From NCBI GenBank assembly GCA_025057615.1, contig JANXBF010000004.1, forward strand, positions 1-61,325: a stretch of DNA of 61,325 bases. The letters run 5' to 3'. Below, piece by piece: positions 1 through 61,325 of this stretch (the stretch's first letter is position 1; each line of letters begins with the position of its first letter). Both the position numbers and the translations under genes were made by a program. The DNA is from Candidatus Calescibacterium sp. (GTDB lineage: Bacteria; DRYD01). Below the pieces are notes generated by a model. The model saw only the letters and a list, made by a program, of their open reading frames with translations, did not search any database and was not told the origin of the DNA.

Positions 1-298
1 ATTGATAAATTGCAATATTTTTTACAATTTTTACCAAAATTTTTAGAGGAATTTTTCACCTTTTTGGTTAATATAAAAAACTTATGAATTAATCTTATTA
101 ATTTTTAGAACTTTTTTAGAATAGTTTGTTTTGTCAATAATCATAAAAATTTAATGATCTTACAATTATTTAAATTAATTATTTTACAACGAAATTAATA
201 TAAAATTTATCCAATTTGAAGGTATACAGTTTAAAATGTGAAAAAATAGAAAATGAAAACTATTTTATGATTAATTATTTAGTTGGGAGGTTAATGGA
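1..298. other. AT-rich non-coding stretch at window start
   Basis: No open frame, tRNA-like fold or hairpin terminator is apparent in these bases. The stretch is strongly AT-rich with several A and T runs and ends in a good ribosome binding site (GGGAGG, about 8 nt before the ATG of the next gene). Promoter-like elements are expected here, but I found no pair with convincing -35/-10 spacing. Confidence 0.5.
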
Positions 299-538
299 AT
301 GAGTAAGCTTGCTTATTTTGTATTTGGATTTTTTGCTGGAGTTTTAACAATTTATTTAATTATCAGTTTTACCGTTAATGCGAGTGATAATTCTGCATAT
401 TGGTTGAAAATTATAGATTCACGTTTGGAATATATTGAAAAGAGAACTACCAGGATAGAAGAGAAATTAGATACAATGAATAAGAACTTCGAAAAAGTCA
501 GGGAATACGATAAAATTAGGGTGAAAATTTCCAATTGA
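299..538 (+). CDS. small membrane-anchored coiled-coil protein, unknown
   Basis: This 79-residue protein has one hydrophobic helix near the N-terminus (about residues 5-27) followed by a charged, heptad-like segment (about 40-72) that looks like a short coiled coil. It should be a single-pass membrane protein with its coiled coil in the cytoplasm or periplasm; orientation is not clear. The start is supported by GGGAGG 8 nt upstream. It lies about 50 bp before hypE on the same strand, so the two may be cotranscribed, but nothing links it functionally to hydrogenase maturation. I do not recognise a family. Confidence 0.6.
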   Translation: MSKLAYFVFGFFAGVLTIYLIISFTVNASDNSAYWLKIIDSRLEYIEKRTTRIEEKLDTMNKNFEKVREYDKIRVKISN

Positions 539-588
539 TAACTCTATATAATATAATTAAAAAATACCATTTTTAGGAGGTATACTTT

Positions 589-1593
589 ATGCAAGATTTA
601 ATATTACTTTCCCATGGTAGTGGTGGGGAATCAATGAGAAAACTCATAGAATTGGAGTTTTTAAAACATTTTTCTAATCCTATACTTGATGAACTTTTGG
701 ATTCTGGTATTTTTGAACTTTCCGGAAAGTTGGCTATGACGACTGATTCTTACGTAATTAGTCCAATATTCTTTAAAAATGGTGATATTGGTAAGTTATC
801 AGTTTTCGGAACTATTAATGATTTGTGTGTAGTAGGTGCAAAACCTTTATTTTTATCATTAAGCTTTATTTTTGAGGAGGGATTTCCAATTAAAGAACTA
901 AAAAAAATACTTAATTCTATATCTACTTCTGCTGTTGAAGCAAATGTTAAAATTATTACAGGTGATACAAAAGTAGTGGAAAAAAACAAAGGTGATAAGA
1001 TATTTATTAATACCACTGGTATAGGAGTAATAGAAGAACAGCGAGATTGGAGGAATAGAAAAATCCAAAAAGATGATTTTGTTATTGTTAGTGGATCCAT
1101 AGGAGAACACGGACTATATATCATGTTGGAAAGGTTAGGAGTTGAAACTGACCAAGAAGTGCAGTCTGATCTGGCTAACCTTAGTCATATGATTCTTGGT
1201 ATGCTTGATAATTTCGATGGAGTAAAATTTATCAGAGATGCTACTAGGGGTGGAGTTGCAACTGTACTAAATGAAATTAGTCATAAATACCACGCCGAAA
1301 TTGAAGTATACGAAGAGGACATACCTGTTAAAGAATGGGTTAGAAATGCTTCCGAAGTTTTGGGTATAGACCCTCTCTATGCTGCCAATGAGGGTAAGGC
1401 GGTAATTGTTGCTAACCCAGAACAAGCCCCAAAAATAATTGAATATCTCCAAAAATTTGATATTGCTAAGGATGCAAAAATAATAGGAAAAATTAAAGGA
1501 TTTGAAAAACCTAAAACTTACTTGGTTACTAGAATAGGAACAAGAAGGATACTTGAGAGACTCAAAGGTGATATATTACCCAGAATATGCTAG
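589..1593 (+). CDS. hypE: hydrogenase maturation protein HypE
   Basis: HypE dehydrates the carbamoyl group placed on its C-terminal cysteine by HypF, giving the thiocyanate used as cyanide donor for the NiFe(CN)2CO centre. The 334-residue product has the PurM/AIRS-type ATP-binding fold: an N-terminal HGSGG element, GDTKVV near residue 124 and DATRGGVATVLNE near 217. It ends in PRIC, the exact C-terminal motif whose terminal Cys is modified. The start has a strong AGGAGGT ribosome binding site. The other hyp genes and the NiFe subunits are not in the window. The next genes on this strand encode a NuoE-NuoF type diaphorase, which fits a bidirectional NiFe hydrogenase. Identification is firm. 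Confidence 0.96.
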   Translation: MQDLILLSHGSGGESMRKLIELEFLKHFSNPILDELLDSGIFELSGKLAMTTDSYVISPIFFKNGDIGKLSVFGTINDLCVVGAKPLFLSLSFIFEEGFPIKELKKILNSISTSAVEANVKIITGDTKVVEKNKGDKIFINTTGIGVIEEQRDWRNRKIQKDDFVIVSGSIGEHGLYIMLERLGVETDQEVQSDLANLSHMILGMLDNFDGVKFIRDATRGGVATVLNEISHKYHAEIEVYEEDIPVKEWVRNASEVLGIDPLYAANEGKAVIVANPEQAPKIIEYLQKFDIAKDAKIIGKIKGFEKPKTYLVTRIGTRRILERLKGDILPRIC

Positions 1594-1698
1594 TTAAAAG
1601 CCTGAATTTAATGAATATAGATTATTATACCAAAATATTAATCTAAAATAAAAAATAAATGATTAAAAAATATACAAATCAAAAATCTGAAATTTAGA

Positions 1699-1727
1699 TT
1701 GAAAATTTTATAGATTTAGATTACAAA
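1699..1727 (+). promoter_or_regulatory. candidate sigma70-type promoter for the NuoE-NuoF gene
   Basis: TTGAAA and TACAAA are separated by 17 bp in the 259-bp gap between hypE and the diaphorase gene. The sequence is generally AT-rich, so chance matches are likely; this is the best-spaced pair I found there. Confidence 0.25.
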
Positions 1728-1765
1728 ATTATATCCAATAGATTATGAAGGAAGGGGAGCATAAA

Positions 1766-1792
1766 GTGAAAAAAATATTTCTGTATGAATAG
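1766..1792 (+). other. possible 8-codon leader ORF with strong SD
   Basis: GAAGGGGAG is followed, after a short spacer, by GTG and eight codons ending in TAG, just upstream of the NuoE-NuoF fusion gene whose own ATG has no well-placed SD. This could be a translated leader that delivers ribosomes to the downstream gene, or a chance SD. There is no regulatory motif in the peptide. A second overlapping short frame begins at 1785 and runs past the diaphorase start. Confidence 0.2.
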
Positions 1793-1852
1793 AGAAATTA
1801 AAAGTATTTATTATTCTCTTTTGGATAAAGAAAGGATATTTATAAAAAACGT

Positions 1853-3736
1853 ATGCTATCATATTATGATAAATCAAAACTAATAGAATTATTGTTTGAT
1901 GTAATCGAAACTAAGGGTGAAATAACAAAAGATGATATAATTTCTATTTCTGAGCAATTGTGTATGCCTCCCAATGAAGTTTGGGCAATTGCTTCTTTTT
2001 ACAATGAGTTCAGAGATAAAAAGAATTCAAAAACTGTCTATGTTTGTTTTGGTACCTCTTGTATAGAAAGGGGTTCAAAAGAAATATTCCATGCTCTTAA
2101 AGAATATGGTTTTGATGTTCGCAAATCATATTGTTTTAAAAAGTGTGCTCAATCACCAGTTATCAAAACAAAAAGTAAATATATTTTGAAGTCAGATATT
2201 TCTAAGATTGAGAAAGCCACTAATTTAGACAATTACCTACCAGAAAAGGTTGAACAAGAAAAAATTGAAAATCAAAATGTTTCTTATAAAACGAAAATTA
2301 AAATAAAGAGATGTATAGCTGGGAATTGCTTACACCATAACATAAATATTGATAAAAATTATTTTGATCTGGAGAATTGTGGATGTTTGGGATTTTGTGG
2401 ATATGGACCAGTAGGTATAATAAACCAAAGAGTTTACAACATTAATTCCCAATTATTGGAAGATCTTAAAAATTCATCCGATATTCAGAAATATCAAAGT
2501 TTTACTTTTAACAGAGATAATAAGATTATTACGAAGTACCATGATTTGATTGACCCACTGGATATAAATACATATCTTAATGTTGGTGGATTTGAGGCAT
2601 TAAAAAGGGCAATGAATATGGAAAAAGAAGAGATAATAAGAATCGCTAAAGAAGCGGGTATAAGAGGTAAGGGAGGGGCTGCTTTTCCCCTACATATTAA
2701 ATTAAAGGGTGTTTCTGAACAACATGTATATCCCAAATACGTGGTTGCTAATCTTGAAGAAGGCGAGGTTTCTTCATATTGTAACATTATTTTGGCAGAG
2801 TCTAATCCTTTCATAATAATCGAGGGAATGACAATAGCAGCTTATGTTGTTGGCGCTTCCTATGGTTATATCTTTGTAAACTATAAAGCCACTGAAGCTA
2901 TAGAACGTCTGAAAAACGCTATCCAGCAAGCTAAAAGGCATGGGTTCCTTGGTAAATTAACCCCAGAATTTGAATTTGATATAGAGATTAGAAGATCCCC
3001 AAGTGCTTATATAGCAGGTGAAGAAACTGCTATGCTTGAGGTTATCGAAGGTAAAAAGGCTATGCCAAGGAACAGACCACCCTTCCCATTTCAGCAAGGT
3101 CTATTTGGAAAACCAACTTTAATAAATAATGTTGAGACTTTGGCAGCTTTGGCTTGTGCAGTATTATATGGTCCCGAGGAATTTAAAAAATTCGGTACAT
3201 CAAGTTCTGTCGGAACCAAAATGATTTCACTTTCTGGAAATGTAAATAACCCATGTGTTACTGAAGTTCCATACAACATAAAAATTGGAGAAATAATCCA
3301 AAAATATGGTATGGGATTTAGAGATACAAATAAGGGTTTCTTAATTGGTGGACCTTCTGGAGGAGTATTAGACAACAGAGCTATTGAATTGAAATACACT
3401 TATGAAGATATACAAGAAACTGGAGCTATGCTCGGTTCAGGCGCAATATTCGCCATACCATCTTCTATGTCTATTCCTGAACTTGTAAAGGACTTAATGG
3501 AATTTTTTGCAGATGAGAGTTGTGGACAATGTATTCCCTGTAGAGTTGGGACGGTAAAAATTAAAGAGATACTGCAAAAATTAATAGATGAAGGTAAGTT
3601 TGATGAAAAGATAGAAGAAATATCAAACACTGTGATCTACGGAAGTTTATGTGGTCTAGGACAGGCAGCACCTATCCCTCTGTTAACAGCTCTGAAAAAT
3701 TTCAAAAATGAGTTCTTACAACTACAAAAAGTTTAA
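1853..3736 (+). CDS. NuoE-NuoF fusion, HoxF/HymB-type NADH diaphorase subunit
   Basis: This 627-residue flavoprotein oxidises or reduces NAD(P)(H) and passes electrons to iron-sulfur clusters. Residues about 1-125 are a NuoE domain with the CX4C and CX3C cysteines of its [2Fe-2S] cluster (CFGTSC, CFKKC). Residues about 145-205 form a second thioredoxin-like domain with CGCLGFCGYGP. Residues about 225-610 are NuoF: the nucleotide glycine-rich stretch GIRGKGGAAFP near 270, GEETAMLE, GPSGG, and [4Fe-4S] ligands SCGQCIPCR near 555 plus a late LCGLG. There is no C-terminal 2x[4Fe-4S] ferredoxin as in many HymB/HndC proteins. With hypE upstream and a HoxU-like gene at 24.2 kb, a Hox-type hydrogenase diaphorase is the likeliest role; complex I or a bifurcating enzyme are alternatives. 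Start: ATG 1853, with only a distant AAAGGA. Confidence 0.9.
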   Translation: MLSYYDKSKLIELLFDVIETKGEITKDDIISISEQLCMPPNEVWAIASFYNEFRDKKNSKTVYVCFGTSCIERGSKEIFHALKEYGFDVRKSYCFKKCAQSPVIKTKSKYILKSDISKIEKATNLDNYLPEKVEQEKIENQNVSYKTKIKIKRCIAGNCLHHNINIDKNYFDLENCGCLGFCGYGPVGIINQRVYNINSQLLEDLKNSSDIQKYQSFTFNRDNKIITKYHDLIDPLDINTYLNVGGFEALKRAMNMEKEEIIRIAKEAGIRGKGGAAFPLHIKLKGVSEQHVYPKYVVANLEEGEVSSYCNIILAESNPFIIIEGMTIAAYVVGASYGYIFVNYKATEAIERLKNAIQQAKRHGFLGKLTPEFEFDIEIRRSPSAYIAGEETAMLEVIEGKKAMPRNRPPFPFQQGLFGKPTLINNVETLAALACAVLYGPEEFKKFGTSSSVGTKMISLSGNVNNPCVTEVPYNIKIGEIIQKYGMGFRDTNKGFLIGGPSGGVLDNRAIELKYTYEDIQETGAMLGSGAIFAIPSSMSIPELVKDLMEFFADESCGQCIPCRVGTVKIKEILQKLIDEGKFDEKIEEISNTVIYGSLCGLGQAAPIPLLTALKNFKNEFLQLQKV

Positions 3737-5053
3737 TCAGGCTTTTATTACATTTGGATAACTACCTTTTATTAAATTTCTAGTATCAATTACTATCTTT
3801 GAATTGTTTACAATTAGTTCGGGATCGTATGATGAATGATCAGTTATTATCAACACGGTATCATAGCTTTGTAAATTTTTTGCTGTTAGTTCTATGGATT
3901 TCTGATTGAACCTATATTTTCTGAATTCTTTCAACTCTGGTATATATGGATCATTATAATCTACCATGCAGTTGTACTTTTTTAGGAGTATATCAATTAT
4001 TTTGAGTGCTGGTGACTCTCTAGCATCATCAACATCTTTTTTGTAGGCAACACCTAATATTAAAATTTTGCTCCCAAAAATTGATTTATTGTTTTTATTT
4101 AATACTTCTATTAACTTTTGTATTATAAAATAAGGCATTTGAGTATTTATTTCACCTGCCAATTCTATGAATTTCGTATTGACATCATATTCTTTGGCCT
4201 TCCATGTCAAATAAAATGGATCTATAGGTATACAATGTCCTCCCAATCCTGGGCCTGGGTAGAAAGGTTGGAATCCAAAGGGTTTTGTCTTTGCTGCTTC
4301 TATAACTTCCCAAATATCTATTCCCATTTTATCAAATACTATTTTTAATTCGTTAACTAATGCAATATTAACAGATCTGTAAATATTCTCCAATAATTTT
4401 GCTGCTTCTGCTACCTTTGGTTTTGATACCTCTATCACTTTTTCTACTACCTGCTCATAGAGAGTTTTTATTATCTTAGTACAATTTGGCGTGCATCCAC
4501 TAACTAGCTTGGGAATATTTGAAAATGAGTAGTCTTTGTTTCCAGGGTCTTCTCTCTCAGGAGAGAACCCTAAGAAAAATTCTTTTCCCACTTCTAATCC
4601 AGTTTGTTCTAATATATTTTTTAAATCTTCTTCTGTTGTTCCCGGATAGGTTGTTGATTCCAATATTATAGTTTGATATTTTTTTAGATTATCTCTTATT
4701 GTTTTTGTAGTATTAAAAACATATGTCATATCTGGGTTTCTGTGCTTGTCAAGTGGAGTTGGAACAGCTATGATTATGAAATCCACATCCTGTAGTTTTG
4801 AAAAGTCTGTGGTTGCTGTGTAGTAATCTTTTATACTTTCTAAATGCTCAGAAGAAATATGTTTTATGTAACTTTTATTCTGATTTATCTGTTCTATTTT
4901 TTTTTTGTCTATGTCAAAACCAATTACTTGAAATTTCTTCTTAGCGAAATTTATTAGTATTGGTAAACCAACATATCCAAGACCTATTATTCCAACTTTT
5001 ACTTTTCTGGTTTTTATTTTATCTACTATTTCTTGAACTATATTTTTTGTCAT
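3737..5053 (-). CDS. wbpA: UDP-N-acetyl-D-glucosamine 6-dehydrogenase (WbpA/WecC-type)
   Basis: It oxidises the C6 of a UDP-N-acetylhexosamine to the uronate with two NAD+, making precursors for surface polysaccharide. The 438-residue protein has the Rossmann motif GIIGLGYVGLP near residue 22, ESTTYPGTTEE typical of the WbpA branch, and the catalytic cysteine in GLGGHCIPIDP near 273, followed by a C-terminal UDP-binding domain with DARESPALKI. It is the last gene of the mtaB-galE-acpS-wbpA run. Its stop codon directly abuts the stop of the convergent diaphorase gene with no bases between. UDP-ManNAc dehydrogenase (WecC) is the alternative specificity. Confidence 0.88.
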   Translation of the reverse strand: MTKNIVQEIVDKIKTRKVKVGIIGLGYVGLPILINFAKKKFQVIGFDIDKKKIEQINQNKSYIKHISSEHLESIKDYYTATTDFSKLQDVDFIIIAVPTPLDKHRNPDMTYVFNTTKTIRDNLKKYQTIILESTTYPGTTEEDLKNILEQTGLEVGKEFFLGFSPEREDPGNKDYSFSNIPKLVSGCTPNCTKIIKTLYEQVVEKVIEVSKPKVAEAAKLLENIYRSVNIALVNELKIVFDKMGIDIWEVIEAAKTKPFGFQPFYPGPGLGGHCIPIDPFYLTWKAKEYDVNTKFIELAGEINTQMPYFIIQKLIEVLNKNNKSIFGSKILILGVAYKKDVDDARESPALKIIDILLKKYNCMVDYNDPYIPELKEFRKYRFNQKSIELTAKNLQSYDTVLIITDHSSYDPELIVNNSKIVIDTRNLIKGSYPNVIKA

Positions 5054-5063
5054 CTTCTTTATT

Positions 5064-5080
5064 TTTATAGGTTCTATAAA
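5064..5080. repeat. short inverted repeat upstream of wbpA
   Basis: TTTATAG and CTATAAA flank a 3-nt centre in the 61-bp gap between acpS and wbpA, close to the wbpA start. It could be an operator or weak mRNA hairpin, but in such AT-rich DNA a 7-bp arm can arise by chance. Confidence 0.25.
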
Positions 5081-5114
5081 TTTATGTTTTTACCCTTTAT
5101 AAATTGCAAGGTAT

Positions 5115-5513
5115 TTAAGTTTTTTTTAATATTAGTAAGCATGTCGATATTGTGTATTCTCTTTCGTGACTTATACTTAGTTGGATGTCAAAGTTTGTAG
5201 TTCCCAGTATTTTCTCTATCTTTTCTGAAATAACTTGATCCAATTCAACAGTAGAATCATGATTTATGGATATTTGATTGAAATTCAGTTTGTATTTTAC
5301 TGCTTTAGTTATAGATTCTTTAGCGCAGAACCTTCCGGCTATGAATTCCAATTTCCTATTTATATTTTTAATTCTTTTAAAAGTTTGCATTTCTTTATCA
5401 CTCAGAATCCTTTTTATAAAGGAAATATTTTTAATATTTTTTTTTATTCTTTCATTTTTCAATATATCTGTTCCTATGGTTATAACGAGATTTTCTGTAT
5501 TTCGTAATTCCAT
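5115..5513 (-). CDS. acpS: holo-[acyl-carrier-protein] synthase
   Basis: AcpS transfers 4'-phosphopantetheine from coenzyme A to the acyl carrier protein. The 132-residue product shows the family signatures IGTDI near the start, FCAKESITKA (the usual WxxKEA-type helix, with the Mg-binding Glu) and SISHEREYT near the C-terminus. The start codon lies inside the galE 3' end, a 34-nt overlap, giving a longer leader before IGTDI than usual; no in-frame ATG, GTG or TTG occurs between, so ATG 5513 stands. It is translationally linked to galE. Confidence 0.9.
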   Translation of the reverse strand: MELRNTENLVITIGTDILKNERIKKNIKNISFIKRILSDKEMQTFKRIKNINRKLEFIAGRFCAKESITKAVKYKLNFNQISINHDSTVELDQVISEKIEKILGTTNFDIQLSISHEREYTISTCLLILKKT

Positions 5514-6490
5514 ACTGATAATAAGATATCTTCCAATTTATATTTAGGTTGGAATCCGAGTTTATTCTTTATCTTCTCTGCTTGTGCTACTAATATTGGA
5601 ACATCCCCTTCTCTTCTGTTGTCAATAGTATACCTGAATTTATGATGAATTTTTTTATTGAAAATCTCCATTGATTTGTTAACAACTTCTAAAACTGAGT
5701 ATCCTTTGTTTATTCCTATATTGAATGTTTCATTTTCTATTTCTTCATTGAGGAGTTTTTCCATACATAGTAGATGTGATTCTACTAAATCTTCAATATG
5801 AATGAAGTCTCTTATACACGTGCCATCAGGTGTGGGAAAGTCATTACCAAATATTTTGAAAATTTTTCCCTCTATTAGAGACTTTATAAGTAGTGGTATT
5901 AAATGTGTTTCTGGGTTGTGTTCTTCTCCAAGATGACCAATTGTTCCAGCAGGATTGAAATATCTCAAATTTATGAAATTTAATCCCTTCTGTGAATATT
6001 TGGATATTATATCTTCTGATATTTTTTTTGAAAGAGCATAAGAAGATTGTGGGTTGAGAGGATGATTCTCGTCTATTGGAATATATTTTGCTTGACCATA
6101 TACACTTGCACTTGAAGAAAATATTAAGTTGTTTATCTCGTATTTATTCATTAAATCCAACAGATTGAGTGTTGAGGTAATATTATTATGAAGATATTTG
6201 TGGATTTCCTTCTCAGATTCTGATACTATTGTATAAGCTGCGAAGTGGATAACACTATCTATCCTTAAACTCTTCGTATTAAGATGTTCAAATAATTCAT
6301 TAAAATCAGTATAGTTACACATATCAATTTTATAAAATTCGATATTTTTGGGATAATTTAGTTTTAATTTTTCTAAATTTGAAGTTTCTTGTTTATCAAT
6401 TATAATACATTTGGCATTGTATTTTTGAATTATTTTAAAGGTTGTACAGCTTCCTATGTATCCTGCTCCTCCTGTAATAAGGATATTCAT
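5480..6490 (-). CDS. galE: UDP-glucose 4-epimerase
   Basis: GalE interconverts UDP-glucose and UDP-galactose (or the N-acetyl forms) for polysaccharide synthesis. The 336-residue SDR enzyme has the NAD motif GGAGYIGS at residues 7-14, the catalytic Ser region SSSASVYG, the YALSK Tyr-Lys pair near residue 151, and NPAGTIGHLGE, which fits the epimerase substrate loop. The ATG overlaps the mtaB stop (ATGA). Together with wbpA, ugd at 43 kb and the mutase at 59 kb it supplies sugar nucleotides for the envelope. Confidence 0.94.
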   Translation of the reverse strand: MNILITGGAGYIGSCTTFKIIQKYNAKCIIIDKQETSNLEKLKLNYPKNIEFYKIDMCNYTDFNELFEHLNTKSLRIDSVIHFAAYTIVSESEKEIHKYLHNNITSTLNLLDLMNKYEINNLIFSSSASVYGQAKYIPIDENHPLNPQSSYALSKKISEDIISKYSQKGLNFINLRYFNPAGTIGHLGEEHNPETHLIPLLIKSLIEGKIFKIFGNDFPTPDGTCIRDFIHIEDLVESHLLCMEKLLNEEIENETFNIGINKGYSVLEVVNKSMEIFNKKIHHKFRYTIDNRREGDVPILVAQAEKIKNKLGFQPKYKLEDILLSVWNYEIQKISL

Positions 6491-7788
6491 ACTTGTGTCG
6501 AGGCAACTGCGAAGTTACCTTTATCCTCCTCTATCCCTGTTAATTTTAATTTCAAATATTTTGGTGTTCCTTGATACTGGGTTTTTACTCTTATAAAATT
6601 ATGAGTATATCCATATCCATTTTCTTCTAACAATACTTCATAATGTTTACCAATTCTTGATTTTATGAATTCCTTGCTCTGTTGTAAACTAATATTCATT
6701 AATATTCTTTCGTATTCTTTAACTTGATTGTAATCTATTTTTATATGTCTCATTTTTTGATAAGCATAAGTATATGGTCTAAAAGAGAAGGGAAATATAT
6801 GTATCCTGTGAAATCTGGCCTGTTTCACTGCTTTTATAGTCTCTTCAAAATCTTTTTCGGTTTCTGTTGGAAAACCAACAATTATATCTGTTGTTATACC
6901 TAAATCAGGTATATTTTTATATAGATACTCGACTATATCCATGTATTGTTCTATTGTATAGTTTCTTTTCATTAGTTTAAGGATTCTATTGCTTCCACTT
7001 TGTAAAGAAAGGTGTAAAAATTTGCATATTTTGTCATTTGTAGCCATTATTTCTATCAATTCATTATCTATTGTTATCAAGTCCATTGAGCTTAATCTTA
7101 TTCTTGAATTTTCGGGTATGAGTGGTGTTATAGATTTCAATAGTTTTGCCAAAGAAGTGTTTATATCTAATCCATACTCTCCTAAACATATTCCCGTTAA
7201 TGTTATTTCAGCTCCTATATCGGGATTATTTCTTATAGTTTGTGAAATTGATATTATTTCTTTTTGAACTTCTTCTATTCTTTTACTCCTGCTTCTACCT
7301 CTGGTAAATGGTATTATGCAAAAAGAACAAAAGTGATTACACCCATCTTGAACCTTAATGTAATATTTGAATCTATTAATTTTAAAACCATTATTTTTTA
7401 CGGAATAATCTGTAGTTTTTAGCTGATTTTCTATAATTTCTATAACTTTTTCTTTTTGAGTTGATGGTATTATATAGATATTTTCACTTTTTTCTAAATA
7501 GTCTGGTGGTAGTATTTTTTGTTTTACTTCTTCAATAAGTGCTTTGTTGAGGGGAACTATACAACCCGTAATGAACAATTTTGAGTCCGGGTTAGATGAG
7601 AAAACTTTTCTTATTAATCTGAATGATTCTTTTTCAGCTTTATGTGTTACTGCACAGGTATTAAAAATTATAATATCTGCTTTGCCATCTTTGGAATTTT
7701 CTAGACCCATTTTTAATAGTCTATCTTCAAAAAATTCCATTTCCGCTTGATTAACTCTACATCCTAAATAATAAGTGCTGAACTTCAT
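6487..7788 (-). CDS. mtaB: tRNA ms2t6A37 methylthiotransferase MtaB
   Basis: MtaB is a radical SAM enzyme that adds the 2-methylthio group to t6A37 in tRNAs reading ANN codons, such as the tRNA-Lys(TTT) encoded in this window. The 433-residue protein has the three N-terminal cluster cysteines (LGCRVNQ, NTCAVT, TGCIVP), the radical SAM triad CNHFCSFC followed by IIPFTRGRSRS, GFPTETEKDFEET, and a C-terminal TRAM-like region. LGCRVNQ and the length distinguish it from MiaB and RimO. It is the first gene of a four-gene run. Confidence 0.93.
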   Translation of the reverse strand: MKFSTYYLGCRVNQAEMEFFEDRLLKMGLENSKDGKADIIIFNTCAVTHKAEKESFRLIRKVFSSNPDSKLFITGCIVPLNKALIEEVKQKILPPDYLEKSENIYIIPSTQKEKVIEIIENQLKTTDYSVKNNGFKINRFKYYIKVQDGCNHFCSFCIIPFTRGRSRSKRIEEVQKEIISISQTIRNNPDIGAEITLTGICLGEYGLDINTSLAKLLKSITPLIPENSRIRLSSMDLITIDNELIEIMATNDKICKFLHLSLQSGSNRILKLMKRNYTIEQYMDIVEYLYKNIPDLGITTDIIVGFPTETEKDFEETIKAVKQARFHRIHIFPFSFRPYTYAYQKMRHIKIDYNQVKEYERILMNISLQQSKEFIKSRIGKHYEVLLEENGYGYTHNFIRVKTQYQGTPKYLKLKLTGIEEDKGNFAVASTQV

Positions 7789-7902
7789 ATATTTATAATC
7801 CTACACTAAAAAATAAAAATCCTCTGTATTGTATGTTAAATAGTACTAAACCTAATGTCTTACAAAAAACGAATGAAATTAGTCTTTCTACGAAACTATA
7901 AT

Positions 7903-8988
7903 TTATCTTTTGATATTTACAATATATATGTTGTTTTTATTAAAACAGAAAAAACTATTATTACTGACTATTCCAAAATTGACAGAATTCATATCTGGTA
8001 ATTCCAGAGGAATGAGTGTTTTTTCATTAATATTAAAAATTTGGAACTTTATCTTCCTTTTTTCCAATGAACTGAAAAGCACCTCATTTTCAGACAAGAA
8101 CTTTGCCTGTATGAATTTTTCATTTTCAATATGTATTCTATCGTTATTTTTGTAATCAAATATGGTTAATTTACTCTTGTTATTTTCAATCGTTGAAATA
8201 AGAAGGTATTTTTTATTTACGTCGAAGAGATTATTTGTAACTAACGGAATTTCTGTAGTGATATTTTCAATAGATCTTTTATTAGTATACTGTTCACTAG
8301 TTATAATATTGTATAGTTTATTGTTTTTTATTAAGCCAATAAAGATATTTGAAGGATAATTTATCATCATTTGGTATGGTTGATCTTTAAAGAAAACCGA
8401 TATTGAGTAGAGAGAAAAATAGGGGATTATTTTCAATGAGTTATTTTCATTTTCTATTTTACATATTACCACATCTTCACTAATTTCTTTTTGTTTTTTT
8501 AGATCCATTGTTAAAAAGATATCATTATTTGCAGACTTTATTAGTTTACTATCCAATGTAATTATGAAATTTTCTTCACCTTGTCTTATTTGATTATTGT
8601 ATATTTTAGAAATTTTATGGTTTTTATAATCAAAAAAATATATATCCACTGGCTTCCAAGAAATAATGTAAGCATTTCCGTCTTTATCTATTATACTTTC
8701 TTTGTATCTTACTATTTCAGTGGGTATAATTTTGATAATTTTCTTGTTTTTTGAATCCATGATTGATATGAAATTTTTGTTAAGATTTTTTTCCGATTTA
8801 TCCTGATAAAAAATTAGGATCTTATTATCAGGTAGTATTTTATAATCGTTTATTATATAATCTTGTGAAGGTATTAGTTTGTATATGTGTTCATTGAAAT
8901 TAATATGAATTAACTCTGTGTTAATAGAGAAGCATGAAACCGTGGTTAGCATTATTACAACTATAATAATTAGTAGCTTTTTCAACAT
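7903..8988 (-). CDS. secreted or lipid-anchored propeller-like protein, unknown
   Basis: The 361-residue product starts with a signal peptide (hydrophobic residues about 5-18) ending in TTVSC, which could be a weak lipobox making it a lipoprotein. The rest is rich in short beta-like repeats and aromatic residues, with recurring phrases like ..IYFFDYKNHKISKIYN.., suggestive of a beta-propeller, but no catalytic motif is visible. A perfect AAGGAGGT precedes the ATG. It follows the EF-hand protein gene, separated by a hairpin terminator, so it is probably a separate unit. I do not recognise a family. Confidence 0.6.
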   Translation of the reverse strand: MLKKLLIIIVVIMLTTVSCFSINTELIHINFNEHIYKLIPSQDYIINDYKILPDNKILIFYQDKSEKNLNKNFISIMDSKNKKIIKIIPTEIVRYKESIIDKDGNAYIISWKPVDIYFFDYKNHKISKIYNNQIRQGEENFIITLDSKLIKSANNDIFLTMDLKKQKEISEDVVICKIENENNSLKIIPYFSLYSISVFFKDQPYQMMINYPSNIFIGLIKNNKLYNIITSEQYTNKRSIENITTEIPLVTNNLFDVNKKYLLISTIENNKSKLTIFDYKNNDRIHIENEKFIQAKFLSENEVLFSSLEKRKIKFQIFNINEKTLIPLELPDMNSVNFGIVSNNSFFCFNKNNIYIVNIKR

Positions 8989-9080
8989 TTAATAACTACC
9001 TCCTTTTTATTTGTATTATTATCTAGTTATTTTTATTATTTTTTTATCGTGTAGCATCTATTAGAGAAAGATTAAAAACA

Positions 9081-9108
9081 AAAAGGGTGGTTATGTAACC
9101 ACCCTTTT
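9081..9108 (-). terminator. intrinsic terminator of the EF-hand protein gene
   Basis: A perfect 13-bp stem, AAAAGGGTGGTTA paired with TAACCACCCTTTT around a tiny loop, lies 20 bp beyond the stop of the minus-strand EF-hand gene. Read on the minus strand it is followed by TGTTTTTAATC, a suitable T tract. The plus-strand side lacks T's, so it works for the minus strand. Confidence 0.85.
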
Positions 9109-9128
9109 GTGATAGATTCACAATCTTA

Positions 9129-10100
9129 CTACTTTCTAATTGCTTTTACTTGTATTGCAGCTGGCCACCAGTCCCACATTAGATACTTTTTGCCCTCGGT
9201 TGTTTCATAATATGAAACATATTTCCCATTATGATGGGTGGATATTTTGGAAATGTTGTATTCTTGAACAGGTATGAGTTCTCCACTATCTACTTTTGCG
9301 TTCATATTTCTATCAATCCATAACTTAAACCCTTTTAATTCATTACCTTCTATAAATCCATTCTTATCTTTGTCATATCTTTTAAGTTTCTCATATCCAT
9401 CCGAGAATCCACCAGCTGTACCAAAGAGATCCAAAGCAGATTCCACTGTTTTACTTTCGGGAGCTACAAGCAATCCATCGTTAGGACCTACCACCCATTC
9501 AACTAAATCTTTTGTTCCATCACCTGTTATATCAAAGCTTACAATATTTTGTTGAAAGAATTTGGGTGCGTGTGGTAGCCAATACCCATAGGCAACGTCA
9601 ACTTTCTTATTCTTATCCAAGTCTAGTATTATTGGTGAGTAATCGTATACTTGAAGAACTAGTTGATAATCTATACCTTCTGTTATGTGTTTATTTTCTA
9701 TTATGGTAAAATCTCCTTCTTCAAATATGTTTATTTCTGTTCTGATATTTATAATATCTTGTGGCATTGAGTTACCTAAATAAACTCTGCCTGTTACATC
9801 TATGTAATGCCATACGCCATTTGATAATCCTGTTATTGTGTCTAAATAGTTTAGTTCTTCCTGGGTTAAGTTACTCCATGAACCGTAATCTATCCTATCC
9901 CAGTCGTTTCGTAGGAATGTTGGCCCAAGTGCTACTGCAGCCTGACCAGCGACTACTTTATGAACGTTAACATTATAAATATATGTATTTACTTGTTTGG
10001 TAATGTTTAGAGTATCTGTGTTTATTTCACCTTTTTTTATACCTGCGAATGATATTGACATTATTATAAGAGCTATCATAATGAGCCTTAACAATTTCAT
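9129..10100 (-). CDS. secreted protein with EF-hand-like calcium loops
   Basis: This protein of about 323 residues has an N-terminal signal peptide and an extracellular body with several Asp-rich loops: a canonical 12-residue EF-hand loop DKDKNGFIEGNE near the C-terminal third, a second DRNMNAKVDSGE, plus DLDKNKKVD and DITGDGTKD. It should bind calcium outside the cell; no enzymatic motif is visible. The track ORF starts at GTG 10109, but GGAGGT at 10108-10113 is correctly spaced (7 nt) only for ATG 10100, so I use that start. It is probably monocistronic, with a strong terminator downstream and tRNA-Lys divergent upstream. Function unknown; a surface or dockerin-like binding role is possible. 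Confidence 0.7.
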   Translation of the reverse strand: MKLLRLIMIALIIMSISFAGIKKGEINTDTLNITKQVNTYIYNVNVHKVVAGQAAVALGPTFLRNDWDRIDYGSWSNLTQEELNYLDTITGLSNGVWHYIDVTGRVYLGNSMPQDIINIRTEINIFEEGDFTIIENKHITEGIDYQLVLQVYDYSPIILDLDKNKKVDVAYGYWLPHAPKFFQQNIVSFDITGDGTKDLVEWVVGPNDGLLVAPESKTVESALDLFGTAGGFSDGYEKLKRYDKDKNGFIEGNELKGFKLWIDRNMNAKVDSGELIPVQEYNISKISTHHNGKYVSYYETTEGKKYLMWDWWPAAIQVKAIRK

Positions 10101-10270
10101 TTTCATCACCTCCCATAAATTTATTAATATAAATTTTTCTGGATTTGTTAAAAAAAGGTTACAAAAATTGAAAAATAATAGAGCTAAACAATATAAATTT
10201 TAAAATAAAAAAATATAAAAATAAAAGGATGTTTTTGTAAAAAAGAGAACTATTATAAGGTAAGGAAAGG

Positions 10271-10342
10271 GGGCCGCTAGCTCAGTGGAAGAGCACTTGC
10301 CTTTTAAGCAAGGGGTCCTAGGTTCGATTCCTTGGCGGCCCA
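10271..10342 (+). tRNA. tRNA-Lys (anticodon TTT)
   Basis: The cloverleaf reads cleanly: acceptor GGGCCGC/GCGGCCC, D arm GCTC/GAGC, anticodon stem CTTGC/GCAAG with loop CTTTTAA, T loop TTCGATT, discriminator A. CCA is not encoded. The T stem CTAGG/CCTTG has one T-T mismatch (10319 against 10333), which is unusual. The tRNA is followed at once by a sugar permease gene with no SD. Confidence 0.95.
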
Positions 10343-10349
10343 CTTTTGA

Positions 10350-11090
10350 ACTATCTTACCAAAAATTATAGCCTCCGCTTCCCTCCTCTTTGTTTCTTTT
10401 CTCTTTCTTCACCCCCTCTTTTTTGTTTTTTTTCTTTCCTTAAAAGATAACCCAATTTTTAATTATCAAATTGTTCTTAATAATTATAACTTTCTTTTGT
10501 ATATAATTAACAGTTTATTTGTTTCCGTTGTTGGTGCTTCTATAACTGTCATTGTATGTCTATTATCCGCTTACTTCTTTTATAAATCCAAGTCTATTTT
10601 TTCAAAAATTCTGTTGACTATTGTAATTGTTTCTTTTCTCTTTCCACAGGAATCAAAGGTTATATTTAATTTTGTGGTAATAAAACAGTTTGGTTTGATG
10701 GATAGCTTATGGGCTGTATTCTTGCCTTTTATCTCCAATTTGTTTACTCTTTTACTATTTATTCAAGCTTTTAGATTCTATTCTTCAGAAATAGATGATT
10801 ATACTGAACTTGAAGGATTTAACATTTTTCAGAAGATTTTTTTTGTTCAGATACCAATCTTGAAAAATTACTGTTTAACAGCATTTTTTACAAATTTTTT
10901 GAATTTATGGAATGATTTTCTTTGGCCACTGATAGTTCTACAGACTGATAAAAAATATACCGTTCAGGTTGGAATAAATTACATTTCTAAATCTTTAATA
11001 TTTGAACCCACATATTTTGCTGCTGCTATTACAATATCAATAATTGTTCCAATTACAATTTTTGTCTTTTTTCAGAAATATTTTAATTAA
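10350..11090 (+). CDS. MalG-type ABC sugar permease, N-terminus hidden by a possible frame break
   Basis: This is an inner-membrane permease of the carbohydrate-uptake ABC family (MalG/UgpE side). The track ORF begins at TTG 10497, but the frame is open back to 10350 and encodes the missing first helix (ILPKIIASASLLFVSF..) ending in the family's SLK. The EAA loop is ..ELEGFNIFQKIFFVQIP and FLNLWNDFLWPLIVL is typical. No ATG, GTG or TTG occurs in frame before 10497. TTG 10346, four bases after tRNA-Lys, would give MNYLTKIIAS... if the A5 run at 10361-10365 were A4. The C-terminus also stops a few residues early (no GLTxGAVK tail). The pyrimidine-rich DNA at 10371-10442 is explained by TM1 codons. 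Its MalF-like partner is at 56.6 kb; no ATPase or binding protein is nearby. Confidence 0.75.
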   Translation, partial: TILPKIIASASLLFVSFLFLHPLFFVFFLSLKDNPIFNYQIVLNNYNFLLYIINSLFVSVVGASITVIVCLLSAYFFYKSKSIFSKILLTIVIVSFLFPQESKVIFNFVVIKQFGLMDSLWAVFLPFISNLFTLLLFIQAFRFYSSEIDDYTELEGFNIFQKIFFVQIPILKNYCLTAFFTNFLNLWNDFLWPLIVLQTDKKYTVQVGINYISKSLIFEPTYFAAAITISIIVPITIFVFFQKYFN

Positions 11091-11132
11091 CTGAAGGGTA
11101 TTTAACTGGTTATTGTAAAATAAAATATTAGG

Positions 11133-13259
11133 ATGGATAAAGCCTATGAATTATATAATCAACTGTTAGCAAAGTTGAAATCTTATGGTTTAAATTGTTC
11201 TCTGGTCGATAAAGCCTTCAATTTTGCGAATAATTGTCATAAGGGACAGAAAAGGGTTTCCGGGGAACCTTATATAATTCACCCTATCGAAGTTGCCATT
11301 ATCCTTTCTGAATACTATATGGATGAAGTTACTATTTCTTCCGCCTTATTACATGATGTTGTTGAGGATACATCTGTAAAAGTGGAAGATATATACAGAG
11401 AATTTGGGTCAGAAGTTGGATTTATAGTTGAAAGTTTGACCAAACTTCAAAAAATAACACCATTTATAGATATTAGTTTGTCAAACAGTAAAAATAGGGA
11501 AATAACCCTTTTGAACCTCAAGAGACTTTTTGTAAGCACTTCAAAAGATATAAGAGTTGTAATAATAAAACTTGCTGACAGACTCCATAACTTGAGAACT
11601 ATCAAATATCTCAGTGCTGATAAGCAAAAAAGAATAGCTCTTGAAACTCTGGAATTCTATGTTCCCATAGCTCAAAAACTTGGAATTTGGAAAATCAAAT
11701 CAGAAATGGAAGACCTTTCTTTTATGATCTATGATATACATACCTACAACATGATAAAATCTTATATAGAAGAAACCCGAAAAAAGATAGAACAAAATTA
11801 TCAAGAGATTATAAGAATACTCAAGAATAAACTAGATGAGGAAAAGATAGAATCTACAATACAAAGCCGGATAAAAACTGTATATAGTATATACAATAAA
11901 ATGACTAAAAGAGGAGTTCCTCTAAATGAAATAATGGACATCGGTGCTATAAGGGTTATTGTTAATACTGTTAATGAATGTTATCTTGTACTTGGTATGA
12001 TTCATAATTTGTGGATGCCTATCCAAGATAGGATAAAAGACTATATTGCTAAACCAAAACCTAATGGTTATCAGTCTCTCCATACTGTTGTATACAATGA
12101 ATACCCTGTGGAATTTCAGATAAGAACTTGGAATATGCACTATGCTTCTGAATTCGGCGTTGCTTCACATTGGAAATATAAAGGGATATCATCATGGGGA
12201 GAAATAGAAAAAATAATAAACAACTGGAAAAGGGAATTGGAGGGTATAGAAAATATTAAACCTGAAAATATTCAAGAAGAAGTGTTATCTGAAAACATAT
12301 ATGTTTTAACTCCCAAAGGGGATTGTATCGATTTACCAATTGAATCAACACCTATAGATTTTGCCTACAAGATACATACTGAAATTGGTAACAAGTGTTC
12401 AGCTTGCAAGGTTAATGGAAGGATAGTTCCCTTGGACTATAAACTGAAAAATGGAGATATTGTTGAAATTGTGGTTTCAAAAAACGCATCACCAACCCTT
12501 GAGTGGCTGAAAATTGCTAAAACAAGCTATGCCAGAACAAGAATTAAGCAGTTCCTAAAAAATAAGAACAAAAAAGAGTATATTCAAAAAGCTCATGAAT
12601 TATTTGCAAATATTATAAAAACTCTTAAAGAAAATAAAATAAATAAAGATAACATAGATATTAACAGTTTAATAATGGAAATTTTTGAAAAGTACTACAA
12701 AAATGCTTATAAAGAAGTAGAAGACTTTATACTTGCCATAGGTGCAGGTGATGTAAAATCTGAATCTATTGAATCAAAGATCAAACACATTCTTTATGAA
12801 CGGAAAGTTAGTAAAGTAGAGAATATTGTACAACAAGAAAACAACAGTATAGTATTGGGAGGGGGAATACTTTATAAGTTTGCAAAATGTTGTAAACCTG
12901 TTTTCCCACAACCAATAGTAGGGTATATTACCAGAGGTAACGGTATATCAGTTCATAACCAGAGCTGTGAAAACATAAAAAATTTAAATGGCCAGATTAT
13001 AGGTTTAAAATGGGAAGATATTAAAGATAAAAAACCTCTTTCTTTACAAATTTTAGCTTCTGATAAAAAAGGTCTTTTGCAAGAGATATTGAAAATAATT
13101 TCATTGAGTGCTGTTAATATAACAAGTATGGAAGCAAATGTGTCTAATGGAAAAGCTCAAATAAATATAGTTCTTGATATACCAAAGAATATGGATGTTG
13201 AAAAATTGAAAATAAATCTTCTAAAAAAAGTTCCAAATATAATTGATATCAAACACTAA
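11133..13259 (+). CDS. relA: bifunctional (p)ppGpp synthetase/hydrolase (RelA/SpoT family)
   Basis: A long RSH protein that makes and degrades (p)ppGpp in the stringent response. Domain order in 708 residues: HD hydrolase (about 30-190) with the intact HDVVEDT motif near 73, so hydrolase activity is expected; synthetase (about 235-355) with DIGAIRVIV and KPKPNGYQSLH near 304; TGS (about 395-460); a conserved-cysteine domain with KFAKCCKPV; and a C-terminal ACT domain. There is no good SD: the ATG is preceded by TAAAAT and six bases, so a leaderless message is possible. It stands 42 bp after the permease gene. Confidence 0.96.
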   Translation: MDKAYELYNQLLAKLKSYGLNCSLVDKAFNFANNCHKGQKRVSGEPYIIHPIEVAIILSEYYMDEVTISSALLHDVVEDTSVKVEDIYREFGSEVGFIVESLTKLQKITPFIDISLSNSKNREITLLNLKRLFVSTSKDIRVVIIKLADRLHNLRTIKYLSADKQKRIALETLEFYVPIAQKLGIWKIKSEMEDLSFMIYDIHTYNMIKSYIEETRKKIEQNYQEIIRILKNKLDEEKIESTIQSRIKTVYSIYNKMTKRGVPLNEIMDIGAIRVIVNTVNECYLVLGMIHNLWMPIQDRIKDYIAKPKPNGYQSLHTVVYNEYPVEFQIRTWNMHYASEFGVASHWKYKGISSWGEIEKIINNWKRELEGIENIKPENIQEEVLSENIYVLTPKGDCIDLPIESTPIDFAYKIHTEIGNKCSACKVNGRIVPLDYKLKNGDIVEIVVSKNASPTLEWLKIAKTSYARTRIKQFLKNKNKKEYIQKAHELFANIIKTLKENKINKDNIDINSLIMEIFEKYYKNAYKEVEDFILAIGAGDVKSESIESKIKHILYERKVSKVENIVQQENNSIVLGGGILYKFAKCCKPVFPQPIVGYITRGNGISVHNQSCENIKNLNGQIIGLKWEDIKDKKPLSLQILASDKKGLLQEILKIISLSAVNITSMEANVSNGKAQINIVLDIPKNMDVEKLKINLLKKVPNIIDIKH

Positions 13260-13314
13260 GAATTTAAGATAAAGATTCAATGAATTTATTTCTGTTTGGA
13301 ATGAGAATCGTCAT

Positions 13315-14568
13315 ATGAAAATGGAAGTATCAAGAGAAAGAAAAAAAGGTAAAGTATACAACTATATTGCTTATGATGAAAGCGGTGTAAGGTATGCTGG
13401 TTTAATCGAAGCTTATTCTGAAAAAGAAGCAGAACGTATTCTGAGAGGTGGAGGATACAGAAAGATAAGAATAAAAGAACTCAGTAGATGGCAATATAAT
13501 TTCATATCCATTTTTGTTAGGTTATCCTATCAGGAGGTTATGTTATTTACTAGACAGGTTGCTGAAATGCTTAAAGCTGGTTTTCCAATTGCGAGGTTAT
13601 TTGATGTTATTGCTCTATCTACTTCAAACAAAAAATTGGCTCTTATTTGTTTGGTTATAAAAGAAAATTTGAAATCTGGTAATGCTATAAGTACTGCTTT
13701 ACAAAGATACACAGATATATTTAATCCTGTTTATATTGGTTTAGTCAGAATAGGAGAGAAAACTGGTCAGCTTTTTGATATTATGGAAGAACTGGCAAAG
13801 TACCTTGAAGAAGAGCATAAAGTCAGATCTAAACTTATTTCCTCATTAATATATCCAATTTTTGTTCTGCTTATCACATTTCTCATAGTTTGGGGACTGA
13901 TTGTGTTTATCTTTCCAAAATTATTTGAAGTACTTCAGGGGTTTGATGTTCCAATTCCTTTACTTACACAAATTCTATTAAAGATTTCTGAAATATTATC
14001 CAATCCATTAATTTTGGGGTTAGGTTTTAGTGTGATTTTTATTACTTCTTTATTTTTTAGATTTTTTTCAGAGCTGTCCCCTCAATATAAAATATTGGTA
14101 GAAAAAATAATTTTTTCGATACCATATATTGGATATATAATGTTCAAAATATATGAGTTAAGATTTGCAAGAGCATTGCTGTTGGTTTTAAGAAGTGGTA
14201 TGTCTTTTCTTGAGGGTATGCGAAATTTGGAACAATCGTTTGATAGCGGAATTATGAAAGATGTTGCAATAAGGTTGCAAAGATATTTAAAGGAAGGAGA
14301 ATACTTGACTAATTCTCTTTATAAAGTAAAGTTTTTCTCTCCTTTTTTTATTAATATGATTAAAACGGGAGAAGAAACAGGAGAACTTGAAACTATGCTT
14401 GATAAAATTTGTCAAAACCTAGAATTTGAAATAAAAACCAAAATAGAAGCTTTATTGTCAGCATTTGAACCTGCATTGGTTGTTTTTTTAGGAATTATTG
14501 TTGGAATAATTCTATTTGCCGTGTTTTTACCAATTGCAAGTATAATAGGAACGGTGACAAAATATTAG
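13315..14568 (+). CDS. pilC: type II secretion/type IV pilus inner-membrane protein PilC (GspF family)
   Basis: PilC is the polytopic platform protein around which the pilus or pseudopilus is assembled. The 417-residue product has an N-terminal cytoplasmic region, then two T2SSF domains (about 70-195 and 275-400), each with the ..FxRQxAxMLxAGxP.. / ..MIKTGEETGELE.. signatures, and three long hydrophobic helices. No SD is evident. No pilB or pilT ATPase is adjacent; a pseudopilin gene lies at 50.3 kb, so the pilus or competence machinery is dispersed in this genome. Confidence 0.9.
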   Translation: MKMEVSRERKKGKVYNYIAYDESGVRYAGLIEAYSEKEAERILRGGGYRKIRIKELSRWQYNFISIFVRLSYQEVMLFTRQVAEMLKAGFPIARLFDVIALSTSNKKLALICLVIKENLKSGNAISTALQRYTDIFNPVYIGLVRIGEKTGQLFDIMEELAKYLEEEHKVRSKLISSLIYPIFVLLITFLIVWGLIVFIFPKLFEVLQGFDVPIPLLTQILLKISEILSNPLILGLGFSVIFITSLFFRFFSELSPQYKILVEKIIFSIPYIGYIMFKIYELRFARALLLVLRSGMSFLEGMRNLEQSFDSGIMKDVAIRLQRYLKEGEYLTNSLYKVKFFSPFFINMIKTGEETGELETMLDKICQNLEFEIKTKIEALLSAFEPALVVFLGIIVGIILFAVFLPIASIIGTVTKY

Positions 14569-14608
14569 GAAGGATTAAAATAAATATTTAATGAATTCTT
14601 ATCTTAGG

Positions 14609-14680
14609 GGCGACGTAGCCAAGTGGCAAGGCAGGGGCCTGCAAAGCCTTGATTCCCGGGTTCGAATCCCGGCGTCGCCT
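14609..14680 (+). tRNA. tRNA-Cys (anticodon GCA)
   Basis: Acceptor GGCGACG/CGTCGCC, D stem GCC/GGC, anticodon stem GGGGC/GCCTT (two G-T pairs) with loop CTGCAAA, T arm CCGGG-TTCGAAT-CCCGG and discriminator T, the normal base for tRNA-Cys. CCA is not encoded. The track's protease ORF is drawn through this tRNA by mistake; the real protease start follows the tRNA. Confidence 0.96.
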
Positions 14681-14692
14681 GAATTTTATCAA

Positions 14693-15706
14693 GTGCTTAA
14701 TAGAATAGTAATTGCATTATTGCTAATTGTTATAATTATTCAGCAGTTAGTTATTAATACAAACTCTCAAAAAGCTTATTCTGAACACGAGAGAATGGTT
14801 ATAGATGCTATAGAAAAGGTAAAAAAGTCCGTGGTTAGGATAGATGCCTGGTCTTCTGAAGGTAAACCCAAGGAACTTGGATCTGGAGTTGTTTTTACAC
14901 CCAATGGACACATAATCACTAATGCTCATGTTATAAAGGATACTGAAACTATTAATGTTACTTTCTTTGATGGGAAAAAAAAGGTTGGAATACTTATAGA
15001 TTACTCTGATCAATATGATATTGCTGTTTTAAAAGTTGATCCCACAGGTTTAACAATAGTTCCAGCTGAATTTGGTGATGCTAATAAACTCAGACTTGGA
15101 CAGACTGTCGTTGCAGTTGGTAATCCTCTTAACTTTGGATGGACTTGCACTATAGGTATAGTAAGTGGTCTTAATAGAAACATAAGGGCTGATAATAGAA
15201 TATATGAGGGTTTAATTCAGACAGATGCTGCCATAAATAGAGGCAATTCAGGAGGAGCTCTGATAAATTTAGCAGGCCAAGTAATCGGTATAAACACTCT
15301 TGTTTATAGAGGTAAAAGTGGGGCAGAGGGAATGGGATTTGCTATAACCTCAAACAAAGCTCGCTATGTCGCAAATGATATGCTAAAGGGAAGAGTTCTT
15401 GTTCCTCAGAGAGCTTGGATAGGAATTGAACCAATAGAGATAACTCCTCAATTAGCTGAAAAATACGCTTTACCTGTAAATTATGGAATATATGTTAAAG
15501 CTGTTGTTCCTGATGGACCCGCCGATAGATATGGAATAATACCAGGAGATATAATAACTAAACTTGATGATAAGATTGTTGATAGTATTGCTAAATTTAA
15601 TATGATGATAGAATCTAAAAAGCCCGGAGATTTCATTAAGGTTACTGTCTATTCAAATAACGTTGTGAAAGTTATAAATGTCAAGCTTGATTTTAGAAGC
15701 AGATAA
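14693..15706 (+). CDS. membrane-anchored HtrA/Deg-type serine protease
   Basis: A periplasmic or extracytoplasmic quality-control protease. From GTG 14693 it is about 337 residues: an N-terminal signal anchor (RIVIALLLIVIII), a trypsin-like domain with His in NAHVIK (near 79), Asp in YDIAVLKV (near 109) and Ser in NRGNSGGAL (near 186), then one PDZ domain. The track start at 14591 cannot be right because it translates tRNA-Cys. GTG 14693 is the first in-frame start after the tRNA, only 12 nt from its 3' end and without an SD. Single-PDZ architecture is DegS/HtrA-like. It is followed 15 bp later by nuoA. Confidence 0.9.
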   Translation: MLNRIVIALLLIVIIIQQLVINTNSQKAYSEHERMVIDAIEKVKKSVVRIDAWSSEGKPKELGSGVVFTPNGHIITNAHVIKDTETINVTFFDGKKKVGILIDYSDQYDIAVLKVDPTGLTIVPAEFGDANKLRLGQTVVAVGNPLNFGWTCTIGIVSGLNRNIRADNRIYEGLIQTDAAINRGNSGGALINLAGQVIGINTLVYRGKSGAEGMGFAITSNKARYVANDMLKGRVLVPQRAWIGIEPIEITPQLAEKYALPVNYGIYVKAVVPDGPADRYGIIPGDIITKLDDKIVDSIAKFNMMIESKKPGDFIKVTVYSNNVVKVINVKLDFRSR

Positions 15707-15721
15707 GGAGGGTAATATAAT

Positions 15722-16120
15722 ATGTTGATTCAAATGAATTTTGCCTATTTTTTCATCTTTTTTGTCACCTTTGTGGCAGTTGTTTTTGCTCTTGTTAATC
15801 TTATTATTCCTTTAATTTTGGCTCCAAAAGATTGGGAAGAAAAGGATCAGAGACTTCGTATGTTTAAATTTTGGAGGAATTTTCCCTATGAATCTGGCGA
15901 GATTAACCCTATACCTGCCAGATTTCAATACAATATTCACTACTATATGTATGCCATTCTGTTTGTTATATTTGATATCGAGGTGTTATTTTTTATTCCC
16001 TGGGTTGTTACTCTTCAACAAATTGGTTGGATAACTTTAGTAGAGATGATAATATTCGTCTTAATTTTGTTAGTGGGATTATACTATGCTATTGCTAAAG
16101 ATGGGCTGAAGTGGAGGTGA
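15722..16120 (+). CDS. nuoA: NADH-quinone oxidoreductase subunit A
   Basis: NuoA is a small membrane subunit at the interface of the peripheral and membrane arms of complex I. The 132-residue protein has three transmembrane helices and the conserved loop around [18 protein letters not shown] and [11 protein letters not shown]. The SD AAGGAGGG is 9 nt upstream. nuoB follows after 5 bp. The other complex I genes are missing here; instead a broken subtilase gene follows nuoB. Confidence 0.94.
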
Positions 16121-16125
16121 TTTTT

Positions 16126-16722
16126 GTGGGTTTTGATATTAAGAGCAGATCTGAGTTACCTATTCCATCCAGTGGTATAGAGGTTGTTCCTAAACTGAGA
16201 AGGTTACCAGCTTTGAAGGAATTTTCTATAAAGGATAAGGTTCCTGTTTATTTGGAGTCCTTGCCAGGTGGACAGCTCATTATTACAAAGGTTGATGATA
16301 TTTTGAAATGGTCAAGGTCAGGTTCTCTATGGTATTTGCTATTTGGTTTGGCTTGCTGTGCTATAGAGATGATGGCTACTGGTGCTTCAAGATTTGATTT
16401 TGAAAGGCTTGGCATGCCTTTCAGAGCCTCTCCTCGTCAATCTGACCTGATGATCCTTGCAGGAACAATAACATGGAAGATGGCTCCTAGAGTTAGATTA
16501 TTATACGAGCAAATGCCACATCCGAAATATGTCATTGCTATGGGAACCTGTACTATAAGAGGTGGCCCTTATGTTTATCAATGTTACTCTGTTTTACCTG
16601 GTGCTGATGTGATTGTTCCTGTTGATGTTTACGTTCCCGGGTGTCCTCCAAGACCTGAAGCTCTTCTTCATGGATGTATGGTTTTACAAGAAAAAATCAG
16701 AGCAGGTAATTATTCTAAGTAA
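16126..16722 (+). CDS. nuoB: NADH-quinone oxidoreductase subunit B
   Basis: NuoB carries the terminal [4Fe-4S] cluster N2 that reduces quinone. Ligands are visible: the tandem cysteines in [26 protein letters not shown] and [14 protein letters not shown]. The product is about 198 residues. GGAGGTG at 16113-16119 points to GTG 16126 rather than the track's GTG 16111, which would overlap nuoA. The N-terminus is somewhat longer than in E. coli. nuoC, which normally follows, is absent; the next DNA is a subtilase remnant. Confidence 0.94.
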
Positions 16723-16767
16723 TTTGTAATTTTTATAAAACTTTTTACATATTTTTTACATAATACC

Positions 16768-17896
16768 TTAGATAAAATTAATCTGTCGAATGCAAATAAA
16801 AAGGGACTTAAAATATTTAGGGATGATGAAATAAGATCTATATTACCCGATGAAATCAATGGTCTTTCTCAAAAGATAAATGTTCCTGAAAAGAATGTTA
16901 ATCTAAATATTACGGGTATTGACAAGTTACATAAAGAAGGAATAACAGGTAAGGATGTTGTTATTGCCATACTTGATTCAGGGGTTTATAATCATGAGGA
17001 CCTTGGTGATAGGATAACTCTATTCTCTGATGAAACTGGTTCAAATGAAAATAATCCTCATGATAGAAGCGGACATGGAACTCATGTTGCTACCATTGCT
17101 GCTGGGAAGGGTAAATTTATAGGAGTTGCTCCTGATGCTGAAATATGGGCTTTTAAAGTTCTAAACGATGATGGTAAAGGAAGTATATCAAAATGTTATA
17201 AAGGCGATTAACAAAATAGTTGATAAGGCAAAAGGAATGGATAAGAAAGTGGTTGTTAATATGAGTTTGGGTGGCCCAGCTACTAAACCTTGGGACCAAG
17301 ATCCATTGTGTATAGCTATTCATAATGCCATTAAAGAAGGAATATACTTCGTTGTTGCAGCTGGTAACAGTGGTCCAAAGGAGGGAACTGTAGCTACACC
17401 GGGAATAACTCCTGATGTTATAACTGTTGCTTCTTATGATGATAAAAAAACTGAGGATTTGAAAGATGATGATATTGCTATAAGTTCCTCAAGGGGGCCA
17501 GTTTTAAATGCACCCGATGATAATTCCAAAATTAAACCTGATATAGCCATATCTGGTGTAAGAATATGGGCAGCAAATTCTCCTGGAAGCAGGATAGATA
17601 AGCAAGCGGATTTGGGTTTGGTACCCCGTACGGCCGATAAAAAATACGTTGCTTTGTCTGGTACTTCTATGGCTGCTCCAGCTATATCGGGAATAGTTGC
17701 TCTGATTTTACAAGTCAACCCTTCTTTAAAACCCCATGAAGTTAAGAAAATAATAATTGAAAATGGAATACCTCTAAATAAGAAAGACCCAACCGATGGT
17801 AAACCATATGATAAATATGATCAGGGTTCAGGATTAATTAATGCTTATCAAGCTGTAAAAAAAGCCTCTAAAATTATGAACACTAAAAAGTATTGA
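16768..17896 (+). pseudogene. subtilisin-like serine protease, 5'-truncated and frameshifted
   Basis: Two frames together encode one S8 subtilase. The first (to TAA 17209) has the end of a propeptide, catalytic Asp in AILDSGV and His in RSGHGTHVA; the second (track ORF 17168-17896) has AAGNSGP and the catalytic Ser in SGTSMAAPA. They join at the A4 run 17190-17193: deleting one A restores GKGSISNVIKAINK without a gap. The upstream part contains no ATG, GTG or TTG in frame and lacks the signal peptide and most of the propeptide, and it begins right after nuoB. All catalytic residues survive, so decay is recent, or one lesion is a sequencing error or a slippage site. Confidence 0.85.
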
Positions 17897-18001
17897 ATAT
17901 ATGCCTGCTTATAATAACAAACGTAAAAAAATTATAATAAAAAATGTTATTAAAAAATTAAAGAAGGATAATTGGTATGGATTAGAGAAATTTATATATG
18001 A

Positions 18002-18074
18002 TCCAGCGTAGCTCAGGTGGTAGAGCAGGTGCCTGTTAAGCACCGGGTCGCAGGTTCGAGTCCTGCCGCTGGAG
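18002..18074 (+). tRNA. tRNA-Asn (anticodon GTT)
   Basis: Acceptor TCCAGCG/CGCTGGA, D arm GCTC/GAGC, anticodon stem GGTGC/GCACC with loop CTGTTAA, T arm GCAGG-TTCGAGT-CCTGC and discriminator G. All stems pair fully. CCA is not encoded. The gmk start codon lies 24 nt downstream. Confidence 0.96.
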
Positions 18075-18098
18075 CTCCTTAACCTATATCATACTCAT

Positions 18099-18755
18099 AT
18101 GCAAGAACTAATAGACTTCTTTGAAACATTTAAATTTAATATAACGATTAAGGGACACATATTTGTAATTTCAGGTTTCTCAGGTGTTGGTAAGGGAACC
18201 GTTATAAAAGAATTGTTAAAACGCAATCCAAATATGTATTTTTCTGTATCTTACACCACACGTCATAGAAGACATAATGAAGAAGACGGTGTAGATTATC
18301 ACTTTGTAGATAAAGAAACCTTTAAAAAAATGATACTCAATGACGAATTCTTAGAGTGGGCAATAGTTAACGGTAATTTTTATGGAACTCCCAAAAGTAT
18401 TACTATATCCAAAATAGAGAAAAACATAGATGTTATACTTGATATTGATGTTAAAGGAGCTATACAAGTTAAAAGTAAATTACCAAACTTAACTACTCTT
18501 ATATATATTATCCCTCCAACTGGTAAGGAGCTTCTTAATAGATTGTATAAAAGAAATACTGAAAATATTCATGAAATTGCAACAAGGATAACAACTTCAT
18601 TAATAGAGATTAATTATATTAACGCTTATGATTACATAGTTGTTAACGATGAATTAGAAAGATGTATAGATGATGTGGAACAGATTTTAAAGGTTCAAAA
18701 AATGAGTTCTAAAGTTCAATTTCTATCAATAACCGCTAGCAAGGAAGCGGAATAA
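18099..18755 (+). CDS. gmk: guanylate kinase
   Basis: Gmk phosphorylates GMP (dGMP) to the diphosphate with ATP. The 218-residue protein has the P-loop GFSGVGKGT near residue 28, the GMP-binding SVSYTTRHRR and DGVDYHFV segments, and the lid IYIIPPTGKELLNRLYKR. It carries about 16 extra residues before the usual start; ATG 18099 is the first ATG after tRNA-Asn and has no SD. rpoZ follows, the standard gmk-rpoZ pairing. Confidence 0.95.
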   Translation: MQELIDFFETFKFNITIKGHIFVISGFSGVGKGTVIKELLKRNPNMYFSVSYTTRHRRHNEEDGVDYHFVDKETFKKMILNDEFLEWAIVNGNFYGTPKSITISKIEKNIDVILDIDVKGAIQVKSKLPNLTTLIYIIPPTGKELLNRLYKRNTENIHEIATRITTSLIEINYINAYDYIVVNDELERCIDDVEQILKVQKMSSKVQFLSITASKEAE

Positions 18756-18768
18756 AAGAACCTTGCTA
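18737..18768 (+). promoter_or_regulatory. 8-bp hairpin across the gmk stop, before the rpoZ SD
   Basis: TAGCAAGG and CCTTGCTA form a perfect 8-bp stem with a 16-nt loop that includes the gmk stop codon; the rpoZ SD (AAAGGAG) begins a few bases later. There is no T run, so it is not a classical terminator. It may be an mRNA processing or stability element, or modulate rpoZ translation. Confidence 0.4.
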
Positions 18769-18785
18769 TATAAAAAGGAGAGCCA

Positions 18786-19046
18786 ATGAACGAATTTTAT
18801 CCACCAAATGATGAACTCCTAAAAAAAACCCCCTGTAACTCAAGATTTATCCTCATTAATGCAGCAGCAATAAGAACCAGAAAAATACTTGAAAACAAAA
18901 TTTTAATACCAATAAACTATAAATTAAATAAACCGTACGAAAGGTCACTGGAAGAAATATATAACGATAAAGTGAAAATAATATTCGAAAAAGAAGAAAA
19001 AAAAGAAAGTATACTGAGGTTAATTGCTGAACAGTATATATCTTAA
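18786..19046 (+). CDS. rpoZ: RNA polymerase omega subunit
   Basis: Omega helps fold and hold the beta' subunit in RNA polymerase. The 86-residue product has the omega core NSRFILINAAAIRTRKIL (compare the usual SRYxLVxxAAKRARQL), and it follows gmk as in many bacteria. The SD AAAAAGGAG is well placed. The C-terminal half is divergent and charged, so the match rests on the core helix and context. Confidence 0.82.
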   Translation: MNEFYPPNDELLKKTPCNSRFILINAAAIRTRKILENKILIPINYKLNKPYERSLEEIYNDKVKIIFEKEEKKESILRLIAEQYIS

Positions 19047-19048
19047 AT

Positions 19049-19927
19049 ATGAAATTATTATTTCTCGTATATAAAGATTTAATTCTTACGATAAAATCTA
19101 AATTCATATTATTTTTTTTTATAAGTTTATGTATTTTTTATTTTGTATCTAATTCTATGTCAGATATAAAATTTAAAGTTAATATAATAGCTCCTGAGGG
19201 AATCAAACAAAAAATGGTTAATTATATTGAAAATAACAGTAACAAAAAAATAGTATTTGATTCAGAGAATCCCAATATCACTATTAAAATTGATGCACAA
19301 AAAACATACTGGATAGTTGATTTAGATGTTAGCTCTTTTAACTACTTGAAGTTTGTCCCGATGATAAATTTGATGCTTTACAAATTTTTCTTCTTGTATA
19401 ATAACCAAATTGACCCCATAAAGATTAGGTTATCCAATACTTATGGTGGTATGGAAAACATGATTTCCATGTTTTTATTGAACATGTCTATTTGGGGATT
19501 AATTTCATTTTCTTCAAGTGAAATTATTAGAGAGAAAATCAAAAAAACTGCTCTAATTTTTAATAATGTTAACATGTTTATTATTTCTAAATCAATTGTC
19601 AATTCTATGATTTTTCTTCTTATTCTGATCTTATATAACTTACTATTTAACAAATTAAGTTTTAATGATTTGGTTCATTATTTTGTGGCTTTTTCTGTTT
19701 TTGTATATGTACATGGATTTTTATCTTGGGTTATTAAAAATCCTCATATTTTATCTTTATTTAATTTGCTCATAGGATTTTTCATAATGTTTTTACCTTT
19801 TTATAGCCAGAGTTTAATTTTTGATTTAGGTTTTTGGTTTTTATTTACTATGTTGTTTGCTGCAATAATTTTAAGTTTAATAATAACCAAAAAAAATAAA
19901 GAATTACAGAAGGTAGTGTGGGAATAG
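19049..19927 (+). CDS. ABC-2-like multipass membrane protein, unknown
   Basis: The 292-residue protein has one N-terminal membrane helix, an external soluble region of roughly 100 residues, and about five more helices in the C-terminal half. This is the layout of ABC-2 type export permeases (CcmB/NatB-like). No ATPase partner gene is adjacent, so the assignment is structural only. It begins 2 bp after rpoZ and overlaps the GTG start option of rho by 10 nt, so all are probably cotranscribed. Confidence 0.5.
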   Translation: MKLLFLVYKDLILTIKSKFILFFFISLCIFYFVSNSMSDIKFKVNIIAPEGIKQKMVNYIENNSNKKIVFDSENPNITIKIDAQKTYWIVDLDVSSFNYLKFVPMINLMLYKFFFLYNNQIDPIKIRLSNTYGGMENMISMFLLNMSIWGLISFSSSEIIREKIKKTALIFNNVNMFIISKSIVNSMIFLLILILYNLLFNKLSFNDLVHYFVAFSVFVYVHGFLSWVIKNPHILSLFNLLIGFFIMFLPFYSQSLIFDLGFWFLFTMLFAAIILSLIITKKNKELQKVVWE

Positions 19928-21210
19928 CTATGAAAGAAATAAAGGAATTGCAGAATGATGCGGACTTATCTCTGAATCTTTTCCTTTTGCCAAAGGATGA
20001 GCTCATAGAAATAGCAAAAACTGTTGGTATAAAAGTCAACTCAAAATCTAGTAAAGAAGATATAATAAAGAATATAATGGAATATGAAGCTCAAATGACA
20101 GGATTTGAGAAAGTAGAAGGGACTTTAGAAATACTTGAAAACTATGGATTTTTACGACGCGATTTTTATATCCCATCACCTGAAGATGTATATGTCTCTT
20201 TGAATCTGATAAAAAAATATAATTTGAGGACGGGGGATTATATTCTGGGTTGGGCGAGATCCCCAAAAGAAAATGAAAAATATAGAAACCTCCAGAGAAT
20301 TTTTAAAATATCGAACTTAAATCCCGATGAGATTCAAAAGAGGCAGACTTTTGAAAAACTGGTTCCTATTTTTCCTCATCAAAAATTGAATCTGGAAATA
20401 CCAAATGATATCTCACTTAGAATAATTGACCTGTTTACTCCAGTAGGTAAGGGGCAGAGAGCTTTGATAGTTGCTCCTCCGAGAGCTGGCAAAACCACTT
20501 TACTAAAAAAAATAGCCCAAGCTGTTAATAAAAATCATCCTGAAGTTTACGTCATGGCTCTTCTTGTTGACGAAAGACCTGAGGAAGTAACCGATATGTC
20601 ACGCTCCATTAAAGCAGAAATTGTTAAATCAACATTTGATGAGATACCAGAAAAACATCTTAAGGTTACTGAATTAGCTGTAGAAAAGGCCAAGAGCATG
20701 GTAGAACTTGGAAAAGATGTTCTTATCATTATGGACAGTTTGACAAGATTAACAAGAGCTTGTAATTTGGTTTTGCCACCTACGGGAAGGACCCTTTCAG
20801 GTGGATTGGATACATCTGCCATTTATAGACCCAAAAAATTCTTCGGAGCTGCCAGAAAAATAGAAAATGGTGGAAGTTTAACAATTGTGGCAACTGTATT
20901 GGTTGAAACTGGTAGTAAAATGGATGAGGTTATATTTGAAGAGTTCAAAGGAACAGGAAATATGGAACTCCATCTTTCCAGAATACTTAGTGAAAAAAGG
21001 ATATTCCCAGCAATTGACATAAATAAATCTGGTACAAGGCATGAAGAACTGCTCCTAGAAAGTAATACTCTTCAGGTTATTTGGACTCTAAGGAGACTTA
21101 TAAGTAAGCTTGAACCTGAAGAAGCTACACAAAAAATAATAGAGTACATAAAAAAGACGAAGAATAACCAGGAATTTATAGAAATTATGAGAAAACAAAT
21201 AAACATATAA
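19918..21210 (+). CDS. rho: transcription termination factor Rho
   Basis: Rho is the hexameric RNA helicase that ends transcription at C-rich, unstructured sites. The 430-residue protein has the N-terminal Rho_N helices, the RNA-binding OSB fold (..[18 protein letters not shown]..), Walker [12 protein letters not shown] near 186, Walker [15 protein letters not shown], the Q-loop region and [11 protein letters not shown]. No large insertion is present. The start could be GTG 19918 or ATG 19930; spacing slightly favours the ATG. Several convergent operon pairs here lack hairpin terminators, so Rho may matter locally. Confidence 0.97.
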
Positions 21211-22437
21211 ATGGAAATTTGGATTTTCAATCACTATGCCACCACTCCTAATTACCCCGGAGGCACCAGACACTTTGATTTTGCTAAACAATTGATTAAA
21301 AAAGGACATAAAGTTACTATTTTCTCGTCAAGTTTTCATTATTTACTCCTTCAAGAAACTAAAAAATATGAGGATACCTTTTACAAAATTGATGATTACA
21401 ATGGTGTCAGATTTGTATGGATAAAAACAAACTCCTATGTGAAAAGTGATTGGAAAAGAGTAATTAACATGTTGGTTTATTCTTACAGAGCTTATTTAGT
21501 TGGGAAAATTTTGGGAAAGCAGAAGAAACCAGATATTATCATTGGCTCATCGGTGCATCTTTTTGCACCTTTTATTGCCTATTTGTTAAGTAAGTATTTC
21601 AGAGTTCCTTTCATTCTAGAGTTAAGGGATTTATGGCCTCAAGCACTGATAGATCTTGGAGTCAGTAAATATCACCCTTTTATAATTGTTCTTTCCATAT
21701 TGGAAAAGTTTTTGTATCAAAAAGCGAATAAAATTATCTCTCTTTTACCAAATGTTAGTGAATATCTTAAAAAATATAAGGTTGAGGAAAAGGTTGTTTG
21801 GATACCAAATGGTATAGATTTGGAAAGAATTAAAATTAATGAATCCCAGAATAATAATAATGTAAATAACGATACTATAAAGGTAGCATATGCTGGTTCT
21901 ATGGGAAAAGTCAATGATATATCAATAATTGTTGATTTAGCTCATGAGATTAATAAAAGATTTAATAATGTTAAGCTTGTTATTCTTGGTGGAGGATACG
22001 AAGCCAGTTCAATAAAAGAAAAAATAAAGAATTTAAATAATGTTATTTTTTTTGATAAGCCTGTTTCTAAAGATATGATTTATGGAGTTTTGAAAGATTT
22101 TGACATATTATTTTTTCATATATCTGATATATTTCCATATGGTATAAGTTGTAACAAATTATTTGATTATTTAGCTGTTGGAAAACCTATTATTTTTTCT
22201 GCAAATGTTCCCAACAATTTGATTGAGGATGCCAAAGCGGGAATAACCGTTAAAGATAGATCTGTAAATAAAATAATTGATGCCCTAGAAAAAATCTTAT
22301 CCCTTTCTGAAGAGGAAAGAAGAAAAATGGGAGAAAACGGAAAAATATACGTTGAAAAAAATTATTCTGTTCAACTCTTGGCAGAAAAGTTGGAAGCCGT
22401 TATTCAGGAGGTATATTCTGATTTTATGAAGAAATAA
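21211..22437 (+). CDS. glycosyltransferase family 4 protein (WbuB-like)
   Basis: A GT-B fold retaining glycosyltransferase that probably adds an amino-sugar to a lipid-linked surface glycan. The 408-residue protein shows NHYATTPNYPGGTRHFDFAKQL at the N-terminus, ELRDLWPQALIDLG in the middle and the nucleotide-sugar domain with IPNGIDLERI, YAGSMGKVNDI and a C-terminal ISCNKLFDYLAVGKPII, as in WbuB-type GT4 enzymes. Its ATG directly follows the rho stop. Specificity cannot be read from sequence; UDP-sugar enzymes elsewhere in the window could supply donors. Confidence 0.82.
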   Translation: MEIWIFNHYATTPNYPGGTRHFDFAKQLIKKGHKVTIFSSSFHYLLLQETKKYEDTFYKIDDYNGVRFVWIKTNSYVKSDWKRVINMLVYSYRAYLVGKILGKQKKPDIIIGSSVHLFAPFIAYLLSKYFRVPFILELRDLWPQALIDLGVSKYHPFIIVLSILEKFLYQKANKIISLLPNVSEYLKKYKVEEKVVWIPNGIDLERIKINESQNNNNVNNDTIKVAYAGSMGKVNDISIIVDLAHEINKRFNNVKLVILGGGYEASSIKEKIKNLNNVIFFDKPVSKDMIYGVLKDFDILFFHISDIFPYGISCNKLFDYLAVGKPIIFSANVPNNLIEDAKAGITVKDRSVNKIIDALEKILSLSEEERRKMGENGKIYVEKNYSVQLLAEKLEAVIQEVYSDFMKK

Positions 22438-22462
22438 TATCTATCCTATGAGGTGAAAATGT

Positions 22463-24172
22463 ATGAAAGTATTAACACGAAAACAAATGCAAGAAAGAGA
22501 CAAAGAAACTATAGAAAAGTTGAAAATTCCGTCTTTGGTTCTTATGGAAAACGCTGGATTGGCAGTCGTAGAGGTAATACATAATAACTATATTGATATT
22601 GCTAGAAAAGGTGTTATTATTGTTTGTGGCAGTGGGAATAATGGCGGAGACGGAATGGTTATCGCAAGGCATCTATTTCTCAGAAATATACCAGTTAAAG
22701 TTTTTATTGCTTCTAAGATAGGCAAACTAAAATCTGATGCACTAACACAATTTAATATATTAAAAAACCTTAAAGTTCCAATTATTTCCATTGAAGATAA
22801 CCAAGATGAGGAAGTGGAGGAAGAAAATTTCATTCAGAGATTGGTTTTAGAGTTCGGGTTTAGTCCTCTTGTTATTGACTCACTGGTCGGTATAGGCATT
22901 AAATCTGAGATTAGTAAATTTTATGATAGAATTATTCAGGTAATTAATAAATTTGCTAATATTGTTATAAGTGTTGATGTTCCAAGTGGGTTAGACATTG
23001 ATACAGGTAAGTTCTTTGCCACAGAACCAGTCAGAGCTACAACAACAGTGACATTTGCATATCCTAAGTTAGGATTATTCCTGTATCCTGCTTATCTATA
23101 CGTTGGTAAGCTAATTGTCGCAAATATTTCTATACCTTATATCAATAAAAAAGATGATCCCGACATACATGTAATATTACCTTTTGAAGTTGCAGATTCT
23201 ATCCAATATTTCCCACCAAATTACTATAAAAATAAATTGGGAAATATTTTGATTATTGGTGGTAGTTATAAATACACAGGTGCTCCAATTTTGGCTTCCC
23301 GTGCAGCCTTTAAATCTAATGCAGGTATGGTATACTTGTTGGTTGATAAAAGTATTCATTCAATTATTTCTTCTAAATCTGTTGAAGAGATAGTTGAATC
23401 CTATGATAAGAGTAACTATGAAGACTTGGTGAGTTCTTATTATTCTAAAGTTCAAGTTATACTCTTTGGAAACGGAATAGAAGATAACCAGGTAAATTAT
23501 AATATTTTAAAGCATATTATTTCAAATTTCAAGGGAGTTTTGATAATAGATGGTACAGGAATACAAATGTTTTATGACTATTTTATTAATAATAAAAACG
23601 AATTTAGAAATGGTAAAGTTAATTTAAAGAGGATAATTTTAACTCCTCATCCTGGTGAGTTAGCAAGTTTTTTCCCTAGAGTATCACCAAAAATTAAAGT
23701 TTCAGTTTCTGATGATATAGTTAGATTGAATAATTCTATGAGATTGGCAAATTTTATTCCCAATAGTGTAGTTGTTTCAAAAGGTAATCCATCTTTCATA
23801 TGTTATTACAATAATGTTGAAAATATCTATATAAACATAACCAATGGATTGGCTTTAGCAAAAGCTGGTAGTGGAGATGTTCTTGCCGGTATGATCTCTG
23901 CTTTTGTAGCAAATTCTTTCTTTACTATCAATAGAAATTATGAAGATATAATAATTGAGAGTATTAAAAACTCTGTTTTTCTACATGGATTAGCTGCTCA
24001 GATATCTAGAAAAAGTAACACATATTTGTCCAATATTCCATCGAACGTAATAGAAAACATACCCAAAGCAGTTGAATATATTGTCCAAAATTATTCAAAA
24101 AATATTAATGTTATAAATTTTCAATCATTTTCTAAATCGATTATTGAATATTTGCAAATAGTTGATATATAG
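22463..24172 (+). CDS. nnr: bifunctional NAD(P)H-hydrate repair enzyme Nnr
   Basis: Nnr repairs hydrated NAD(P)H: the N-terminal epimerase domain (YjeF_N, about residues 1-215) equilibrates R and S forms and the C-terminal ADP-dependent dehydratase (about 235-530) removes water from the S form. Visible motifs are ENAGLAVVEV, CGSGNNGGDGMVIARHL, SVDVPSGLDIDTG in the first domain, and LTPHPGELASFF and AKAGSGDVLAGMI in the second. Damage to NAD(P)H rises with heat, so this fits a thermophile. SD GAGGTGA precedes ATG 22463. Confidence 0.95.
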   Translation: MKVLTRKQMQERDKETIEKLKIPSLVLMENAGLAVVEVIHNNYIDIARKGVIIVCGSGNNGGDGMVIARHLFLRNIPVKVFIASKIGKLKSDALTQFNILKNLKVPIISIEDNQDEEVEEENFIQRLVLEFGFSPLVIDSLVGIGIKSEISKFYDRIIQVINKFANIVISVDVPSGLDIDTGKFFATEPVRATTTVTFAYPKLGLFLYPAYLYVGKLIVANISIPYINKKDDPDIHVILPFEVADSIQYFPPNYYKNKLGNILIIGGSYKYTGAPILASRAAFKSNAGMVYLLVDKSIHSIISSKSVEEIVESYDKSNYEDLVSSYYSKVQVILFGNGIEDNQVNYNILKHIISNFKGVLIIDGTGIQMFYDYFINNKNEFRNGKVNLKRIILTPHPGELASFFPRVSPKIKVSVSDDIVRLNNSMRLANFIPNSVVVSKGNPSFICYYNNVENIYINITNGLALAKAGSGDVLAGMISAFVANSFFTINRNYEDIIIESIKNSVFLHGLAAQISRKSNTYLSNIPSNVIENIPKAVEYIVQNYSKNINVINFQSFSKSIIEYLQIVDI

Positions 24173-24180
24173 GGGGTAAT

Positions 24181-24912
24181 ATGAAGATATTTGTTGATGA
24201 AAAAGAAGTTTTACTTACGGATGAGCAGAGTAATCAAACAATTTATTCCATCTTAGTAGGTTTGGGTAAATATATCCCTGTTGGCTGCCATTTGGATGGT
24301 CTCACTCCAATTGGTGCCTGTAGGATGTGTATTGTGGAAGTTGCCGGTTTCAGAAGACCTGTTTCTTCTTGTATAACTAAACCATATAATGAAATGAGAA
24401 TATATACTGATACTGAAAAATTAAAGGTTTACAGAAGGTACCTGACTGAATTTCTTTTTGGAGAGAGGCCACACCCTTGTAATGTGTGCCTTGCTGATGG
24501 GTTCTGTGATCTTCAATCATGGAAATTTAAGATATTTGAAATACAAAAAAATCTTGTCAGTTATAATGAAGAGAATATTAATGTAGATGAAACTCATAAG
24601 CTATATGTTTTGGATCATAACAGATGTATATTGTGTTTTAGATGTGTTAGGATTTGTCACGAATATGCTGGACCTCATACTTTAGATGTAAAGGGTATGG
24701 GTAGTAATGCCAGAATTACAATAGATTTTGATGATAAATGGGGAGACTCTAAAACCTGTATAAATTGTGGTAAATGTGTTATGGTTTGTCCTACTGGAGC
24801 TTTGTATATGAAAAACAAGGAGGTATCAAAAACTAGAAGATTTGATATGCCCAAATTCCTTGAATCAAAAGGTAAAAAAATAAGAACTTTTGAATCAATT
24901 GTTACTTATTAG
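24181..24912 (+). CDS. hoxU: HoxU-like/NuoG N-terminal iron-sulfur diaphorase subunit
   Basis: This 243-residue protein relays electrons between the flavin subunit and the hydrogenase or complex I. It has the [2Fe-2S] cysteines in CHLDGLTPIGACRMC and SSC, the His-Cys cluster HPCNVCLADGFCDLQ, and two [4Fe-4S] sets, CILCFRCVRIC and CINCGKCVMVCPTGAL. It lacks the molybdopterin-like domain of full NuoG, so it is HoxU-sized. The partner flavin subunit is likely the NuoE-NuoF fusion at 1.9-3.7 kb. SD GGGGG is 5 nt upstream. A hydrogenase small or large subunit is not in the window. Confidence 0.85.
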   Translation: MKIFVDEKEVLLTDEQSNQTIYSILVGLGKYIPVGCHLDGLTPIGACRMCIVEVAGFRRPVSSCITKPYNEMRIYTDTEKLKVYRRYLTEFLFGERPHPCNVCLADGFCDLQSWKFKIFEIQKNLVSYNEENINVDETHKLYVLDHNRCILCFRCVRICHEYAGPHTLDVKGMGSNARITIDFDDKWGDSKTCINCGKCVMVCPTGALYMKNKEVSKTRRFDMPKFLESKGKKIRTFESIVTY

Positions 24913-24923
24913 TTATTTATTAT

Positions 24924-26702
24924 ATGAGATACAGTAGATACTTTTTATTTACGTCAAAAGAAAAACCTGTGGGTGCTTTGAATGTCAGTCATTCAACACT
25001 CTTGAGAGGTAACTTTATTTCTCAGTTATCTGCAGGGATATACAATTTCTTGCCTATTGGTTTTAGGGTATTGAAGAAAGTTTGGAAAATTATTGAAGAA
25101 GAGATGGATAGGATTGGTGCTTTTGAGGTTTTAATGCCCGCTTTGCATCCTTCTGAGTTATGGAAAAAAACTGGTAGATGGGAAACTATGGACAATGTAA
25201 TGTTTAAGCTTCAAGATAAGAAAGGTTCTGAATTTGTTCTGGGTACAACCCATGAAGAAATTATAACTGATATTGTATCAAAATTTGTAAAGAGTTATAA
25301 GAATTTACCGATTCTTTTGTATCAAATACAGGTTAAATTTAGGGATGAAATTAGGCCAAAAGGTGGATTGATTAGAGCAAGAGAATTTATAATGAAAGAT
25401 CTTTATAGTTTTCATACTTCTTGGGAGTGTCTTGATCGAACTTACCAAGATGTTTATAATGCTTACCAACGTATATTCAGAAGGTTATCTATTCCGGTTG
25501 AGGTTGTTGAAGCTTTTTCAGGACCCATTGGAGGAGATGTATCCCACGAATTCATGGTGATAACAAATGCTGGTGAAGATAAATTTGTAAAATGTAGCAA
25601 ATGTGGATATTCTGTTAGCACAGAAATAGCTCAAGTTTTTAAGAAAAAAATAGATTATGGATATAATCCAAAATATGAACTTCAAAAGGTATATACTCCA
25701 AATATCTGTTCTGTTGAAGAATTGGTAAATTTCTTAAAAAGAGAGAGCAAAGATTTTGTTAAGAGTATCTTGTATAAAATGAATGAAAGATATGTTTTAG
25801 TTTTGGTCAGAGGAGATAGGGAAATTAATGAAATAAAATTATCAAAACATTTGGGTAGTGACTTGGTGTTAGCCAATGAAGAAGATTTTGAAAAGATAGA
25901 GAGTATAATGGGGTTTGTCGGACCAATAGGGTTGAAAGAAAATGTGAAAATAATTTCTGACTACTCTGTATATGGATTAAGAAATATTATAATAGGTGCA
26001 AATGAAAAGGATTATCATTATATAGGCGTAGACTATGATAATATTCCCATTTCTGAATTTGCTGATTTATCGGTAGTGGATGATGGCGATCTATGTTTTA
26101 AATGTGGGGGAGAATATAGGATATATCCTGCTCTTGAACTCGGACATATATTCAAGTTGGGAACAAAATACAGTGAACCTCTCAATGCTTACTTTACTGA
26201 TAAAGATGGTAAAATTAAGCCGATAATTATGGGATGTTATGGTATTGGTGTAACTAGAATAATTTCTGCCATAGTGGAATCCTATTCTGATGAAAATTCT
26301 ATATCTTGGACTTTTAACTCTGCTCCTTTCTTTGTGTATTTGATTACCATAAATATTGATGATGAAACTCAGAGTACTTTTTCTGAGCGTATTTATAATC
26401 AGCTTATTGAAAATGATATAGAGGTTTTGTGGGATGACAGAAAAGAATCAGCTGGAATAAAATTCAAAGACTGGGAATTAATAGGAATTCCATTCTGTAT
26501 TGTTATAGGATCAAAAATCTCAACAAATAAGGTTGAATTGAAAATAAATAAAGGTTTTGCTAAAACAGTAAAAAATGTCGATATTGAAATCTTAGAAAGC
26601 TTAATAAAAAATTTATTTGTTGATGTAAATGTTGATGATATTGTATTTTTGATTAAAGATATTTATGTTCAATTAGATAAAAGGTATAATGAATATGTCT
26701 AG
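24924..26702 (+). CDS. proS: prolyl-tRNA synthetase
   Basis: ProRS charges tRNA-Pro. The 592-residue protein is the long bacterial type: class II motif 2 (FRDEIRPKGGLIRAREFIMKD), motif 3 (GCYGIGVTR), the insertion (INS/YbaK-like editing) domain in the middle around residues 230-370, and a C-terminal anticodon-binding domain (..VLWDDRKESAGIKFKDWELIGIP..). It starts 12 bp after hoxU without an SD, and its end overlaps the prenyl synthase by 14 nt. Confidence 0.97.
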   Translation: MRYSRYFLFTSKEKPVGALNVSHSTLLRGNFISQLSAGIYNFLPIGFRVLKKVWKIIEEEMDRIGAFEVLMPALHPSELWKKTGRWETMDNVMFKLQDKKGSEFVLGTTHEEIITDIVSKFVKSYKNLPILLYQIQVKFRDEIRPKGGLIRAREFIMKDLYSFHTSWECLDRTYQDVYNAYQRIFRRLSIPVEVVEAFSGPIGGDVSHEFMVITNAGEDKFVKCSKCGYSVSTEIAQVFKKKIDYGYNPKYELQKVYTPNICSVEELVNFLKRESKDFVKSILYKMNERYVLVLVRGDREINEIKLSKHLGSDLVLANEEDFEKIESIMGFVGPIGLKENVKIISDYSVYGLRNIIIGANEKDYHYIGVDYDNIPISEFADLSVVDDGDLCFKCGGEYRIYPALELGHIFKLGTKYSEPLNAYFTDKDGKIKPIIMGCYGIGVTRIISAIVESYSDENSISWTFNSAPFFVYLITINIDDETQSTFSERIYNQLIENDIEVLWDDRKESAGIKFKDWELIGIPFCIVIGSKISTNKVELKINKGFAKTVKNVDIEILESLIKNLFVDVNVDDIVFLIKDIYVQLDKRYNEYV

Positions 26703-27768
26703 TTTAGTAGTTAGAAATCTTGATCTGAATTTCCTTAACAGTTTCAATAATGTTGATGACCACTCTAAACTTTTGGAATTCGTTAATGAGTTAAAGGGTT
26801 ATACTTTGAGTTATATAAAAGAGATAACGGATTTTAAGCAAAAGAATTGGTTAATAAGTAGGATCAATGACTATATGATCTATTCGGGTAAGATGGTCAG
26901 GTCTTCTTTTTTCTATATTTTTGTATTGGGCATGGTTTCAGGTAGTTTCTTAGAGGAGGAGTTTTGGGATAAAATTTTTAGACTTGGAGCAATATTTGAA
27001 TTGGCTCACTCTGCCACTTTGGTGCATGATGATATCCTTGATGGTGCTCGTAAAAGGAGAGGAAAACCATCTGTGCATATAAAATTTGGTATCGACGGAG
27101 CTATAATCTTTGGAGATATACTTATAATATCTATCCTTAATAGAGCTTATGATGTTAATCCTCTCTATTCAAAAATTCTTATGAAAGCTTTGGAGAATAT
27201 GTGTTTAGGAGAAGTTTTACAATATCAAAATAAGTACAATGTTTACTTGAAAGATGAGGAATACTTCAATATTCTATTGCTAAAAACGGGAGTTCTATTT
27301 GGTGCTATATCAAATATAGGTTATCATTTGGGATGTGACTATTCTAAAACTATTTTTGAATATAGTACAGCAGATTACATATCTAATTTGTTTAATAGAT
27401 ATGGTGTGGCTTTTCAGATAGTTGATGATATATTAGATTATATACAAAATGAAAAGGTACTGAAAAAAGACGCTAATAATGATTTACTTACTGGTAGAAT
27501 CACTTATCCCTTAATTTTATTGATGAAAGATAATGAGAATAGGGAAAAAATGAAGAGAATTTGGTTAAAAAATCCATCTTATTTTTCAACTATCATAACA
27601 AAAGAGCTGAAAAATAGAAAATCACTTTTAGAAGAATCTTTAAACAAATCCAAGGAATTCATGGATCTGAATTCTCTGGACTATATCGCTCAGAAAATAG
27701 GATTGAAAGATGTCTTCAAAAATTCACTGAAGATGATCATAAGTTCTCTAATCCACAGACAGTATTAA
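26689..27768 (+). CDS. polyprenyl (heptaprenyl/octaprenyl-type) diphosphate synthase
   Basis: A trans-isoprenyl chain-elongating synthase that condenses IPP onto an allylic diphosphate for quinone or lipid-carrier side chains. The 359-residue protein has the first Asp-rich motif HDDILDGARKRRGKP, the second motif FQIVDDILDY, and a KMVRSS region in place of the usual GKRLRP IPP-binding stretch. Chain length cannot be predicted. Its start overlaps proS; a second ATG at 26695 is equally possible. ispH further downstream provides the isoprenoid precursors. Confidence 0.86.
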   Translation: MNMSSLVVRNLDLNFLNSFNNVDDHSKLLEFVNELKGYTLSYIKEITDFKQKNWLISRINDYMIYSGKMVRSSFFYIFVLGMVSGSFLEEEFWDKIFRLGAIFELAHSATLVHDDILDGARKRRGKPSVHIKFGIDGAIIFGDILIISILNRAYDVNPLYSKILMKALENMCLGEVLQYQNKYNVYLKDEEYFNILLLKTGVLFGAISNIGYHLGCDYSKTIFEYSTADYISNLFNRYGVAFQIVDDILDYIQNEKVLKKDANNDLLTGRITYPLILLMKDNENREKMKRIWLKNPSYFSTIITKELKNRKSLLEESLNKSKEFMDLNSLDYIAQKIGLKDVFKNSLKMIISSLIHRQY

Positions 27769-28316
27769 TGATTTTTCCAAGAAATAGTTTTCTTATTGAT
27801 ATAAGTAACCTTAATAAAGAGGGAACCGTAAAAGATTTATTTACAAAAGACGTTTTACTTAAGATAGTAAATAAATCCAAGAATGACATTCTATCCAGAG
27901 TTGTAAATTTTATGAGTTTCAGATTTATTGGAAAAATGGAATGGGATTTTATTTTTGGTGAACAACCTGTTATAAAAATTGAGAAAAAAGTATTTGATAC
28001 CTCTATCTACATTAAATATAATTTCAATAATAGTTTTTATAATTTATACAGAGTGGATGTTATTAATAGTATTTTTCCTTTTTCTTCTGTATTTAGTATC
28101 TACGATTCTAATGGTGTTGAATGTTTTAGGTGCAAAAAGGATGGTGTTTTGGATTACAAAGTTGTTGACAATAAAGGTATTGTATATGCTACTATAAATA
28201 AGTCTTCTTTAAGAGTTTTGAAGGAAGAATATTATGTAAGTATTGAAAGGTTATTGGATTCTTACCAGAACTACATTTTTTTATCATTGCCTGTAATTAT
28301 CAGTGTGTTTGATTGA
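27768..28316 (+). CDS. unknown protein, possible LURP-one/scramblase-like fold
   Basis: The 182-residue protein is cytosolic with no signal peptide. Alternating beta-like segments with ..IYDSNGVECFRCKKDG..YKVVDNKGIVYATINK.. recall the LURP-one-related or tubby-like beta-barrel, in which a short descriptor pair repeats (property plus conserved K). This is a weak resemblance. It is translationally coupled to the prenyl synthase (TAATG) and its 3' end overlaps the convergent AI-2E transporter gene by 17 nt. Function not known. Confidence 0.55.
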   Translation: MIFPRNSFLIDISNLNKEGTVKDLFTKDVLLKIVNKSKNDILSRVVNFMSFRFIGKMEWDFIFGEQPVIKIEKKVFDTSIYIKYNFNNSFYNLYRVDVINSIFPFSSVFSIYDSNGVECFRCKKDGVLDYKVVDNKGIVYATINKSSLRVLKEEYYVSIERLLDSYQNYIFLSLPVIISVFD

Positions 28317-29346
28317 TTTTTTTGTCAATTAAGATTTTTATAATGGAAATAGTAGGAACAGAGATAAACATGCCAAAAATCCCATATAATTTAAATCCTA
28401 TTATTATTGATATGAGAACTGTAATTACTGAGATATTTAGAATTTTGCCTACTATGTTTGGGTATATTATTTTGGCCAAAACTTGATAGGCTATTATTGC
28501 AATAATTAGAAATGCTATTATGTTGATAATTCCTTTGTTGAGAAGAAAGAGAGTTGATATTGATAGAGCTATAAAAGCTCCTATGAAAGGTATCAATTCA
28601 AATATTCCTGCAATTAGAGCCACTATAAAATATTCTTTTACATTGAATAAATAGAGGGAGATCAAAGTGAACAAGAATATATATGTTGCTGCAAACAGTT
28701 GTCCAAACAGGAATTTCCTTAATACAGTCTCTATTGTTAGAGCTATTTCTTCTGCTTTTTCTTTAGGAATATTTGAGATCCAACTTATAACTTTTATTTT
28801 GTAGCTTCTAATTTTTTCATAATCCTTAATCATATAAAATGTAAGGACTGCTATTAGTAGTATGTTAAAAATGATTTTAGTACCACTGAGTGCTATATCA
28901 ACTATTTTTTCTGTTATCTGTGGAATATTTTGGTTTAATTGTCTTAGCAGGTTTTCTTGGATTTGATTTGATTCAATTTTTATATCTAGGAAATGTAAAT
29001 ATTTATTTAGAATATTTGTTATTGCAATTAAAATGGAGTTTAGGTTTTCTTGTAATGTTTTAAAAATATCCGTTATTGAAGAGTATATATTTGGTATCAA
29101 AATTAATAAGAGGGTAATTATTATAATAAGAACAAAAATAATAATAACCAAGGTTGATAACTCTCTTGAAACACTATACTTTGAATTTAAACGATCTACC
29201 ACAGGTTTGATTACTATTGAAAAAAATAACATTAAAAAATAAATAATAAGAATATCAATAAAAAATAGGCTTATCTTATATAAAATGATGATTGTTATAA
29301 CGATTAATAAGAAGTATAGGACTTTGTTTATCTTTTCTGAATACAT
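28300..29346 (-). CDS. AI-2E family transporter (PerM/YdiK-like)
   Basis: A polytopic membrane protein of the AI-2E exporter family; substrates vary, from signals to ions, and the family name does not prove a quorum-sensing role. From ATG 29346 it has about 348 residues with eight hydrophobic helices, the long amphipathic periplasmic segment, and the family hallmark IAGIFELIPFIGAF followed by GIFGMFISVPTI. The track adds 58 N-terminal residues, but those lie antisense to the divergent gene starting at 29439 and are not membrane-like, so I use the internal ATG. AAAGGA abuts that ATG, an awkward SD. Confidence 0.82.
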   Translation of the reverse strand: MYSEKINKVLYFLLIVITIIILYKISLFFIDILIIYFLMLFFSIVIKPVVDRLNSKYSVSRELSTLVIIIFVLIIIITLLLILIPNIYSSITDIFKTLQENLNSILIAITNILNKYLHFLDIKIESNQIQENLLRQLNQNIPQITEKIVDIALSGTKIIFNILLIAVLTFYMIKDYEKIRSYKIKVISWISNIPKEKAEEIALTIETVLRKFLFGQLFAATYIFLFTLISLYLFNVKEYFIVALIAGIFELIPFIGAFIALSISTLFLLNKGIINIIAFLIIAIIAYQVLAKIIYPNIVGKILNISVITVLISIIIGFKLYGIFGMFISVPTISIIKILIDKKINQTH

Positions 29347-29403
29347 TCCTTTATAATTTCTCTTTATTTTTTTAGGAACCTTCCATATTGAAGGATATTC
29401 TAA

Positions 29404-29432
29404 TTGTTTTATAGAATAAGATAGTGTATAAA
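29404..29432 (+). promoter_or_regulatory. candidate promoter giving a leaderless transcript
   Basis: TTGTTT and TATAAA are separated by 17 bp. The A of ATG 29439 lies exactly seven bases after the last base of the -10 box, where transcription should begin, so the mRNA for the next small gene may be leaderless. No SD is visible for that gene. Confidence 0.4.
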
Positions 29433-29438
29433 ATAGGT

Positions 29439-29714
29439 ATGAGTTCAATCTTAACACAGATTTTCTTGGAAAGCTTGTTATCCCTTCCTCTTCCCATAGC
29501 TTTGGAAAAGATAAAAACAAATGAAGATATTGAAAACAAAGATGTTAAACTAGTATTTATAGATCAGATTAATAAAGAATATTTTGAAAAGAATAAGGGA
29601 TACGACATTAACTCTTTGAGGGTGGTAAATGTTAAAATGAAAGAACAGATAAACATATATGTGGCCTATGAAATATCAGAGTTGATAGATATGCAGAGAG
29701 AAAAGAAATGTTGA
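29439..29714 (+). CDS. small unknown protein upstream of nrnA
   Basis: From ATG 29439 the product has about 91 residues, with an N-terminal amphipathic or hydrophobic stretch and an alternating charged remainder. The track begins at GTG 29424, which would sit in the predicted promoter. It overlaps nrnA by 7 nt and is probably cotranscribed with nrnA-ispH-ctpA. It occupies the place where DUF503/YlxP-type genes are often found near nrnA, but I see no clear match to that family. Confidence 0.5.
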   Translation: MSSILTQIFLESLLSLPLPIALEKIKTNEDIENKDVKLVFIDQINKEYFEKNKGYDINSLRVVNVKMKEQINIYVAYEISELIDMQREKKC

Positions 29715-30682
29715 AGACTAATGTAAATTTTTTTGATTTACGAAGAATTTTTATAAGGGTTAAAAACGTTCTTTTGGTTGCTCATCCCAATCCTGATTTG
29801 GATTGTCTTTGTGCAATGAAAGTTATTCAATTTCTTTTGAATAGGTATTTTGCCAAAAAAGCAACTCTTTATTCAAAAGATCCTGTTCCATCAGAATATA
29901 AACATCTCTTTAGCGACGTCGTTAACACCGTTATTATCGATAACTTTGATTGTATAATAGCTGTTGAAGTAGGATCATTTAGTAGGTTCTCAGAAGTTAT
30001 TGATAAAACTGATTCCAAAATTATAATTAATATTGATCATCACTTTTCTAATGATTTATTTGGCAATTACTATTATGTTGATATTAATTCAAGCTCGGTT
30101 AATGAAGTTCTGTATGATATTATAAAACAAACTGGTATACCTATAGATTCTGATATAGCTTATTATTTAGTCATGGGTGTTATATCTGATACAGGTGGAT
30201 TATCATATAATAATGTTGGTAGTAAGACTCTAGCGATGTTATCAGAACTGAGAAATTATGTTGATTGGCAAGATATAGTAAGAACCATAAAATCTAAAAA
30301 TTTCCTCTATTACAAAATGTTAGCAACCCTTTATAATAATATCAAAAAAGAAGGTAAAATTGTATATAGTTATATAACGAACCAAGAATTTTGTGAATTG
30401 GAAAAAAAAGGATTTAAAAAAGAGGATATTAATAATGTCATTGAAAACATCTTTTTCATTCAGGGAGCGGAATTGTTTTTCGTTGTTCTTGAAGTTGATC
30501 CGGGCTACTCTAGAGTTAGTTTGAGGTCAAAAGAAATAGATGTTGAAGAGATTGCCAGTTACTTTGGTGGTGGTGGACATAAGAGAGCAGCTGGATTCAG
30601 AATGAAAAAAACTGCACAAGATGTAATAGATCTTATTCTCAAAAAGCTGCAGGAGGATAAATATGGAAATATTCTTAGCTGA
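29708..30682 (+). CDS. nrnA: DHH/DHHA1 phosphoesterase, NrnA-like
   Basis: NrnA-type enzymes degrade nanoRNA and dephosphorylate pAp using two metal ions. The 324-residue protein has the metal-binding motif AHPNPDLDCL near residue 25 (usual HxxPDGDA), the DHH motif in NIDHHFSND, DTGG near 157, and the DHHA1 domain ending in GGGGHKRAAGF. At the position of the usual catalytic Asp in motif II the sequence reads AVEVGSF, which is atypical. The gene overlaps ispH by 20 nt. Confidence 0.87.
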   Translation: MLKTNVNFFDLRRIFIRVKNVLLVAHPNPDLDCLCAMKVIQFLLNRYFAKKATLYSKDPVPSEYKHLFSDVVNTVIIDNFDCIIAVEVGSFSRFSEVIDKTDSKIIINIDHHFSNDLFGNYYYVDINSSSVNEVLYDIIKQTGIPIDSDIAYYLVMGVISDTGGLSYNNVGSKTLAMLSELRNYVDWQDIVRTIKSKNFLYYKMLATLYNNIKKEGKIVYSYITNQEFCELEKKGFKKEDINNVIENIFFIQGAELFFVVLEVDPGYSRVSLRSKEIDVEEIASYFGGGGHKRAAGFRMKKTAQDVIDLILKKLQEDKYGNILS

Positions 30683-31568
30683 AAAAATGGGATTCTGTTT
30701 TGGTGTTAGAAGAACAGTTGACATAACAATGAAAATTATTGAAAACAAAGAACAGAATGTTATAACTTTTGGACCAATAATACATAATGAAGATTTAACA
30801 AATTATCTCAAAAATAATGGAGTAAATTATGTTACCAGTTTGGACGAAGTTGATCCTAAAAAAACAAAAAAGGTTATAATAAGGACTCATGGTGCCAAAA
30901 AAGAGGTAATTGACAACCTTAAAAGTATGGGAATAAACGTAATAGATGGAACATGTCCATATGTTATGAGAGTACATAGAATAGTCGAGAAACTGTCTAA
31001 GGAAAACTATCCGATTTTGATAATAGGTAATAAAGATCATCCTGAAATAATTGGGGTTATAGGTTACATAATTAATGATGTCCCATACTTTGTTGTCAAA
31101 AATATTGAAGAAGTGGAACAGCTAAAAAATGAAGGCAAATTCGAAAAACTGAAAAAAATTGGAATCGTTACGCAAACCACAGAAAAAATAGATAAGGTTA
31201 GAAAAATAGTTAACTATCTTATGGATTTTATTCCAGAAGTTAGATACTTTAAAACGATCTGTTATGCTACTGATGAAAATCAGGGAGCAATACATAAATT
31301 GGCTCCCATGGTTGATATAGTTATTGTTATTGGAGGAAAACATAGTTCTAATACAATAAAACTTTACGAGATTGCAAAAAGTTACTGCTATAGAACCTAT
31401 CATATCCAAAATGAAAAAGATTTGGATATAGGTTGGTTTAATTATAACGATAAAGTTGGAATAACGGCAGGTGCATCTACTCCAGACTGGGTAATAGCTA
31501 ATGTTGTGGAAAAAATTAGAGAGTTTTCTGAAATTCTGAGAAAAGGAGAGTGTCATGAAGTTACATAA
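30663..31568 (+). CDS. ispH: 4-hydroxy-3-methylbut-2-enyl diphosphate reductase
   Basis: IspH performs the last step of the MEP pathway, reducing HMBPP to IPP and DMAPP with a [4Fe-4S] cluster. The 301-residue protein has the three cluster cysteines in GFCFGVRR (Cys12), DGTCPYV (near 98) and KTICYATDENQ (near 200), plus the HPEIIGV segment. The SD AGGAGGAT lies inside nrnA. It feeds the polyprenyl synthase at 26.7 kb. Confidence 0.96.
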   Translation: MEIFLAEKMGFCFGVRRTVDITMKIIENKEQNVITFGPIIHNEDLTNYLKNNGVNYVTSLDEVDPKKTKKVIIRTHGAKKEVIDNLKSMGINVIDGTCPYVMRVHRIVEKLSKENYPILIIGNKDHPEIIGVIGYIINDVPYFVVKNIEEVEQLKNEGKFEKLKKIGIVTQTTEKIDKVRKIVNYLMDFIPEVRYFKTICYATDENQGAIHKLAPMVDIVIVIGGKHSSNTIKLYEIAKSYCYRTYHIQNEKDLDIGWFNYNDKVGITAGASTPDWVIANVVEKIREFSEILRKGECHEVT

Positions 31569-32988
31569 CATAAAAATACTTATTTTTAAATTATTCATTG
31601 TTTGTTCTATTATAATCATCTACTTTGTTTTGTTTTCTCCTAAAAACAGTTCTAATGCAAATGATAAAGTCGATATAGGAACATCTTCTTTTGAGCTTTT
31701 TAGACAGGTTGTTGCTTATAGTTATAGAGACTTTGTTGAAAAAGTTGATCTTAAGGATAAATTTAATCAAACATTAGAGAAAATATATAACGTTTTGAGG
31801 TACGGAGGGTATAATACTAAACTTTATGTTGTTACTTCCAGTGGTATCAAAAATCAAGTGAATGACTTTGAAAGCTACTACAATAAAATTTTTGATGAAA
31901 TCAGAAATTCTCAGGTTGATGTTAATTCCATTTTGAATTCCAAAAAACTGAGTGTTAATCAGCAGGAATTGTATAAAAATTTCTATGACAATTTAAAGAC
32001 GAAGGAAGGATTTTTGAAATTCACTATTCAGAGTTATTGTTCTTCTCTTGATAACTACACAGAGTATATGGGTCCCAAGGAATATAGAACATTCAGAGAA
32101 AATATACAGGGAGGGAATTTCAGTGGTGTTGGAATAGTAATGTTTAGAAATGAACGTGAAAATGGTGAGATTACTGTTGTTGAAGTTATTGATGATTCTC
32201 CAGCATTCGAGAAAGGTATTAAAGCTGGTGATAGGATAATAAAAGTTGATGATAAAGACGTAACTCAGCTTTCTTTGGATACTGTTCAATCAATGATTAG
32301 AGGACCAGAAAATACAACTGTTAAGTTAACTATTAAACGTGATAATAAATTAATTGAATTCAATCTGATAAGAAAAATGATTCATATCAAAAGTATCAAA
32401 ACTGTAAATAAAGATGGTATACCCATTTTTAGAATAAAGACGTTCAGTACGGGAACCGCCAATGAGTTTTTAGAAGCCTATAAAAAATCAAACAGTCCAT
32501 CCATTTTTATAATAGATTTAAGAAATAATGGAGGTGGTTTGTTAGATGAAGCCGTAAATGTTCTATCTTATTTTGTTGGTCCAAATAAAGTTGGTGTGAA
32601 ATTGAAAAGAAGAAATGAAATTGAACAGGTGTTCTATACTAAACACAGGAAACAGATTGATTATTCAAAGGTTGCTTTATTAGTTAATGGTTATACTGCA
32701 AGTGCATCAGAAATATTGGCTCAATCCCTTAAAGATTACCTAAAGAATGATATTATTATTATAGGTTCAAAGACATACGGTAAGAATACTGTCCAGACTT
32801 TATATAATCTCCTTGATCAGGGTGTTTTAAAAATGACTATTGGTAAATACTTCACAATATCTAATAGAGATATCTATAAAGATAAAGTTGAATTAGATTA
32901 TGAATTAAATATTAATGTAGAACAAACGAAACTATATACTTCTGAAGATTATCAATGTAATAAAGCAATAGAATTATTAACCAAATAG
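31555..32988 (+). CDS. ctpA: C-terminal processing serine protease (S41)
   Basis: A membrane-anchored tail-specific protease acting outside the cytoplasm. The 477-residue product has an N-terminal signal anchor (residues about 8-28), a PDZ domain (about 185-270, with [10 protein letters not shown].. and [13 protein letters not shown]) and the S41 Ser/Lys dyad: Ser in [12 protein letters not shown] near 383 and Lys in [10 protein letters not shown] near 410. The SD AAAAGGAG overlaps the ispH 3' end. rpmH follows immediately. Confidence 0.94.
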
Positions 32989-32998
32989 GAGGTATATT

Positions 32999-33136
32999 AT
33001 GACTAAGAGGACTTTTCAACCAAATAATAGAAAAAGAAAGAAAAAACATGGGTTTCTATCAAGAATGTCTAATAAATCAGGAAGAAAAATAATAAAGAGA
33101 AGAAGAATGAAAGGTAGAAAAAGACTTTCAGTTTAA
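32999..33136 (+). CDS. rpmH: 50S ribosomal protein L34
   Basis: This 45-codon gene is missing from the ORF track because of its size. The product begins [20 protein letters not shown] and ends in KGRKRLSV, matching L34 along its whole length; it is extremely Lys/Arg-rich as expected for an rRNA-binding protein. AGGAGGT precedes the ATG and the stop overlaps the divIVA start (TAATG). L34 usually sits next to rnpA and dnaA or yidC at the origin; here it lies between ctpA and divIVA, and rnpA does not follow. Confidence 0.95.
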
Positions 33137-33681
33137 TGAATAACAATTTTTTAACTCCTTCTGATATATCAAGAGTCAAATTTAGTTTTTCTTTTAGAGG
33201 ATATAATACTCAGGAAGTTGATGAATTTCTCGAGCAAATAGAGAGAGAATATACAAGGTTGTGGAAGGAGAATTCTGAGTTGAGAAGCCAAGTTGATTTT
33301 CTGAGAAAAGAGTTGGAAGCCTATAAAAAAATGGAAAATATAATAAATGAATCTGTTATAACATCTAAAAAGTTGGCTGAAGATATAAAGCATCAGGCTC
33401 AAAGTGAAGCTAATTACATAATTTCCAAGGCTCTTAAAGAAGCAGAGGATATAAGAATTAATTGTCAAAAAAATGTGGCTAATCTAATCCAAGAAATAAA
33501 TAGGTTAAGAGAAATAAGAAATGATATGATTTTAGAAACCAAGAATTACCTTAATCTTTTAATTAATAAAATAGAAAATATTGAAAAAACGCTTGATAAT
33601 TATGATAATCTGCCTATGCTACTTGGGTTACCGATGCTACGCAATAAAAATGAAGATCAAAAAGGAGGTATAACATGTTAA
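33136..33681 (+). CDS. divIVA: DivIVA-domain coiled-coil protein
   Basis: DivIVA-type proteins bind curved membrane at poles or septa and recruit other factors. The 181-residue product has the N-terminal DivIVA signature TPSDISRVKFSFSFRGYNTQEVDEFLEQIEREY, then a long coiled coil from about residue 40 to 150. It may also be a GpsB/SepF-like cell-division accessory. Coupled to rpmH by TAATG and overlapping the following gene by 7 nt. Confidence 0.88.
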   Translation: MNNNFLTPSDISRVKFSFSFRGYNTQEVDEFLEQIEREYTRLWKENSELRSQVDFLRKELEAYKKMENIINESVITSKKLAEDIKHQAQSEANYIISKALKEAEDIRINCQKNVANLIQEINRLREIRNDMILETKNYLNLLINKIENIEKTLDNYDNLPMLLGLPMLRNKNEDQKGGITC

Positions 33682-34193
33682 AAAAACCAGTGCTTCAATT
33701 TTCTATTCCCTGTTTGGAGTTAGAGACTGAGGATAAGCCACCAATATTTTCTTATGTTTTTTATGAATTACCATATCCCAATTCACCAGTTTCTTTCTAT
33801 ATAGCCAATGGATGGAGCAACGGTCAGGGAAGTTTTGAACAAGAAATAGTTATAAAGAAACCATCTGGACAAAAACTGGTTTCCACTGGAAAGCAGGATT
33901 TCGAACTTAAACAAAGAAACGTTCCACAACTCATGGTTAATTATTTCAAAGATATACAGTTCGATGAGTTTGGAGATTACACAGTGGAAATATATTTAAA
34001 TGATGAACCAGTAATGGAATATGTTTTAACAGTCAGACAATTGAGTGCTGAAGAAATAGCTAAATTTTTATCTGCTGTCCAACAGCAAGAATCTAAGTCT
34101 GCTAATAAACCTGAAATAAAGAGCGAAAAAGTGGATACACAAAAACCAAAAACGGCTTCTTCTGAAGATGAAGGATTCATTATTTCTGGATAA
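33675..34193 (+). CDS. unknown protein resembling DUF6941
   Basis: A 172-residue soluble protein with no signal peptide. The first 125 residues look like a beta sandwich (..PNSPVSFYIANGWSNGQGSFEQEIVIKKPSG.. ..FDEFGDYTVEIYLNDEPV..), as in the DUF6941 group, followed by a low-complexity charged tail rich in Lys, Glu and Ser. AGGAGGT precedes the ATG. It lies between divIVA and coaD in a tightly packed run. Function unknown. Confidence 0.55.
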   Translation: MLKKPVLQFSIPCLELETEDKPPIFSYVFYELPYPNSPVSFYIANGWSNGQGSFEQEIVIKKPSGQKLVSTGKQDFELKQRNVPQLMVNYFKDIQFDEFGDYTVEIYLNDEPVMEYVLTVRQLSAEEIAKFLSAVQQQESKSANKPEIKSEKVDTQKPKTASSEDEGFIISG

Positions 34194-34683
34194 AGTAGCC
34201 GTTTATCCAGGTAGTTTCGACCCTATAACTCTTGGACACCTGGATATTATTAATCGTGCCATAACCCTTTTCGATACTCTTATAATACTTGTTTTGAATA
34301 ATTACAGAAAAAAACCTCTTTTTTCTATACAAGAGAGAACTGAATTGATAAAGAAATGTATTGAAAATAATCAAAAAATAGTGGTTGATTCTTATTGTGG
34401 TTTACTTGTTGATTATATAAAAGAGAAAGGTATAAAGTTTATAGTTAAAGGTATAAGGGCTATATCTGATTTTGAATACGAATTTCAGCAACATTTGGTT
34501 AATTCCAAGCTGATTGATGTTGAAACCATATTTTTTATGACAAAATTTGAATATAATTTTTTGAGTTCTTCTCTGGTTAAGGAGATAGCTTTTTTTGGAG
34601 GAGATATATCCAATTTTGTTCCGCAAAGCATTCTAAAGGATATATTGATTAAAATGGATAAATTAAGAAGAGGGGAGGATTAG
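34168..34683 (+). CDS. coaD: phosphopantetheine adenylyltransferase
   Basis: CoaD makes dephospho-CoA from 4'-phosphopantetheine and ATP. The 171-residue protein has YPGSFDPITLGHLDII (the HxGH-type nucleotidyltransferase motif) and the downstream FIVKGIRAISDFEYEFQ and SSSLVKEIA. The start overlaps the previous gene by 26 nt and has about nine extra residues before the usual N-terminus; no shorter ATG/GTG/TTG exists before the motif. The CoA product links to acpS. Confidence 0.95.
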   Translation: MKDSLFLDKVAVYPGSFDPITLGHLDIINRAITLFDTLIILVLNNYRKKPLFSIQERTELIKKCIENNQKIVVDSYCGLLVDYIKEKGIKFIVKGIRAISDFEYEFQQHLVNSKLIDVETIFFMTKFEYNFLSSSLVKEIAFFGGDISNFVPQSILKDILIKMDKLRRGED

Positions 34684-34686
34684 TTT

Positions 34687-35004
34687 ATGGAGACAATGGA
34701 ACTACATCAGGTTCTGAATATCCAAAAAATCGCTTTAGTTCTATCTATGCTTTTCACTATTTCAACTGTTTTACTATTAGTTTTAAATGTTTTTATGTCT
34801 GAAAGAGTTAAAGTTAATTTATCTAAGCAGGTAAGGAAAGAAAAAATAAGTTTCTCTAATGAAGATATAACTTTACCAAGTTTTGAAAAGACAGCTACCA
34901 AACAAAATAAGTCTCCTGATAGTTCAGAATTACTATCAAAAACTGATCAAAGAAAAGATACGCAGAGAGAAAGAAGTTCTATTTTCGATTTAAAAGATTT
35001 ATGA
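34687..35004 (+). CDS. small single-pass membrane protein, unknown
   Basis: The 105-residue product has one transmembrane helix at about residues 13-35 and a hydrophilic, Lys/Ser-rich tail. The SD GGGGAGG is strong. It sits between coaD and surE, overlapping surE by 4 nt (ATGA). No family is recognised. Confidence 0.55.
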   Translation: METMELHQVLNIQKIALVLSMLFTISTVLLLVLNVFMSERVKVNLSKQVRKEKISFSNEDITLPSFEKTATKQNKSPDSSELLSKTDQRKDTQRERSSIFDLKDL

Positions 35005-35996
35005 ATATACTTATTACTAATGATGATGGTTACAATTCAGAGGGTCTGATCTCACTTTACCAATCTTTTGGTAAAGATGAAAATAATATTCTTGATAGAT
35101 TGATTGTTGTTGCTCCTGATAGGGAAAGAAGCGTAAGTGGACATTCTATAACCTATCAGATTCCAGTCAGAATAAAAGAGATATATAAAGATGGCAAAAT
35201 GGAAATTTATAGCTGTACTGGTTCTCCAGCTGACTGTGTGATAATAGCCCGCGGATATCTAGAAAATAAAATAGATTTGATTATATCTGGAATAAATAGA
35301 GGAGCAAATATGGGAATGGATCTAACTGTATCTGGTACATTCTCTGCTGTCACTGAGGGATTTATATATGGTATACCTGGTATAGCAGTTAGTTTATTCC
35401 AGTATGATGATCCTGACTATACTTTTGCAAGTATTTTTATATATGATTTTGTCAGTAGATATAGGAATTTTATTGAAAAATTCAAAAATTTGTTGTTAAA
35501 TATTAATATTCCTCCATTTGTTAATTTGAAAAAGGATATGCCTCCTTTGGTAACATACCAGAGTCAATTTAGACATGTGGCTTACTTAGAGTCCAGACAT
35601 GATCCCAGGCAAAATCTTTATTTCTGGATATACTGGAAAAGGCATAAATTTGAACCACAAAAAGATTTCAAACAAAAAATCCTTGAATATTTCAATAATA
35701 ATATTGAAATAAGTGATGTTGAAGCAATATATAACAATTGCATCTCCATAACACCCATACTATTAGATTTCAATATTGTGAGAAACAAATATAAATTTGT
35801 TCAAATTGATTTTGAAGATTTTTATAAGGAAGTTAAAAATGTTATTCAGGATCTGTCTATGAAATCTTATGAACTTACTTTTTCTAAAATTAATTATTTT
35901 TCTAAAATTGACTCTCCAGATGTTAAATCTGGAGATATTGATATTCGGGCAGAAAAAAATGATAGCTTTTCAGTTATTATAGAAAAAGATAAATGA
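35001..35996 (+). CDS. surE: 5'/3'-nucleotidase SurE
   Basis: SurE is a metal-dependent nucleoside 5'-monophosphatase with stationary-phase and heat-survival roles. The 331-residue protein begins MNILITNDDGYNSEGL (the metal-binding DD pair at 8-9), and continues with APDRERSVSGHSIT, CTGSPADCV and SGINRGANMGMDLTVSGTFSAV. It is about 70 residues longer than E. coli SurE, with an extended C-terminal region of unknown role. No SD; translation is coupled to the preceding gene. Confidence 0.94.
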   Translation: MNILITNDDGYNSEGLISLYQSFGKDENNILDRLIVVAPDRERSVSGHSITYQIPVRIKEIYKDGKMEIYSCTGSPADCVIIARGYLENKIDLIISGINRGANMGMDLTVSGTFSAVTEGFIYGIPGIAVSLFQYDDPDYTFASIFIYDFVSRYRNFIEKFKNLLLNINIPPFVNLKKDMPPLVTYQSQFRHVAYLESRHDPRQNLYFWIYWKRHKFEPQKDFKQKILEYFNNNIEISDVEAIYNNCISITPILLDFNIVRNKYKFVQIDFEDFYKEVKNVIQDLSMKSYELTFSKINYFSKIDSPDVKSGDIDIRAEKNDSFSVIIEKDK

Positions 35997-36027
35997 ATTT
36001 TTGAAGAAAGGAGTATTATTAGTTTAT

Positions 36028-39000
36028 ATGTTTAAAAGAATAGTAATAATGTTTATTTGCTTTATTTCAGTTTTTTCTTTTGCTCAATACTATATACTTA
36101 CTGACCTTGGCAGGGGAGTGGAGAAGATAGAGGTGGATTTATTGACTCCCGAACCCATATATGTTCAAGATTCTCCAAATATGAAGGTTTATCTTATAAA
36201 ATTTAAAGATGGTAACCTACCTGTTGCTTCTGGTATGAGCGGTAGTCCATTAATTTCAAATGGTAAAGTGATTGGTGCTCTTTTTGCAGGATATTCTTTT
36301 CAGAGGGAACCACTTGCATTCGTTATCCCCATCGAATACATGGATAAAATAAGAAATAACTATACTGAAATGAATAAGTTAATTAATTTTGGGAATATCT
36401 CATCAAAATCTATACCGTTGGTTATTACTTTACCTGATGAAAAGTCTTTTAATCTATTTTCTAAGGATTTGAAAAATGTTTTTCCATCCAACACAGTTTT
36501 TAATTTTTTTTCACCTCAAATTGTGGATCCAAAAAATGATGATGGAGTTAAAAATAATTTTGGAGTTATAAGAGAAGGAAGTAGTATAAGTGTTGCTTTT
36601 GTTGATGGAGATATAAAGATATTTGGTACAGGAACGTTAACAAAGATTGATAAAGATGGGTATTTTGTTGCTTTTGGTCATTCTATGTTCAATTTAGGAA
36701 GCGTTAGTATGCCCGTTTATGAATCTAAAGTTATAACCATAGTAAATAGGTATGATGATTCTTTTAAGTTATCTGCTATAACAAATAAGAAAATAGGATC
36801 TATTATTTTTGATAGTAACTATGGTGTTTTAGGTAAAATAGGACAGGATAGTAAGATGATACCGTTAAACATGGAAATATCTGTTTCTAATAAGAAGATA
36901 AAAAACTATTCTTGTTACGTTGTTGATAACCAGAAGATTATGTATGTTTTGAGTTTGATTGCTTTTTATAATGCTATTAAAGACTATGTTCAATCTGATC
37001 TGCCTTATGAGTTTTATATGAGTTTGGGATTTATTAATGGCAGAGTTCAAAATATAACCATACCCTCTATTAATACACCTATTGAAAAATTGTTACCAAT
37101 GTTGTATGAGTATCTGAATTTCATTTCTAATATTCCTTCTCAGGATAATAGAGTTAGCTCTATAAAGTTTTCATTGAATATTAATCCTCAGAATTTGGGT
37201 ATAATAAACAATATTTCTATATCAAATAAGGAGGATAACAATATTAGTTTTGATATAAATTATTTTGATCCAATTTTAAGGCAGAGTGGCAAAGAAACTG
37301 TAAATGTTGTATTCCCAACCGAAGCTGCTAATGAAAGTTTGAGTTTTTCTGTTGGTGGGCAATATGATTTACCTCGAATGTTTGAAGAGCTTGGTATAAT
37401 GTGGACCCCTCCAAAAGATTTTAATCAATTAATTACTTTTATAAACTTTTTTTCTAGACCAGATCCCAAATCATTATCTGTTGTTATTTCCACAAAACTG
37501 TACGGTGCTATAAATTACGCCGGAAAGGTTATTCCTTTGACTACTCCTCAACTATATAAATACTATCTTCAATATAGTATGCCTTTCATATATCTTTCCT
37601 ACTATCCTGTTATAATAGTCCGTAAGACCAATTTTATACCACTTGGATATGATATATTCCAGATAGATATAAATGGTTCTATTTCAAAAGCTGAAAGAAA
37701 AAAACAGGAAAAAACAATTTTGTCATATATTAAAAATGCCAAAAATATGGATAATAATAGTTTTATTATTAAAAGAAATTCAAATAATGTAAATTCTGAT
37801 GATGTAGAACAAGAAATATATAATATTTTGAAAAATTACAATACTAAGACTAATAGAGAAGAAGAAAACACTAACAATAAAGGTAATCAAGAGCAAGAAA
37901 AAGAAGGCCCTGATACTGACTCCAATATGGTTAATCTCTCAAATTATGAAGATTTAGTTGATGGAACTCAAAATAATGTCGTAATAGATTATCAATCTAA
38001 TATAGCTTTTTCTCAGGAAAGTCTTGGAGAAATAAAAGTGGATAAACCACTATTTAAGATATTATATCACAATAACCAATTTTTAGGATTTTCTTATAAC
38101 TTTGATAATTCAACCAATTTATATGTTTTCAAAAATGATGGAAAAATAATAAATTCTGTTAAATTTGATGGTATATTTTCTGATGTTAGGTTGTCAAATA
38201 ATAAAATAGTGGCTTCTACTTATGAGGGTCAAATAATAATCATAAATCCAACAAATTTTTCGATTGAAAAAAAGATAAATACTGATTATGTTTTTCAGAA
38301 TGCAGATTTTTATAAAAACTATCTAGTGGCTACGAATATTAAATATCCATCTTCTTTGGTATTTTTTTCTCTTGATGGTAATAAGCTTAGAGAAGAGGTG
38401 CTGCCCTTTATAAATATTTCTAATTTACTTATTGATGGTGATAATATTTTGTTGGCCTGTTATGGAGGAATGGTATTGAAAATGAATGAAGATGAAAAAA
38501 AGTATTTTCAGACGTATCAGGAAAATGTCACAGCACTGGGAATTGTAGATGATAATTTACTTATTGGTACATACCCAAAACCTTATCTATATGTTATACC
38601 AAACTACAGAAATAGTACAGGATTTAACAGACCAATACTTTACGATGGATTCGATACCAATGGATACGTTGAGGATATAATGGTCTTTAATAATAAGATA
38701 TTCTTGAGTTATAAAGGAGGTAAACTATCAGTTTTTTCGATTAAAAAGGATGAGCTTTTGGGTGTAATAAATGACACATTTCAAAAAACTGATAATCTCA
38801 ACTGGGAAAAGAACATATCTGTTCCAAACTTCTATTGGTTTATACCTTTTGTCAAATCTTCTGAAAAATTTTATATTCCATATATATCTAACACGTTTAC
38901 TGTTATAAATTTTTCTAACAAATCAGAAAAAGGGTATTATATTTCTAAAGTTTTTGATTCTGGCCAACAGAAATATTTATATGACCTTGTTATAAGAGCT

Positions 39001-39759
39001 GAAGGGAATTATGATCTGTTTATAAGGTGGGGTAATAACCCCATAGTTGATCAGACCTGGACAAAATGGATTAGCTATAAAGATATTAACAAATTTAACT
39101 ACCAATATAGGTATTTTCAATACAAATTTATAATCTATCCTGGAACTACAATACATTCCATTTTCGGATTATTTGAAAAGATTAATTATAAACCATTTTT
39201 TATTATCGATTCTGGTAGGAAAGTGTATAATTCTAATGGGTCTATTAATGTTAGTTTATGGGATCCAAATGGTGACAAACTGAATGTTTATTTGAAATAT
39301 TATGACGGTAAAAGATGGATCGAGATTGATAAAAAACAGATCACAACTAAAAAAACAGATGTAAACACTCCTGACTTCTCTACTAATTTATCTCTCAATA
39401 TTTCAAAATTAAACAATAAGAAGGGTAAAATTAAACTAAAGATTGTTGTTGATGATTTACCCTTAAATCCCTCAAACTATTTTATTCAAGAACAAGAAAT
39501 ACAGATATTTATTGATAATTCTAAGCCAGTAATAAAAAAATATACATATGTAAATGGCTTGTTGAGAGTTTTAGTTGAGGATGATTCATTTGTTGAAGCC
39601 TTTGTCCAAAATGGTAAGGATATTATACCTATGAAACTTAAAAAAATAGAAAACAATGTTTATGAGTATATCTTAAATGTATCAAAATTGGATAAGCAGA
39701 TACAAATTATTGTAAAGGATGAAGCGGAAAATAATCAGGAGTTGAAGGTAATACTATGA
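36028..39759 (+). CDS. giant secreted S55 (SpoIVB-type) peptidase with C-terminal propeller-like region
   Basis: About 1243 residues. After a signal peptide (MFKRIVIMFICFISVFSFA) comes an S55 domain with the Ser motif GMSGSPLISNGKVIGAL near 75 and the His motif VAFGHSMFNLGSVSMP near 215, the arrangement of S55 proteins outside spore formers. A low-complexity linker rich in Asn/Glu near 620-655 is followed by a repeat-rich beta region (propeller-like, about 680-960) and C-terminal beta-sandwich segments with ..SKVFDSG.. and ..NSKPVIKKYTY... The track start TTG 36001 overlaps the SD; ATG 36028 begins a normal signal peptide. It is coupled to surE and the next membrane protein. Substrate unknown. 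Confidence 0.8.
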   Translation: MFKRIVIMFICFISVFSFAQYYILTDLGRGVEKIEVDLLTPEPIYVQDSPNMKVYLIKFKDGNLPVASGMSGSPLISNGKVIGALFAGYSFQREPLAFVIPIEYMDKIRNNYTEMNKLINFGNISSKSIPLVITLPDEKSFNLFSKDLKNVFPSNTVFNFFSPQIVDPKNDDGVKNNFGVIREGSSISVAFVDGDIKIFGTGTLTKIDKDGYFVAFGHSMFNLGSVSMPVYESKVITIVNRYDDSFKLSAITNKKIGSIIFDSNYGVLGKIGQDSKMIPLNMEISVSNKKIKNYSCYVVDNQKIMYVLSLIAFYNAIKDYVQSDLPYEFYMSLGFINGRVQNITIPSINTPIEKLLPMLYEYLNFISNIPSQDNRVSSIKFSLNINPQNLGIINNISISNKEDNNISFDINYFDPILRQSGKETVNVVFPTEAANESLSFSVGGQYDLPRMFEELGIMWTPPKDFNQLITFINFFSRPDPKSLSVVISTKLYGAINYAGKVIPLTTPQLYKYYLQYSMPFIYLSYYPVIIVRKTNFIPLGYDIFQIDINGSISKAERKKQEKTILSYIKNAKNMDNNSFIIKRNSNNVNSDDVEQEIYNILKNYNTKTNREEENTNNKGNQEQEKEGPDTDSNMVNLSNYEDLVDGTQNNVVIDYQSNIAFSQESLGEIKVDKPLFKILYHNNQFLGFSYNFDNSTNLYVFKNDGKIINSVKFDGIFSDVRLSNNKIVASTYEGQIIIINPTNFSIEKKINTDYVFQNADFYKNYLVATNIKYPSSLVFFSLDGNKLREEVLPFINISNLLIDGDNILLACYGGMVLKMNEDEKKYFQTYQENVTALGIVDDNLLIGTYPKPYLYVIPNYRNSTGFNRPILYDGFDTNGYVEDIMVFNNKIFLSYKGGKLSVFSIKKDELLGVINDTFQKTDNLNWEKNISVPNFYWFIPFVKSSEKFYIPYISNTFTVINFSNKSEKGYYISKVFDSGQQKYLYDLVIRAEGNYDLFIRWGNNPIVDQTWTKWISYKDINKFNYQYRYFQYKFIIYPGTTIHSIFGLFEKINYKPFFIIDSGRKVYNSNGSINVSLWDPNGDKLNVYLKYYDGKRWIEIDKKQITTKKTDVNTPDFSTNLSLNISKLNNKKGKIKLKIVVDDLPLNPSNYFIQEQEIQIFIDNSKPVIKKYTYVNGLLRVLVEDDSFVEAFVQNGKDIIPMKLKKIENNVYEYILNVSKLDKQIQIIVKDEAENNQELKVIL

Positions 39760-40064
39760 AAAAAGTGACTATAATATTTTGGGTAATTTTATCTCTATTT
39801 TTAATTGCTCTTTTTATTTCTCCTTTTTCTGCTCAAAAAATATATTTATTACTATCGAGAACATCTTTATATAATACTATAGATCTGAAATATAAACATA
39901 CTCATGAAACTGACGAAGCAAAAGAGTTAGTTTATTTTGAGAATGAATTTGTAAATCAGCCTTATGCCAACCCTATGGATTCATCTATTGAACTTATCCA
40001 GTTATCTTTATCGCTTACTGTTTTGTCTTTACTAGTAATCCAATTTAGAAAGGTAAGTAGGTAA
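39756..40064 (+). CDS. small two-helix membrane protein, unknown
   Basis: The 102-residue product has an N-terminal membrane helix (about residues 5-25, possibly a signal anchor) and a second hydrophobic helix near the C-terminus (about 80-96). Its start overlaps the end of the S55 peptidase gene (ATGA), so it may be a membrane partner. It stops 3 bp before the convergent secG stop. No family is recognised. Confidence 0.55.
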   Translation: MKKVTIIFWVILSLFLIALFISPFSAQKIYLLLSRTSLYNTIDLKYKHTHETDEAKELVYFENEFVNQPYANPMDSSIELIQLSLSLTVLSLLVIQFRKVSR

Positions 40065-40067
40065 CAT

Positions 40068-40322
40068 TTAGTATTTGTTAAATAGTTGTTGTGAAATAAT
40101 ACTTAGAAGGAGGGATAGAAAGAGAAATATGTAAGCAACAATTGATGTCCATTTTTGGATCATTTCTTCCTTGGTTAATTTTTTGGAGGTTTTTGATTCT
40201 ATTTGTTGTCCCATTATTCCGCTTAGTCCAGATCTTTCTGTTACATAGCTTGCAACTCCTATTATCAAGAGAATACTAACAATTATGAAAAGAATAACTA
40301 ATATCTTATATATGTTTTCCAT
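40068..40322 (-). CDS. secG: SecG-like preprotein translocase subunit
   Basis: The 84-residue protein has the SecG pattern: helix, short loop with small residues SGLSGIMG, a charged turn, and a second helix, with the start ILVILFIIVSILLIIGV. SecG assists SecYE in protein export. Sequence similarity is low, as usual for SecG, so the call relies on topology and the glycine/serine loop. It abuts gcvH with no gap. Confidence 0.65.
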   Translation of the reverse strand: MENIYKILVILFIIVSILLIIGVASYVTERSGLSGIMGQQIESKTSKKLTKEEMIQKWTSIVAYIFLFLSLLLSIISQQLFNKY

Positions 40323-40709
40323 TTATTCTCCAATAAATTCCCTATATTTTTCAGCTGACATTAGTTTATCTTTATATTTATCAAAATTTTTGATTTCTGT
40401 TTTGAAGATCCAATGTTCGTAAGGGTCTTGGTTAAGCAATTCCGGTTTATTTACAACTTCTTCATTTATATCTATTACAATTCCTTCAACTGGACTGTAT
40501 AGGTCAGAAACACTTTTGACGGATTCTATAGAACCACATACTTTCATGAACTCAACTTTTTGATTGATATTAGGTACTTCTATATAGACAATATCTCCTA
40601 ATTCTTTCTGTGCAAAATCCGTAATTCCTACTTTAGCAATATTTTCATCAAGTAATATCCATTCATGTTGTTCGGAATATAATAGGTTATCTGGTATTTT
40701 GTAATTCAT
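40323..40709 (-). CDS. gcvH: glycine cleavage system H protein
   Basis: GcvH carries the lipoyl arm of the glycine cleavage system. The 128-residue product has LYSEQHEWILLDENIAKVGITDFAQKELGDIVYIEVP and the lipoylated lysine in SIESVKSVSDLYSPV. The P and T proteins are not in the window; a lone H protein can also act as a lipoate carrier for other complexes. The SD AGGAGGT lies 5 bases before the ATG. Confidence 0.95.
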   Translation of the reverse strand: MNYKIPDNLLYSEQHEWILLDENIAKVGITDFAQKELGDIVYIEVPNINQKVEFMKVCGSIESVKSVSDLYSPVEGIVIDINEEVVNKPELLNQDPYEHWIFKTEIKNFDKYKDKLMSAEKYREFIGE

Positions 40710-40717
40710 AGTACCTC

Positions 40718-42718
40718 CTAACCTTCTTTTATTGTTTTAGTAAATACTCTTATTATATCTCCCACTTGAATATCATTAAAATCTTTAATTTTTATTCCAC
40801 ATTCGTATCCTTGGATTACTTCTTTAACATCTTCTTGGAATCTTCTGAGTGATTCTATATATCCTTCGAATATTTTTTCTCTGTTTCTTTCTATTATTAT
40901 TTTAGAGTCTCTTGTTATCTTTCCATTTAGGACGTAGCATCCTGCAACTTTACCATTTTTAACTTTGAATACTTGTTTTATTTGAACTTCTCCAATTTCC
41001 GTTTCTATTTCTTCTGGTTTAATTTTTCCTTCAATCAACTTTTTGAGATTTTCTATTAACTCGTATATTACGTTATGTATATATATTGGTATATTTTCTT
41101 TTTCTATGATTTTTTTAGCATTTGCTTCAATTTTGGTGTTAAATCCCACTATTATTGCATTCGAGGCTTTTGCTAAGAGTACATCACTATCAGAAATATT
41201 GCCGATTGCACTATGTATAATCGTTGGTTTTACTTTATCTGTTACCATTTTTTCTATCATTGTTTTTATGGCTTCCAGACTTCCTTGAGTATCCGTTTTT
41301 AGTATAATATTTATTAAAAATGTTTCGCTGTTATGTAGTTTTGATAGTATATCTTGAATTGAAAATGATTTTGAGAATTTTTTATTATATTCTTCAATTT
41401 TTTGGTTTTCTATGGCTATTTCTTTGGCTATTTTTTCATTTTCTACTACAATTAATCTTTCTCCTGCATTTGGAACTTGGGCTATTCCTATTATTTCTAC
41501 AGGTGTTGATGGTGTAGCTTCTTTGAGTTGCTGTCCTCTTTCGTTGTACATTGCTCTTATTTTGCCCCAGGTTTTACCTATGTAAAATGTCATTCCTGGT
41601 TTGAGTATTCCTTTTTTGACTATGATTGTTGCTACAGGTCCTCTGTTTTTATCAAGTTTTGATTCGATAACTATTCCTTCGGGTTTTCCTGCAGCGTTTG
41701 CTTTTAATTCCATCAATTCTGCAACTAAAAGCACTATTTCCAGTAGTGTGTTTATATTTTTACCTGCTTTTGCTGATATTTCTACAAATGGTGTTTGTCC
41801 ACCCCATTCTTCTGGTATTAATCCATAGGTAACCAACTGATTTTTCACTCTGTCTATGTTTGCATTGGGTTTATCTATTTTATTTATTGCCACTATTATT
41901 GGTACTCCTGCTGCTTTGGCATGATTTATTGCTTCTATTGTTTGTGGCATTACCCCGTCATCTGCTGCAACAACTAATATGACTATATCCGTTACCATTG
42001 TTCCTCTGGCTCTCAATGTTGTAAAAGCTTCATGACCAGGGGTATCTATGAATGTTATTTTTTTACTCATAAATTCTATTTGGTAGGCTCCAATATGTTG
42101 TGTTATTCCGCCAGCCTCAAGATTTGCAACATTAGTTTTACGTATTGTATCCAAGAGAGTAGTTTTACCGTGATCTACGTGTCCCATTATTGTTACCACA
42201 GGTGGTCTTGAAACCCATAATTCTTCTTCATCTTCTATTTTTTCTTCTCTTAACTTCAATTTTATTAATGTATTGAACTCTATTGCTACTTCTTCTGCTA
42301 AATTGGGCTCAAGTGTACTATTCTTGCTTATCAAATGGCCTTTTGAAAACAATATTTGTATGACTTGGTTAGGATGTATTCCTAATGCATCAGCTAGACT
42401 ATCAACTGTTATAGGCAAAGTTAGTTCTATTTCTCTTATTTCGTCTTCTTTTTGTGGTTCTTCTATTTTAGTCATTTTTTCAGAAGGTTTTTCAATTATC
42501 TCTACACTTTTTATGCTTTCTTCTTTTATGGTTTCTACTTTTTCATTATTGGTTTTTTCATCTTTGGAGGTTTTACTTAATTTTCCTTCTATTTGTAGGA
42601 TCTGGTCATCTGTGAGTTTCTGGTTTGGTGATTTTATGATTATCTGAATTTCTTGTGCTATTTCTTTTAATTCTTTAAACGAAATGTTTAATACTTTGGA
42701 TATTTCATGAGCTTTCAT
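40718..42718 (-). CDS. infB: translation initiation factor IF-2
   Basis: IF-2 is the GTPase that places initiator tRNA on the small subunit. The 666-residue protein has two N-terminal IF2_N-type segments (about 1-50 and 95-150) separated by a charged linker, the G domain with GHVDHGKTTLLD near 177, DTPGHEA and NKIDKP, and domains II-IV at the end. Normally it is in a nusA-infB-rbfA operon; here it lies between ugd and gcvH, with a 14-nt overlap into ugd. Confidence 0.97.
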   Translation of the reverse strand: MKAHEISKVLNISFKELKEIAQEIQIIIKSPNQKLTDDQILQIEGKLSKTSKDEKTNNEKVETIKEESIKSVEIIEKPSEKMTKIEEPQKEDEIREIELTLPITVDSLADALGIHPNQVIQILFSKGHLISKNSTLEPNLAEEVAIEFNTLIKLKLREEKIEDEEELWVSRPPVVTIMGHVDHGKTTLLDTIRKTNVANLEAGGITQHIGAYQIEFMSKKITFIDTPGHEAFTTLRARGTMVTDIVILVVAADDGVMPQTIEAINHAKAAGVPIIVAINKIDKPNANIDRVKNQLVTYGLIPEEWGGQTPFVEISAKAGKNINTLLEIVLLVAELMELKANAAGKPEGIVIESKLDKNRGPVATIIVKKGILKPGMTFYIGKTWGKIRAMYNERGQQLKEATPSTPVEIIGIAQVPNAGERLIVVENEKIAKEIAIENQKIEEYNKKFSKSFSIQDILSKLHNSETFLINIILKTDTQGSLEAIKTMIEKMVTDKVKPTIIHSAIGNISDSDVLLAKASNAIIVGFNTKIEANAKKIIEKENIPIYIHNVIYELIENLKKLIEGKIKPEEIETEIGEVQIKQVFKVKNGKVAGCYVLNGKITRDSKIIIERNREKIFEGYIESLRRFQEDVKEVIQGYECGIKIKDFNDIQVGDIIRVFTKTIKEG

Positions 42719-44072
42719 AGTTAACTCCTATTCTGTAATATTCAAATCCATATTCGCTAATTTCTAAATGATTTAGTATATTTCTTCCATCTATAATTAT
42801 TGGTGTTTCCATTAGCTCATAGATTTTTTGCAGGTTAACTCTTTTATATTCTTCCCAATCATTGGTTATAACTACAATATTTGAATTAACAACACTTTCA
42901 TAAATGTTTTCTGTTATTTTTATTGAAGGATTAATAGAATATTGTGGATACTGGTTTTTGAAATTGTTTGTAGCTTTGGGATCGTATAGTATTAGGTTAG
43001 CTCCTTCTTTGATTAAAATGGGAATTAGTTTAAGAACGGGAGATTCTCTTATATCATCAGTTCCTGCTTTAAAAGATATTCCCCATATAGTTATTGTTTT
43101 TCCTTTTATATTCCAGAGAGCTTTTTTTATTTTGTTCATGATTAAATTTATTCTGTCATTATTTATTTTTTTTACTGCTTCAAATAAAACGGGATCGATT
43201 TGCTTTTCTTTAAATATTGATATTATTGCGTTTAGATCTTTGGGTAAACATGAGCCACCAAAACCTATACCAGGTTTGAGAAAATCTATACCTATTCTGT
43301 TATCTAAACCTATTCCATTTCTAACATTTTCTATATCACAATCTAGTTGCTCACATATATCTGATATGGAGTTAATGAACGATATTTTTGTGGCTAGAAA
43401 AGCGTTTGATGCTAGTTTTATTAATTCTGCTTCTGTTGTTGATACTATTATTATAGGTGCTGGAAAATCGTGATAAATTTGAGTTAAGTCTTCAACTATT
43501 GATTTATTGTCCACTCCTATGATTATTCTATTGGGATTGAAGAAATCATATATTGCGTTGCCTTCTCTTAGAAATTCGGGTATTGAGGCAACTTCTATGT
43601 TGGTTTTTTTATTGCGTCTGTATCGATAGATTATTTTTTTGAACCATTTTGCAGTTCCTGGTGGAACTGTACTTTTTATTATGATTATTTTTTGTTCATT
43701 TTGTGGTAAGTGGTTTGCTATTTCTCTAGCTGCTGAATCTAGGAAAAACATATCATACGTTTGGTCTTCTTTAATTGGTGTTCCTACACAAATGTAAATA
43801 TGTTTACATTCTTTTATCAGTTGGGATACTTCATCTATGAAACTGAGCCTGCCTGAATTTATGGAATTAATTAAAAATTTTTGTAGATCAGGTTCATAAA
43901 ATGGCGATATTCCTTTTTTTAATAAGTTTAACTTCTCAACATTTTTTTCGAATGCCAAAACTTTAAATCCTTTGTAAGCTAATCCTACTGATGTTACTAA
44001 TCCTACATATCCTGCCCCTATTATACCTATTTTTATATCTTTCTTTTCAAAAGTATGTTCTATTTCTTCCAT
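42705..44072 (-). CDS. ugd: UDP-glucose 6-dehydrogenase
   Basis: Oxidises UDP-glucose to UDP-glucuronate for surface glycan synthesis. It has GIIGAGYVGLVTSV near the N-terminus, STVPPGTAKWF, SNAFLATKISFIN and the catalytic cysteine in GFGGSCLPKD near 275, then the UDP-binding domain with DDIRESPVLKLI. The track starts at 44093; a TATAAT on the minus strand ends only 2 nt before that ATG, so I prefer the second ATG (44072), which has GAGAG upstream and still precedes the Rossmann motif. It is a different branch from the wbpA gene. Confidence 0.88.
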   Translation of the reverse strand: MEEIEHTFEKKDIKIGIIGAGYVGLVTSVGLAYKGFKVLAFEKNVEKLNLLKKGISPFYEPDLQKFLINSINSGRLSFIDEVSQLIKECKHIYICVGTPIKEDQTYDMFFLDSAAREIANHLPQNEQKIIIIKSTVPPGTAKWFKKIIYRYRRNKKTNIEVASIPEFLREGNAIYDFFNPNRIIIGVDNKSIVEDLTQIYHDFPAPIIIVSTTEAELIKLASNAFLATKISFINSISDICEQLDCDIENVRNGIGLDNRIGIDFLKPGIGFGGSCLPKDLNAIISIFKEKQIDPVLFEAVKKINNDRINLIMNKIKKALWNIKGKTITIWGISFKAGTDDIRESPVLKLIPILIKEGANLILYDPKATNNFKNQYPQYSINPSIKITENIYESVVNSNIVVITNDWEEYKRVNLQKIYELMETPIIIDGRNILNHLEISEYGFEYYRIGVNYESS

Positions 44073-44172
44073 TTTTTCTCTCAATAAAACCATATATTAT
44101 ACTATTTATCTATGTTAAATACTTTACCTTCTTATTATTAGAATAATTTATTTGGTTAGAGGGAAAAATGTT

Positions 44173-44198
44173 TTGACAGAGAATACCTACTATAGGTA
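44173..44198. promoter_or_regulatory. TTGACA box and palindrome upstream of the FtsA-like gene
   Basis: TTGACA (44173-44178) is followed by the palindrome TACCTA-CTA-TAGGTA (44184-44198) in the 137-bp divergent gap. A TATAAA-like -10 is present at 44203 but the spacing to TTGACA (24 bp) is too long for a normal promoter. An operator is possible. Confidence 0.3.
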
Positions 44199-44209
44199 GT
44201 AGTATAAAA

Positions 44210-45529
44210 ATGAAAAATGTATTGTTTTTAGATTTGGGAAGTAGAAATACGAAGTATGCTCTTTTTAAATTTAATGAAGAAAATATAAAAAATGGTAATG
44301 ATTTTTTGGAGCCCATCCTGATAGGAATAGAGGATACAGGTGGAATAAGCTTAGGTAGAGTAGTTGATTACTATGAATATGAAAATTCGGTCACTAACCT
44401 TTTAAAAAAAGTAAAATCTGAATCAAATATCCAATCCATAGATAATATTCTTCTAAGTGTGGGAGGATACAATTTATACACTACCATTTCTTCTTTCAAG
44501 GAGGAAGTTAATAATCAGGAAATAACAACGGAATTTATACAGAATTGGATTTCAGGAAAAGCCAGAATTGGTAGGATAGAAACTCAAAAGTTTGTTGCAC
44601 TCCCTGAAGAATACGAAAATATTATATCTATTCTTCCTCGAATGTATATAATAGATTCCATAGACAGAACTTATAATCCTTTTGGTTTGACTGCAAAAAA
44701 TTCCATTGAAGTTGAATTGTTGATATGCTCAGTTGGAACAGATTATAAAAAGACCATTCTTAAACCTTTTGAAAAAATGTCTTATGAATTCACTGATAAT
44801 ATTTCTCTTAATCAGAAGAATACTGTTTGTTTCTTACCAAATATAGTCAACTATTCCAAAGCACTTGGAAGTTACAAAATTTTGAAAGATTACCCACCTT
44901 TTGCAATTATGGATTTTGGGTATTCCACTACTGAGGTTATAATTATACTTGAGGGAACTCCTTATACACGGGTCTATATAAAAAGGGGACTAAAAAATTT
45001 GCTAAAAGATATATCGTTTTCTTTGGGTACAGATCTGAATGAGGCCGAGAAAATACTGATTAATATTGGTGATATTCAAAAAAAAGATGATGAATATATA
45101 AATTACACTCCTATTTTTGTTTCAAAAACACTTACAAAAGAGAGAGTTTCAAAAAGTATGCTTATTGAGACTGTTATTTATCCAAGAATAGAAGAGATAG
45201 CAAAATTAATAAAAGCTGCTGTTCTCAACGTTTTTAATATAAGTATTCTATCAAATATAATAATTGTTGGAGGTGGAGCAAAGATAAAAGGAATAAATAA
45301 AATTTTTTCTAACCTATTTGAAATAAAATTTTCTGTTTTTGAATTTCCGGATGAAAAATTCAATGATTATCAACTTGTTAATTTATATGGTATGAAGGAG
45401 CATTTCAGTTTCAAAATTAAGGAAGAATTCAAAAGAAATAAATATCCTACATTGAAAGTTGTTAATAATATGTCTTCAAGAAATATTATAGAAAGGGTTT
45501 GGCAATTTTTCAGGAATTACTTCTTTTAG
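44210..45529 (+). CDS. ftsA: FtsA/PilM-like actin-fold protein
   Basis: The 439-residue protein is an actin-fold ATPase: phosphate-1 loop DLGSRNTKYALF at the N-terminus, DTGGISLGRVVDYYEYENSV where FtsA has GIxxGxVxD, an SHS2-like insertion (1C subdomain), phosphate-2 DFGYSTTEVIII, and IIVGGGAKIKGI. It ends in RVWQFFRNYFF, an amphipathic helix like the FtsA membrane anchor. FtsA tethers FtsZ to the membrane at division. No ftsZ is adjacent; a PilM/EutJ-like relative remains possible. It leads into fabH after 13 bp. Confidence 0.72.
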   Translation: MKNVLFLDLGSRNTKYALFKFNEENIKNGNDFLEPILIGIEDTGGISLGRVVDYYEYENSVTNLLKKVKSESNIQSIDNILLSVGGYNLYTTISSFKEEVNNQEITTEFIQNWISGKARIGRIETQKFVALPEEYENIISILPRMYIIDSIDRTYNPFGLTAKNSIEVELLICSVGTDYKKTILKPFEKMSYEFTDNISLNQKNTVCFLPNIVNYSKALGSYKILKDYPPFAIMDFGYSTTEVIIILEGTPYTRVYIKRGLKNLLKDISFSLGTDLNEAEKILINIGDIQKKDDEYINYTPIFVSKTLTKERVSKSMLIETVIYPRIEEIAKLIKAAVLNVFNISILSNIIIVGGGAKIKGINKIFSNLFEIKFSVFEFPDEKFNDYQLVNLYGMKEHFSFKIKEEFKRNKYPTLKVVNNMSSRNIIERVWQFFRNYFF

Positions 45530-45542
45530 GGATTTTATTAAA

Positions 45543-46526
45543 ATGTTTGGTGTAGAAATAAGTGGTTTAGGTATTTATATTCCTCAAAAGAGGTTAACAA
45601 ATTTTGATCTTGAGAAAATAATGGATACTTCTGATGAATGGATATACCAGCGTACTGGTATAAAATATAGGTATGTTGTTGAAGATGGACTTAGTACTTC
45701 TGATTTGGCTTTATTTGCTGCTAAAGAAGCTTTAAATGAAGCTGAAAAACATGGAATAAAAGATATTGATTACATAATATTAGCTACGAATTCACCAGAT
45801 TATATAATACCTGCAACTTCGTCTGTTTTGCAAGGGAAATTGGGTATTAGCGCTGGAAGTATGGATGTTTTTTCCGGGTGTGCTGCTTTTGTTTATGCTC
45901 TTATTGTTGCTTCTAGTCTTATAAAATCTGGTTTGTCAAAGAATGTTCTTTTAGTTGGTGCAGAGGCTATTTCAAAGTATTTAGATTGGAGTGATAGAAG
46001 TGTTTCAATACTACTTGGTGATGGGGCTGGGGCTTTCGTGTTGTCAAGAATAAATGATAAAGATAGGGGAATAATTGATTGTAACGTTGGAACTGATGGG
46101 AGTAAAGCTGAGTTAATTTATATACCCGCAGGAGGAACAAAAGAACCATTTAGCGAAAAATCCATCGAAGATAAAAAGATTTATCTTAGAATGCAAGGTA
46201 GAGATGTTTTCAAAAGTGTTGTTTCTATCTTACCTTCTGAAATAAAGAAATTACTAGACAAAAATAATTTGAAACCCAATGATATTGATCTGTACATTTT
46301 TCATCAAGCAAATATAAGGATTATTAATGCTGTAATGGAGAATTTGGGAATAGATGAAAAAAAAGTTTATAACAATATAGAGAAGTATGCAAATACTTCT
46401 GCTGCCTCTGTTCCAATTGCTTTTTATGAAGCTTATAGAAAAAATATGATAGGTCCCAATTCTTTGGTTTTATTTTCTGCTTTTGGTGCTGGATTTACTT
46501 GGGCTAACGTACTATGGAAACTCTAA
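45543..46526 (+). CDS. fabH: 3-oxoacyl-[acyl-carrier-protein] synthase III
   Basis: FabH starts fatty acid synthesis by condensing acyl-CoA with malonyl-ACP. The 327-residue protein has the catalytic Cys in DVFSGCAAFVYAL (near 113), His in IFHQANIRI (near 254) and Asn in KYANTSAASVP (near 284), with WIYQRTGIKYR at the CoA tunnel. The other fab genes are not here. A weak SD precedes the ATG. Confidence 0.95.
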   Translation: MFGVEISGLGIYIPQKRLTNFDLEKIMDTSDEWIYQRTGIKYRYVVEDGLSTSDLALFAAKEALNEAEKHGIKDIDYIILATNSPDYIIPATSSVLQGKLGISAGSMDVFSGCAAFVYALIVASSLIKSGLSKNVLLVGAEAISKYLDWSDRSVSILLGDGAGAFVLSRINDKDRGIIDCNVGTDGSKAELIYIPAGGTKEPFSEKSIEDKKIYLRMQGRDVFKSVVSILPSEIKKLLDKNNLKPNDIDLYIFHQANIRIINAVMENLGIDEKKVYNNIEKYANTSAASVPIAFYEAYRKNMIGPNSLVLFSAFGAGFTWANVLWKL

Positions 46527-46548
46527 CATTAAAAGGAGGAATATACTT

Positions 46549-47253
46549 ATGTTTCTTAGGGATGAAGATAGAGCAGAAATAAAAAAGCAATTGGGTGAAA
46601 TGAAAAATGACATGGAATTGTTATTATTCTCCCAGAAAATAGGTTGTGAGTATTGTTCCGAAACCGAGCAACTTCTGAAAGAACTTGTTGATACTTTACC
46701 AAATCTGAAATTGGTAATCTATAACCCCGTTTTAGATGAGGATGTATCCAAGAAATATAATATTGGTAAAGAGCTACCAGTTATAGGTGTTAGATCTCAA
46801 AGTAATCCTTATACATCTAATGTTAAATTTTTGGGTATTCCAGCTGCATATGAATTTACCTGGTTACTATCTTTAATAAATATGGTTGCTAATGATAGAT
46901 ATCCTCTTCAAGAATCTACTGCTAATAGTATAAAGGAAATGGATCGGATATTGGATAATAATTCTGCGGTTCTTGAGTTATGGGTTTTTGTAACCCCCAC
47001 TTGTCCTTACTGTCCAATAATGAGTATTAATTCTACTGCTGTGGCTTTATTGTCTAAAAATGTAAGAGCTATTCTTGTGGAGGTTTCAGAATTTCCTGAA
47101 TTTGCTCAGAGGTATTCCATAATGGGGGTCCCAAAAACAGTATTTAAACTCATAAAACAGGATAAAGTTGTTGAGGCTTCAGTAGAAGGTGCATTACCAG
47201 AAAACAAGTTTGTTGATAAGTTGGTTAGTTTCGTTCAACAGAATTTAAAATAG
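46549..47253 (+). CDS. protein disulfide oxidoreductase, double thioredoxin fold
   Basis: About 234 residues with two thioredoxin-like domains, active sites CEYC (near 33) and CPYC (near 152), and the cis-Pro segment MGVPKTVFKL in the second. This is the Pyrococcus-type PDO, typical of thermophiles where cytosolic proteins carry disulfides; it may work with a thioredoxin reductase-like enzyme elsewhere. The track start at 46483 lies inside fabH; AAAAGGAGGA clearly sets ATG 46549. Confidence 0.9.
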   Translation: MFLRDEDRAEIKKQLGEMKNDMELLLFSQKIGCEYCSETEQLLKELVDTLPNLKLVIYNPVLDEDVSKKYNIGKELPVIGVRSQSNPYTSNVKFLGIPAAYEFTWLLSLINMVANDRYPLQESTANSIKEMDRILDNNSAVLELWVFVTPTCPYCPIMSINSTAVALLSKNVRAILVEVSEFPEFAQRYSIMGVPKTVFKLIKQDKVVEASVEGALPENKFVDKLVSFVQQNLK

Positions 47254-47428
47254 CAAATATTTGTTAGTAGCAGAAATATTATATATAATGTTTCAATAAA
47301 TCGGAATGGTAGTTCCTAATTCTTTTAATAGATTTGAATTTTAATTTACTGATCTTTTTGAATTCTTTATTATTAAGTAATTTAAATGGGCAATTAGAAC
47401 ATTATCACTTCAAGGGATTATTTTTTGT

Positions 47429-47458
47429 TTTGATAAAATAAAATTTGATAAAATAAAA
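47429..47458. repeat. 15-bp tandem duplication
   Basis: TTTGATAAAATAAAA occurs twice, head to tail with no spacer, directly beyond the hsp20 terminator in the PDO-hsp20 gap. It may be replication slippage or a T-rich extension of the terminator when read on the minus strand. Confidence 0.7.
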
Positions 47459-47459
47459 A

Positions 47460-47483
47460 AGCACACCTTTAAAAAGGTGTGCT
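47460..47483 (-). terminator. intrinsic terminator of hsp20
   Basis: AGCACACCTTT pairs perfectly with AAAGGTGTGCT around a 2-nt centre. On the minus strand it is followed by TTTTTTATTTTATC, a clear T tract. It lies about 25 bp past the hsp20 stop. The plus-strand side has no T tract, so it does not obviously stop transcription from the disulfide oxidoreductase gene. Confidence 0.88.
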
Positions 47484-47508
47484 CCTAAAACTTATAAGTT
47501 ATTCCGAA

Positions 47509-47988
47509 TTATGAAATTTTTACTTTGTGTCCTTGTGGGTTTGAGGTTGTCAATGGCAATGTTACTTTCAATACACCATTTTCATATTTAGCTTGAACAT
47601 TTTGAGTATTAACTGGGAATGGTAGAGTTACTTGTCTATAGAAACTTCCAAAAGGATATTCATAGAAATAGAATGTTGGAGTATTTCCTTCACCCCAAGG
47701 TGATTTAAATGATCCACTTATTGTTAAGGTATCTTCTGTTACATTAACTTCTAATTGATCTTTATTTATACCTGGAACGAATATTTCGCAGCACAATGTG
47801 TTGTTTTCTACCCACATATTCATTGGTGGTAGCCATGTCCAGTTGGAGGGGGTTGATGTTGTTGATGTTGAAGGGGTCATGGAACCAAAAATATCTCCCA
47901 TTAAGTTTTCTACTAGGTTGTGAATTCTTTCGAGTTCAGATATCATTGATCTTCTTCCCATAGGTCTCCTTTCTCTCAATGTTAACAT
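47509..47988 (-). CDS. small heat shock protein (Hsp20/alpha-crystallin)
   Basis: An ATP-independent holdase. The 159-residue protein has an Arg-rich N-terminus with a Ser/Thr-rich linker, then the alpha-crystallin domain with PGINKDQLEVNVTEDTLTISG and KYENGVLKVTLPL. The C-terminal IXI-type tail is weak (KVKIS end). A perfect AAGGAGGTGAT is upstream and a hairpin terminator follows, so it is monocistronic. HspR encoded at 55 kb might control it, but I see no HAIR element. Confidence 0.93.
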   Translation of the reverse strand: MLTLRERRPMGRRSMISELERIHNLVENLMGDIFGSMTPSTSTTSTPSNWTWLPPMNMWVENNTLCCEIFVPGINKDQLEVNVTEDTLTISGSFKSPWGEGNTPTFYFYEYPFGSFYRQVTLPFPVNTQNVQAKYENGVLKVTLPLTTSNPQGHKVKIS

Positions 47989-48299
47989 AGTTAATCACCT
48001 CCTTTATACTTTCTTTATTCTTTTTCCGTTCTCTTTATTTTATCTTATCATACCCCTTCCATTTAATTTAATTCCCAATCAAAAATTTTTTATACATCGA
48101 TTCTATTTTTTTTATCATTAAAATAATTGATTTATGTCAATAATATTGTCTAAAAAATAATGATTTTATGTAATTATTGTTAAAAATAGGAGGTAAGTTG
48201 AAAATTGTTGTATAATAATATTTAGTGTACAGGGATGTGAATGTAAAATTTCAGGGTTATCTGATTATTTAGTATATTATTTAGGAGGGGGTATTAAGG
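47989..48299. other. divergent intergenic region between hsp20 and hutU
   Basis: This 311-bp AT-rich region is the largest true gap. It holds the hsp20 leader, a pyrimidine-rich stretch, an FNR/CRP-like palindrome (48127-48140), a perfect TATAAT at 48211-48216 without a clear -35, and an SD-like AGGAGGT at 48189 before a five-codon TTG frame. No coding region or structured RNA was seen. Confidence 0.5.
48127..48140. promoter_or_regulatory. FNR/CRP-like palindrome
   Basis: TTGATTTATGTCAA has the TTGAT-N4-ATCAA layout of FNR/CRP-family sites with one mismatch. It lies between the divergent hsp20 and hutU genes, about 70 bp before the TATAAT on the hutU side. No such regulator is encoded in the window, so this is a motif-level suggestion. 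Confidence 0.3.
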
Positions 48300-49946
48300 A
48301 TGACAAGAATCGTAATAAAGTCTTTTAGAGGTCCTCTATTGAATTCCAAGGATTGGCCGCAAGAAGCTGCTTTGAGAATGATAATGAACAATTTAGATCC
48401 AGAGGTTGCTGAAAATCCCTCAGAATTGGTAGTATATGGTGGAAGCGGAAAAGCTGCCAGAAATTGGGAAGCTTTTAATAAAATTGTTGAAACTCTACAA
48501 AAATTGGAAAATGATGAAACTTTAGTTGTCCAATCTGGTAAACCGGTGGCCGTTTTCAGAACATTTGAGAACTCACCAAGAGTAATTATCGTTAACTCCA
48601 TGCTTGTTCCCAATTGGGCTAACTGGGAACACTTTAGGGAACTCGAAGCTAAAGGACTTATAATGTATGGGCAAATGACTGCTGGAAGCTGGATATATAT
48701 AGGTACACAAGGGATAATCCAAGGAACGTATGAAACTTTTTATTCACTAGCTAAACAACATTTTGGAGGTAGTTTGAAAGGAAAGCTTGTTGTTACGGCT
48801 GGTTTGGGAGGAATGGGTGGTGCTCAACCATTGGCTATTACTCTAAATGATGGGGTTGCTCTTATCGCAGAGGTTGACAAAAGTAGAATAAAAAGAAGGC
48901 TGGATGCAATGTATCTTGATGTATACTCTGATTCTATTGAGGATGCAGTAAGAATAGCCTTAAAACATAAATCGGAAGGTAAGGCTATTTCTATAGGAGT
49001 CCATACGAATGCGGCTACTCTCTTGGAATATCTGTACAAAAATGAAATTTATCCTGATGTTATAACAGATCAGACTTCTGCACATGATGAATTGAATGGG
49101 TATGTTCCAGAGAATATTGAATTTGAAAAGGCTTTGGAATTAAGGAAAGTTAATCCCCAGGAGTATATTAAAAGAAGTTTGGAAACAATATTTAAACATT
49201 GTTACTATATGGTTGAATTCAAAAAGAAAGGAGTTATTGTTTTTGATTATGGAAATAACATAAGGGGACAGGCTTACAGAGCTGGTTTCAAAGATGCGTT
49301 TTATTTTGATGGGTTTGTTAAACTTTACATAAGACCTCTTTTTTGTGAAGGTAAGGGTCCTTTTAGATGGGTTGCTCTTTCTGGAAACCCTAAAGATATA
49401 TATGAGACAGATAACGCAATTATTAAACTTTTTCCTGATGATGAAGGAGTTAAAAGGTGGATAGTTAAAGCTCAAAACAGGATAAAGTTTCAGGGTTTAC
49501 CTGCAAGAATATGTTGGCTGGGCTATGGCCAAAGGGATAAGGCAGGTATGTACTTTAATTATTTGGTTGAGAAAGGTATATTGGAAGCACCTATTGTAAT
49601 AGGTAGAGATCATCTAGATACCGGTAGTGTTGCCTCTCCTTACAGAGAGACTGAGGGTATGCTTGATGGATCCGATGCAATTGCTGATTGGCCTATACTT
49701 AATGCTTTGCTTAATACTGCCTCAGGTGCACATTGGGTTTCCGTACACCATGGTGGGGGAGTGGGTATTGGTAATTCAATCCACGCAGGTGTTGTTGTTG
49801 TTGCAGATGGTAAAAAGCGCACATATGACAGATTGGAAAGAGTTCTTACAAATGATCCTGGTATAGGAGTTGTGAGGCATGCCGATGCCGGTTATGAAAT
49901 AGCTAAAAAAACCGCCAAGGAAAAGGAAATAAAATGGATAGAATAG
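48300..49946 (+). CDS. hutU: urocanate hydratase
   Basis: HutU converts urocanate to imidazolonepropionate in histidine degradation, using tightly bound NAD+ as an electrophile. The 548-residue length is standard. Motifs include [54 protein letters not shown] and [14 protein letters not shown] with the conserved Cys, and [16 protein letters not shown]. The SD GGAGGGGG is strong. hutH and hutI are not nearby; instead an IscU-like gene overlaps the 3' end by 13 nt. Confidence 0.96.
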
Positions 49947-50326
49947 ATCAAGAAAAGTTAGAATTGTTTTTGGAACATTTTGAGAATTCCCCTTATAGAA
50001 AAAAGATGGAAATTTTCGATGTTGAGCTTGAAGGGGGAAACCCCGGTTGTGGAGACATAGTAAAAATATATATGAAAGTTAATCCAGATAATACTACAGA
50101 GTTTTCTTTTGAGGGTTCTGGATGTACTATTAGTCAGGCTTCCACCTCTATTCTTATTGAAAACATTCAAGGGAAAAAAATAGAAGAAATTGAAAACATT
50201 GATCTCAATTTTCTCTGGAGTTTAATAGGTAAGGATGTGTACACATTAAGACCGAATTGTGCTTCGTTAGGACTTAACGTTCTTAAAGCGGTCTTGAAAA
50301 AATATAAAAGAATAAAATTAGGTTAG
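49934..50326 (+). CDS. Fe-S cluster assembly scaffold (IscU/SufU/NifU-N family)
   Basis: A scaffold on which [2Fe-2S] or [4Fe-4S] clusters are built. The 130-residue protein has the three ligand cysteines in [21 protein letters not shown] and [13 protein letters not shown], with the conserved Asp after the first. The Leu-Pro-Pro-Val-Lys chaperone motif of IscU is missing, so it is nearer SufU. It overlaps hutU and is followed by a pseudopilin gene in TAGTG overlap. No sufS/iscS is in the window, though many Fe-S proteins are. Confidence 0.9.
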
Positions 50327-50793
50327 TGAAAGGATTTTCTACAGTTGAGATTATAATCAGCACGCTTATAATTTTCGCATTGATATTGATTGCTTTTTAT
50401 TATTATTGGTATAATGTAGAATATGCTCGTATAGCTTCTTTCATACAAAATGTCAGGTTTTTAAAGATAGCCTCTGAAAAATATTATGTTGATAAAAATA
50501 AGTATCCAAATTCTGTTGTTGATCTATTAGCTGATCCCTACAGGGATTATTTACCCAAGTTTTTGGCGACTACTTTCATGTATTCTCCATGGAACACACA
50601 GATACTACTTAAAAATGTAAACTATGAAAATAAATCTGTTCTTTTCCTTTACCTTGAATATAAATTAAAAAAGAGGGATTATATTTCCTATTTTATACGT
50701 CAAAAGATAATGAAAGAAATCTATTTTTTTGATTATTATCGTTCTAATAAAAGTGAATATATGATTTTTGTTATTTCTTTTGTTTGGAGATAG
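50326..50793 (+). CDS. type IV pilin-like (pseudopilin) protein
   Basis: The 155-residue product starts with a class III signal, MKGFSTVEIIISTLIIFALILI: prepilin peptidase would cut after Gly3, leaving Phe1 and Glu5, as in pilins and pseudopilins. The rest is a short soluble domain without obvious disulfide cysteines. It begins at a GTG overlapping the IscU-like stop. PilC at 13.3 kb may belong to the same system. The 3' end overlaps the convergent antiporter gene by 23 nt. Confidence 0.8.
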   Translation: MKGFSTVEIIISTLIIFALILIAFYYYWYNVEYARIASFIQNVRFLKIASEKYYVDKNKYPNSVVDLLADPYRDYLPKFLATTFMYSPWNTQILLKNVNYENKSVLFLYLEYKLKKRDYISYFIRQKIMKEIYFFDYYRSNKSEYMIFVISFVWR

Positions 50794-51877
50794 TTTTTCT
50801 TTGTAAGGAAATCTTCTCTATTAAAACGATTATGTTTGATAAAAGAATTGATATGAAAGCAAATATTTCTACATTCGCAAATTTGGAAACGTATGCTGAA
50901 AATTCTCCACGAGGTAGAAAAAAGACTATATCCTCTTTCTTGAATTTTATCCTTGAATATTTAAATGCTAAATATGTGGTTAGTATTTTTAAGATTATAA
51001 AAAAAGGTATAAGTAGTAATATTGTATAATTCAATGATACTTCTATATTAAGTTTGGTTTTACTCATGAAGTCAAGGATAAAAAGTCCTATTGAAAAATT
51101 TTTCAATGGTTCTAGTTTGGGTCTGATTGAATTTGAAACACTTTGGGATATAAATAATGATGAAAAAAACATTATTAATACTTCTGGTAAATGTAGCATT
51201 TTTGATAGAGAATACAATAATAAAAAATATCCAAGTATAAAGAATATACCTATTTCTTCCTGAATGTATCTTTCCAAAAGAGGTGAATATCTATTTATAA
51301 CAAATTTTGATAATAGAAATATCAATATTATTACTATAATCGTTAAAAAAAGTGTAATTATTGGGGAATTGTTCTTACTCATTGAATATAGGCTTAAAAT
51401 TGATAGTATTACTATCAGTATTATGTCTTCAAATAGGAGTATTCCTATCATTATTTCTGCAGCCTTTGATACCAATTTTTTCTGAAATTCTAATATTTTT
51501 ACAACTATGGCCGTGCTGGATGGATATAGACAAATTCCTAAGATAAGAGATAGGAAAAAATCTTTTGTTATTAGGTATAATATTATGAAAGGAATTAATA
51601 GGTTGAATAAATCAAATAATGAACTAACTAAACTTTTTTTTAAGTTGCTAATGAAAGCCTCTATTGTATATCCCAATCCTAATGAGAAGAATATGAATGA
51701 TATTGCTGTTTCTGAAAATATTTTCAAAGCTTCTATAGAAAAATTGAAATTATAAAAACTATTTAATATTGCGATTAATGATCCAATGAATATACTTACC
51801 AATACAAAGGAAACTCTCAAAATGATGGAAAATAAAAATATCATAACCATTACGATGGAAACCAAAATTTCATTCAT
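50771..51877 (-). CDS. CPA2-family cation:proton antiporter
   Basis: A membrane antiporter of the KefB/NapA type exchanging Na+ or K+ for H+. The 368-residue protein has about 11-12 helices, with GLGYTIEAF, YPSSTAIVVKILEF (the KefB-like SST/AIVVK stretch) and GILLFEDIILIV. It lacks a C-terminal RCK/TrkA-N domain. It is transcribed alone, divergent from rplY, with no clear SD. Confidence 0.82.
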   Translation of the reverse strand: MNEILVSIVMVMIFLFSIILRVSFVLVSIFIGSLIAILNSFYNFNFSIEALKIFSETAISFIFFSLGLGYTIEAFISNLKKSLVSSLFDLFNLLIPFIILYLITKDFFLSLILGICLYPSSTAIVVKILEFQKKLVSKAAEIMIGILLFEDIILIVILSILSLYSMSKNNSPIITLFLTIIVIILIFLLSKFVINRYSPLLERYIQEEIGIFFILGYFLLLYSLSKMLHLPEVLIMFFSSLFISQSVSNSIRPKLEPLKNFSIGLFILDFMSKTKLNIEVSLNYTILLLIPFFIILKILTTYLAFKYSRIKFKKEDIVFFLPRGEFSAYVSKFANVEIFAFISILLSNIIVLIEKISLQRKTISKQKK

Positions 51878-51943
51878 ATTAAATATATTTTTCCTTGTAA
51901 AATTTTTGCCTTTTTTGTAGGAAATATTATCGATCTATAGAAA

Positions 51944-51949
51944 TATAAT
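51944..51949 (+). promoter_or_regulatory. candidate -10 box of the rplY promoter
   Basis: A perfect TATAAT lies 38 bp before the rplY ATG in the 109-bp divergent gap; expected start of transcription leaves a leader of about 30 nt carrying AGAAGGGGG. No good -35 element is seen. Confidence 0.35.
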
Positions 51950-51986
51950 AATTAGAAAGATTTTTACAGAAGGGGGAAAATTTATT

Positions 51987-52571
51987 ATGTTGGCTACTCT
52001 TACTAAAGCTGAAAGAGAATCGATTATAATAGAAGCAAGCAATAGGAATCATGGCAAAGTTGAATCAAAAAACATAAGACATAAAGGTTTTGTTCCCGCT
52101 TGTCTATATGGAAAAGATATACAAAACAAAACAATTTCTATTTCATTAAAAGATGCCACAAAACTCAGAACGGGGCAAATAGTACAACTGAAAATAGATG
52201 GTGATTATTATAGAAGTGTGGTTAAAGAAATACAATATGATTATCTTAAAGATAAGATAATACATGTAGATTTTATGGCATTGGTTGAAGGTAGATTCAT
52301 TGAAATTGAAGTTCCTCTTGAAATAACAGGTGAAAGTCAAGGAGTTAAAAAAGGTGGAATACTTCAAGTACTACTTAATACGTTGAAATTGAAAGTGCTT
52401 CCCAACAACATACCTGAAAAGATAGTGTTAAATGTAACAAATCTTGATATTGGTGATAGTATCCATGTATCGGATTTAGTGAATATAGAGGAATTTAAGG
52501 GAATAAAATTTGTTAACAGAGCGGATACAACCATAGTTACTGTAACCTCAGCTGAGGAAAAAACTGAATAA
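51987..52571 (+). CDS. rplY: 50S ribosomal protein L25 (CTC form)
   Basis: L25 binds 5S rRNA. The 194-residue protein has the L25 domain with RHKGFVPACLYGKDIQNKTISI and KIIHVDFMALVEGRFIEIEVPLEITGESQGVKKGGIL, then the extra C-terminal TL5/CTC domain. SD AAGGGGG. pth, a common neighbour, does not follow; a roadblock-like/HEPN gene pair does. Confidence 0.94.
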   Translation: MLATLTKAERESIIIEASNRNHGKVESKNIRHKGFVPACLYGKDIQNKTISISLKDATKLRTGQIVQLKIDGDYYRSVVKEIQYDYLKDKIIHVDFMALVEGRFIEIEVPLEITGESQGVKKGGILQVLLNTLKLKVLPNNIPEKIVLNVTNLDIGDSIHVSDLVNIEEFKGIKFVNRADTTIVTVTSAEEKTE

Positions 52572-52591
52572 CCCAAATAAAATTATTTTTA

Positions 52592-52888
52592 ATGAATCAG
52601 GTATCCGAAAAAATAATAAATATTTTTAAAAATAACAAAGAAATATTGGCTATATATACTTTTTCTAATTTAAGAAATATATTTGGACAAAATATAAAAG
52701 ACGAAATACTTAATAATGTTAAAAATATTCTAGAAAATTTTAAAAAAAACATGGATTTTGATTATATAACCTTCAATATGAAGGATTATACCATTATTGC
52801 TTTCAAGTACAATCAGGAAATAATTATTATTTTTGGTGTTCCCAATATTAAGGAACCTGTAATAAGAGTTAGTATAAAATCATTATGA
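52592..52888 (+). CDS. small unknown protein, possibly roadblock/LC7-like
   Basis: The 98-residue product alternates helix and strand (..DYITFNMKDYTIIAFKYNQEIIIIFGVP..), reminiscent of roadblock/LC7 domains that regulate small GTPases, but the match is weak. It is not a MNT nucleotidyltransferase (no GSxARG), so it does not form the usual MNT-HEPN toxin pair with the next gene, which it overlaps by 4 nt (ATGA). Confidence 0.45.
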   Translation: MNQVSEKIINIFKNNKEILAIYTFSNLRNIFGQNIKDEILNNVKNILENFKKNMDFDYITFNMKDYTIIAFKYNQEIIIIFGVPNIKEPVIRVSIKSL

Positions 52889-53301
52889 AAGAAAGAAAAG
52901 ATTTGAAGAAATTAATATATGAATCCTGGTATAAACAGAGCAAAAGAGATATAGATGTTGCCAACCTATGTTTAGAAAAAGGTTATTATGAGTGGGCATG
53001 CTTTTGTTACCAAGAAGCAACAGTTAAAATCATAAAATCATTACTTAAAAAATTGGATTTAGATTCATTTAGACACTCCGTTTTTAGTTTATTGGAAACC
53101 CTGAATCAAAAGGTTAGTATTCCAGAAGAGCTATTCGAATTTGCCAAAGAAATAGACAAACACTATATCATCTCCAGATACCCTGGTGCAAATATGCTTA
53201 AACCACCCTATGAAAATTATAGTATTGAAGATGCAAGACAAATACAGAAAATATCTAAAAAAATTATTGAATTTATTGAACAAGAAATTATTAGCAAGTA
53301 A
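52885..53301 (+). CDS. HEPN-domain protein
   Basis: The 138-residue all-helical protein matches HEPN domains: SKRDIDVANLCLEKGYYEWACFCYQEATVKIIKSLL, a HSVFSLLETL stretch and KEIDKHYIISRYPGANM. The RX4-6H ribonuclease motif of toxin HEPN proteins is not visible, so a nuclease role is doubtful. Paired with a small partner upstream and overlapping the next gene's N-terminal coding region. Confidence 0.78.
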   Translation: MKERKDLKKLIYESWYKQSKRDIDVANLCLEKGYYEWACFCYQEATVKIIKSLLKKLDLDSFRHSVFSLLETLNQKVSIPEELFEFAKEIDKHYIISRYPGANMLKPPYENYSIEDARQIQKISKKIIEFIEQEIISK

Positions 53302-54769
53302 ATTTTTATTCTCAATATTTGTTATTATTCTTTTTTTAGTTTATAATTCCCCTGCAATTACTAAAATTGGTGATTTTTATAAATTAAATATGGATTTTTT
53401 TTATGACTCAGAAAAAATATATATTCAAACAGATACTCCATTGACTTACAAAATCTTTTATACTTCTCCAAATGAGGTAAATATATTCTTTCCTTTCGTA
53501 GAAATTTACGATAATCAAATTGAGCATTCTTTTTATAAAATAAAAACTTTTAACAATCATTATTATTCTGTAATAAAAGTTAATACTTTTTATCCTATAC
53601 CTTATGAGTTAATAAGTTTTGAAAATGATGAAGAAAATGGTAAAATTGTTATTTCTTTTCCCCTGGAATATAAAATAGTCAATACACTCTATTTTTATAC
53701 TCCTGATAATAGAGTTATGGCTAAATTACATTACAAAATTTTTTTAAGAGAATTTCTAAAAAATAAGATAAATATTTTTTCTTACAATATGCAAATCCAA
53801 GACTTCAATTTGTTTAATATTAGATTTATTCAAAATGAAAACAAAGAGGATTTGGATTTCATTAAAGATGGTTTCTGGTTTGCCATAAATGGTACCTATT
53901 TTGCAAAGTTTAATAACAAGTATTCAACTGTTGCAGCGGTAGTTTATGATAATCGAATCTTATCTTATCCTGTGGAACACAGACCTCCAAGAGGTTTTTG
54001 GGGTGTTCTTAAAAATGAAGATGGTTATTCTTTTCTTTTTGACAGACTTCCAAACTTAAGGAAGGATTTTGAAAATTTTATAAATTCTTTAAAAAGGGAG
54101 CATAATATATACTTCCTTATTCAAGCTGGTCCTCTTATACATAGGGATTTTTCTTTTGTTATGGACCCTGATTTGGAAGCTTTTGGAACCAAAGGTAACA
54201 ACATAATAGAACCTGCTCCAAGAACAGTTATCTACATCGATAAAAATAATAATGTAAATTTTGAAACAATCTATGGGGTTGGTGTAAAGAGGAAATCTGG
54301 ACTAACTTTGTATGAATTGGCTAGTTATCTTTATGATTCTAAGGACTCTATAAATTTGGATGGAGGAAGTTCTACTTGTATGTACGTGGCTAATAAAAAA
54401 TTAGAACCGCTTTTTCAAAAAAATTTCCCCTTTAAATCACAAAACTATATAGTTTTCTATACTGATAAAGACTTTTATACTGTTTCTCCCAGAAATCTAT
54501 ACTATTATTTTCCTGGTATATTTGGAATTGATCATAATAATCTTTCTCAGGATAAAACTTTTGGAACTAAATATGTTACTTTCTTTGATGGTTACCAAAA
54601 GTATCAGAAAGTGATTTATAACGATAGTCTTGAATATTTTGATAATAAAGACAAGAAAATGGTGTTTATTCAGACCAACGATATAGAGCTATCATTGGAA
54701 AAATTAAATCTTAAAAATCCAAAAAATGTAGTGAAATACTATAATTGTTATATTATTCAATATGAATGA
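53276..54769 (+). CDS. secreted phosphodiester glycosidase-like protein (NAGPA/DUF2233)
   Basis: About 497 residues from TTG 53276, giving a signal peptide MNKKLLASKFLFSIFVIILFLVYN. The second half has the NAGPA fold with FAINGTYFAKFNN, FLIQAGPLIH and the hallmark INLDGGSSTCMY, as in phosphodiester-N-acetylglucosaminidases acting on sugar phosphodiesters of the envelope. The N-terminal 180 residues are a separate beta-rich region (AMIN-like). The track start 53186 lies within the HEPN gene. There is no SD; the start is inside HEPN, so translation is probably coupled. Confidence 0.8.
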   Translation: MNKKLLASKFLFSIFVIILFLVYNSPAITKIGDFYKLNMDFFYDSEKIYIQTDTPLTYKIFYTSPNEVNIFFPFVEIYDNQIEHSFYKIKTFNNHYYSVIKVNTFYPIPYELISFENDEENGKIVISFPLEYKIVNTLYFYTPDNRVMAKLHYKIFLREFLKNKINIFSYNMQIQDFNLFNIRFIQNENKEDLDFIKDGFWFAINGTYFAKFNNKYSTVAAVVYDNRILSYPVEHRPPRGFWGVLKNEDGYSFLFDRLPNLRKDFENFINSLKREHNIYFLIQAGPLIHRDFSFVMDPDLEAFGTKGNNIIEPAPRTVIYIDKNNNVNFETIYGVGVKRKSGLTLYELASYLYDSKDSINLDGGSSTCMYVANKKLEPLFQKNFPFKSQNYIVFYTDKDFYTVSPRNLYYYFPGIFGIDHNNLSQDKTFGTKYVTFFDGYQKYQKVIYNDSLEYFDNKDKKMVFIQTNDIELSLEKLNLKNPKNVVKYYNCYIIQYE

Positions 54770-55118
54770 TTTATCAGTTTCATTTAGAAGTGGATTGAGT
54801 CTTTTTAAGAAATATAGATTTTGGGAAGCCCATGAAAAATGGGAAGAGTTATGGAATAAAATGAAACTTGACAATAGACTGCATCATAAATCAGATATAA
54901 TTAAAGGAATAATTCAAATCTCTGCCGCTTTTCATAAGTTGTATAATCAAAAGAACATATATGGGTTTAAAAAGATTATCTTGAATTCAAAAAAATATTT
55001 CCAGAATTATCCTCAAATCGTAAAATATCTCAATTCATTTTATTATGATATAGATGTTATGAAGTATCAAAGAGTGTTTGAAGACTTAATTGAATCAATG
55101 GAAACGGATATTTTTTAA
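54762..55118 (+). CDS. DUF309-family protein
   Basis: The 118-residue protein has the DUF309 core GLSLFKKYRFWEAHEKWEELW and IIKGIIQISAAFHKLYN, a small all-helical fold whose function is not established. It overlaps the glycosidase by 8 nt and ends 29 bp before the convergent hspR stop. Confidence 0.85.
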   Translation: MNDLSVSFRSGLSLFKKYRFWEAHEKWEELWNKMKLDNRLHHKSDIIKGIIQISAAFHKLYNQKNIYGFKKIILNSKKYFQNYPQIVKYLNSFYYDIDVMKYQRVFEDLIESMETDIF

Positions 55119-55147
55119 ATCAATTTTTAAAATAATAATCTATGGAA

Positions 55148-55549
55148 TCATTTTTTAATGATGTTTTTGGATTCGTATTTAACTATTCCTATTTCTCCAT
55201 AGTTTTGATGATAGTAGTTTATTTTAGTTTCCAATTCTTGAATCTTCTTTTCGTATTTATCTTTCATTTGTTCTATTTCTTCCAATAGTTTTATTATTAC
55301 TTCTATTCCTGGAGTATTGATACCCATGTCTTTGGATAGGTTTGTTATAATTTTAAGTTTGGCTATATCTTTGATATTGTACATTCTTCTTCCTGTGGGT
55401 GTTCTTGAAGGTTTTATTAATCCCTGTTTTTCATAGTTTCTAATTGTTTGTTCATGTATTTTAAGAATTTCTGATACTGTTTTTATTGAAAAATAGTTGC
55501 CTTCTAATGGATAGTTTTCGAAGAACATTTTCAGTATTTTGTCTACCAT
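55148..55549 (-). CDS. hspR: HspR-like MerR-family heat shock repressor
   Basis: HspR represses chaperone genes through HAIR operators. The 133-residue protein has a MerR helix-turn-helix (FSIKTVSEILKIHEQTIRNYEKQGLIKPSRTPTGRRMYNIKDIAKLKII) and a C-terminal coiled coil. It is in operon with dnaJ (1-bp gap, SD AGGGGTGAT inside dnaJ), as in actinobacteria where HspR follows dnaJ. No clear HAIR (CTTGAGT-N7-ACTCAAG) is seen upstream of dnaJ or hsp20. Confidence 0.85.
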   Translation of the reverse strand: MVDKILKMFFENYPLEGNYFSIKTVSEILKIHEQTIRNYEKQGLIKPSRTPTGRRMYNIKDIAKLKIITNLSKDMGINTPGIEVIIKLLEEIEQMKDKYEKKIQELETKINYYHQNYGEIGIVKYESKNIIKK

Positions 55550-55550
55550 A

Positions 55551-56459
55551 TTATATCACCCCTGTAAGTATTTCTCTTATTTTTTTGAGCTTATCCTTGT
55601 TTTTGGGTATGTACGGAACTGGTACTATAATGAGGTCTCCAGCTATTTGTTTACTGTCTATCAATCCTAATGATTTGAATACCACTTCACTGTACAATTG
55701 ATCAATACTTATATGTGTTTTAAGTTTTTTATTATTTGGAAGGAGAACAGTGATTTCTTCATTGTTTAGAATTTTTTCTATTTCTACTGGTAAAATTAGT
55801 AGCAGATTTTTTTCTTGAATTATTTTGTAATTGGATGGTTTAATTTTTATTTTTATTTTTATGGGTCCATATTGTGTGTTTACAGTTATTTTTGAGTTTT
55901 CCTTTATTCTAGGTGGTATGCTGACATTGACGTTGGTATTTCTGTTGTTTATATTGAGTGTTATTGTTTTATTAGTTCCTGTATATATTTCTTCGAGATT
56001 AAAAAATATTTCTACTTCTGGAACATTTTGTGAAGTTTGATAATTGTTGAAATTATCCGAAATGTCAAAATCAAAGAATATGTTGCCAAATGGAGATTTT
56101 TTGGATTTTGATTTACCAAAAGAACCAAATATTTCTTGTAATATTTCTTCTAAATCTTTTGAAGCTTTTGATTGATAGGTATATGCTCTTTGGTTGAATT
56201 GTTCTGGGTCATATCCTTTTTTGCTTGCTTCATATATGTTTTTCCAGTTTTCCCCGTATTTATCGTAAAATTTTCTTTTTTCTGGGTCACTGAGTACTTC
56301 GTATGCTTCGTTTATTTGCCTGAATATTTTCTCACTTTCTTCTCTGTTAGAAGGGTTTAGATCAGGGTGATATTTCCTTACCAGTTTCCTGTAAGCTTCT
56401 TTTAATTCTTTTTCTGTTGCATTTCTGCTAACTCCCAATATAGAATAATAATCTTTCAT
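55551..56459 (-). CDS. dnaJ: DnaJ/CbpA-type co-chaperone
   Basis: A J-domain protein that stimulates Hsp70. The 302-residue protein has the J domain with HPDLNP at residues about 30-36, a Gly/Phe-like linker, and C-terminal client-binding domains ([22 protein letters not shown]..). There is no zinc-finger CxxCxGxG region, so it is CbpA-like. dnaK and grpE are not adjacent. SD GAGGTGG. Confidence 0.92.
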
Positions 56460-56570
56460 ACTTTTACCACCTCTTGTTTTTAAACTCTTCCATATTAATT
56501 TTTATACAAAATTATAAAAAATCCTTATATATGTTTTGTAAGTTTATTTATAAATATGTTTAAAAATTTT

Positions 56571-57443
56571 TTATTTTATATTATATGGATAGATTCTTTT
56601 CAATAATTCTAAAAACAGTATTGAAATAATGAAAATAACTAATATTGACACAACAGTTAATGAACTTGCATATCCTATATCTAAGTATTTAAAAAAGTTC
56701 TCATAGATATACATTGGTAATGTTTTTGTTGAATTAGCTGGCCCTCCTCCCGTTAATACGTATGGTAAATCAAAAACCACCATTGCGTAAAGAAGTCTAA
56801 ACAGAAGTGCAGTAGATATAGCAGGGATACATAAGGGAAGTATGACCCAAAAAATCTTATGATACCAATTTCCTTTCTCCACATCTATGGCTTCAAAAAG
56901 CTCTTTATTTATCCCTTTCAAAGCCGAATAGAACATTATAGCTATAAAAGGAGTCGTTTTCCATACATCTATTAAAATCATCCATATGAAAGCCCAAACA
57001 AAATTTGATAGAAAAATATTTTCTATATTAAAAAAATTAAAGAATTTGGGTATTATTCCATACTGCTCATTTAACATGAACCTCCAGGATAAAGCCATTA
57101 TAGCTGTTGGTAAAGCCCAAGGGAGTAATATACTTATCCTCAAAATTTTGTTGTTTTCATTTTTCCATACTAATAGAGCCAATAAAAAACCTATTACCAA
57201 TTCAATTACGAAAGAGATTAAGCTGAACCTCAAACTATTGTACAAAGAATTCCAATAACTCTGATCTGTCAATATGTAATAATAATTGTCCAAAAAAACA
57301 AACCTCTTTAAATCCAAATATATAACTTCTATATAAAAAGAAGAAACGAATATCTTCATAAATGGGTATACTACAAAAATAAATAGTAGAGTTATTGTTA
57401 TGAGATTTATTGATAATATAACAAAATCTTTTTTTTCTTGCAT
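56571..57443 (-). CDS. MalF/UgpA-type ABC sugar permease
   Basis: A 290-residue inner-membrane permease with six helices and the EAA loop ELFEAIDVEKGNWYHKIFWVILPLCIP, near LTGGGPANSTKTLPMYIYENFF. This is the MalF/UgpA side of a carbohydrate importer. The MalG side is at 10.3-11.1 kb, and no binding protein or ATPase is near either. It is downstream of rapZ (1-bp gap) and upstream of dnaJ. Confidence 0.9.
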   Translation of the reverse strand: MQEKKDFVILSINLITITLLFIFVVYPFMKIFVSSFYIEVIYLDLKRFVFLDNYYYILTDQSYWNSLYNSLRFSLISFVIELVIGFLLALLVWKNENNKILRISILLPWALPTAIMALSWRFMLNEQYGIIPKFFNFFNIENIFLSNFVWAFIWMILIDVWKTTPFIAIMFYSALKGINKELFEAIDVEKGNWYHKIFWVILPLCIPAISTALLFRLLYAMVVFDLPYVLTGGGPANSTKTLPMYIYENFFKYLDIGYASSLTVVSILVIFIISILFLELLKRIYPYNIK

Positions 57444-57444
57444 T

Positions 57445-58314
57445 TCAGTTTTTGTATATATCTCTATGTTCTACCAAAACTTTAATATTTTTGTGTTTAT
57501 TTTTAATATGTTTTGCTAAATACTCCGCTACAAATACTGATCTATGTTTACCTCCTGTACATCCTACTCCTATTTCTAAGAAATTCTTAACATTTCCTAA
57601 ATATGATTCAACAATATAATCTATATATTCTAATGTTTTGTCTAAAAAGCTTTGTGTTTTGGGATCTTTTAAAAGATATTCTTTTACTTCTTCATCCAAG
57701 CCATTTTTCTCTGATAATTCTTTAACATAGAACGGGTTCCTTAGGATTCGGGAATCTATAACAATATCCGTATTTATAAAACCGTGTTTATAACCAAAAG
57801 AAACTATTTTTACAATATATAATTTTTTTAACAATATGAATTCAGAGATTTTCAATGATAAGTCATAAGGAGATAATTCTGAAGTATCTATTATATAGTG
57901 AGATTTATCTTTTAGTTTTTTTAATAACTCTTTTTCTATTCTTATTCCTTCTTCTAGGTTTTCGGTATTTAATGGATGTACTCTTCTGTTTGAATTGTAT
58001 CTTTTTATTAGTGTTTTTTCATTACAATCTAAAAATATTATTTTTATGTCGTTCTTTTTTGATAAGTTCAAAGTCTTTTCTATAAGTTTGTTGATAGATC
58101 TTTTTAATTTTTCTTGTCCTTTTTTAGAAACAAATATCATTCTTGGATCAATTATAAAAGCTATATCAGATATATTACTGTTTTGTGCTATTTCAATAAT
58201 TTTGGGAATAAGATCAAGAGGTGCATTATCTATACAATAAAAGTTATTGTCTTCTAATATTCTCAAGGCAGTGTTTTTACCTGCTCCAGAGATACCTGTT
58301 ATAAATATTATCAC
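57445..58314 (-). CDS. rapZ: RNase adapter RapZ (YvcJ family)
   Basis: A P-loop protein binding nucleotides and, in E. coli, guiding RNase E to GlmZ to set glucosamine-6-P synthesis. The 289-residue protein has Walker A GISGAGKNTAL (N replaces the usual S), Walker B-like IIFLDCNE, and the conserved C-terminal GVGCTGGKHRSV near 252. It begins at GTG overlapping the mutase stop (TAGTG), which is notable because the mutase acts on hexose phosphates. Confidence 0.95.
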   Translation of the reverse strand: MIIFITGISGAGKNTALRILEDNNFYCIDNAPLDLIPKIIEIAQNSNISDIAFIIDPRMIFVSKKGQEKLKRSINKLIEKTLNLSKKNDIKIIFLDCNEKTLIKRYNSNRRVHPLNTENLEEGIRIEKELLKKLKDKSHYIIDTSELSPYDLSLKISEFILLKKLYIVKIVSFGYKHGFINTDIVIDSRILRNPFYVKELSEKNGLDEEVKEYLLKDPKTQSFLDKTLEYIDYIVESYLGNVKNFLEIGVGCTGGKHRSVFVAEYLAKHIKNKHKNIKVLVEHRDIYKN

Positions 58315-59783
58315 TATTTATCTTGTAAGAATTGGAGTATTTTATTTACTTTTTCTTCTGCCTGATCTAAAGTATTTGCTTCAGAATAAATTCTTATCAA
58401 AGGTTCCGTTCCTGATGGTCTTAATACTATCCAATTTTTATCATCCTCTACTATCTTTATGTAATCCCTTATCTCTATAGTTCCATTTATAAGATTCCTT
58501 ATTTTTTCGATGTTGTTTATAAATTTCTGATAATTTTCTCTTTGTTCTTCTATTGAGTTAAAATGTGAGTCTTTTCTATAACAATATGAAATCCCAGTAA
58601 AAGAATGTAGGTAATCTAATATTTCAATGGGTTTGATATTCATATCAGAAAGCATCTCTATTATATATAGAGCGTTTAAAAGGCTATCCCTTTCAGGGAT
58701 ATGATTTTTGAAGCCTATTCCACCACTTTCTTCCCCACCTATTAAAATATTATCCTTTACAAATAAATCTGCTATATATTTAAAACCTACTGGAGTCTCT
58801 ATTGCTTCTAGACCCATTTTATCTGCTAATCTTTTTAGTTTTGTTGATGTAGGTAATGTCCTTATTAATTTCCCATGCCATTTCTTATTTTTTACTAAAT
58901 GTATTGCAAGCAATGGTAGTATTTCATGTGGAGATATCCATTCTTTATAGTTTATAGCAAAAATTCTGTCTCCATCTCCATCAAAAGCAAAACCTATTGC
59001 ATTTTCTCCTAACATCCTTGTTATGTTTTGTAAATCCCTTAAATTTTGTGGTATCGGTTCTGGAGAACCTCCATTAAAGTAAGGGTTCCTATTATTATTG
59101 ATTTCAATAATATTTTTCGAATTTATGATTGATTTAAAGCTATTCGAAAGTACTCCAAACATGTAATCCACTACAATCAATATGTTATTTTTCTCAATAA
59201 ACTTTTTTATTTTCTCTATATCAATTTTGGATTTTATAGTCTCTAAATATTCTTGTTGCAAACTAATTGAAGCGTCTATTATCTCTTTTTTGGGGATTAT
59301 TGAATTTGAATGTTCTTTAAGAAAATTTTCTATCATTTTTGTCATTTCATTTGTAGCTGAACCACCATACTCTGCTTTATATTTTACTCCGTTATAAAAA
59401 TATGGATTATGTGAAGCTGTTATCATTATTCCTGCAGCATGGTTTTTAAAAACTTTTAGAGATAGTGCAGGTGTTGAACAAGGAGTATTTGATAGGAGAA
59501 CAGGTATATCAAAACTTGTTAATACCTCTGCAACTTTTTGAGCATAGTACTCTGACATGAACCTGTGATCATAACCAACTACTACTCCGGATTTATAGTC
59601 CCTGTATTGAACTTTATAAGAAGCAAAAGGATATCTATTATAGTCTATATTATAGATTTCTAGATTTTTTCTTGCCTCAGATTTTATAAGTTTAGCTATT
59701 CCTACTGCTACTCTTTCTAAATTCTCTATTGTGAAATCTTTAGATATTATTGCTCTCCAACCATCAGTTCCAAAATTTATCAT
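58314..59783 (-). CDS. phosphoglucomutase/phosphomannomutase family enzyme
   Basis: Interconverts hexose 1- and 6-phosphates (glucose or mannose, or glucosamine) through a phosphoserine. In 489 residues: FGTDGWR, the phospho-Ser in MITASHNPYFYNG near 121, the Mg loop DGDGDRI near 266, the sugar-binding loop GGEESGGIGF and RPSGTEPLIRIY. Which sugar is used cannot be decided; the rapZ neighbour hints at hexosamine or glucose metabolism, and it could feed GalE, Ugd and WbpA. Confidence 0.92.
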   Translation of the reverse strand: MINFGTDGWRAIISKDFTIENLERVAVGIAKLIKSEARKNLEIYNIDYNRYPFASYKVQYRDYKSGVVVGYDHRFMSEYYAQKVAEVLTSFDIPVLLSNTPCSTPALSLKVFKNHAAGIMITASHNPYFYNGVKYKAEYGGSATNEMTKMIENFLKEHSNSIIPKKEIIDASISLQQEYLETIKSKIDIEKIKKFIEKNNILIVVDYMFGVLSNSFKSIINSKNIIEINNNRNPYFNGGSPEPIPQNLRDLQNITRMLGENAIGFAFDGDGDRIFAINYKEWISPHEILPLLAIHLVKNKKWHGKLIRTLPTSTKLKRLADKMGLEAIETPVGFKYIADLFVKDNILIGGEESGGIGFKNHIPERDSLLNALYIIEMLSDMNIKPIEILDYLHSFTGISYCYRKDSHFNSIEEQRENYQKFINNIEKIRNLINGTIEIRDYIKIVEDDKNWIVLRPSGTEPLIRIYSEANTLDQAEEKVNKILQFLQDK

Positions 59784-59786
59784 AAT

Positions 59787-60215
59787 TTATGTTTCTATTC
59801 GTACTATTGCTTGTGGTGCTGAATCGCCTCTTCTAAAACCAACTCTGTATATACTGAAATATCCACCTTTTTCTTTGTTTTTTGAATTCAATATGGAACC
59901 GAGATCTATTGAACTTTTTACCAATTTTCTATCTCCTAGATAACTGTATATTTTCCGTGAGAGATTAACCAATTCTGTTTTCAGTTTATCTCTTTTATCT
60001 TCTGGAGCATTATTTATTAGAGCCTTTATTTTTGCAGCTTTACGAGAATAAGTTAAAATCTTAGATCCAAAGCTTGATAAAGATTTGGCTCTTGCCAATG
60101 TTGTGACTATTTCTAAACGTGGACTGGTAATAACATTTTTCATTAAGTTCCTTAACATTGATAATCTATGTTCTGTATATCTTCTCAATTTTTTGTATCT
60201 TTTTCTGTGTCTCAT
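59787..60215 (-). CDS. rplQ: 50S ribosomal protein L17
   Basis: The 142-residue protein has MRHRKRYKKLRRYTEHRLSMLRNLMKNVI (compare MRHRKxGRKLGRxxxHRxAMLRNL) and ends with YFSIYRVGFRRGDSAPQAIVRI, so it is full-length L17. SD GGGGGGT. L17 normally ends the alpha operon after rpoA; here it follows atpH, so it has been relocated. Confidence 0.96.
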   Translation of the reverse strand: MRHRKRYKKLRRYTEHRLSMLRNLMKNVITSPRLEIVTTLARAKSLSSFGSKILTYSRKAAKIKALINNAPEDKRDKLKTELVNLSRKIYSYLGDRKLVKSSIDLGSILNSKNKEKGGYFSIYRVGFRRGDSAPQAIVRIET

Positions 60216-60229
60216 ATTTACCCCCCAAT

Positions 60230-60793
60230 CTATATCATTTTTAACCCACTTAGTTTGTTATTAACTGTTTCCTCAAAATTCCTTAATAATCTATCTAAGT
60301 CTTTCTTTATAGATAAATCAAGTATAATGTTATCACTTATTATCATTGCTCCCCCTATTATTTCAGGATCAATTTTTATATTTTTTATTTTTATTTTTAA
60401 ACCTAAGTTTTCTTCTATTATTCTTATCAATTTTTCCAATTCTGTTTTGTCTATTTCAAAAGCTATACTTATTTCAACTTCTATTATGTTATTGTGTTTA
60501 TTATATAGAGATTTGTAATAATAATATATTTTGGGTAATAATTTTTGCCTTTTTTTATACAACAATAACTTTAAGAAATTTTTTGTTATATTTGAAAAAT
60601 CTACCCTTTTTATTATAATTTCTTCTTTATCAGTTGATGATATTGATAAAGAGTTCCATAATTCTAAGAGTTGTTTATTTTTTTCCAATAGTACCAAAAA
60701 ATTTTTCAGATCTTCTAAAACTTTATCTATTTGATTTTCTTCTTTTGCCTTTTGGAAAAGTGAATTTGCATATCTTGCTGATATTGATAACAT
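60230..60793 (-). CDS. atpH: ATP synthase F1 delta subunit
   Basis: Delta links F1 to the b stalk. The 187-residue protein begins ISARYANSLFQKAKEENQIDKV and has the C-terminal IDPEIIGGAMIISDNIILDLSIKKDLDRL. It follows atpF by 13 bp as usual, but atpA does not follow; L17 does. Confidence 0.95.
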   Translation of the reverse strand: MLSISARYANSLFQKAKEENQIDKVLEDLKNFLVLLEKNKQLLELWNSLSISSTDKEEIIIKRVDFSNITKNFLKLLLYKKRQKLLPKIYYYYKSLYNKHNNIIEVEISIAFEIDKTELEKLIRIIEENLGLKIKIKNIKIDPEIIGGAMIISDNIILDLSIKKDLDRLLRNFEETVNNKLSGLKMI

Positions 60794-60806
60794 TTTTTAT
60801 ACCCAC

Positions 60807-61304
60807 TCAGTTTTTTTCTATTTCTTTGAGTTTTTCTTTTGTAACCTCAATTATTTTTTTATTTATATTTTGATCAACCACTTCTTTGAGAACTCCTTTA
60901 GCAAGAGATGAAACTATTTCTATATAGGTATTTTTTATTTCATCTATAACTTTTTTCTGTGCCAATTCTATCTCTTTTAATGCTTTGGATTGTATTTCGT
61001 TTGCTTTATTTTGTGCTTCTTCTATTATGTAGTTCTTAATGTTTTCGGCTTCTTTCATTGATTCCTGAATTATTCTCTCTCTTTCTTTATATATTTCGTT
61101 TAATTTGGATTCCAATTCTTGTTTAATTTTTTCTACATCTTTTCTTATTTCTTCAGCTGTTTGAATATTTTTCTGTATAATATTTTTTCTTTCTTCTGTT
61201 ATCATTTTAAAAGGTTTGTAAAATAGAAAATAAGCTAATATTGAAAAGATAACGAAATTAACTATCTGTAATAACAGAGTCCATCCACTTAATATTTCAG
61301 ACAT
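60807..61304 (-). CDS. atpF: ATP synthase F0 b subunit
   Basis: The b subunit is the peripheral stalk. The 165-residue protein has an N-terminal membrane helix (LLLQIVNFVIFSILAYFLFYKPF) then a long charged coiled coil. SD GGGAGTG. The window ends just upstream, where atpE and atpB would be expected. Confidence 0.96.
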   Translation of the reverse strand: MSEILSGWTLLLQIVNFVIFSILAYFLFYKPFKMITEERKNIIQKNIQTAEEIRKDVEKIKQELESKLNEIYKERERIIQESMKEAENIKNYIIEEAQNKANEIQSKALKEIELAQKKVIDEIKNTYIEIVSSLAKGVLKEVVDQNINKKIIEVTKEKLKEIEKN

Positions 61305-61325
61305 ATATTTTCACTCCCTATTTTG

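Follow-up and report, generated by a model that had tools for sequence, protein, structure and literature searches.

Stable RNA genes run directly into protein genes without Shine-Dalgarno sequences in a bacterial family known from metagenomes

Introduction

Three tRNA genes in a stretch of DNA from Candidatus Calescibacterium sp. (contig JANXBF010000004.1; all 61,325 nt are called the window here) each lead, on the same strand, into a protein gene that has no Shine-Dalgarno (SD) sequence. How are such genes translated, and does the tRNA have a part in it? The preliminary description of the window proposed that the pairing is systematic and that excision of the tRNA leaves an mRNA with almost no leader.

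The use of tRNAs as punctuation marks is usually viewed as a mitochondrial oddity, found in very compact organelle genomes. Mitochondrial mRNAs carry little or no leader (0–3 nt). In these systems tRNAs mark off the mRNAs within polycistronic transcripts, from which RNase P and RNase Z cut out both kinds of RNA (PMC4394434). Among the papers searched there was no bacterial precedent for the arrangement described below, for which mitochondrial punctuation is the nearest analogue. The lineage is uncultured and known only from metagenome assemblies, and all family genomes used here are metagenome-assembled genomes (MAGs) that are 71–90% complete. The kinship of the genomes, which runs through genus, family and order and then to domain, points to a separate group at the level of a phylum.

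Results

tRNA genes and their partners in the window

The three tRNAs, all on the forward strand, are called by both ARAGORN and Rfam and are evidently real; the 3′ ends given by ARAGORN lie one base later than the coordinates used here. tRNA-Cys (GCA; positions 14609–14680) is followed, after its discriminator, by an SD-less leader of 12 nt (14681–14692) and by htrA (14693–15706), which starts with GTG, encodes a trypsin-like protease with a PDZ domain according to Pfam, and leads nuoA and nuoB in what resembles an operon. The pair is kept in four relatives, with leaders of 9–12 nt where these were measured. A start for htrA at ATG 14591, which would read through the tRNA gene, was rejected, as this frame is not kept in L031–L034. 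Similarly, tRNA-Asn (GTT; 18002–18074) is separated by 24 nt without an SD (18075–18098) from gmk, whose ATG opens a Pfam-supported guanylate kinase ORF (18099–18755). This pair is kept in G003 (24 nt), L033 and G002 (35 nt), and in G004 its members lie 225 nt apart. For both loci the preliminary description, which had placed SD-less htrA 12 nt past tRNA-Cys and SD-less gmk 24 nt past tRNA-Asn, proved accurate.

The remaining locus required revision. Downstream of a possible –10 element (TATAAG, 10254–10259), read from the sequence and weak evidence as a single site, lies tRNA-Lys (TTT; 10271–10342), whose CCA is not encoded. The permease gene that follows (10353–11090; BPD_transp_1 family of ABC transporters in Pfam) had been given a possible start 4 nt after the tRNA, but the TTG at that point belongs to another reading frame. 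A TGA marks the upstream limit of the permease frame, in which no ATG, GTG or TTG occurs before TTG 10497, a start that would cost TM1. On comparison with relatives, translation probably begins at a non-canonical AUC at 10353, exactly 10 nt past tRNA-Lys, behind an SD-less leader (10343–10352); G003 also has AUC, and in G002 an AUU stands 10 nt from the tRNA. We preferred this codon to AUU 10365, which is not conserved, being replaced by GTT in G003, and which closely follows a 1-nt indel relative to G002.

Distribution of the arrangement

In the genome that contains the window (G000), 24 of 37 tRNAs have a same-strand protein start within 35 nt and a partner that is kept in relatives, and 21 of 37 qualify by ORFs of at least 90 aa alone, compared with 12 of 107 tRNAs in unrelated control genomes, where the arrangement is not apparent (p = 1e-7). 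Relative to the 63 control tRNAs after which no second tRNA comes, the p-value is 1.4e-4. With 11/11 in G001 (a partial sample), 30/41 in G002 and 31/40 in G003, the four genomes of the genus together have 96 of 129 tRNAs, about three quarters, directly upstream of a protein start. The counts are 21/42 in G004 and 12/29 in G005, and in the sister genus g2 the arrangement is present but looser, with a median spacing of 14 nt. It is not evident in G006, a genome of the same order (4/20 tRNAs), and among the genomes examined it is restricted to this family.

The preliminary description would have been refuted if SD-less genes did not follow tRNAs elsewhere in the genome. The remaining tRNAs, in this genome and in relatives, behave like the three first noticed, which upholds the proposal of a systematic pairing with SD-less genes; dnaA, infA, topA, gmk and accA are among the partners. 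The arrangement extends beyond tRNAs: the genes for tmRNA, 5S rRNA and RNase P RNA likewise lie about 10 nt ahead of ORFs that have no SD.

SD content, length and composition of the leaders

When a strong SD is defined as E ≤ –6, such a signal precedes 3 of the 24 tRNA-linked genes of G000, compared with 38–57% of 415 other genes drawn from 20 stretches and the window. Among the 76 leaders of 15 nt or less in genus g1, lengths peak at 10 nt and 54 are 9–12 nt long, so that the spacing between tRNA and start codon is short but not zero. These leaders are also unusual in composition, with a G content of 1–5% at positions –1 to –6 versus 12–21% upstream of other genes, and with an enrichment of C relative to other upstream regions. 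There are exceptions: some linked genes have leaders of 20–35 nt, and ybaB, 20 nt after tRNA-Ser(GCT), has a real SD. In G004, gmk (225 nt from its tRNA) and a bifunctional-nuclease gene (123 nt) also have no strong SD.

It could be argued that streamlining alone, through deletion of intergenic DNA, has brought tRNAs and genes together, and that the genes are translated poorly or by some general SD-independent mechanism that is functionally unconnected with tRNA processing. The genome is indeed compact, with many CDS–CDS gaps below 15 nt, and a sizeable share of its other genes likewise has no strong SD. We nevertheless regard this explanation as decidedly improbable. The 92 CDS–CDS junctions with gaps of 0–15 nt retain a strong SD in 43–65% of cases, for which reason chance compaction by itself was rejected, and neither the 10-nt peak, the base composition of the tRNA leaders, the identity of the linked genes noted above nor the same-order genome that is without the arrangement accords with it.

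Conservation of starts and turnover of partners

Start calls that are made without RNA or proteome support are uncertain, and GTG and TTG are among those called here, so one might suppose that the true, SD-bearing starts lie further downstream. This is scarcely credible and has been largely refuted: for 22 of the 23 partners whose orthologue in G002 sits beside the corresponding tRNA, the two proteins align from within the first five residues, and therefore the starts are real, the leaders themselves being nearly unconserved. The leaders of G000 and G002 are 43% identical (35% by chance), and their median length is 10 nt in both. Judged from these alignments, leader length is conserved and leader sequence barely so. 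Partners are exchanged over larger distances, as between genera the same partner is found at nine tRNAs and a different or unmatched one at ten; dnaA, for example, stands behind tRNA-Arg(CCT) in one of the genera, whereas the other genus has it behind tRNA-Pro(CGG).

Because a truly leaderless system has no need of a 10-nt peak, selection on length hints at more than cutting. One reading is that the folded stable RNA, while still attached, serves as a ribosome landing element where mRNA leaves the 30S subunit, the usual site of the SD helix, with the spacer of about 10 nt acting as a ruler that selects the start codon. The length peak persists through the turnover of leader sequence, the GGAGG core of other genes most often begins at –14 to –11, so that the tRNA would end where an SD begins, and probable non-canonical starts occur at this distance (AUC or AUU in the permease, and AUU also in G002 for a MarR gene). 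However, tRNAs must be excised to function and the uncut state should be brief, no bacterial precedent is known, and g2 tolerates looser spacing; we think this reading unlikely. A broader version, which we entertain as possible though doubtful, is that either the upstream stable RNA or the processed 5′ end that it leaves replaces the SD helix, so that distance (about 10 nt) rather than sequence would set initiation, non-canonical codons would be usable there (AUC and AUU behind tRNAs, perhaps AUA or AUC behind RNase P RNA), and most stable RNAs would double as 5′ elements of mRNAs.

Processing enzymes and promoter signals

RNase P RNA (RF00010) is present in all six family genomes with E-values of about 4e-66 or better, and RNase E/G is encoded in all of them. 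A search of the same six genomes, all MAGs, for canonical tRNase Z gave no convincing match to TIGR02651 and no HxHGDH motif, from which its absence is presumed. Three weak TIGR02651 matches do not carry the RNase Z motif, and two of these resemble glyoxalase-II-type hydrolases; a match in G006 was discarded because it carries HNHLDH, unlike RNase Z. tRNase Z was therefore set aside as the 3′ cutter, and since it was not detected the cut must come from another nuclease.

TATAAT-like hexamers (at least 5/6 identities) occur at –27 to –6 in 62% of the tRNAs of the genome. The share is 19% in the sequence beyond that interval and 44% in shuffled sequences, a modest enrichment given that the genome is AT-rich. 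Upstream of 45 SD-less genes that are preceded by intergenic DNA, and whose starts are uncertain, no –10 box stands out at a constant spacing, and a leaderless mode common to every SD-less gene, though it may exist, is not favoured.

Discussion

We consider it probable that these are mRNAs headed by a stable RNA, whose processing frees messages with leaders of about 10 nt for SD-independent translation. One promoter would give a single transcript that carries a structured stable RNA, mostly one tRNA, and the downstream protein gene. We infer that the 5′ end of the mRNA arises by cleavage at the 3′ side of the tRNA because a gap of about 10 nt has no space for a terminator or a separate promoter. 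RNase P would cut the 5′ end of the tRNA, and a second enzyme, an endonuclease, would free the 3′ side; RNase E/G, cutting within the unstructured A/T/C leader, is the most likely candidate, ahead of tRNase Z. During maturation of E. coli tRNA precursors, RNase E enters directly at single-stranded segments next to the tRNA (PMC3985628). The mRNA would be left with a leader of at most about 10 nt, too short for an SD, and initiation would be 5′-end-proximal and leaderless-like, the distance from 5′ end to start codon being set by where within the leader the cut falls.

Some observations count against this proposal. E. coli RNase E favours sites with a G nearby, and the leaders are nearly devoid of G. 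Canonical tRNase Z, which would account for a cut exactly at the tRNA 3′ end as the preliminary description envisaged, was not found, and the leaders of 20–35 nt, the SD of ybaB, the 10-nt length peak and the modest –10 enrichment also speak against it.

The arrangement is probably a bacterial version of mitochondrial tRNA punctuation, in which excision of a stable RNA leaves a nearly leaderless message that is ready to be read. If so, the logic of punctuation has arisen independently and extends to most tRNAs as well as tmRNA, 5S rRNA and RNase P RNA, and maturation of stable RNAs would be coupled directly to synthesis of core proteins such as those of dnaA, infA, topA, gmk and accA. Two matters would become accessible to experiment: how ribosomes find starts on SD-less messages with short leaders, and how CCA-less tRNAs are processed at their 3′ ends in the apparent absence of tRNase Z. 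Both systems place protein genes directly after same-strand tRNAs as a rule and have RNase P. They differ in that an ELAC-type RNase Z cuts in mitochondria and a canonical one was not found here, in that leaders here peak at 10 nt instead of 0–3 nt, and in that SD-led translation coexists here, in a free-living bacterium with apparently separate units of one stable RNA and a gene or operon.

Mixed tRNA–mRNA operons of E. coli, such as secG-leuU and thrU...tufB, are sporadic, and either their gaps are larger or the order is reversed. They share with the present arrangement a transcript that would hold both tRNA and mRNA, but here about three quarters of the tRNAs examined in the genus precede a protein start, and nearly all of these starts are SD-less. 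RNase P and RNase E take part in processing tRNA precursors (PMC3985628).

An upstream region without an SD is also a mark of leaderless mRNAs. Those of Propionibacterium acnes start with AUG (68%), GUG (29%) or UUG (3%) (PMC3848588), and the genes studied here resemble actinobacterial leaderless mRNAs in using these codons without an SD; P. acnes, too, has no obvious tRNase Z. The 5′ end of the actinobacterial messages is the transcription start site, whereas here it would come from stable RNA processing.

Finally, a near-cognate AUU also initiates infC of E. coli, which has an SD and is autoregulated. The probable AUC and AUU starts described here differ in being SD-less and at a fixed position close to a stable RNA.

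Genes linked to three tRNAs in the window

The tRNA-Lys, tRNA-Cys and tRNA-Asn genes of the preliminary description, together with the three protein genes behind them, are all present in the window. Two of the proposed starts are borne out: the start of htrA is a GTG 12 nt past the discriminator of tRNA-Cys, that of gmk is an ATG 24 nt past the discriminator of tRNA-Asn, and neither is preceded by a Shine–Dalgarno (SD) sequence. The start suggested for the permease, a TTG 4 nt past tRNA-Lys, proved to be out of frame, and the permease frame contains no ATG, GTG or TTG before window position 10497. In this genome (G000) and in G003 of the same genus, an AUC lies in the permease frame exactly 10 nt past the discriminator, and G002, also of the genus, has an in-frame AUU at exactly this distance; the orthologue in the sister genus carries a standard ATG at a distance of 72 nt from its tRNA. 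The tRNA-Lys permease is more unusual than previously described. Elsewhere in the window (16735–17896, + strand), a subtilase (Peptidase_S8) is split over two overlapping frames, approximately 16735–17209 and then 17168–17896, and is either a frameshifted gene or the result of an assembly error.

Linkage of tRNAs to SD-less genes across the genome

That the arrangement is used systematically is upheld by a listing of all 37 tRNA genes in G000, a 1.40-Mb metagenome-assembled genome (MAG) in 91 contigs (83.7% complete), whose contig C44 carries the window. Twenty-four have a same-strand start codon within 35 nt behind them for a protein also found in another family genome, and the leader between discriminator and start codon is 15 nt or less in 19 of these. 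All six family genomes (four of the genus, G000–G003, and two of its sister genus, G004 and G005) are MAGs, and start codons were assigned by comparative evidence. Among the partners, Pfam identified dnaA, infA (IF-1), topA, transketolase, a gatC-like gene, accA (43 nt), a pseudouridine synthase, ybaB, a T2SSE ATPase, DUF503, UPF0102, CDGSH and aminotransferases. Apart from three probable further cases described below, the next gene behind the remaining tRNAs is convergent, distant or equipped with an SD, as for Val-CAC (80 nt, strong SD).

As controls, tRNAs were drawn from the top-scoring matches in about 30 unrelated genomes; 12 of 107 have a CDS start within 35 nt behind them and 44 of 107 are followed by another tRNA. 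Against these 12/107 controls, the excess gives p values of ~8e-10 (G000), 5e-13 (G002), 3e-14 (G003) and 1e-6 (G004). When one ORF rule (≥90 aa) is applied to cases and controls alike and clustered control tRNAs are left out, the count pooled over the genus is 84/129 versus 12/63 (p 1e-9). A strong SD (E ≤ −6) precedes 3 of the 24 linked G000 genes versus 38–57% of 415 other genes, the lower value for the longest-ORF start and the higher for the best early start. Compaction alone fails to explain the missing SDs, as CDS–CDS junctions with gaps of 0–15 nt keep them in 43–65% of cases.

Three further G000 tRNAs are probably linked: tRNA-Lys(TTT), with its AUC, tRNA-Gln and tRNA-Trp. Behind tRNA-Gln (stretch L028), an ATG at 9 nt is followed later by an in-frame TAA where G002 has a tyrosine codon. 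Behind tRNA-Trp in G000 (L015) and G003 (L315), an ATG at 8 nt precedes a T10 run that shifts the frame by one; T11 would restore it, and transcriptional slippage is a possible explanation. A conserved short ORF (HFPFPL..IPLV...) begins 1 nt past the tRNA-Ser(TGA) discriminator in two genomes (L029 and L236) and overlaps the CCA that the tRNA gene encodes; neither genome has a canonical start codon near, and the open frame extends through the tRNA. The MarR-type gene behind tRNA-Ala(GGC) of G002 likewise has no canonical start near, and carries AUU at exactly 10 nt.

Leader length and proposed mechanism

The 76 leaders of up to 15 nt in the four genomes of the genus have a modal length of 10 nt, with 54 at 9–12 nt. 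G content at −1 to −6 is 1–5%, compared with 12–21% upstream of other genes. The GGAGG core of ordinary genes mostly begins at −14 to −11, which coincides with the position of the tRNA end. In 22 of 23 G000–G002 pairs, the proteins align from their proposed N-termini onward; leader identity is 43% (35% for random pairs) and median leader length is 10 in both genomes. It follows that the proposed starts are real, and that the leader sequence drifts while its length and composition are maintained.

A leader of ~10 nt is too short for a promoter or terminator, and we infer that transcription must pass through the stable RNA. TATAAT-like hexamers are overrepresented immediately upstream of the tRNAs, albeit modestly and in AT-rich DNA. 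RNase P RNA and RNase E/G are each present in 6/6 family genomes, in which no canonical tRNase Z was detected by profile or active-site pattern. Yet CCA is encoded in just 4 of the 37 G000 tRNAs, and another 3′ maturation enzyme is implied. In E. coli, RNase E matures tRNA precursors via adjacent single-stranded segments (PMC3985628). On these grounds we favour a model in which the stable RNA and the gene behind it would be transcribed as one RNA and processed by RNase P plus RNase E/G, yielding a monophosphorylated mRNA with a leader of 10 nt or less that would be read by SD-independent initiation. A less probable alternative is a ruler model, in which the neighbouring stable RNA, either as a folded body or through the end left by its processing, would replace the SD helix; the sharp peak in leader length and the probable AUC and AUU starts at the peak distance are compatible with it.

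The closest known arrangement is mitochondrial tRNA punctuation, which uses RNase Z (PMC4394434) and has leaders near zero. Neither feature was found in this family, so that its arrangement would operate much as punctuation does without being an instance of it. The leaderless mRNAs of P. acnes begin at transcription starts (PMC3848588). In the literature searched, which is largely open-access, no report of such a genome-wide bacterial tRNA–mRNA arrangement was found.

Other stable RNAs and partner turnover

On contig C11 of G000, an SD-less ORF of ~460 aa begins with TTG 5 nt past the CCA of tmRNA (L240:2452–2797), and another SD-less ORF lies behind 5S rRNA (L247:3964–4080), with GTG at 14 nt. 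An ORF directly behind RNase P RNA (I-[ST]-D-P-H-x-H-P) is conserved in the four genomes of the genus (L402, L403, L405 and L371). AUA or AUC, with no canonical start, heads its conserved part; its start is uncertain, since an ATG inside RNase P RNA is in frame with it. In G004, a K+ transporter lies within a few tens of nucleotides behind RNase P RNA.

Kinship in the genome collection steps from genus (G001–G003) to family (G004 and G005) and a single order-level genome (G006), and then only to the same domain; G001, G005 and G006 were sampled in part. The arrangement is most marked within the genus and less strict in its sister genus, where the median leader is 14 nt; in G006, 4 of 20 tRNAs are linked, as in controls. 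Nineteen tRNAs are linked in both genera, nine with the same partner (for example, Cys/htrA, Asp/infA and Leu-GAG/aminotransferase) and ten with a different or unmatched one, which indicates that pairs are both inherited and newly formed. The tRNA ahead of dnaA is tRNA-Arg(CCT) in one genus and tRNA-Pro(CGG) in the other.

Follow-up and report, generated by a model that had tools for sequence, protein, structure and literature searches.

Swapped order of the catalytic halves in an S55 protease-like protein fused to a propeller partner

What is known of peptidase family S55 comes from a single sporulation checkpoint. What, then, is the function of an S55 domain encoded by Candidatus Calescibacterium sp., in the 61,325-nucleotide stretch of contig JANXBF010000004.1 analysed here (the window)? 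The first-pass annotation had placed this domain at the front of a giant secreted protein, in a genome without other spore genes and in a role outside sporulation that it took to be undescribed. The last two points agree with our results: Spo0A (Spo0A_C) was found neither in the window's assembly (83.7% complete) nor in relatives, while the control was found in B. subtilis, and a literature search, conducted without most subscription journals, returned no published description of a permuted S55 protein, the form described below.

The domain lies in a single ORF, as annotated, which reads from TTG (36001-39759, + strand; 1252 aa) or from ATG (36028-39759, + strand; ~1243 aa for the fused protein). 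The ATG is the more likely start codon, because it is preceded by an AAAGGAG motif and leads into an AxA-type signal peptide, MFKRIVIMFICFISVFSFAQ; residue numbers of the window protein count from this ATG and equal the TTG numbering minus 9. The neighbouring genes in the window are surE, a gene for a 102-aa membrane protein, and secG. The annotated translational tie to both sides held for the 102-aa ORF, whose start shares 4 bp (ATGA) with the S55/propeller stop, an arrangement also present in the related species L029, but not for surE, which is separated by a 31-bp gap when the ATG start is used. Between its helices, the 102-aa protein (39756-40064) carries a His/Glu-rich stretch that is stronger in L029 (EHEHHHDEEE) and possibly metal-binding. 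Ahead of surE, 34687-35004 encodes a 105-aa membrane protein with a single helix, found in this genus alone, and a DivIVA protein (33136-33681; Pfam E 1.8e-31) lies close to the S55 gene in this Omp85-bearing lineage. A contig scan detected one close relative in genome contigs and no further relatives in viral contigs.

Table 1 Predicted features of the S55/propeller locus, in window coordinates
Feature	Position	Strand	Basis or remark
surE	35001..35996	+	upstream; neighbour conserved in family only, outside conserved module
Fused permuted-S55/propeller protein	36028..39759	+	full-length homologues in genus and family
Sec-type signal peptide MFKRIVIMFICFISVFSFAQ	36028..36087	+	sequence inspection
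Ser half of S55 (GMSGSP, S71), corresponding to C-terminal half of SpoIVB	36088..36372	+	PF05580, hhalign, 9lnf match
His half of S55 (AFGH, H218; D262), corresponding to N-terminal half of SpoIVB protease domain	36550..36927	+	PF05580, hhalign
C-terminal region of S55 unit, sequence-conserved in propeller-paired subfamily	36928..37812	+	alignment; coverage versus adjacency
Polar E/N/K-rich linker between the two fused proteins	37813..37920	+	sequence; varies between relatives
Propeller-partner half	37921..39756	+	partner-model matches 37921-38649 and 38650-39756; alignment
Blades of propeller half	~38026-38752	+	partner alignment; AlphaFold/Foldseek, moderate confidence
R-x-GN/W-x-W domain of propeller half	~38900-39215	+	partner alignment; AlphaFold/Foldseek, moderate confidence
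Ig-like domains of propeller half	~39220-39756	+	partner alignment; AlphaFold/Foldseek, moderate confidence
102-aa two-helix membrane protein, 4-bp overlap	39756..40064	+	genus-level neighbour only, outside conserved module

The Pfam S55 profile (PF05580) matched the window protein with an E value of 2.4e-7 (31.4 bits; gathering cut-off 25). The Ser motif GMSGSP (S71) precedes the His motif AFGH (H218), and the profile aligned accordingly in two pieces, positions 144-190 near residues 44-85 (Ser half) and positions 13-122 with residues ~198-295 (His half; E 9.4e-4). Ser before His was the order in all non-SpoIVB homologues with both motifs found (>40), which came from genomes of many different families, including Firmicutes, most of which also have SpoIVB, whereas His precedes Ser in 25/25 true SpoIVBs. 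The Ser halves of the permuted family and of SpoIVB matched with an hhalign E value of 1.4e-23, and the Ser half matched PDB 9lnf with an E value of 8.8e-13. Homology of the His halves is modest when taken alone (single-sequence Pfam E ~1e-3); between the permuted family and SpoIVB it gave an hhalign score of 29.3, a value reached by 0/150 column shuffles (12.5+/-2.4, maximum 20.2). Crossed comparisons of the halves by hhalign, permuted family against SpoIVB, failed, and a tree of the Ser halves set SpoIVB apart from the permuted proteins (support 0.998). On sequence evidence, a circular permutation of the window S55 domain relative to SpoIVB is well supported, and because SpoIVB has two barrels (PMC12502668), the window protein may form a permuted double barrel. 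AlphaFold returned a pLDDT of 34 for the S55 part, too low for a usable model, with only two sequences aligned (the window protein and one relative). Together with the signal peptide, the S55 match bears out the annotated S55 domain at the front of a giant secreted protein, but the arrangement is not that of SpoIVB, since the order is swapped, a reversal that the first-pass annotation had missed, and a PDZ domain is lacking.

In chymotrypsin, the acid residue lies 45 positions after the His. The nucleophile Ser and the base His were each invariant in 38/38 members of the permuted family, so that their retention in relatives, on which the annotation depended, was complete, and a third residue, Asp262, 44 residues after His218, was likewise invariant (38/38). 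In SpoIVB, Asn290 is invariant (25/25), and we propose that Asp262 is its equivalent, a pairing read by eye from an ungapped alignment, the automatic profile alignment placing the gap elsewhere. The SpoIVB crystal structure discusses Asp363 and Thr393, and in this 2025 structure Asp363 lies ~24 Å from His236, leaving the third catalytic residue open (PMC12502668). Both residues were considered as the conserved third residue of the permuted family and rejected, the positions being mostly Gly, and Ala/Ser. For the question left open by the SpoIVB structure, the permuted family names Asp262 as a candidate, and the invariant Ser, His and Asp support the prediction of an active protease.

The matches to the C-terminal half of the window protein (37921-39756) are separate secreted proteins, a family that combines a propeller with Ig-like domains (Reg_prop/SGL and Ig-like matches). 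The annotated repeat-rich, propeller-containing beta C-terminus is thereby backed by homologues, although its existence elsewhere as a separate partner had been overlooked. For this part AlphaFold reached a pLDDT of 57, with only the window protein and one relative alignable, and Foldseek returned propeller matches only. In other diderm lineages, the partner is encoded by a separate gene directly downstream of the S55 gene. Strong propeller matches were detected in 51/241 genomes; all 51 are among the 60 genomes with a permuted S55 (Fisher p 2e-43), and in 43 of them the propeller gene lies downstream of S55 on the same strand or is fused to it. Both models were built from adjacent pairs, and the fair test is therefore provided by the 17 propeller genomes outside model building, where S55 was present in 17/17 and adjacent in 14/17. 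Proteins matching to the end of the S55 model were adjacent to a propeller in 43/48 cases, and those whose match ended earlier in 1/17. The idea that unpaired S55 proteins are without the C-terminal region was rejected, as the region is equally long in them and only divergent in sequence. In the window's genus and family, S55 and propeller are one polypeptide. Since other lineages encode the C-terminal half as a partner protein of its own, the giant protein can be identified by homology as a gene fusion of S55 and its usual partner (a Rosetta-stone case), and the S55-propeller partnership is well supported by genome comparison. In the other family of the order, the counterpart of the fusion (L062:12992-16941) consists of two ORFs in different frames with 69 bp between them, the first of 883 aa and the second starting inside the propeller; the split may be genuine or due to a sequence error. 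In one genome (G230:C32:38132-41957), two tandem permuted S55 genes lie directly upstream of one propeller gene.

Of the genomes sampled, about one in four (60/241) had the permuted form, which seems confined to bacteria with an outer membrane. Omp85 was found in 59/60 of these genomes, the exception being 71% complete, and in the window's lineage; since Omp85 is present in most of the sample, the count is weak when taken alone. The Firmicutes offer a strong test of diderm restriction, both envelope types being present among them (41 genomes): a permuted S55 was found in 10/11 with Omp85 versus 0/30 without it (p 1e-8), while canonical SpoIVB occurs in both groups. Taken together, these comparisons support well a restriction of permuted S55 to diderm genomes. 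In 7/7 Firmicutes contigs with both genes, the permuted S55 gene lies beside BamA-Skp, and in five of them TamB directly follows S55, between it and BamA-Skp. This site fits the published outer-membrane gene cluster of diderm Firmicutes (Antunes 2016, PMC5007114). The gene often follows FlgA-FlgH-FlgI; in L134 and L136-L138, it stands between these P/L-ring genes and TamB-BamA-Skp-LpxD. Genes for the flagellar ring and for lipid A are part of the TamB-BamA cluster too, and the cluster therefore does not point to one exact process. Two diderm Firmicutes with a permuted S55 (G172 and G179) have no strong SpoIVB match and are presumably non-sporulating. No propeller was detected in diderm Firmicutes at E 1e-8, and their permuted S55s group with other unpaired proteins in the Ser-half tree. 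By this grouping they are a sister subfamily of the window protein's, different contexts going with different subfamilies, and it is by family that their evidence extends to the window protein, whose own gene does not adjoin TamB-BamA-Skp.

We consider it probable that the window protein is an uncharacterised periplasmic or outer-membrane protease module of double-membraned bacteria and not a spore protein. It would be a secreted Ser-His-Asp endopeptidase of S55 type whose Ser-bearing and His-bearing halves stand in circularly permuted order compared with SpoIVB, and to which a beta-propeller/Ig protein, its constant partner in other lineages, is fused. This second half may dock to the S55 unit at its C-terminal region and could present or gate substrates to the S71-H218-D262 active site. 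The module's site of action would be the periplasm or the outer membrane, and its task the assembly or quality control of outer-membrane proteins; outside the Firmicutes, such an envelope role is suggested by joint occurrence with Omp85, a protein present in most of the sampled genomes anyway. More tentatively, the chymotrypsin-like fold might occur here in a naturally arisen, circularly permuted form (Ser barrel before His barrel) with an intact triad, the mark of a propeller-partnered protease family that serves outer-membrane biogenesis in double-membraned bacteria; SpoIVB would then be a non-permuted relative with Asn290 in place of the acid. This broader reading is plausible, though we would not count on it. 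The protease-propeller pair, its fusion and the TamB-BamA-Skp linkage offer a testable entry to uncharacterised envelope biology.

Homology to SpoIVB could also point to a pathway of regulated intramembrane proteolysis outside sporulation, with the window protein as the site-1 protease: it would cut a membrane regulator in its periplasmic part and thereby trigger an M50 protease, as SpoIVB does. We regard this as unlikely: the PDZ domain of SpoIVB is absent from the window protein, this model does not predict a confinement to Omp85 genomes, and in 36 loci outside the Firmicutes no third gene family, M50, anti-sigma and sigma factors included, recurs beside the S55-propeller pair, except for an ABC-ATPase-like cluster near 6 of the 36, taken as chance. 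It is similarly improbable that the S55 half acts on the propeller/Ig half, releasing it or bringing it to maturity as an adhesin or coat protein, or that it is a degradative surface enzyme. SpoIVB is autoproteolytic (PMC12502668), and Ig-like domains with signal peptides are typical of surface proteins, but most lineages already encode the propeller separately, with an N-terminal hydrophobic signal of its own, which makes release unnecessary.

A vestigial catalytic centre, with the permuted domain serving as a structural scaffold, would fit the unusual centre of the SpoIVB crystal structure and its Asn290, the proposed counterpart of the Asp in the permuted family; the invariance of Ser, His and Asp across 38/38 divergent members makes it very improbable. 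Least credible of all is a lineage-specific giant acting with the coupled 102-aa membrane protein. The 4-bp overlap is conserved in the genus, and the linkage proposed by the first-pass annotation was indeed found in three genomes of that genus, but only there: in the sister genus the site is occupied by an unrelated gene of 544 aa, and the small protein is absent from that site in all other lineages examined. Coupling to the membrane protein was accordingly rejected as a conserved feature, and the envelope protease module is the reading that we retain.

How does this module compare with known systems? Like the window protein, SpoIVB (MEROPS S55, PF05580, TIGR02860, PDB 9lnf) is secreted and has homologous Ser and His halves with GMSGSP and GH motifs. 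In the broad sense, the window protein belongs to the S55 superfamily (PF05580), as judged from its Ser-half score, His-half homology and conserved Ser and His. It differs from SpoIVB in the swapped order of the halves, in having Asp262 at the proposed place of SpoIVB's invariant Asn290, and in its propeller partner. A PDZ domain precedes the protease in SpoIVB, whereas neither the window protein nor 16 aligned members gave a PDZ match. None of the SpoIVB hallmarks (PDZ before the protease, His half first, sporulating host) was found for the window protein, the host being judged from the 83.7% complete assembly, and the score against the SpoIVB equivalog TIGR02860 was 26.3 bits versus a cut-off of 305. 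The position of D262, 44 after H218, agrees by sequence with the acid ~45 after the His in the His barrel of the PA clan. With its partner fused, the window protein falls within the S55-propeller module as defined here (partner directly downstream or fused), while adjacency to TamB-BamA-Skp belongs to the Firmicutes subfamily only.

BamB and other periplasmic beta-propellers share the fold class of the propeller half, but the likeness is generic, BamB being one of many Foldseek matches and the partner proteins having no BamB family match. HtrA/DegP and other PDZ proteases are periplasmic Ser-His-Asp envelope proteases and may be analogous in role, with a different domain set (no trypsin-like or PDZ Pfam match here). 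Closer is Vpar_0521 of V. parvula, which has an S55 domain in a non-sporulating diderm and is numbered near TamB (Vpar_0526) and BamA (Vpar_0527). It was reported as SpoIVB plus DUF1090, without discussion of domain order, in the outer-membrane proteome and as conserved in diderm Firmicutes, its role being undetermined in that study (PMC5491611). From synteny in other diderm Firmicutes, Vpar_0521 is probably an orthologue of their permuted S55 proteins.
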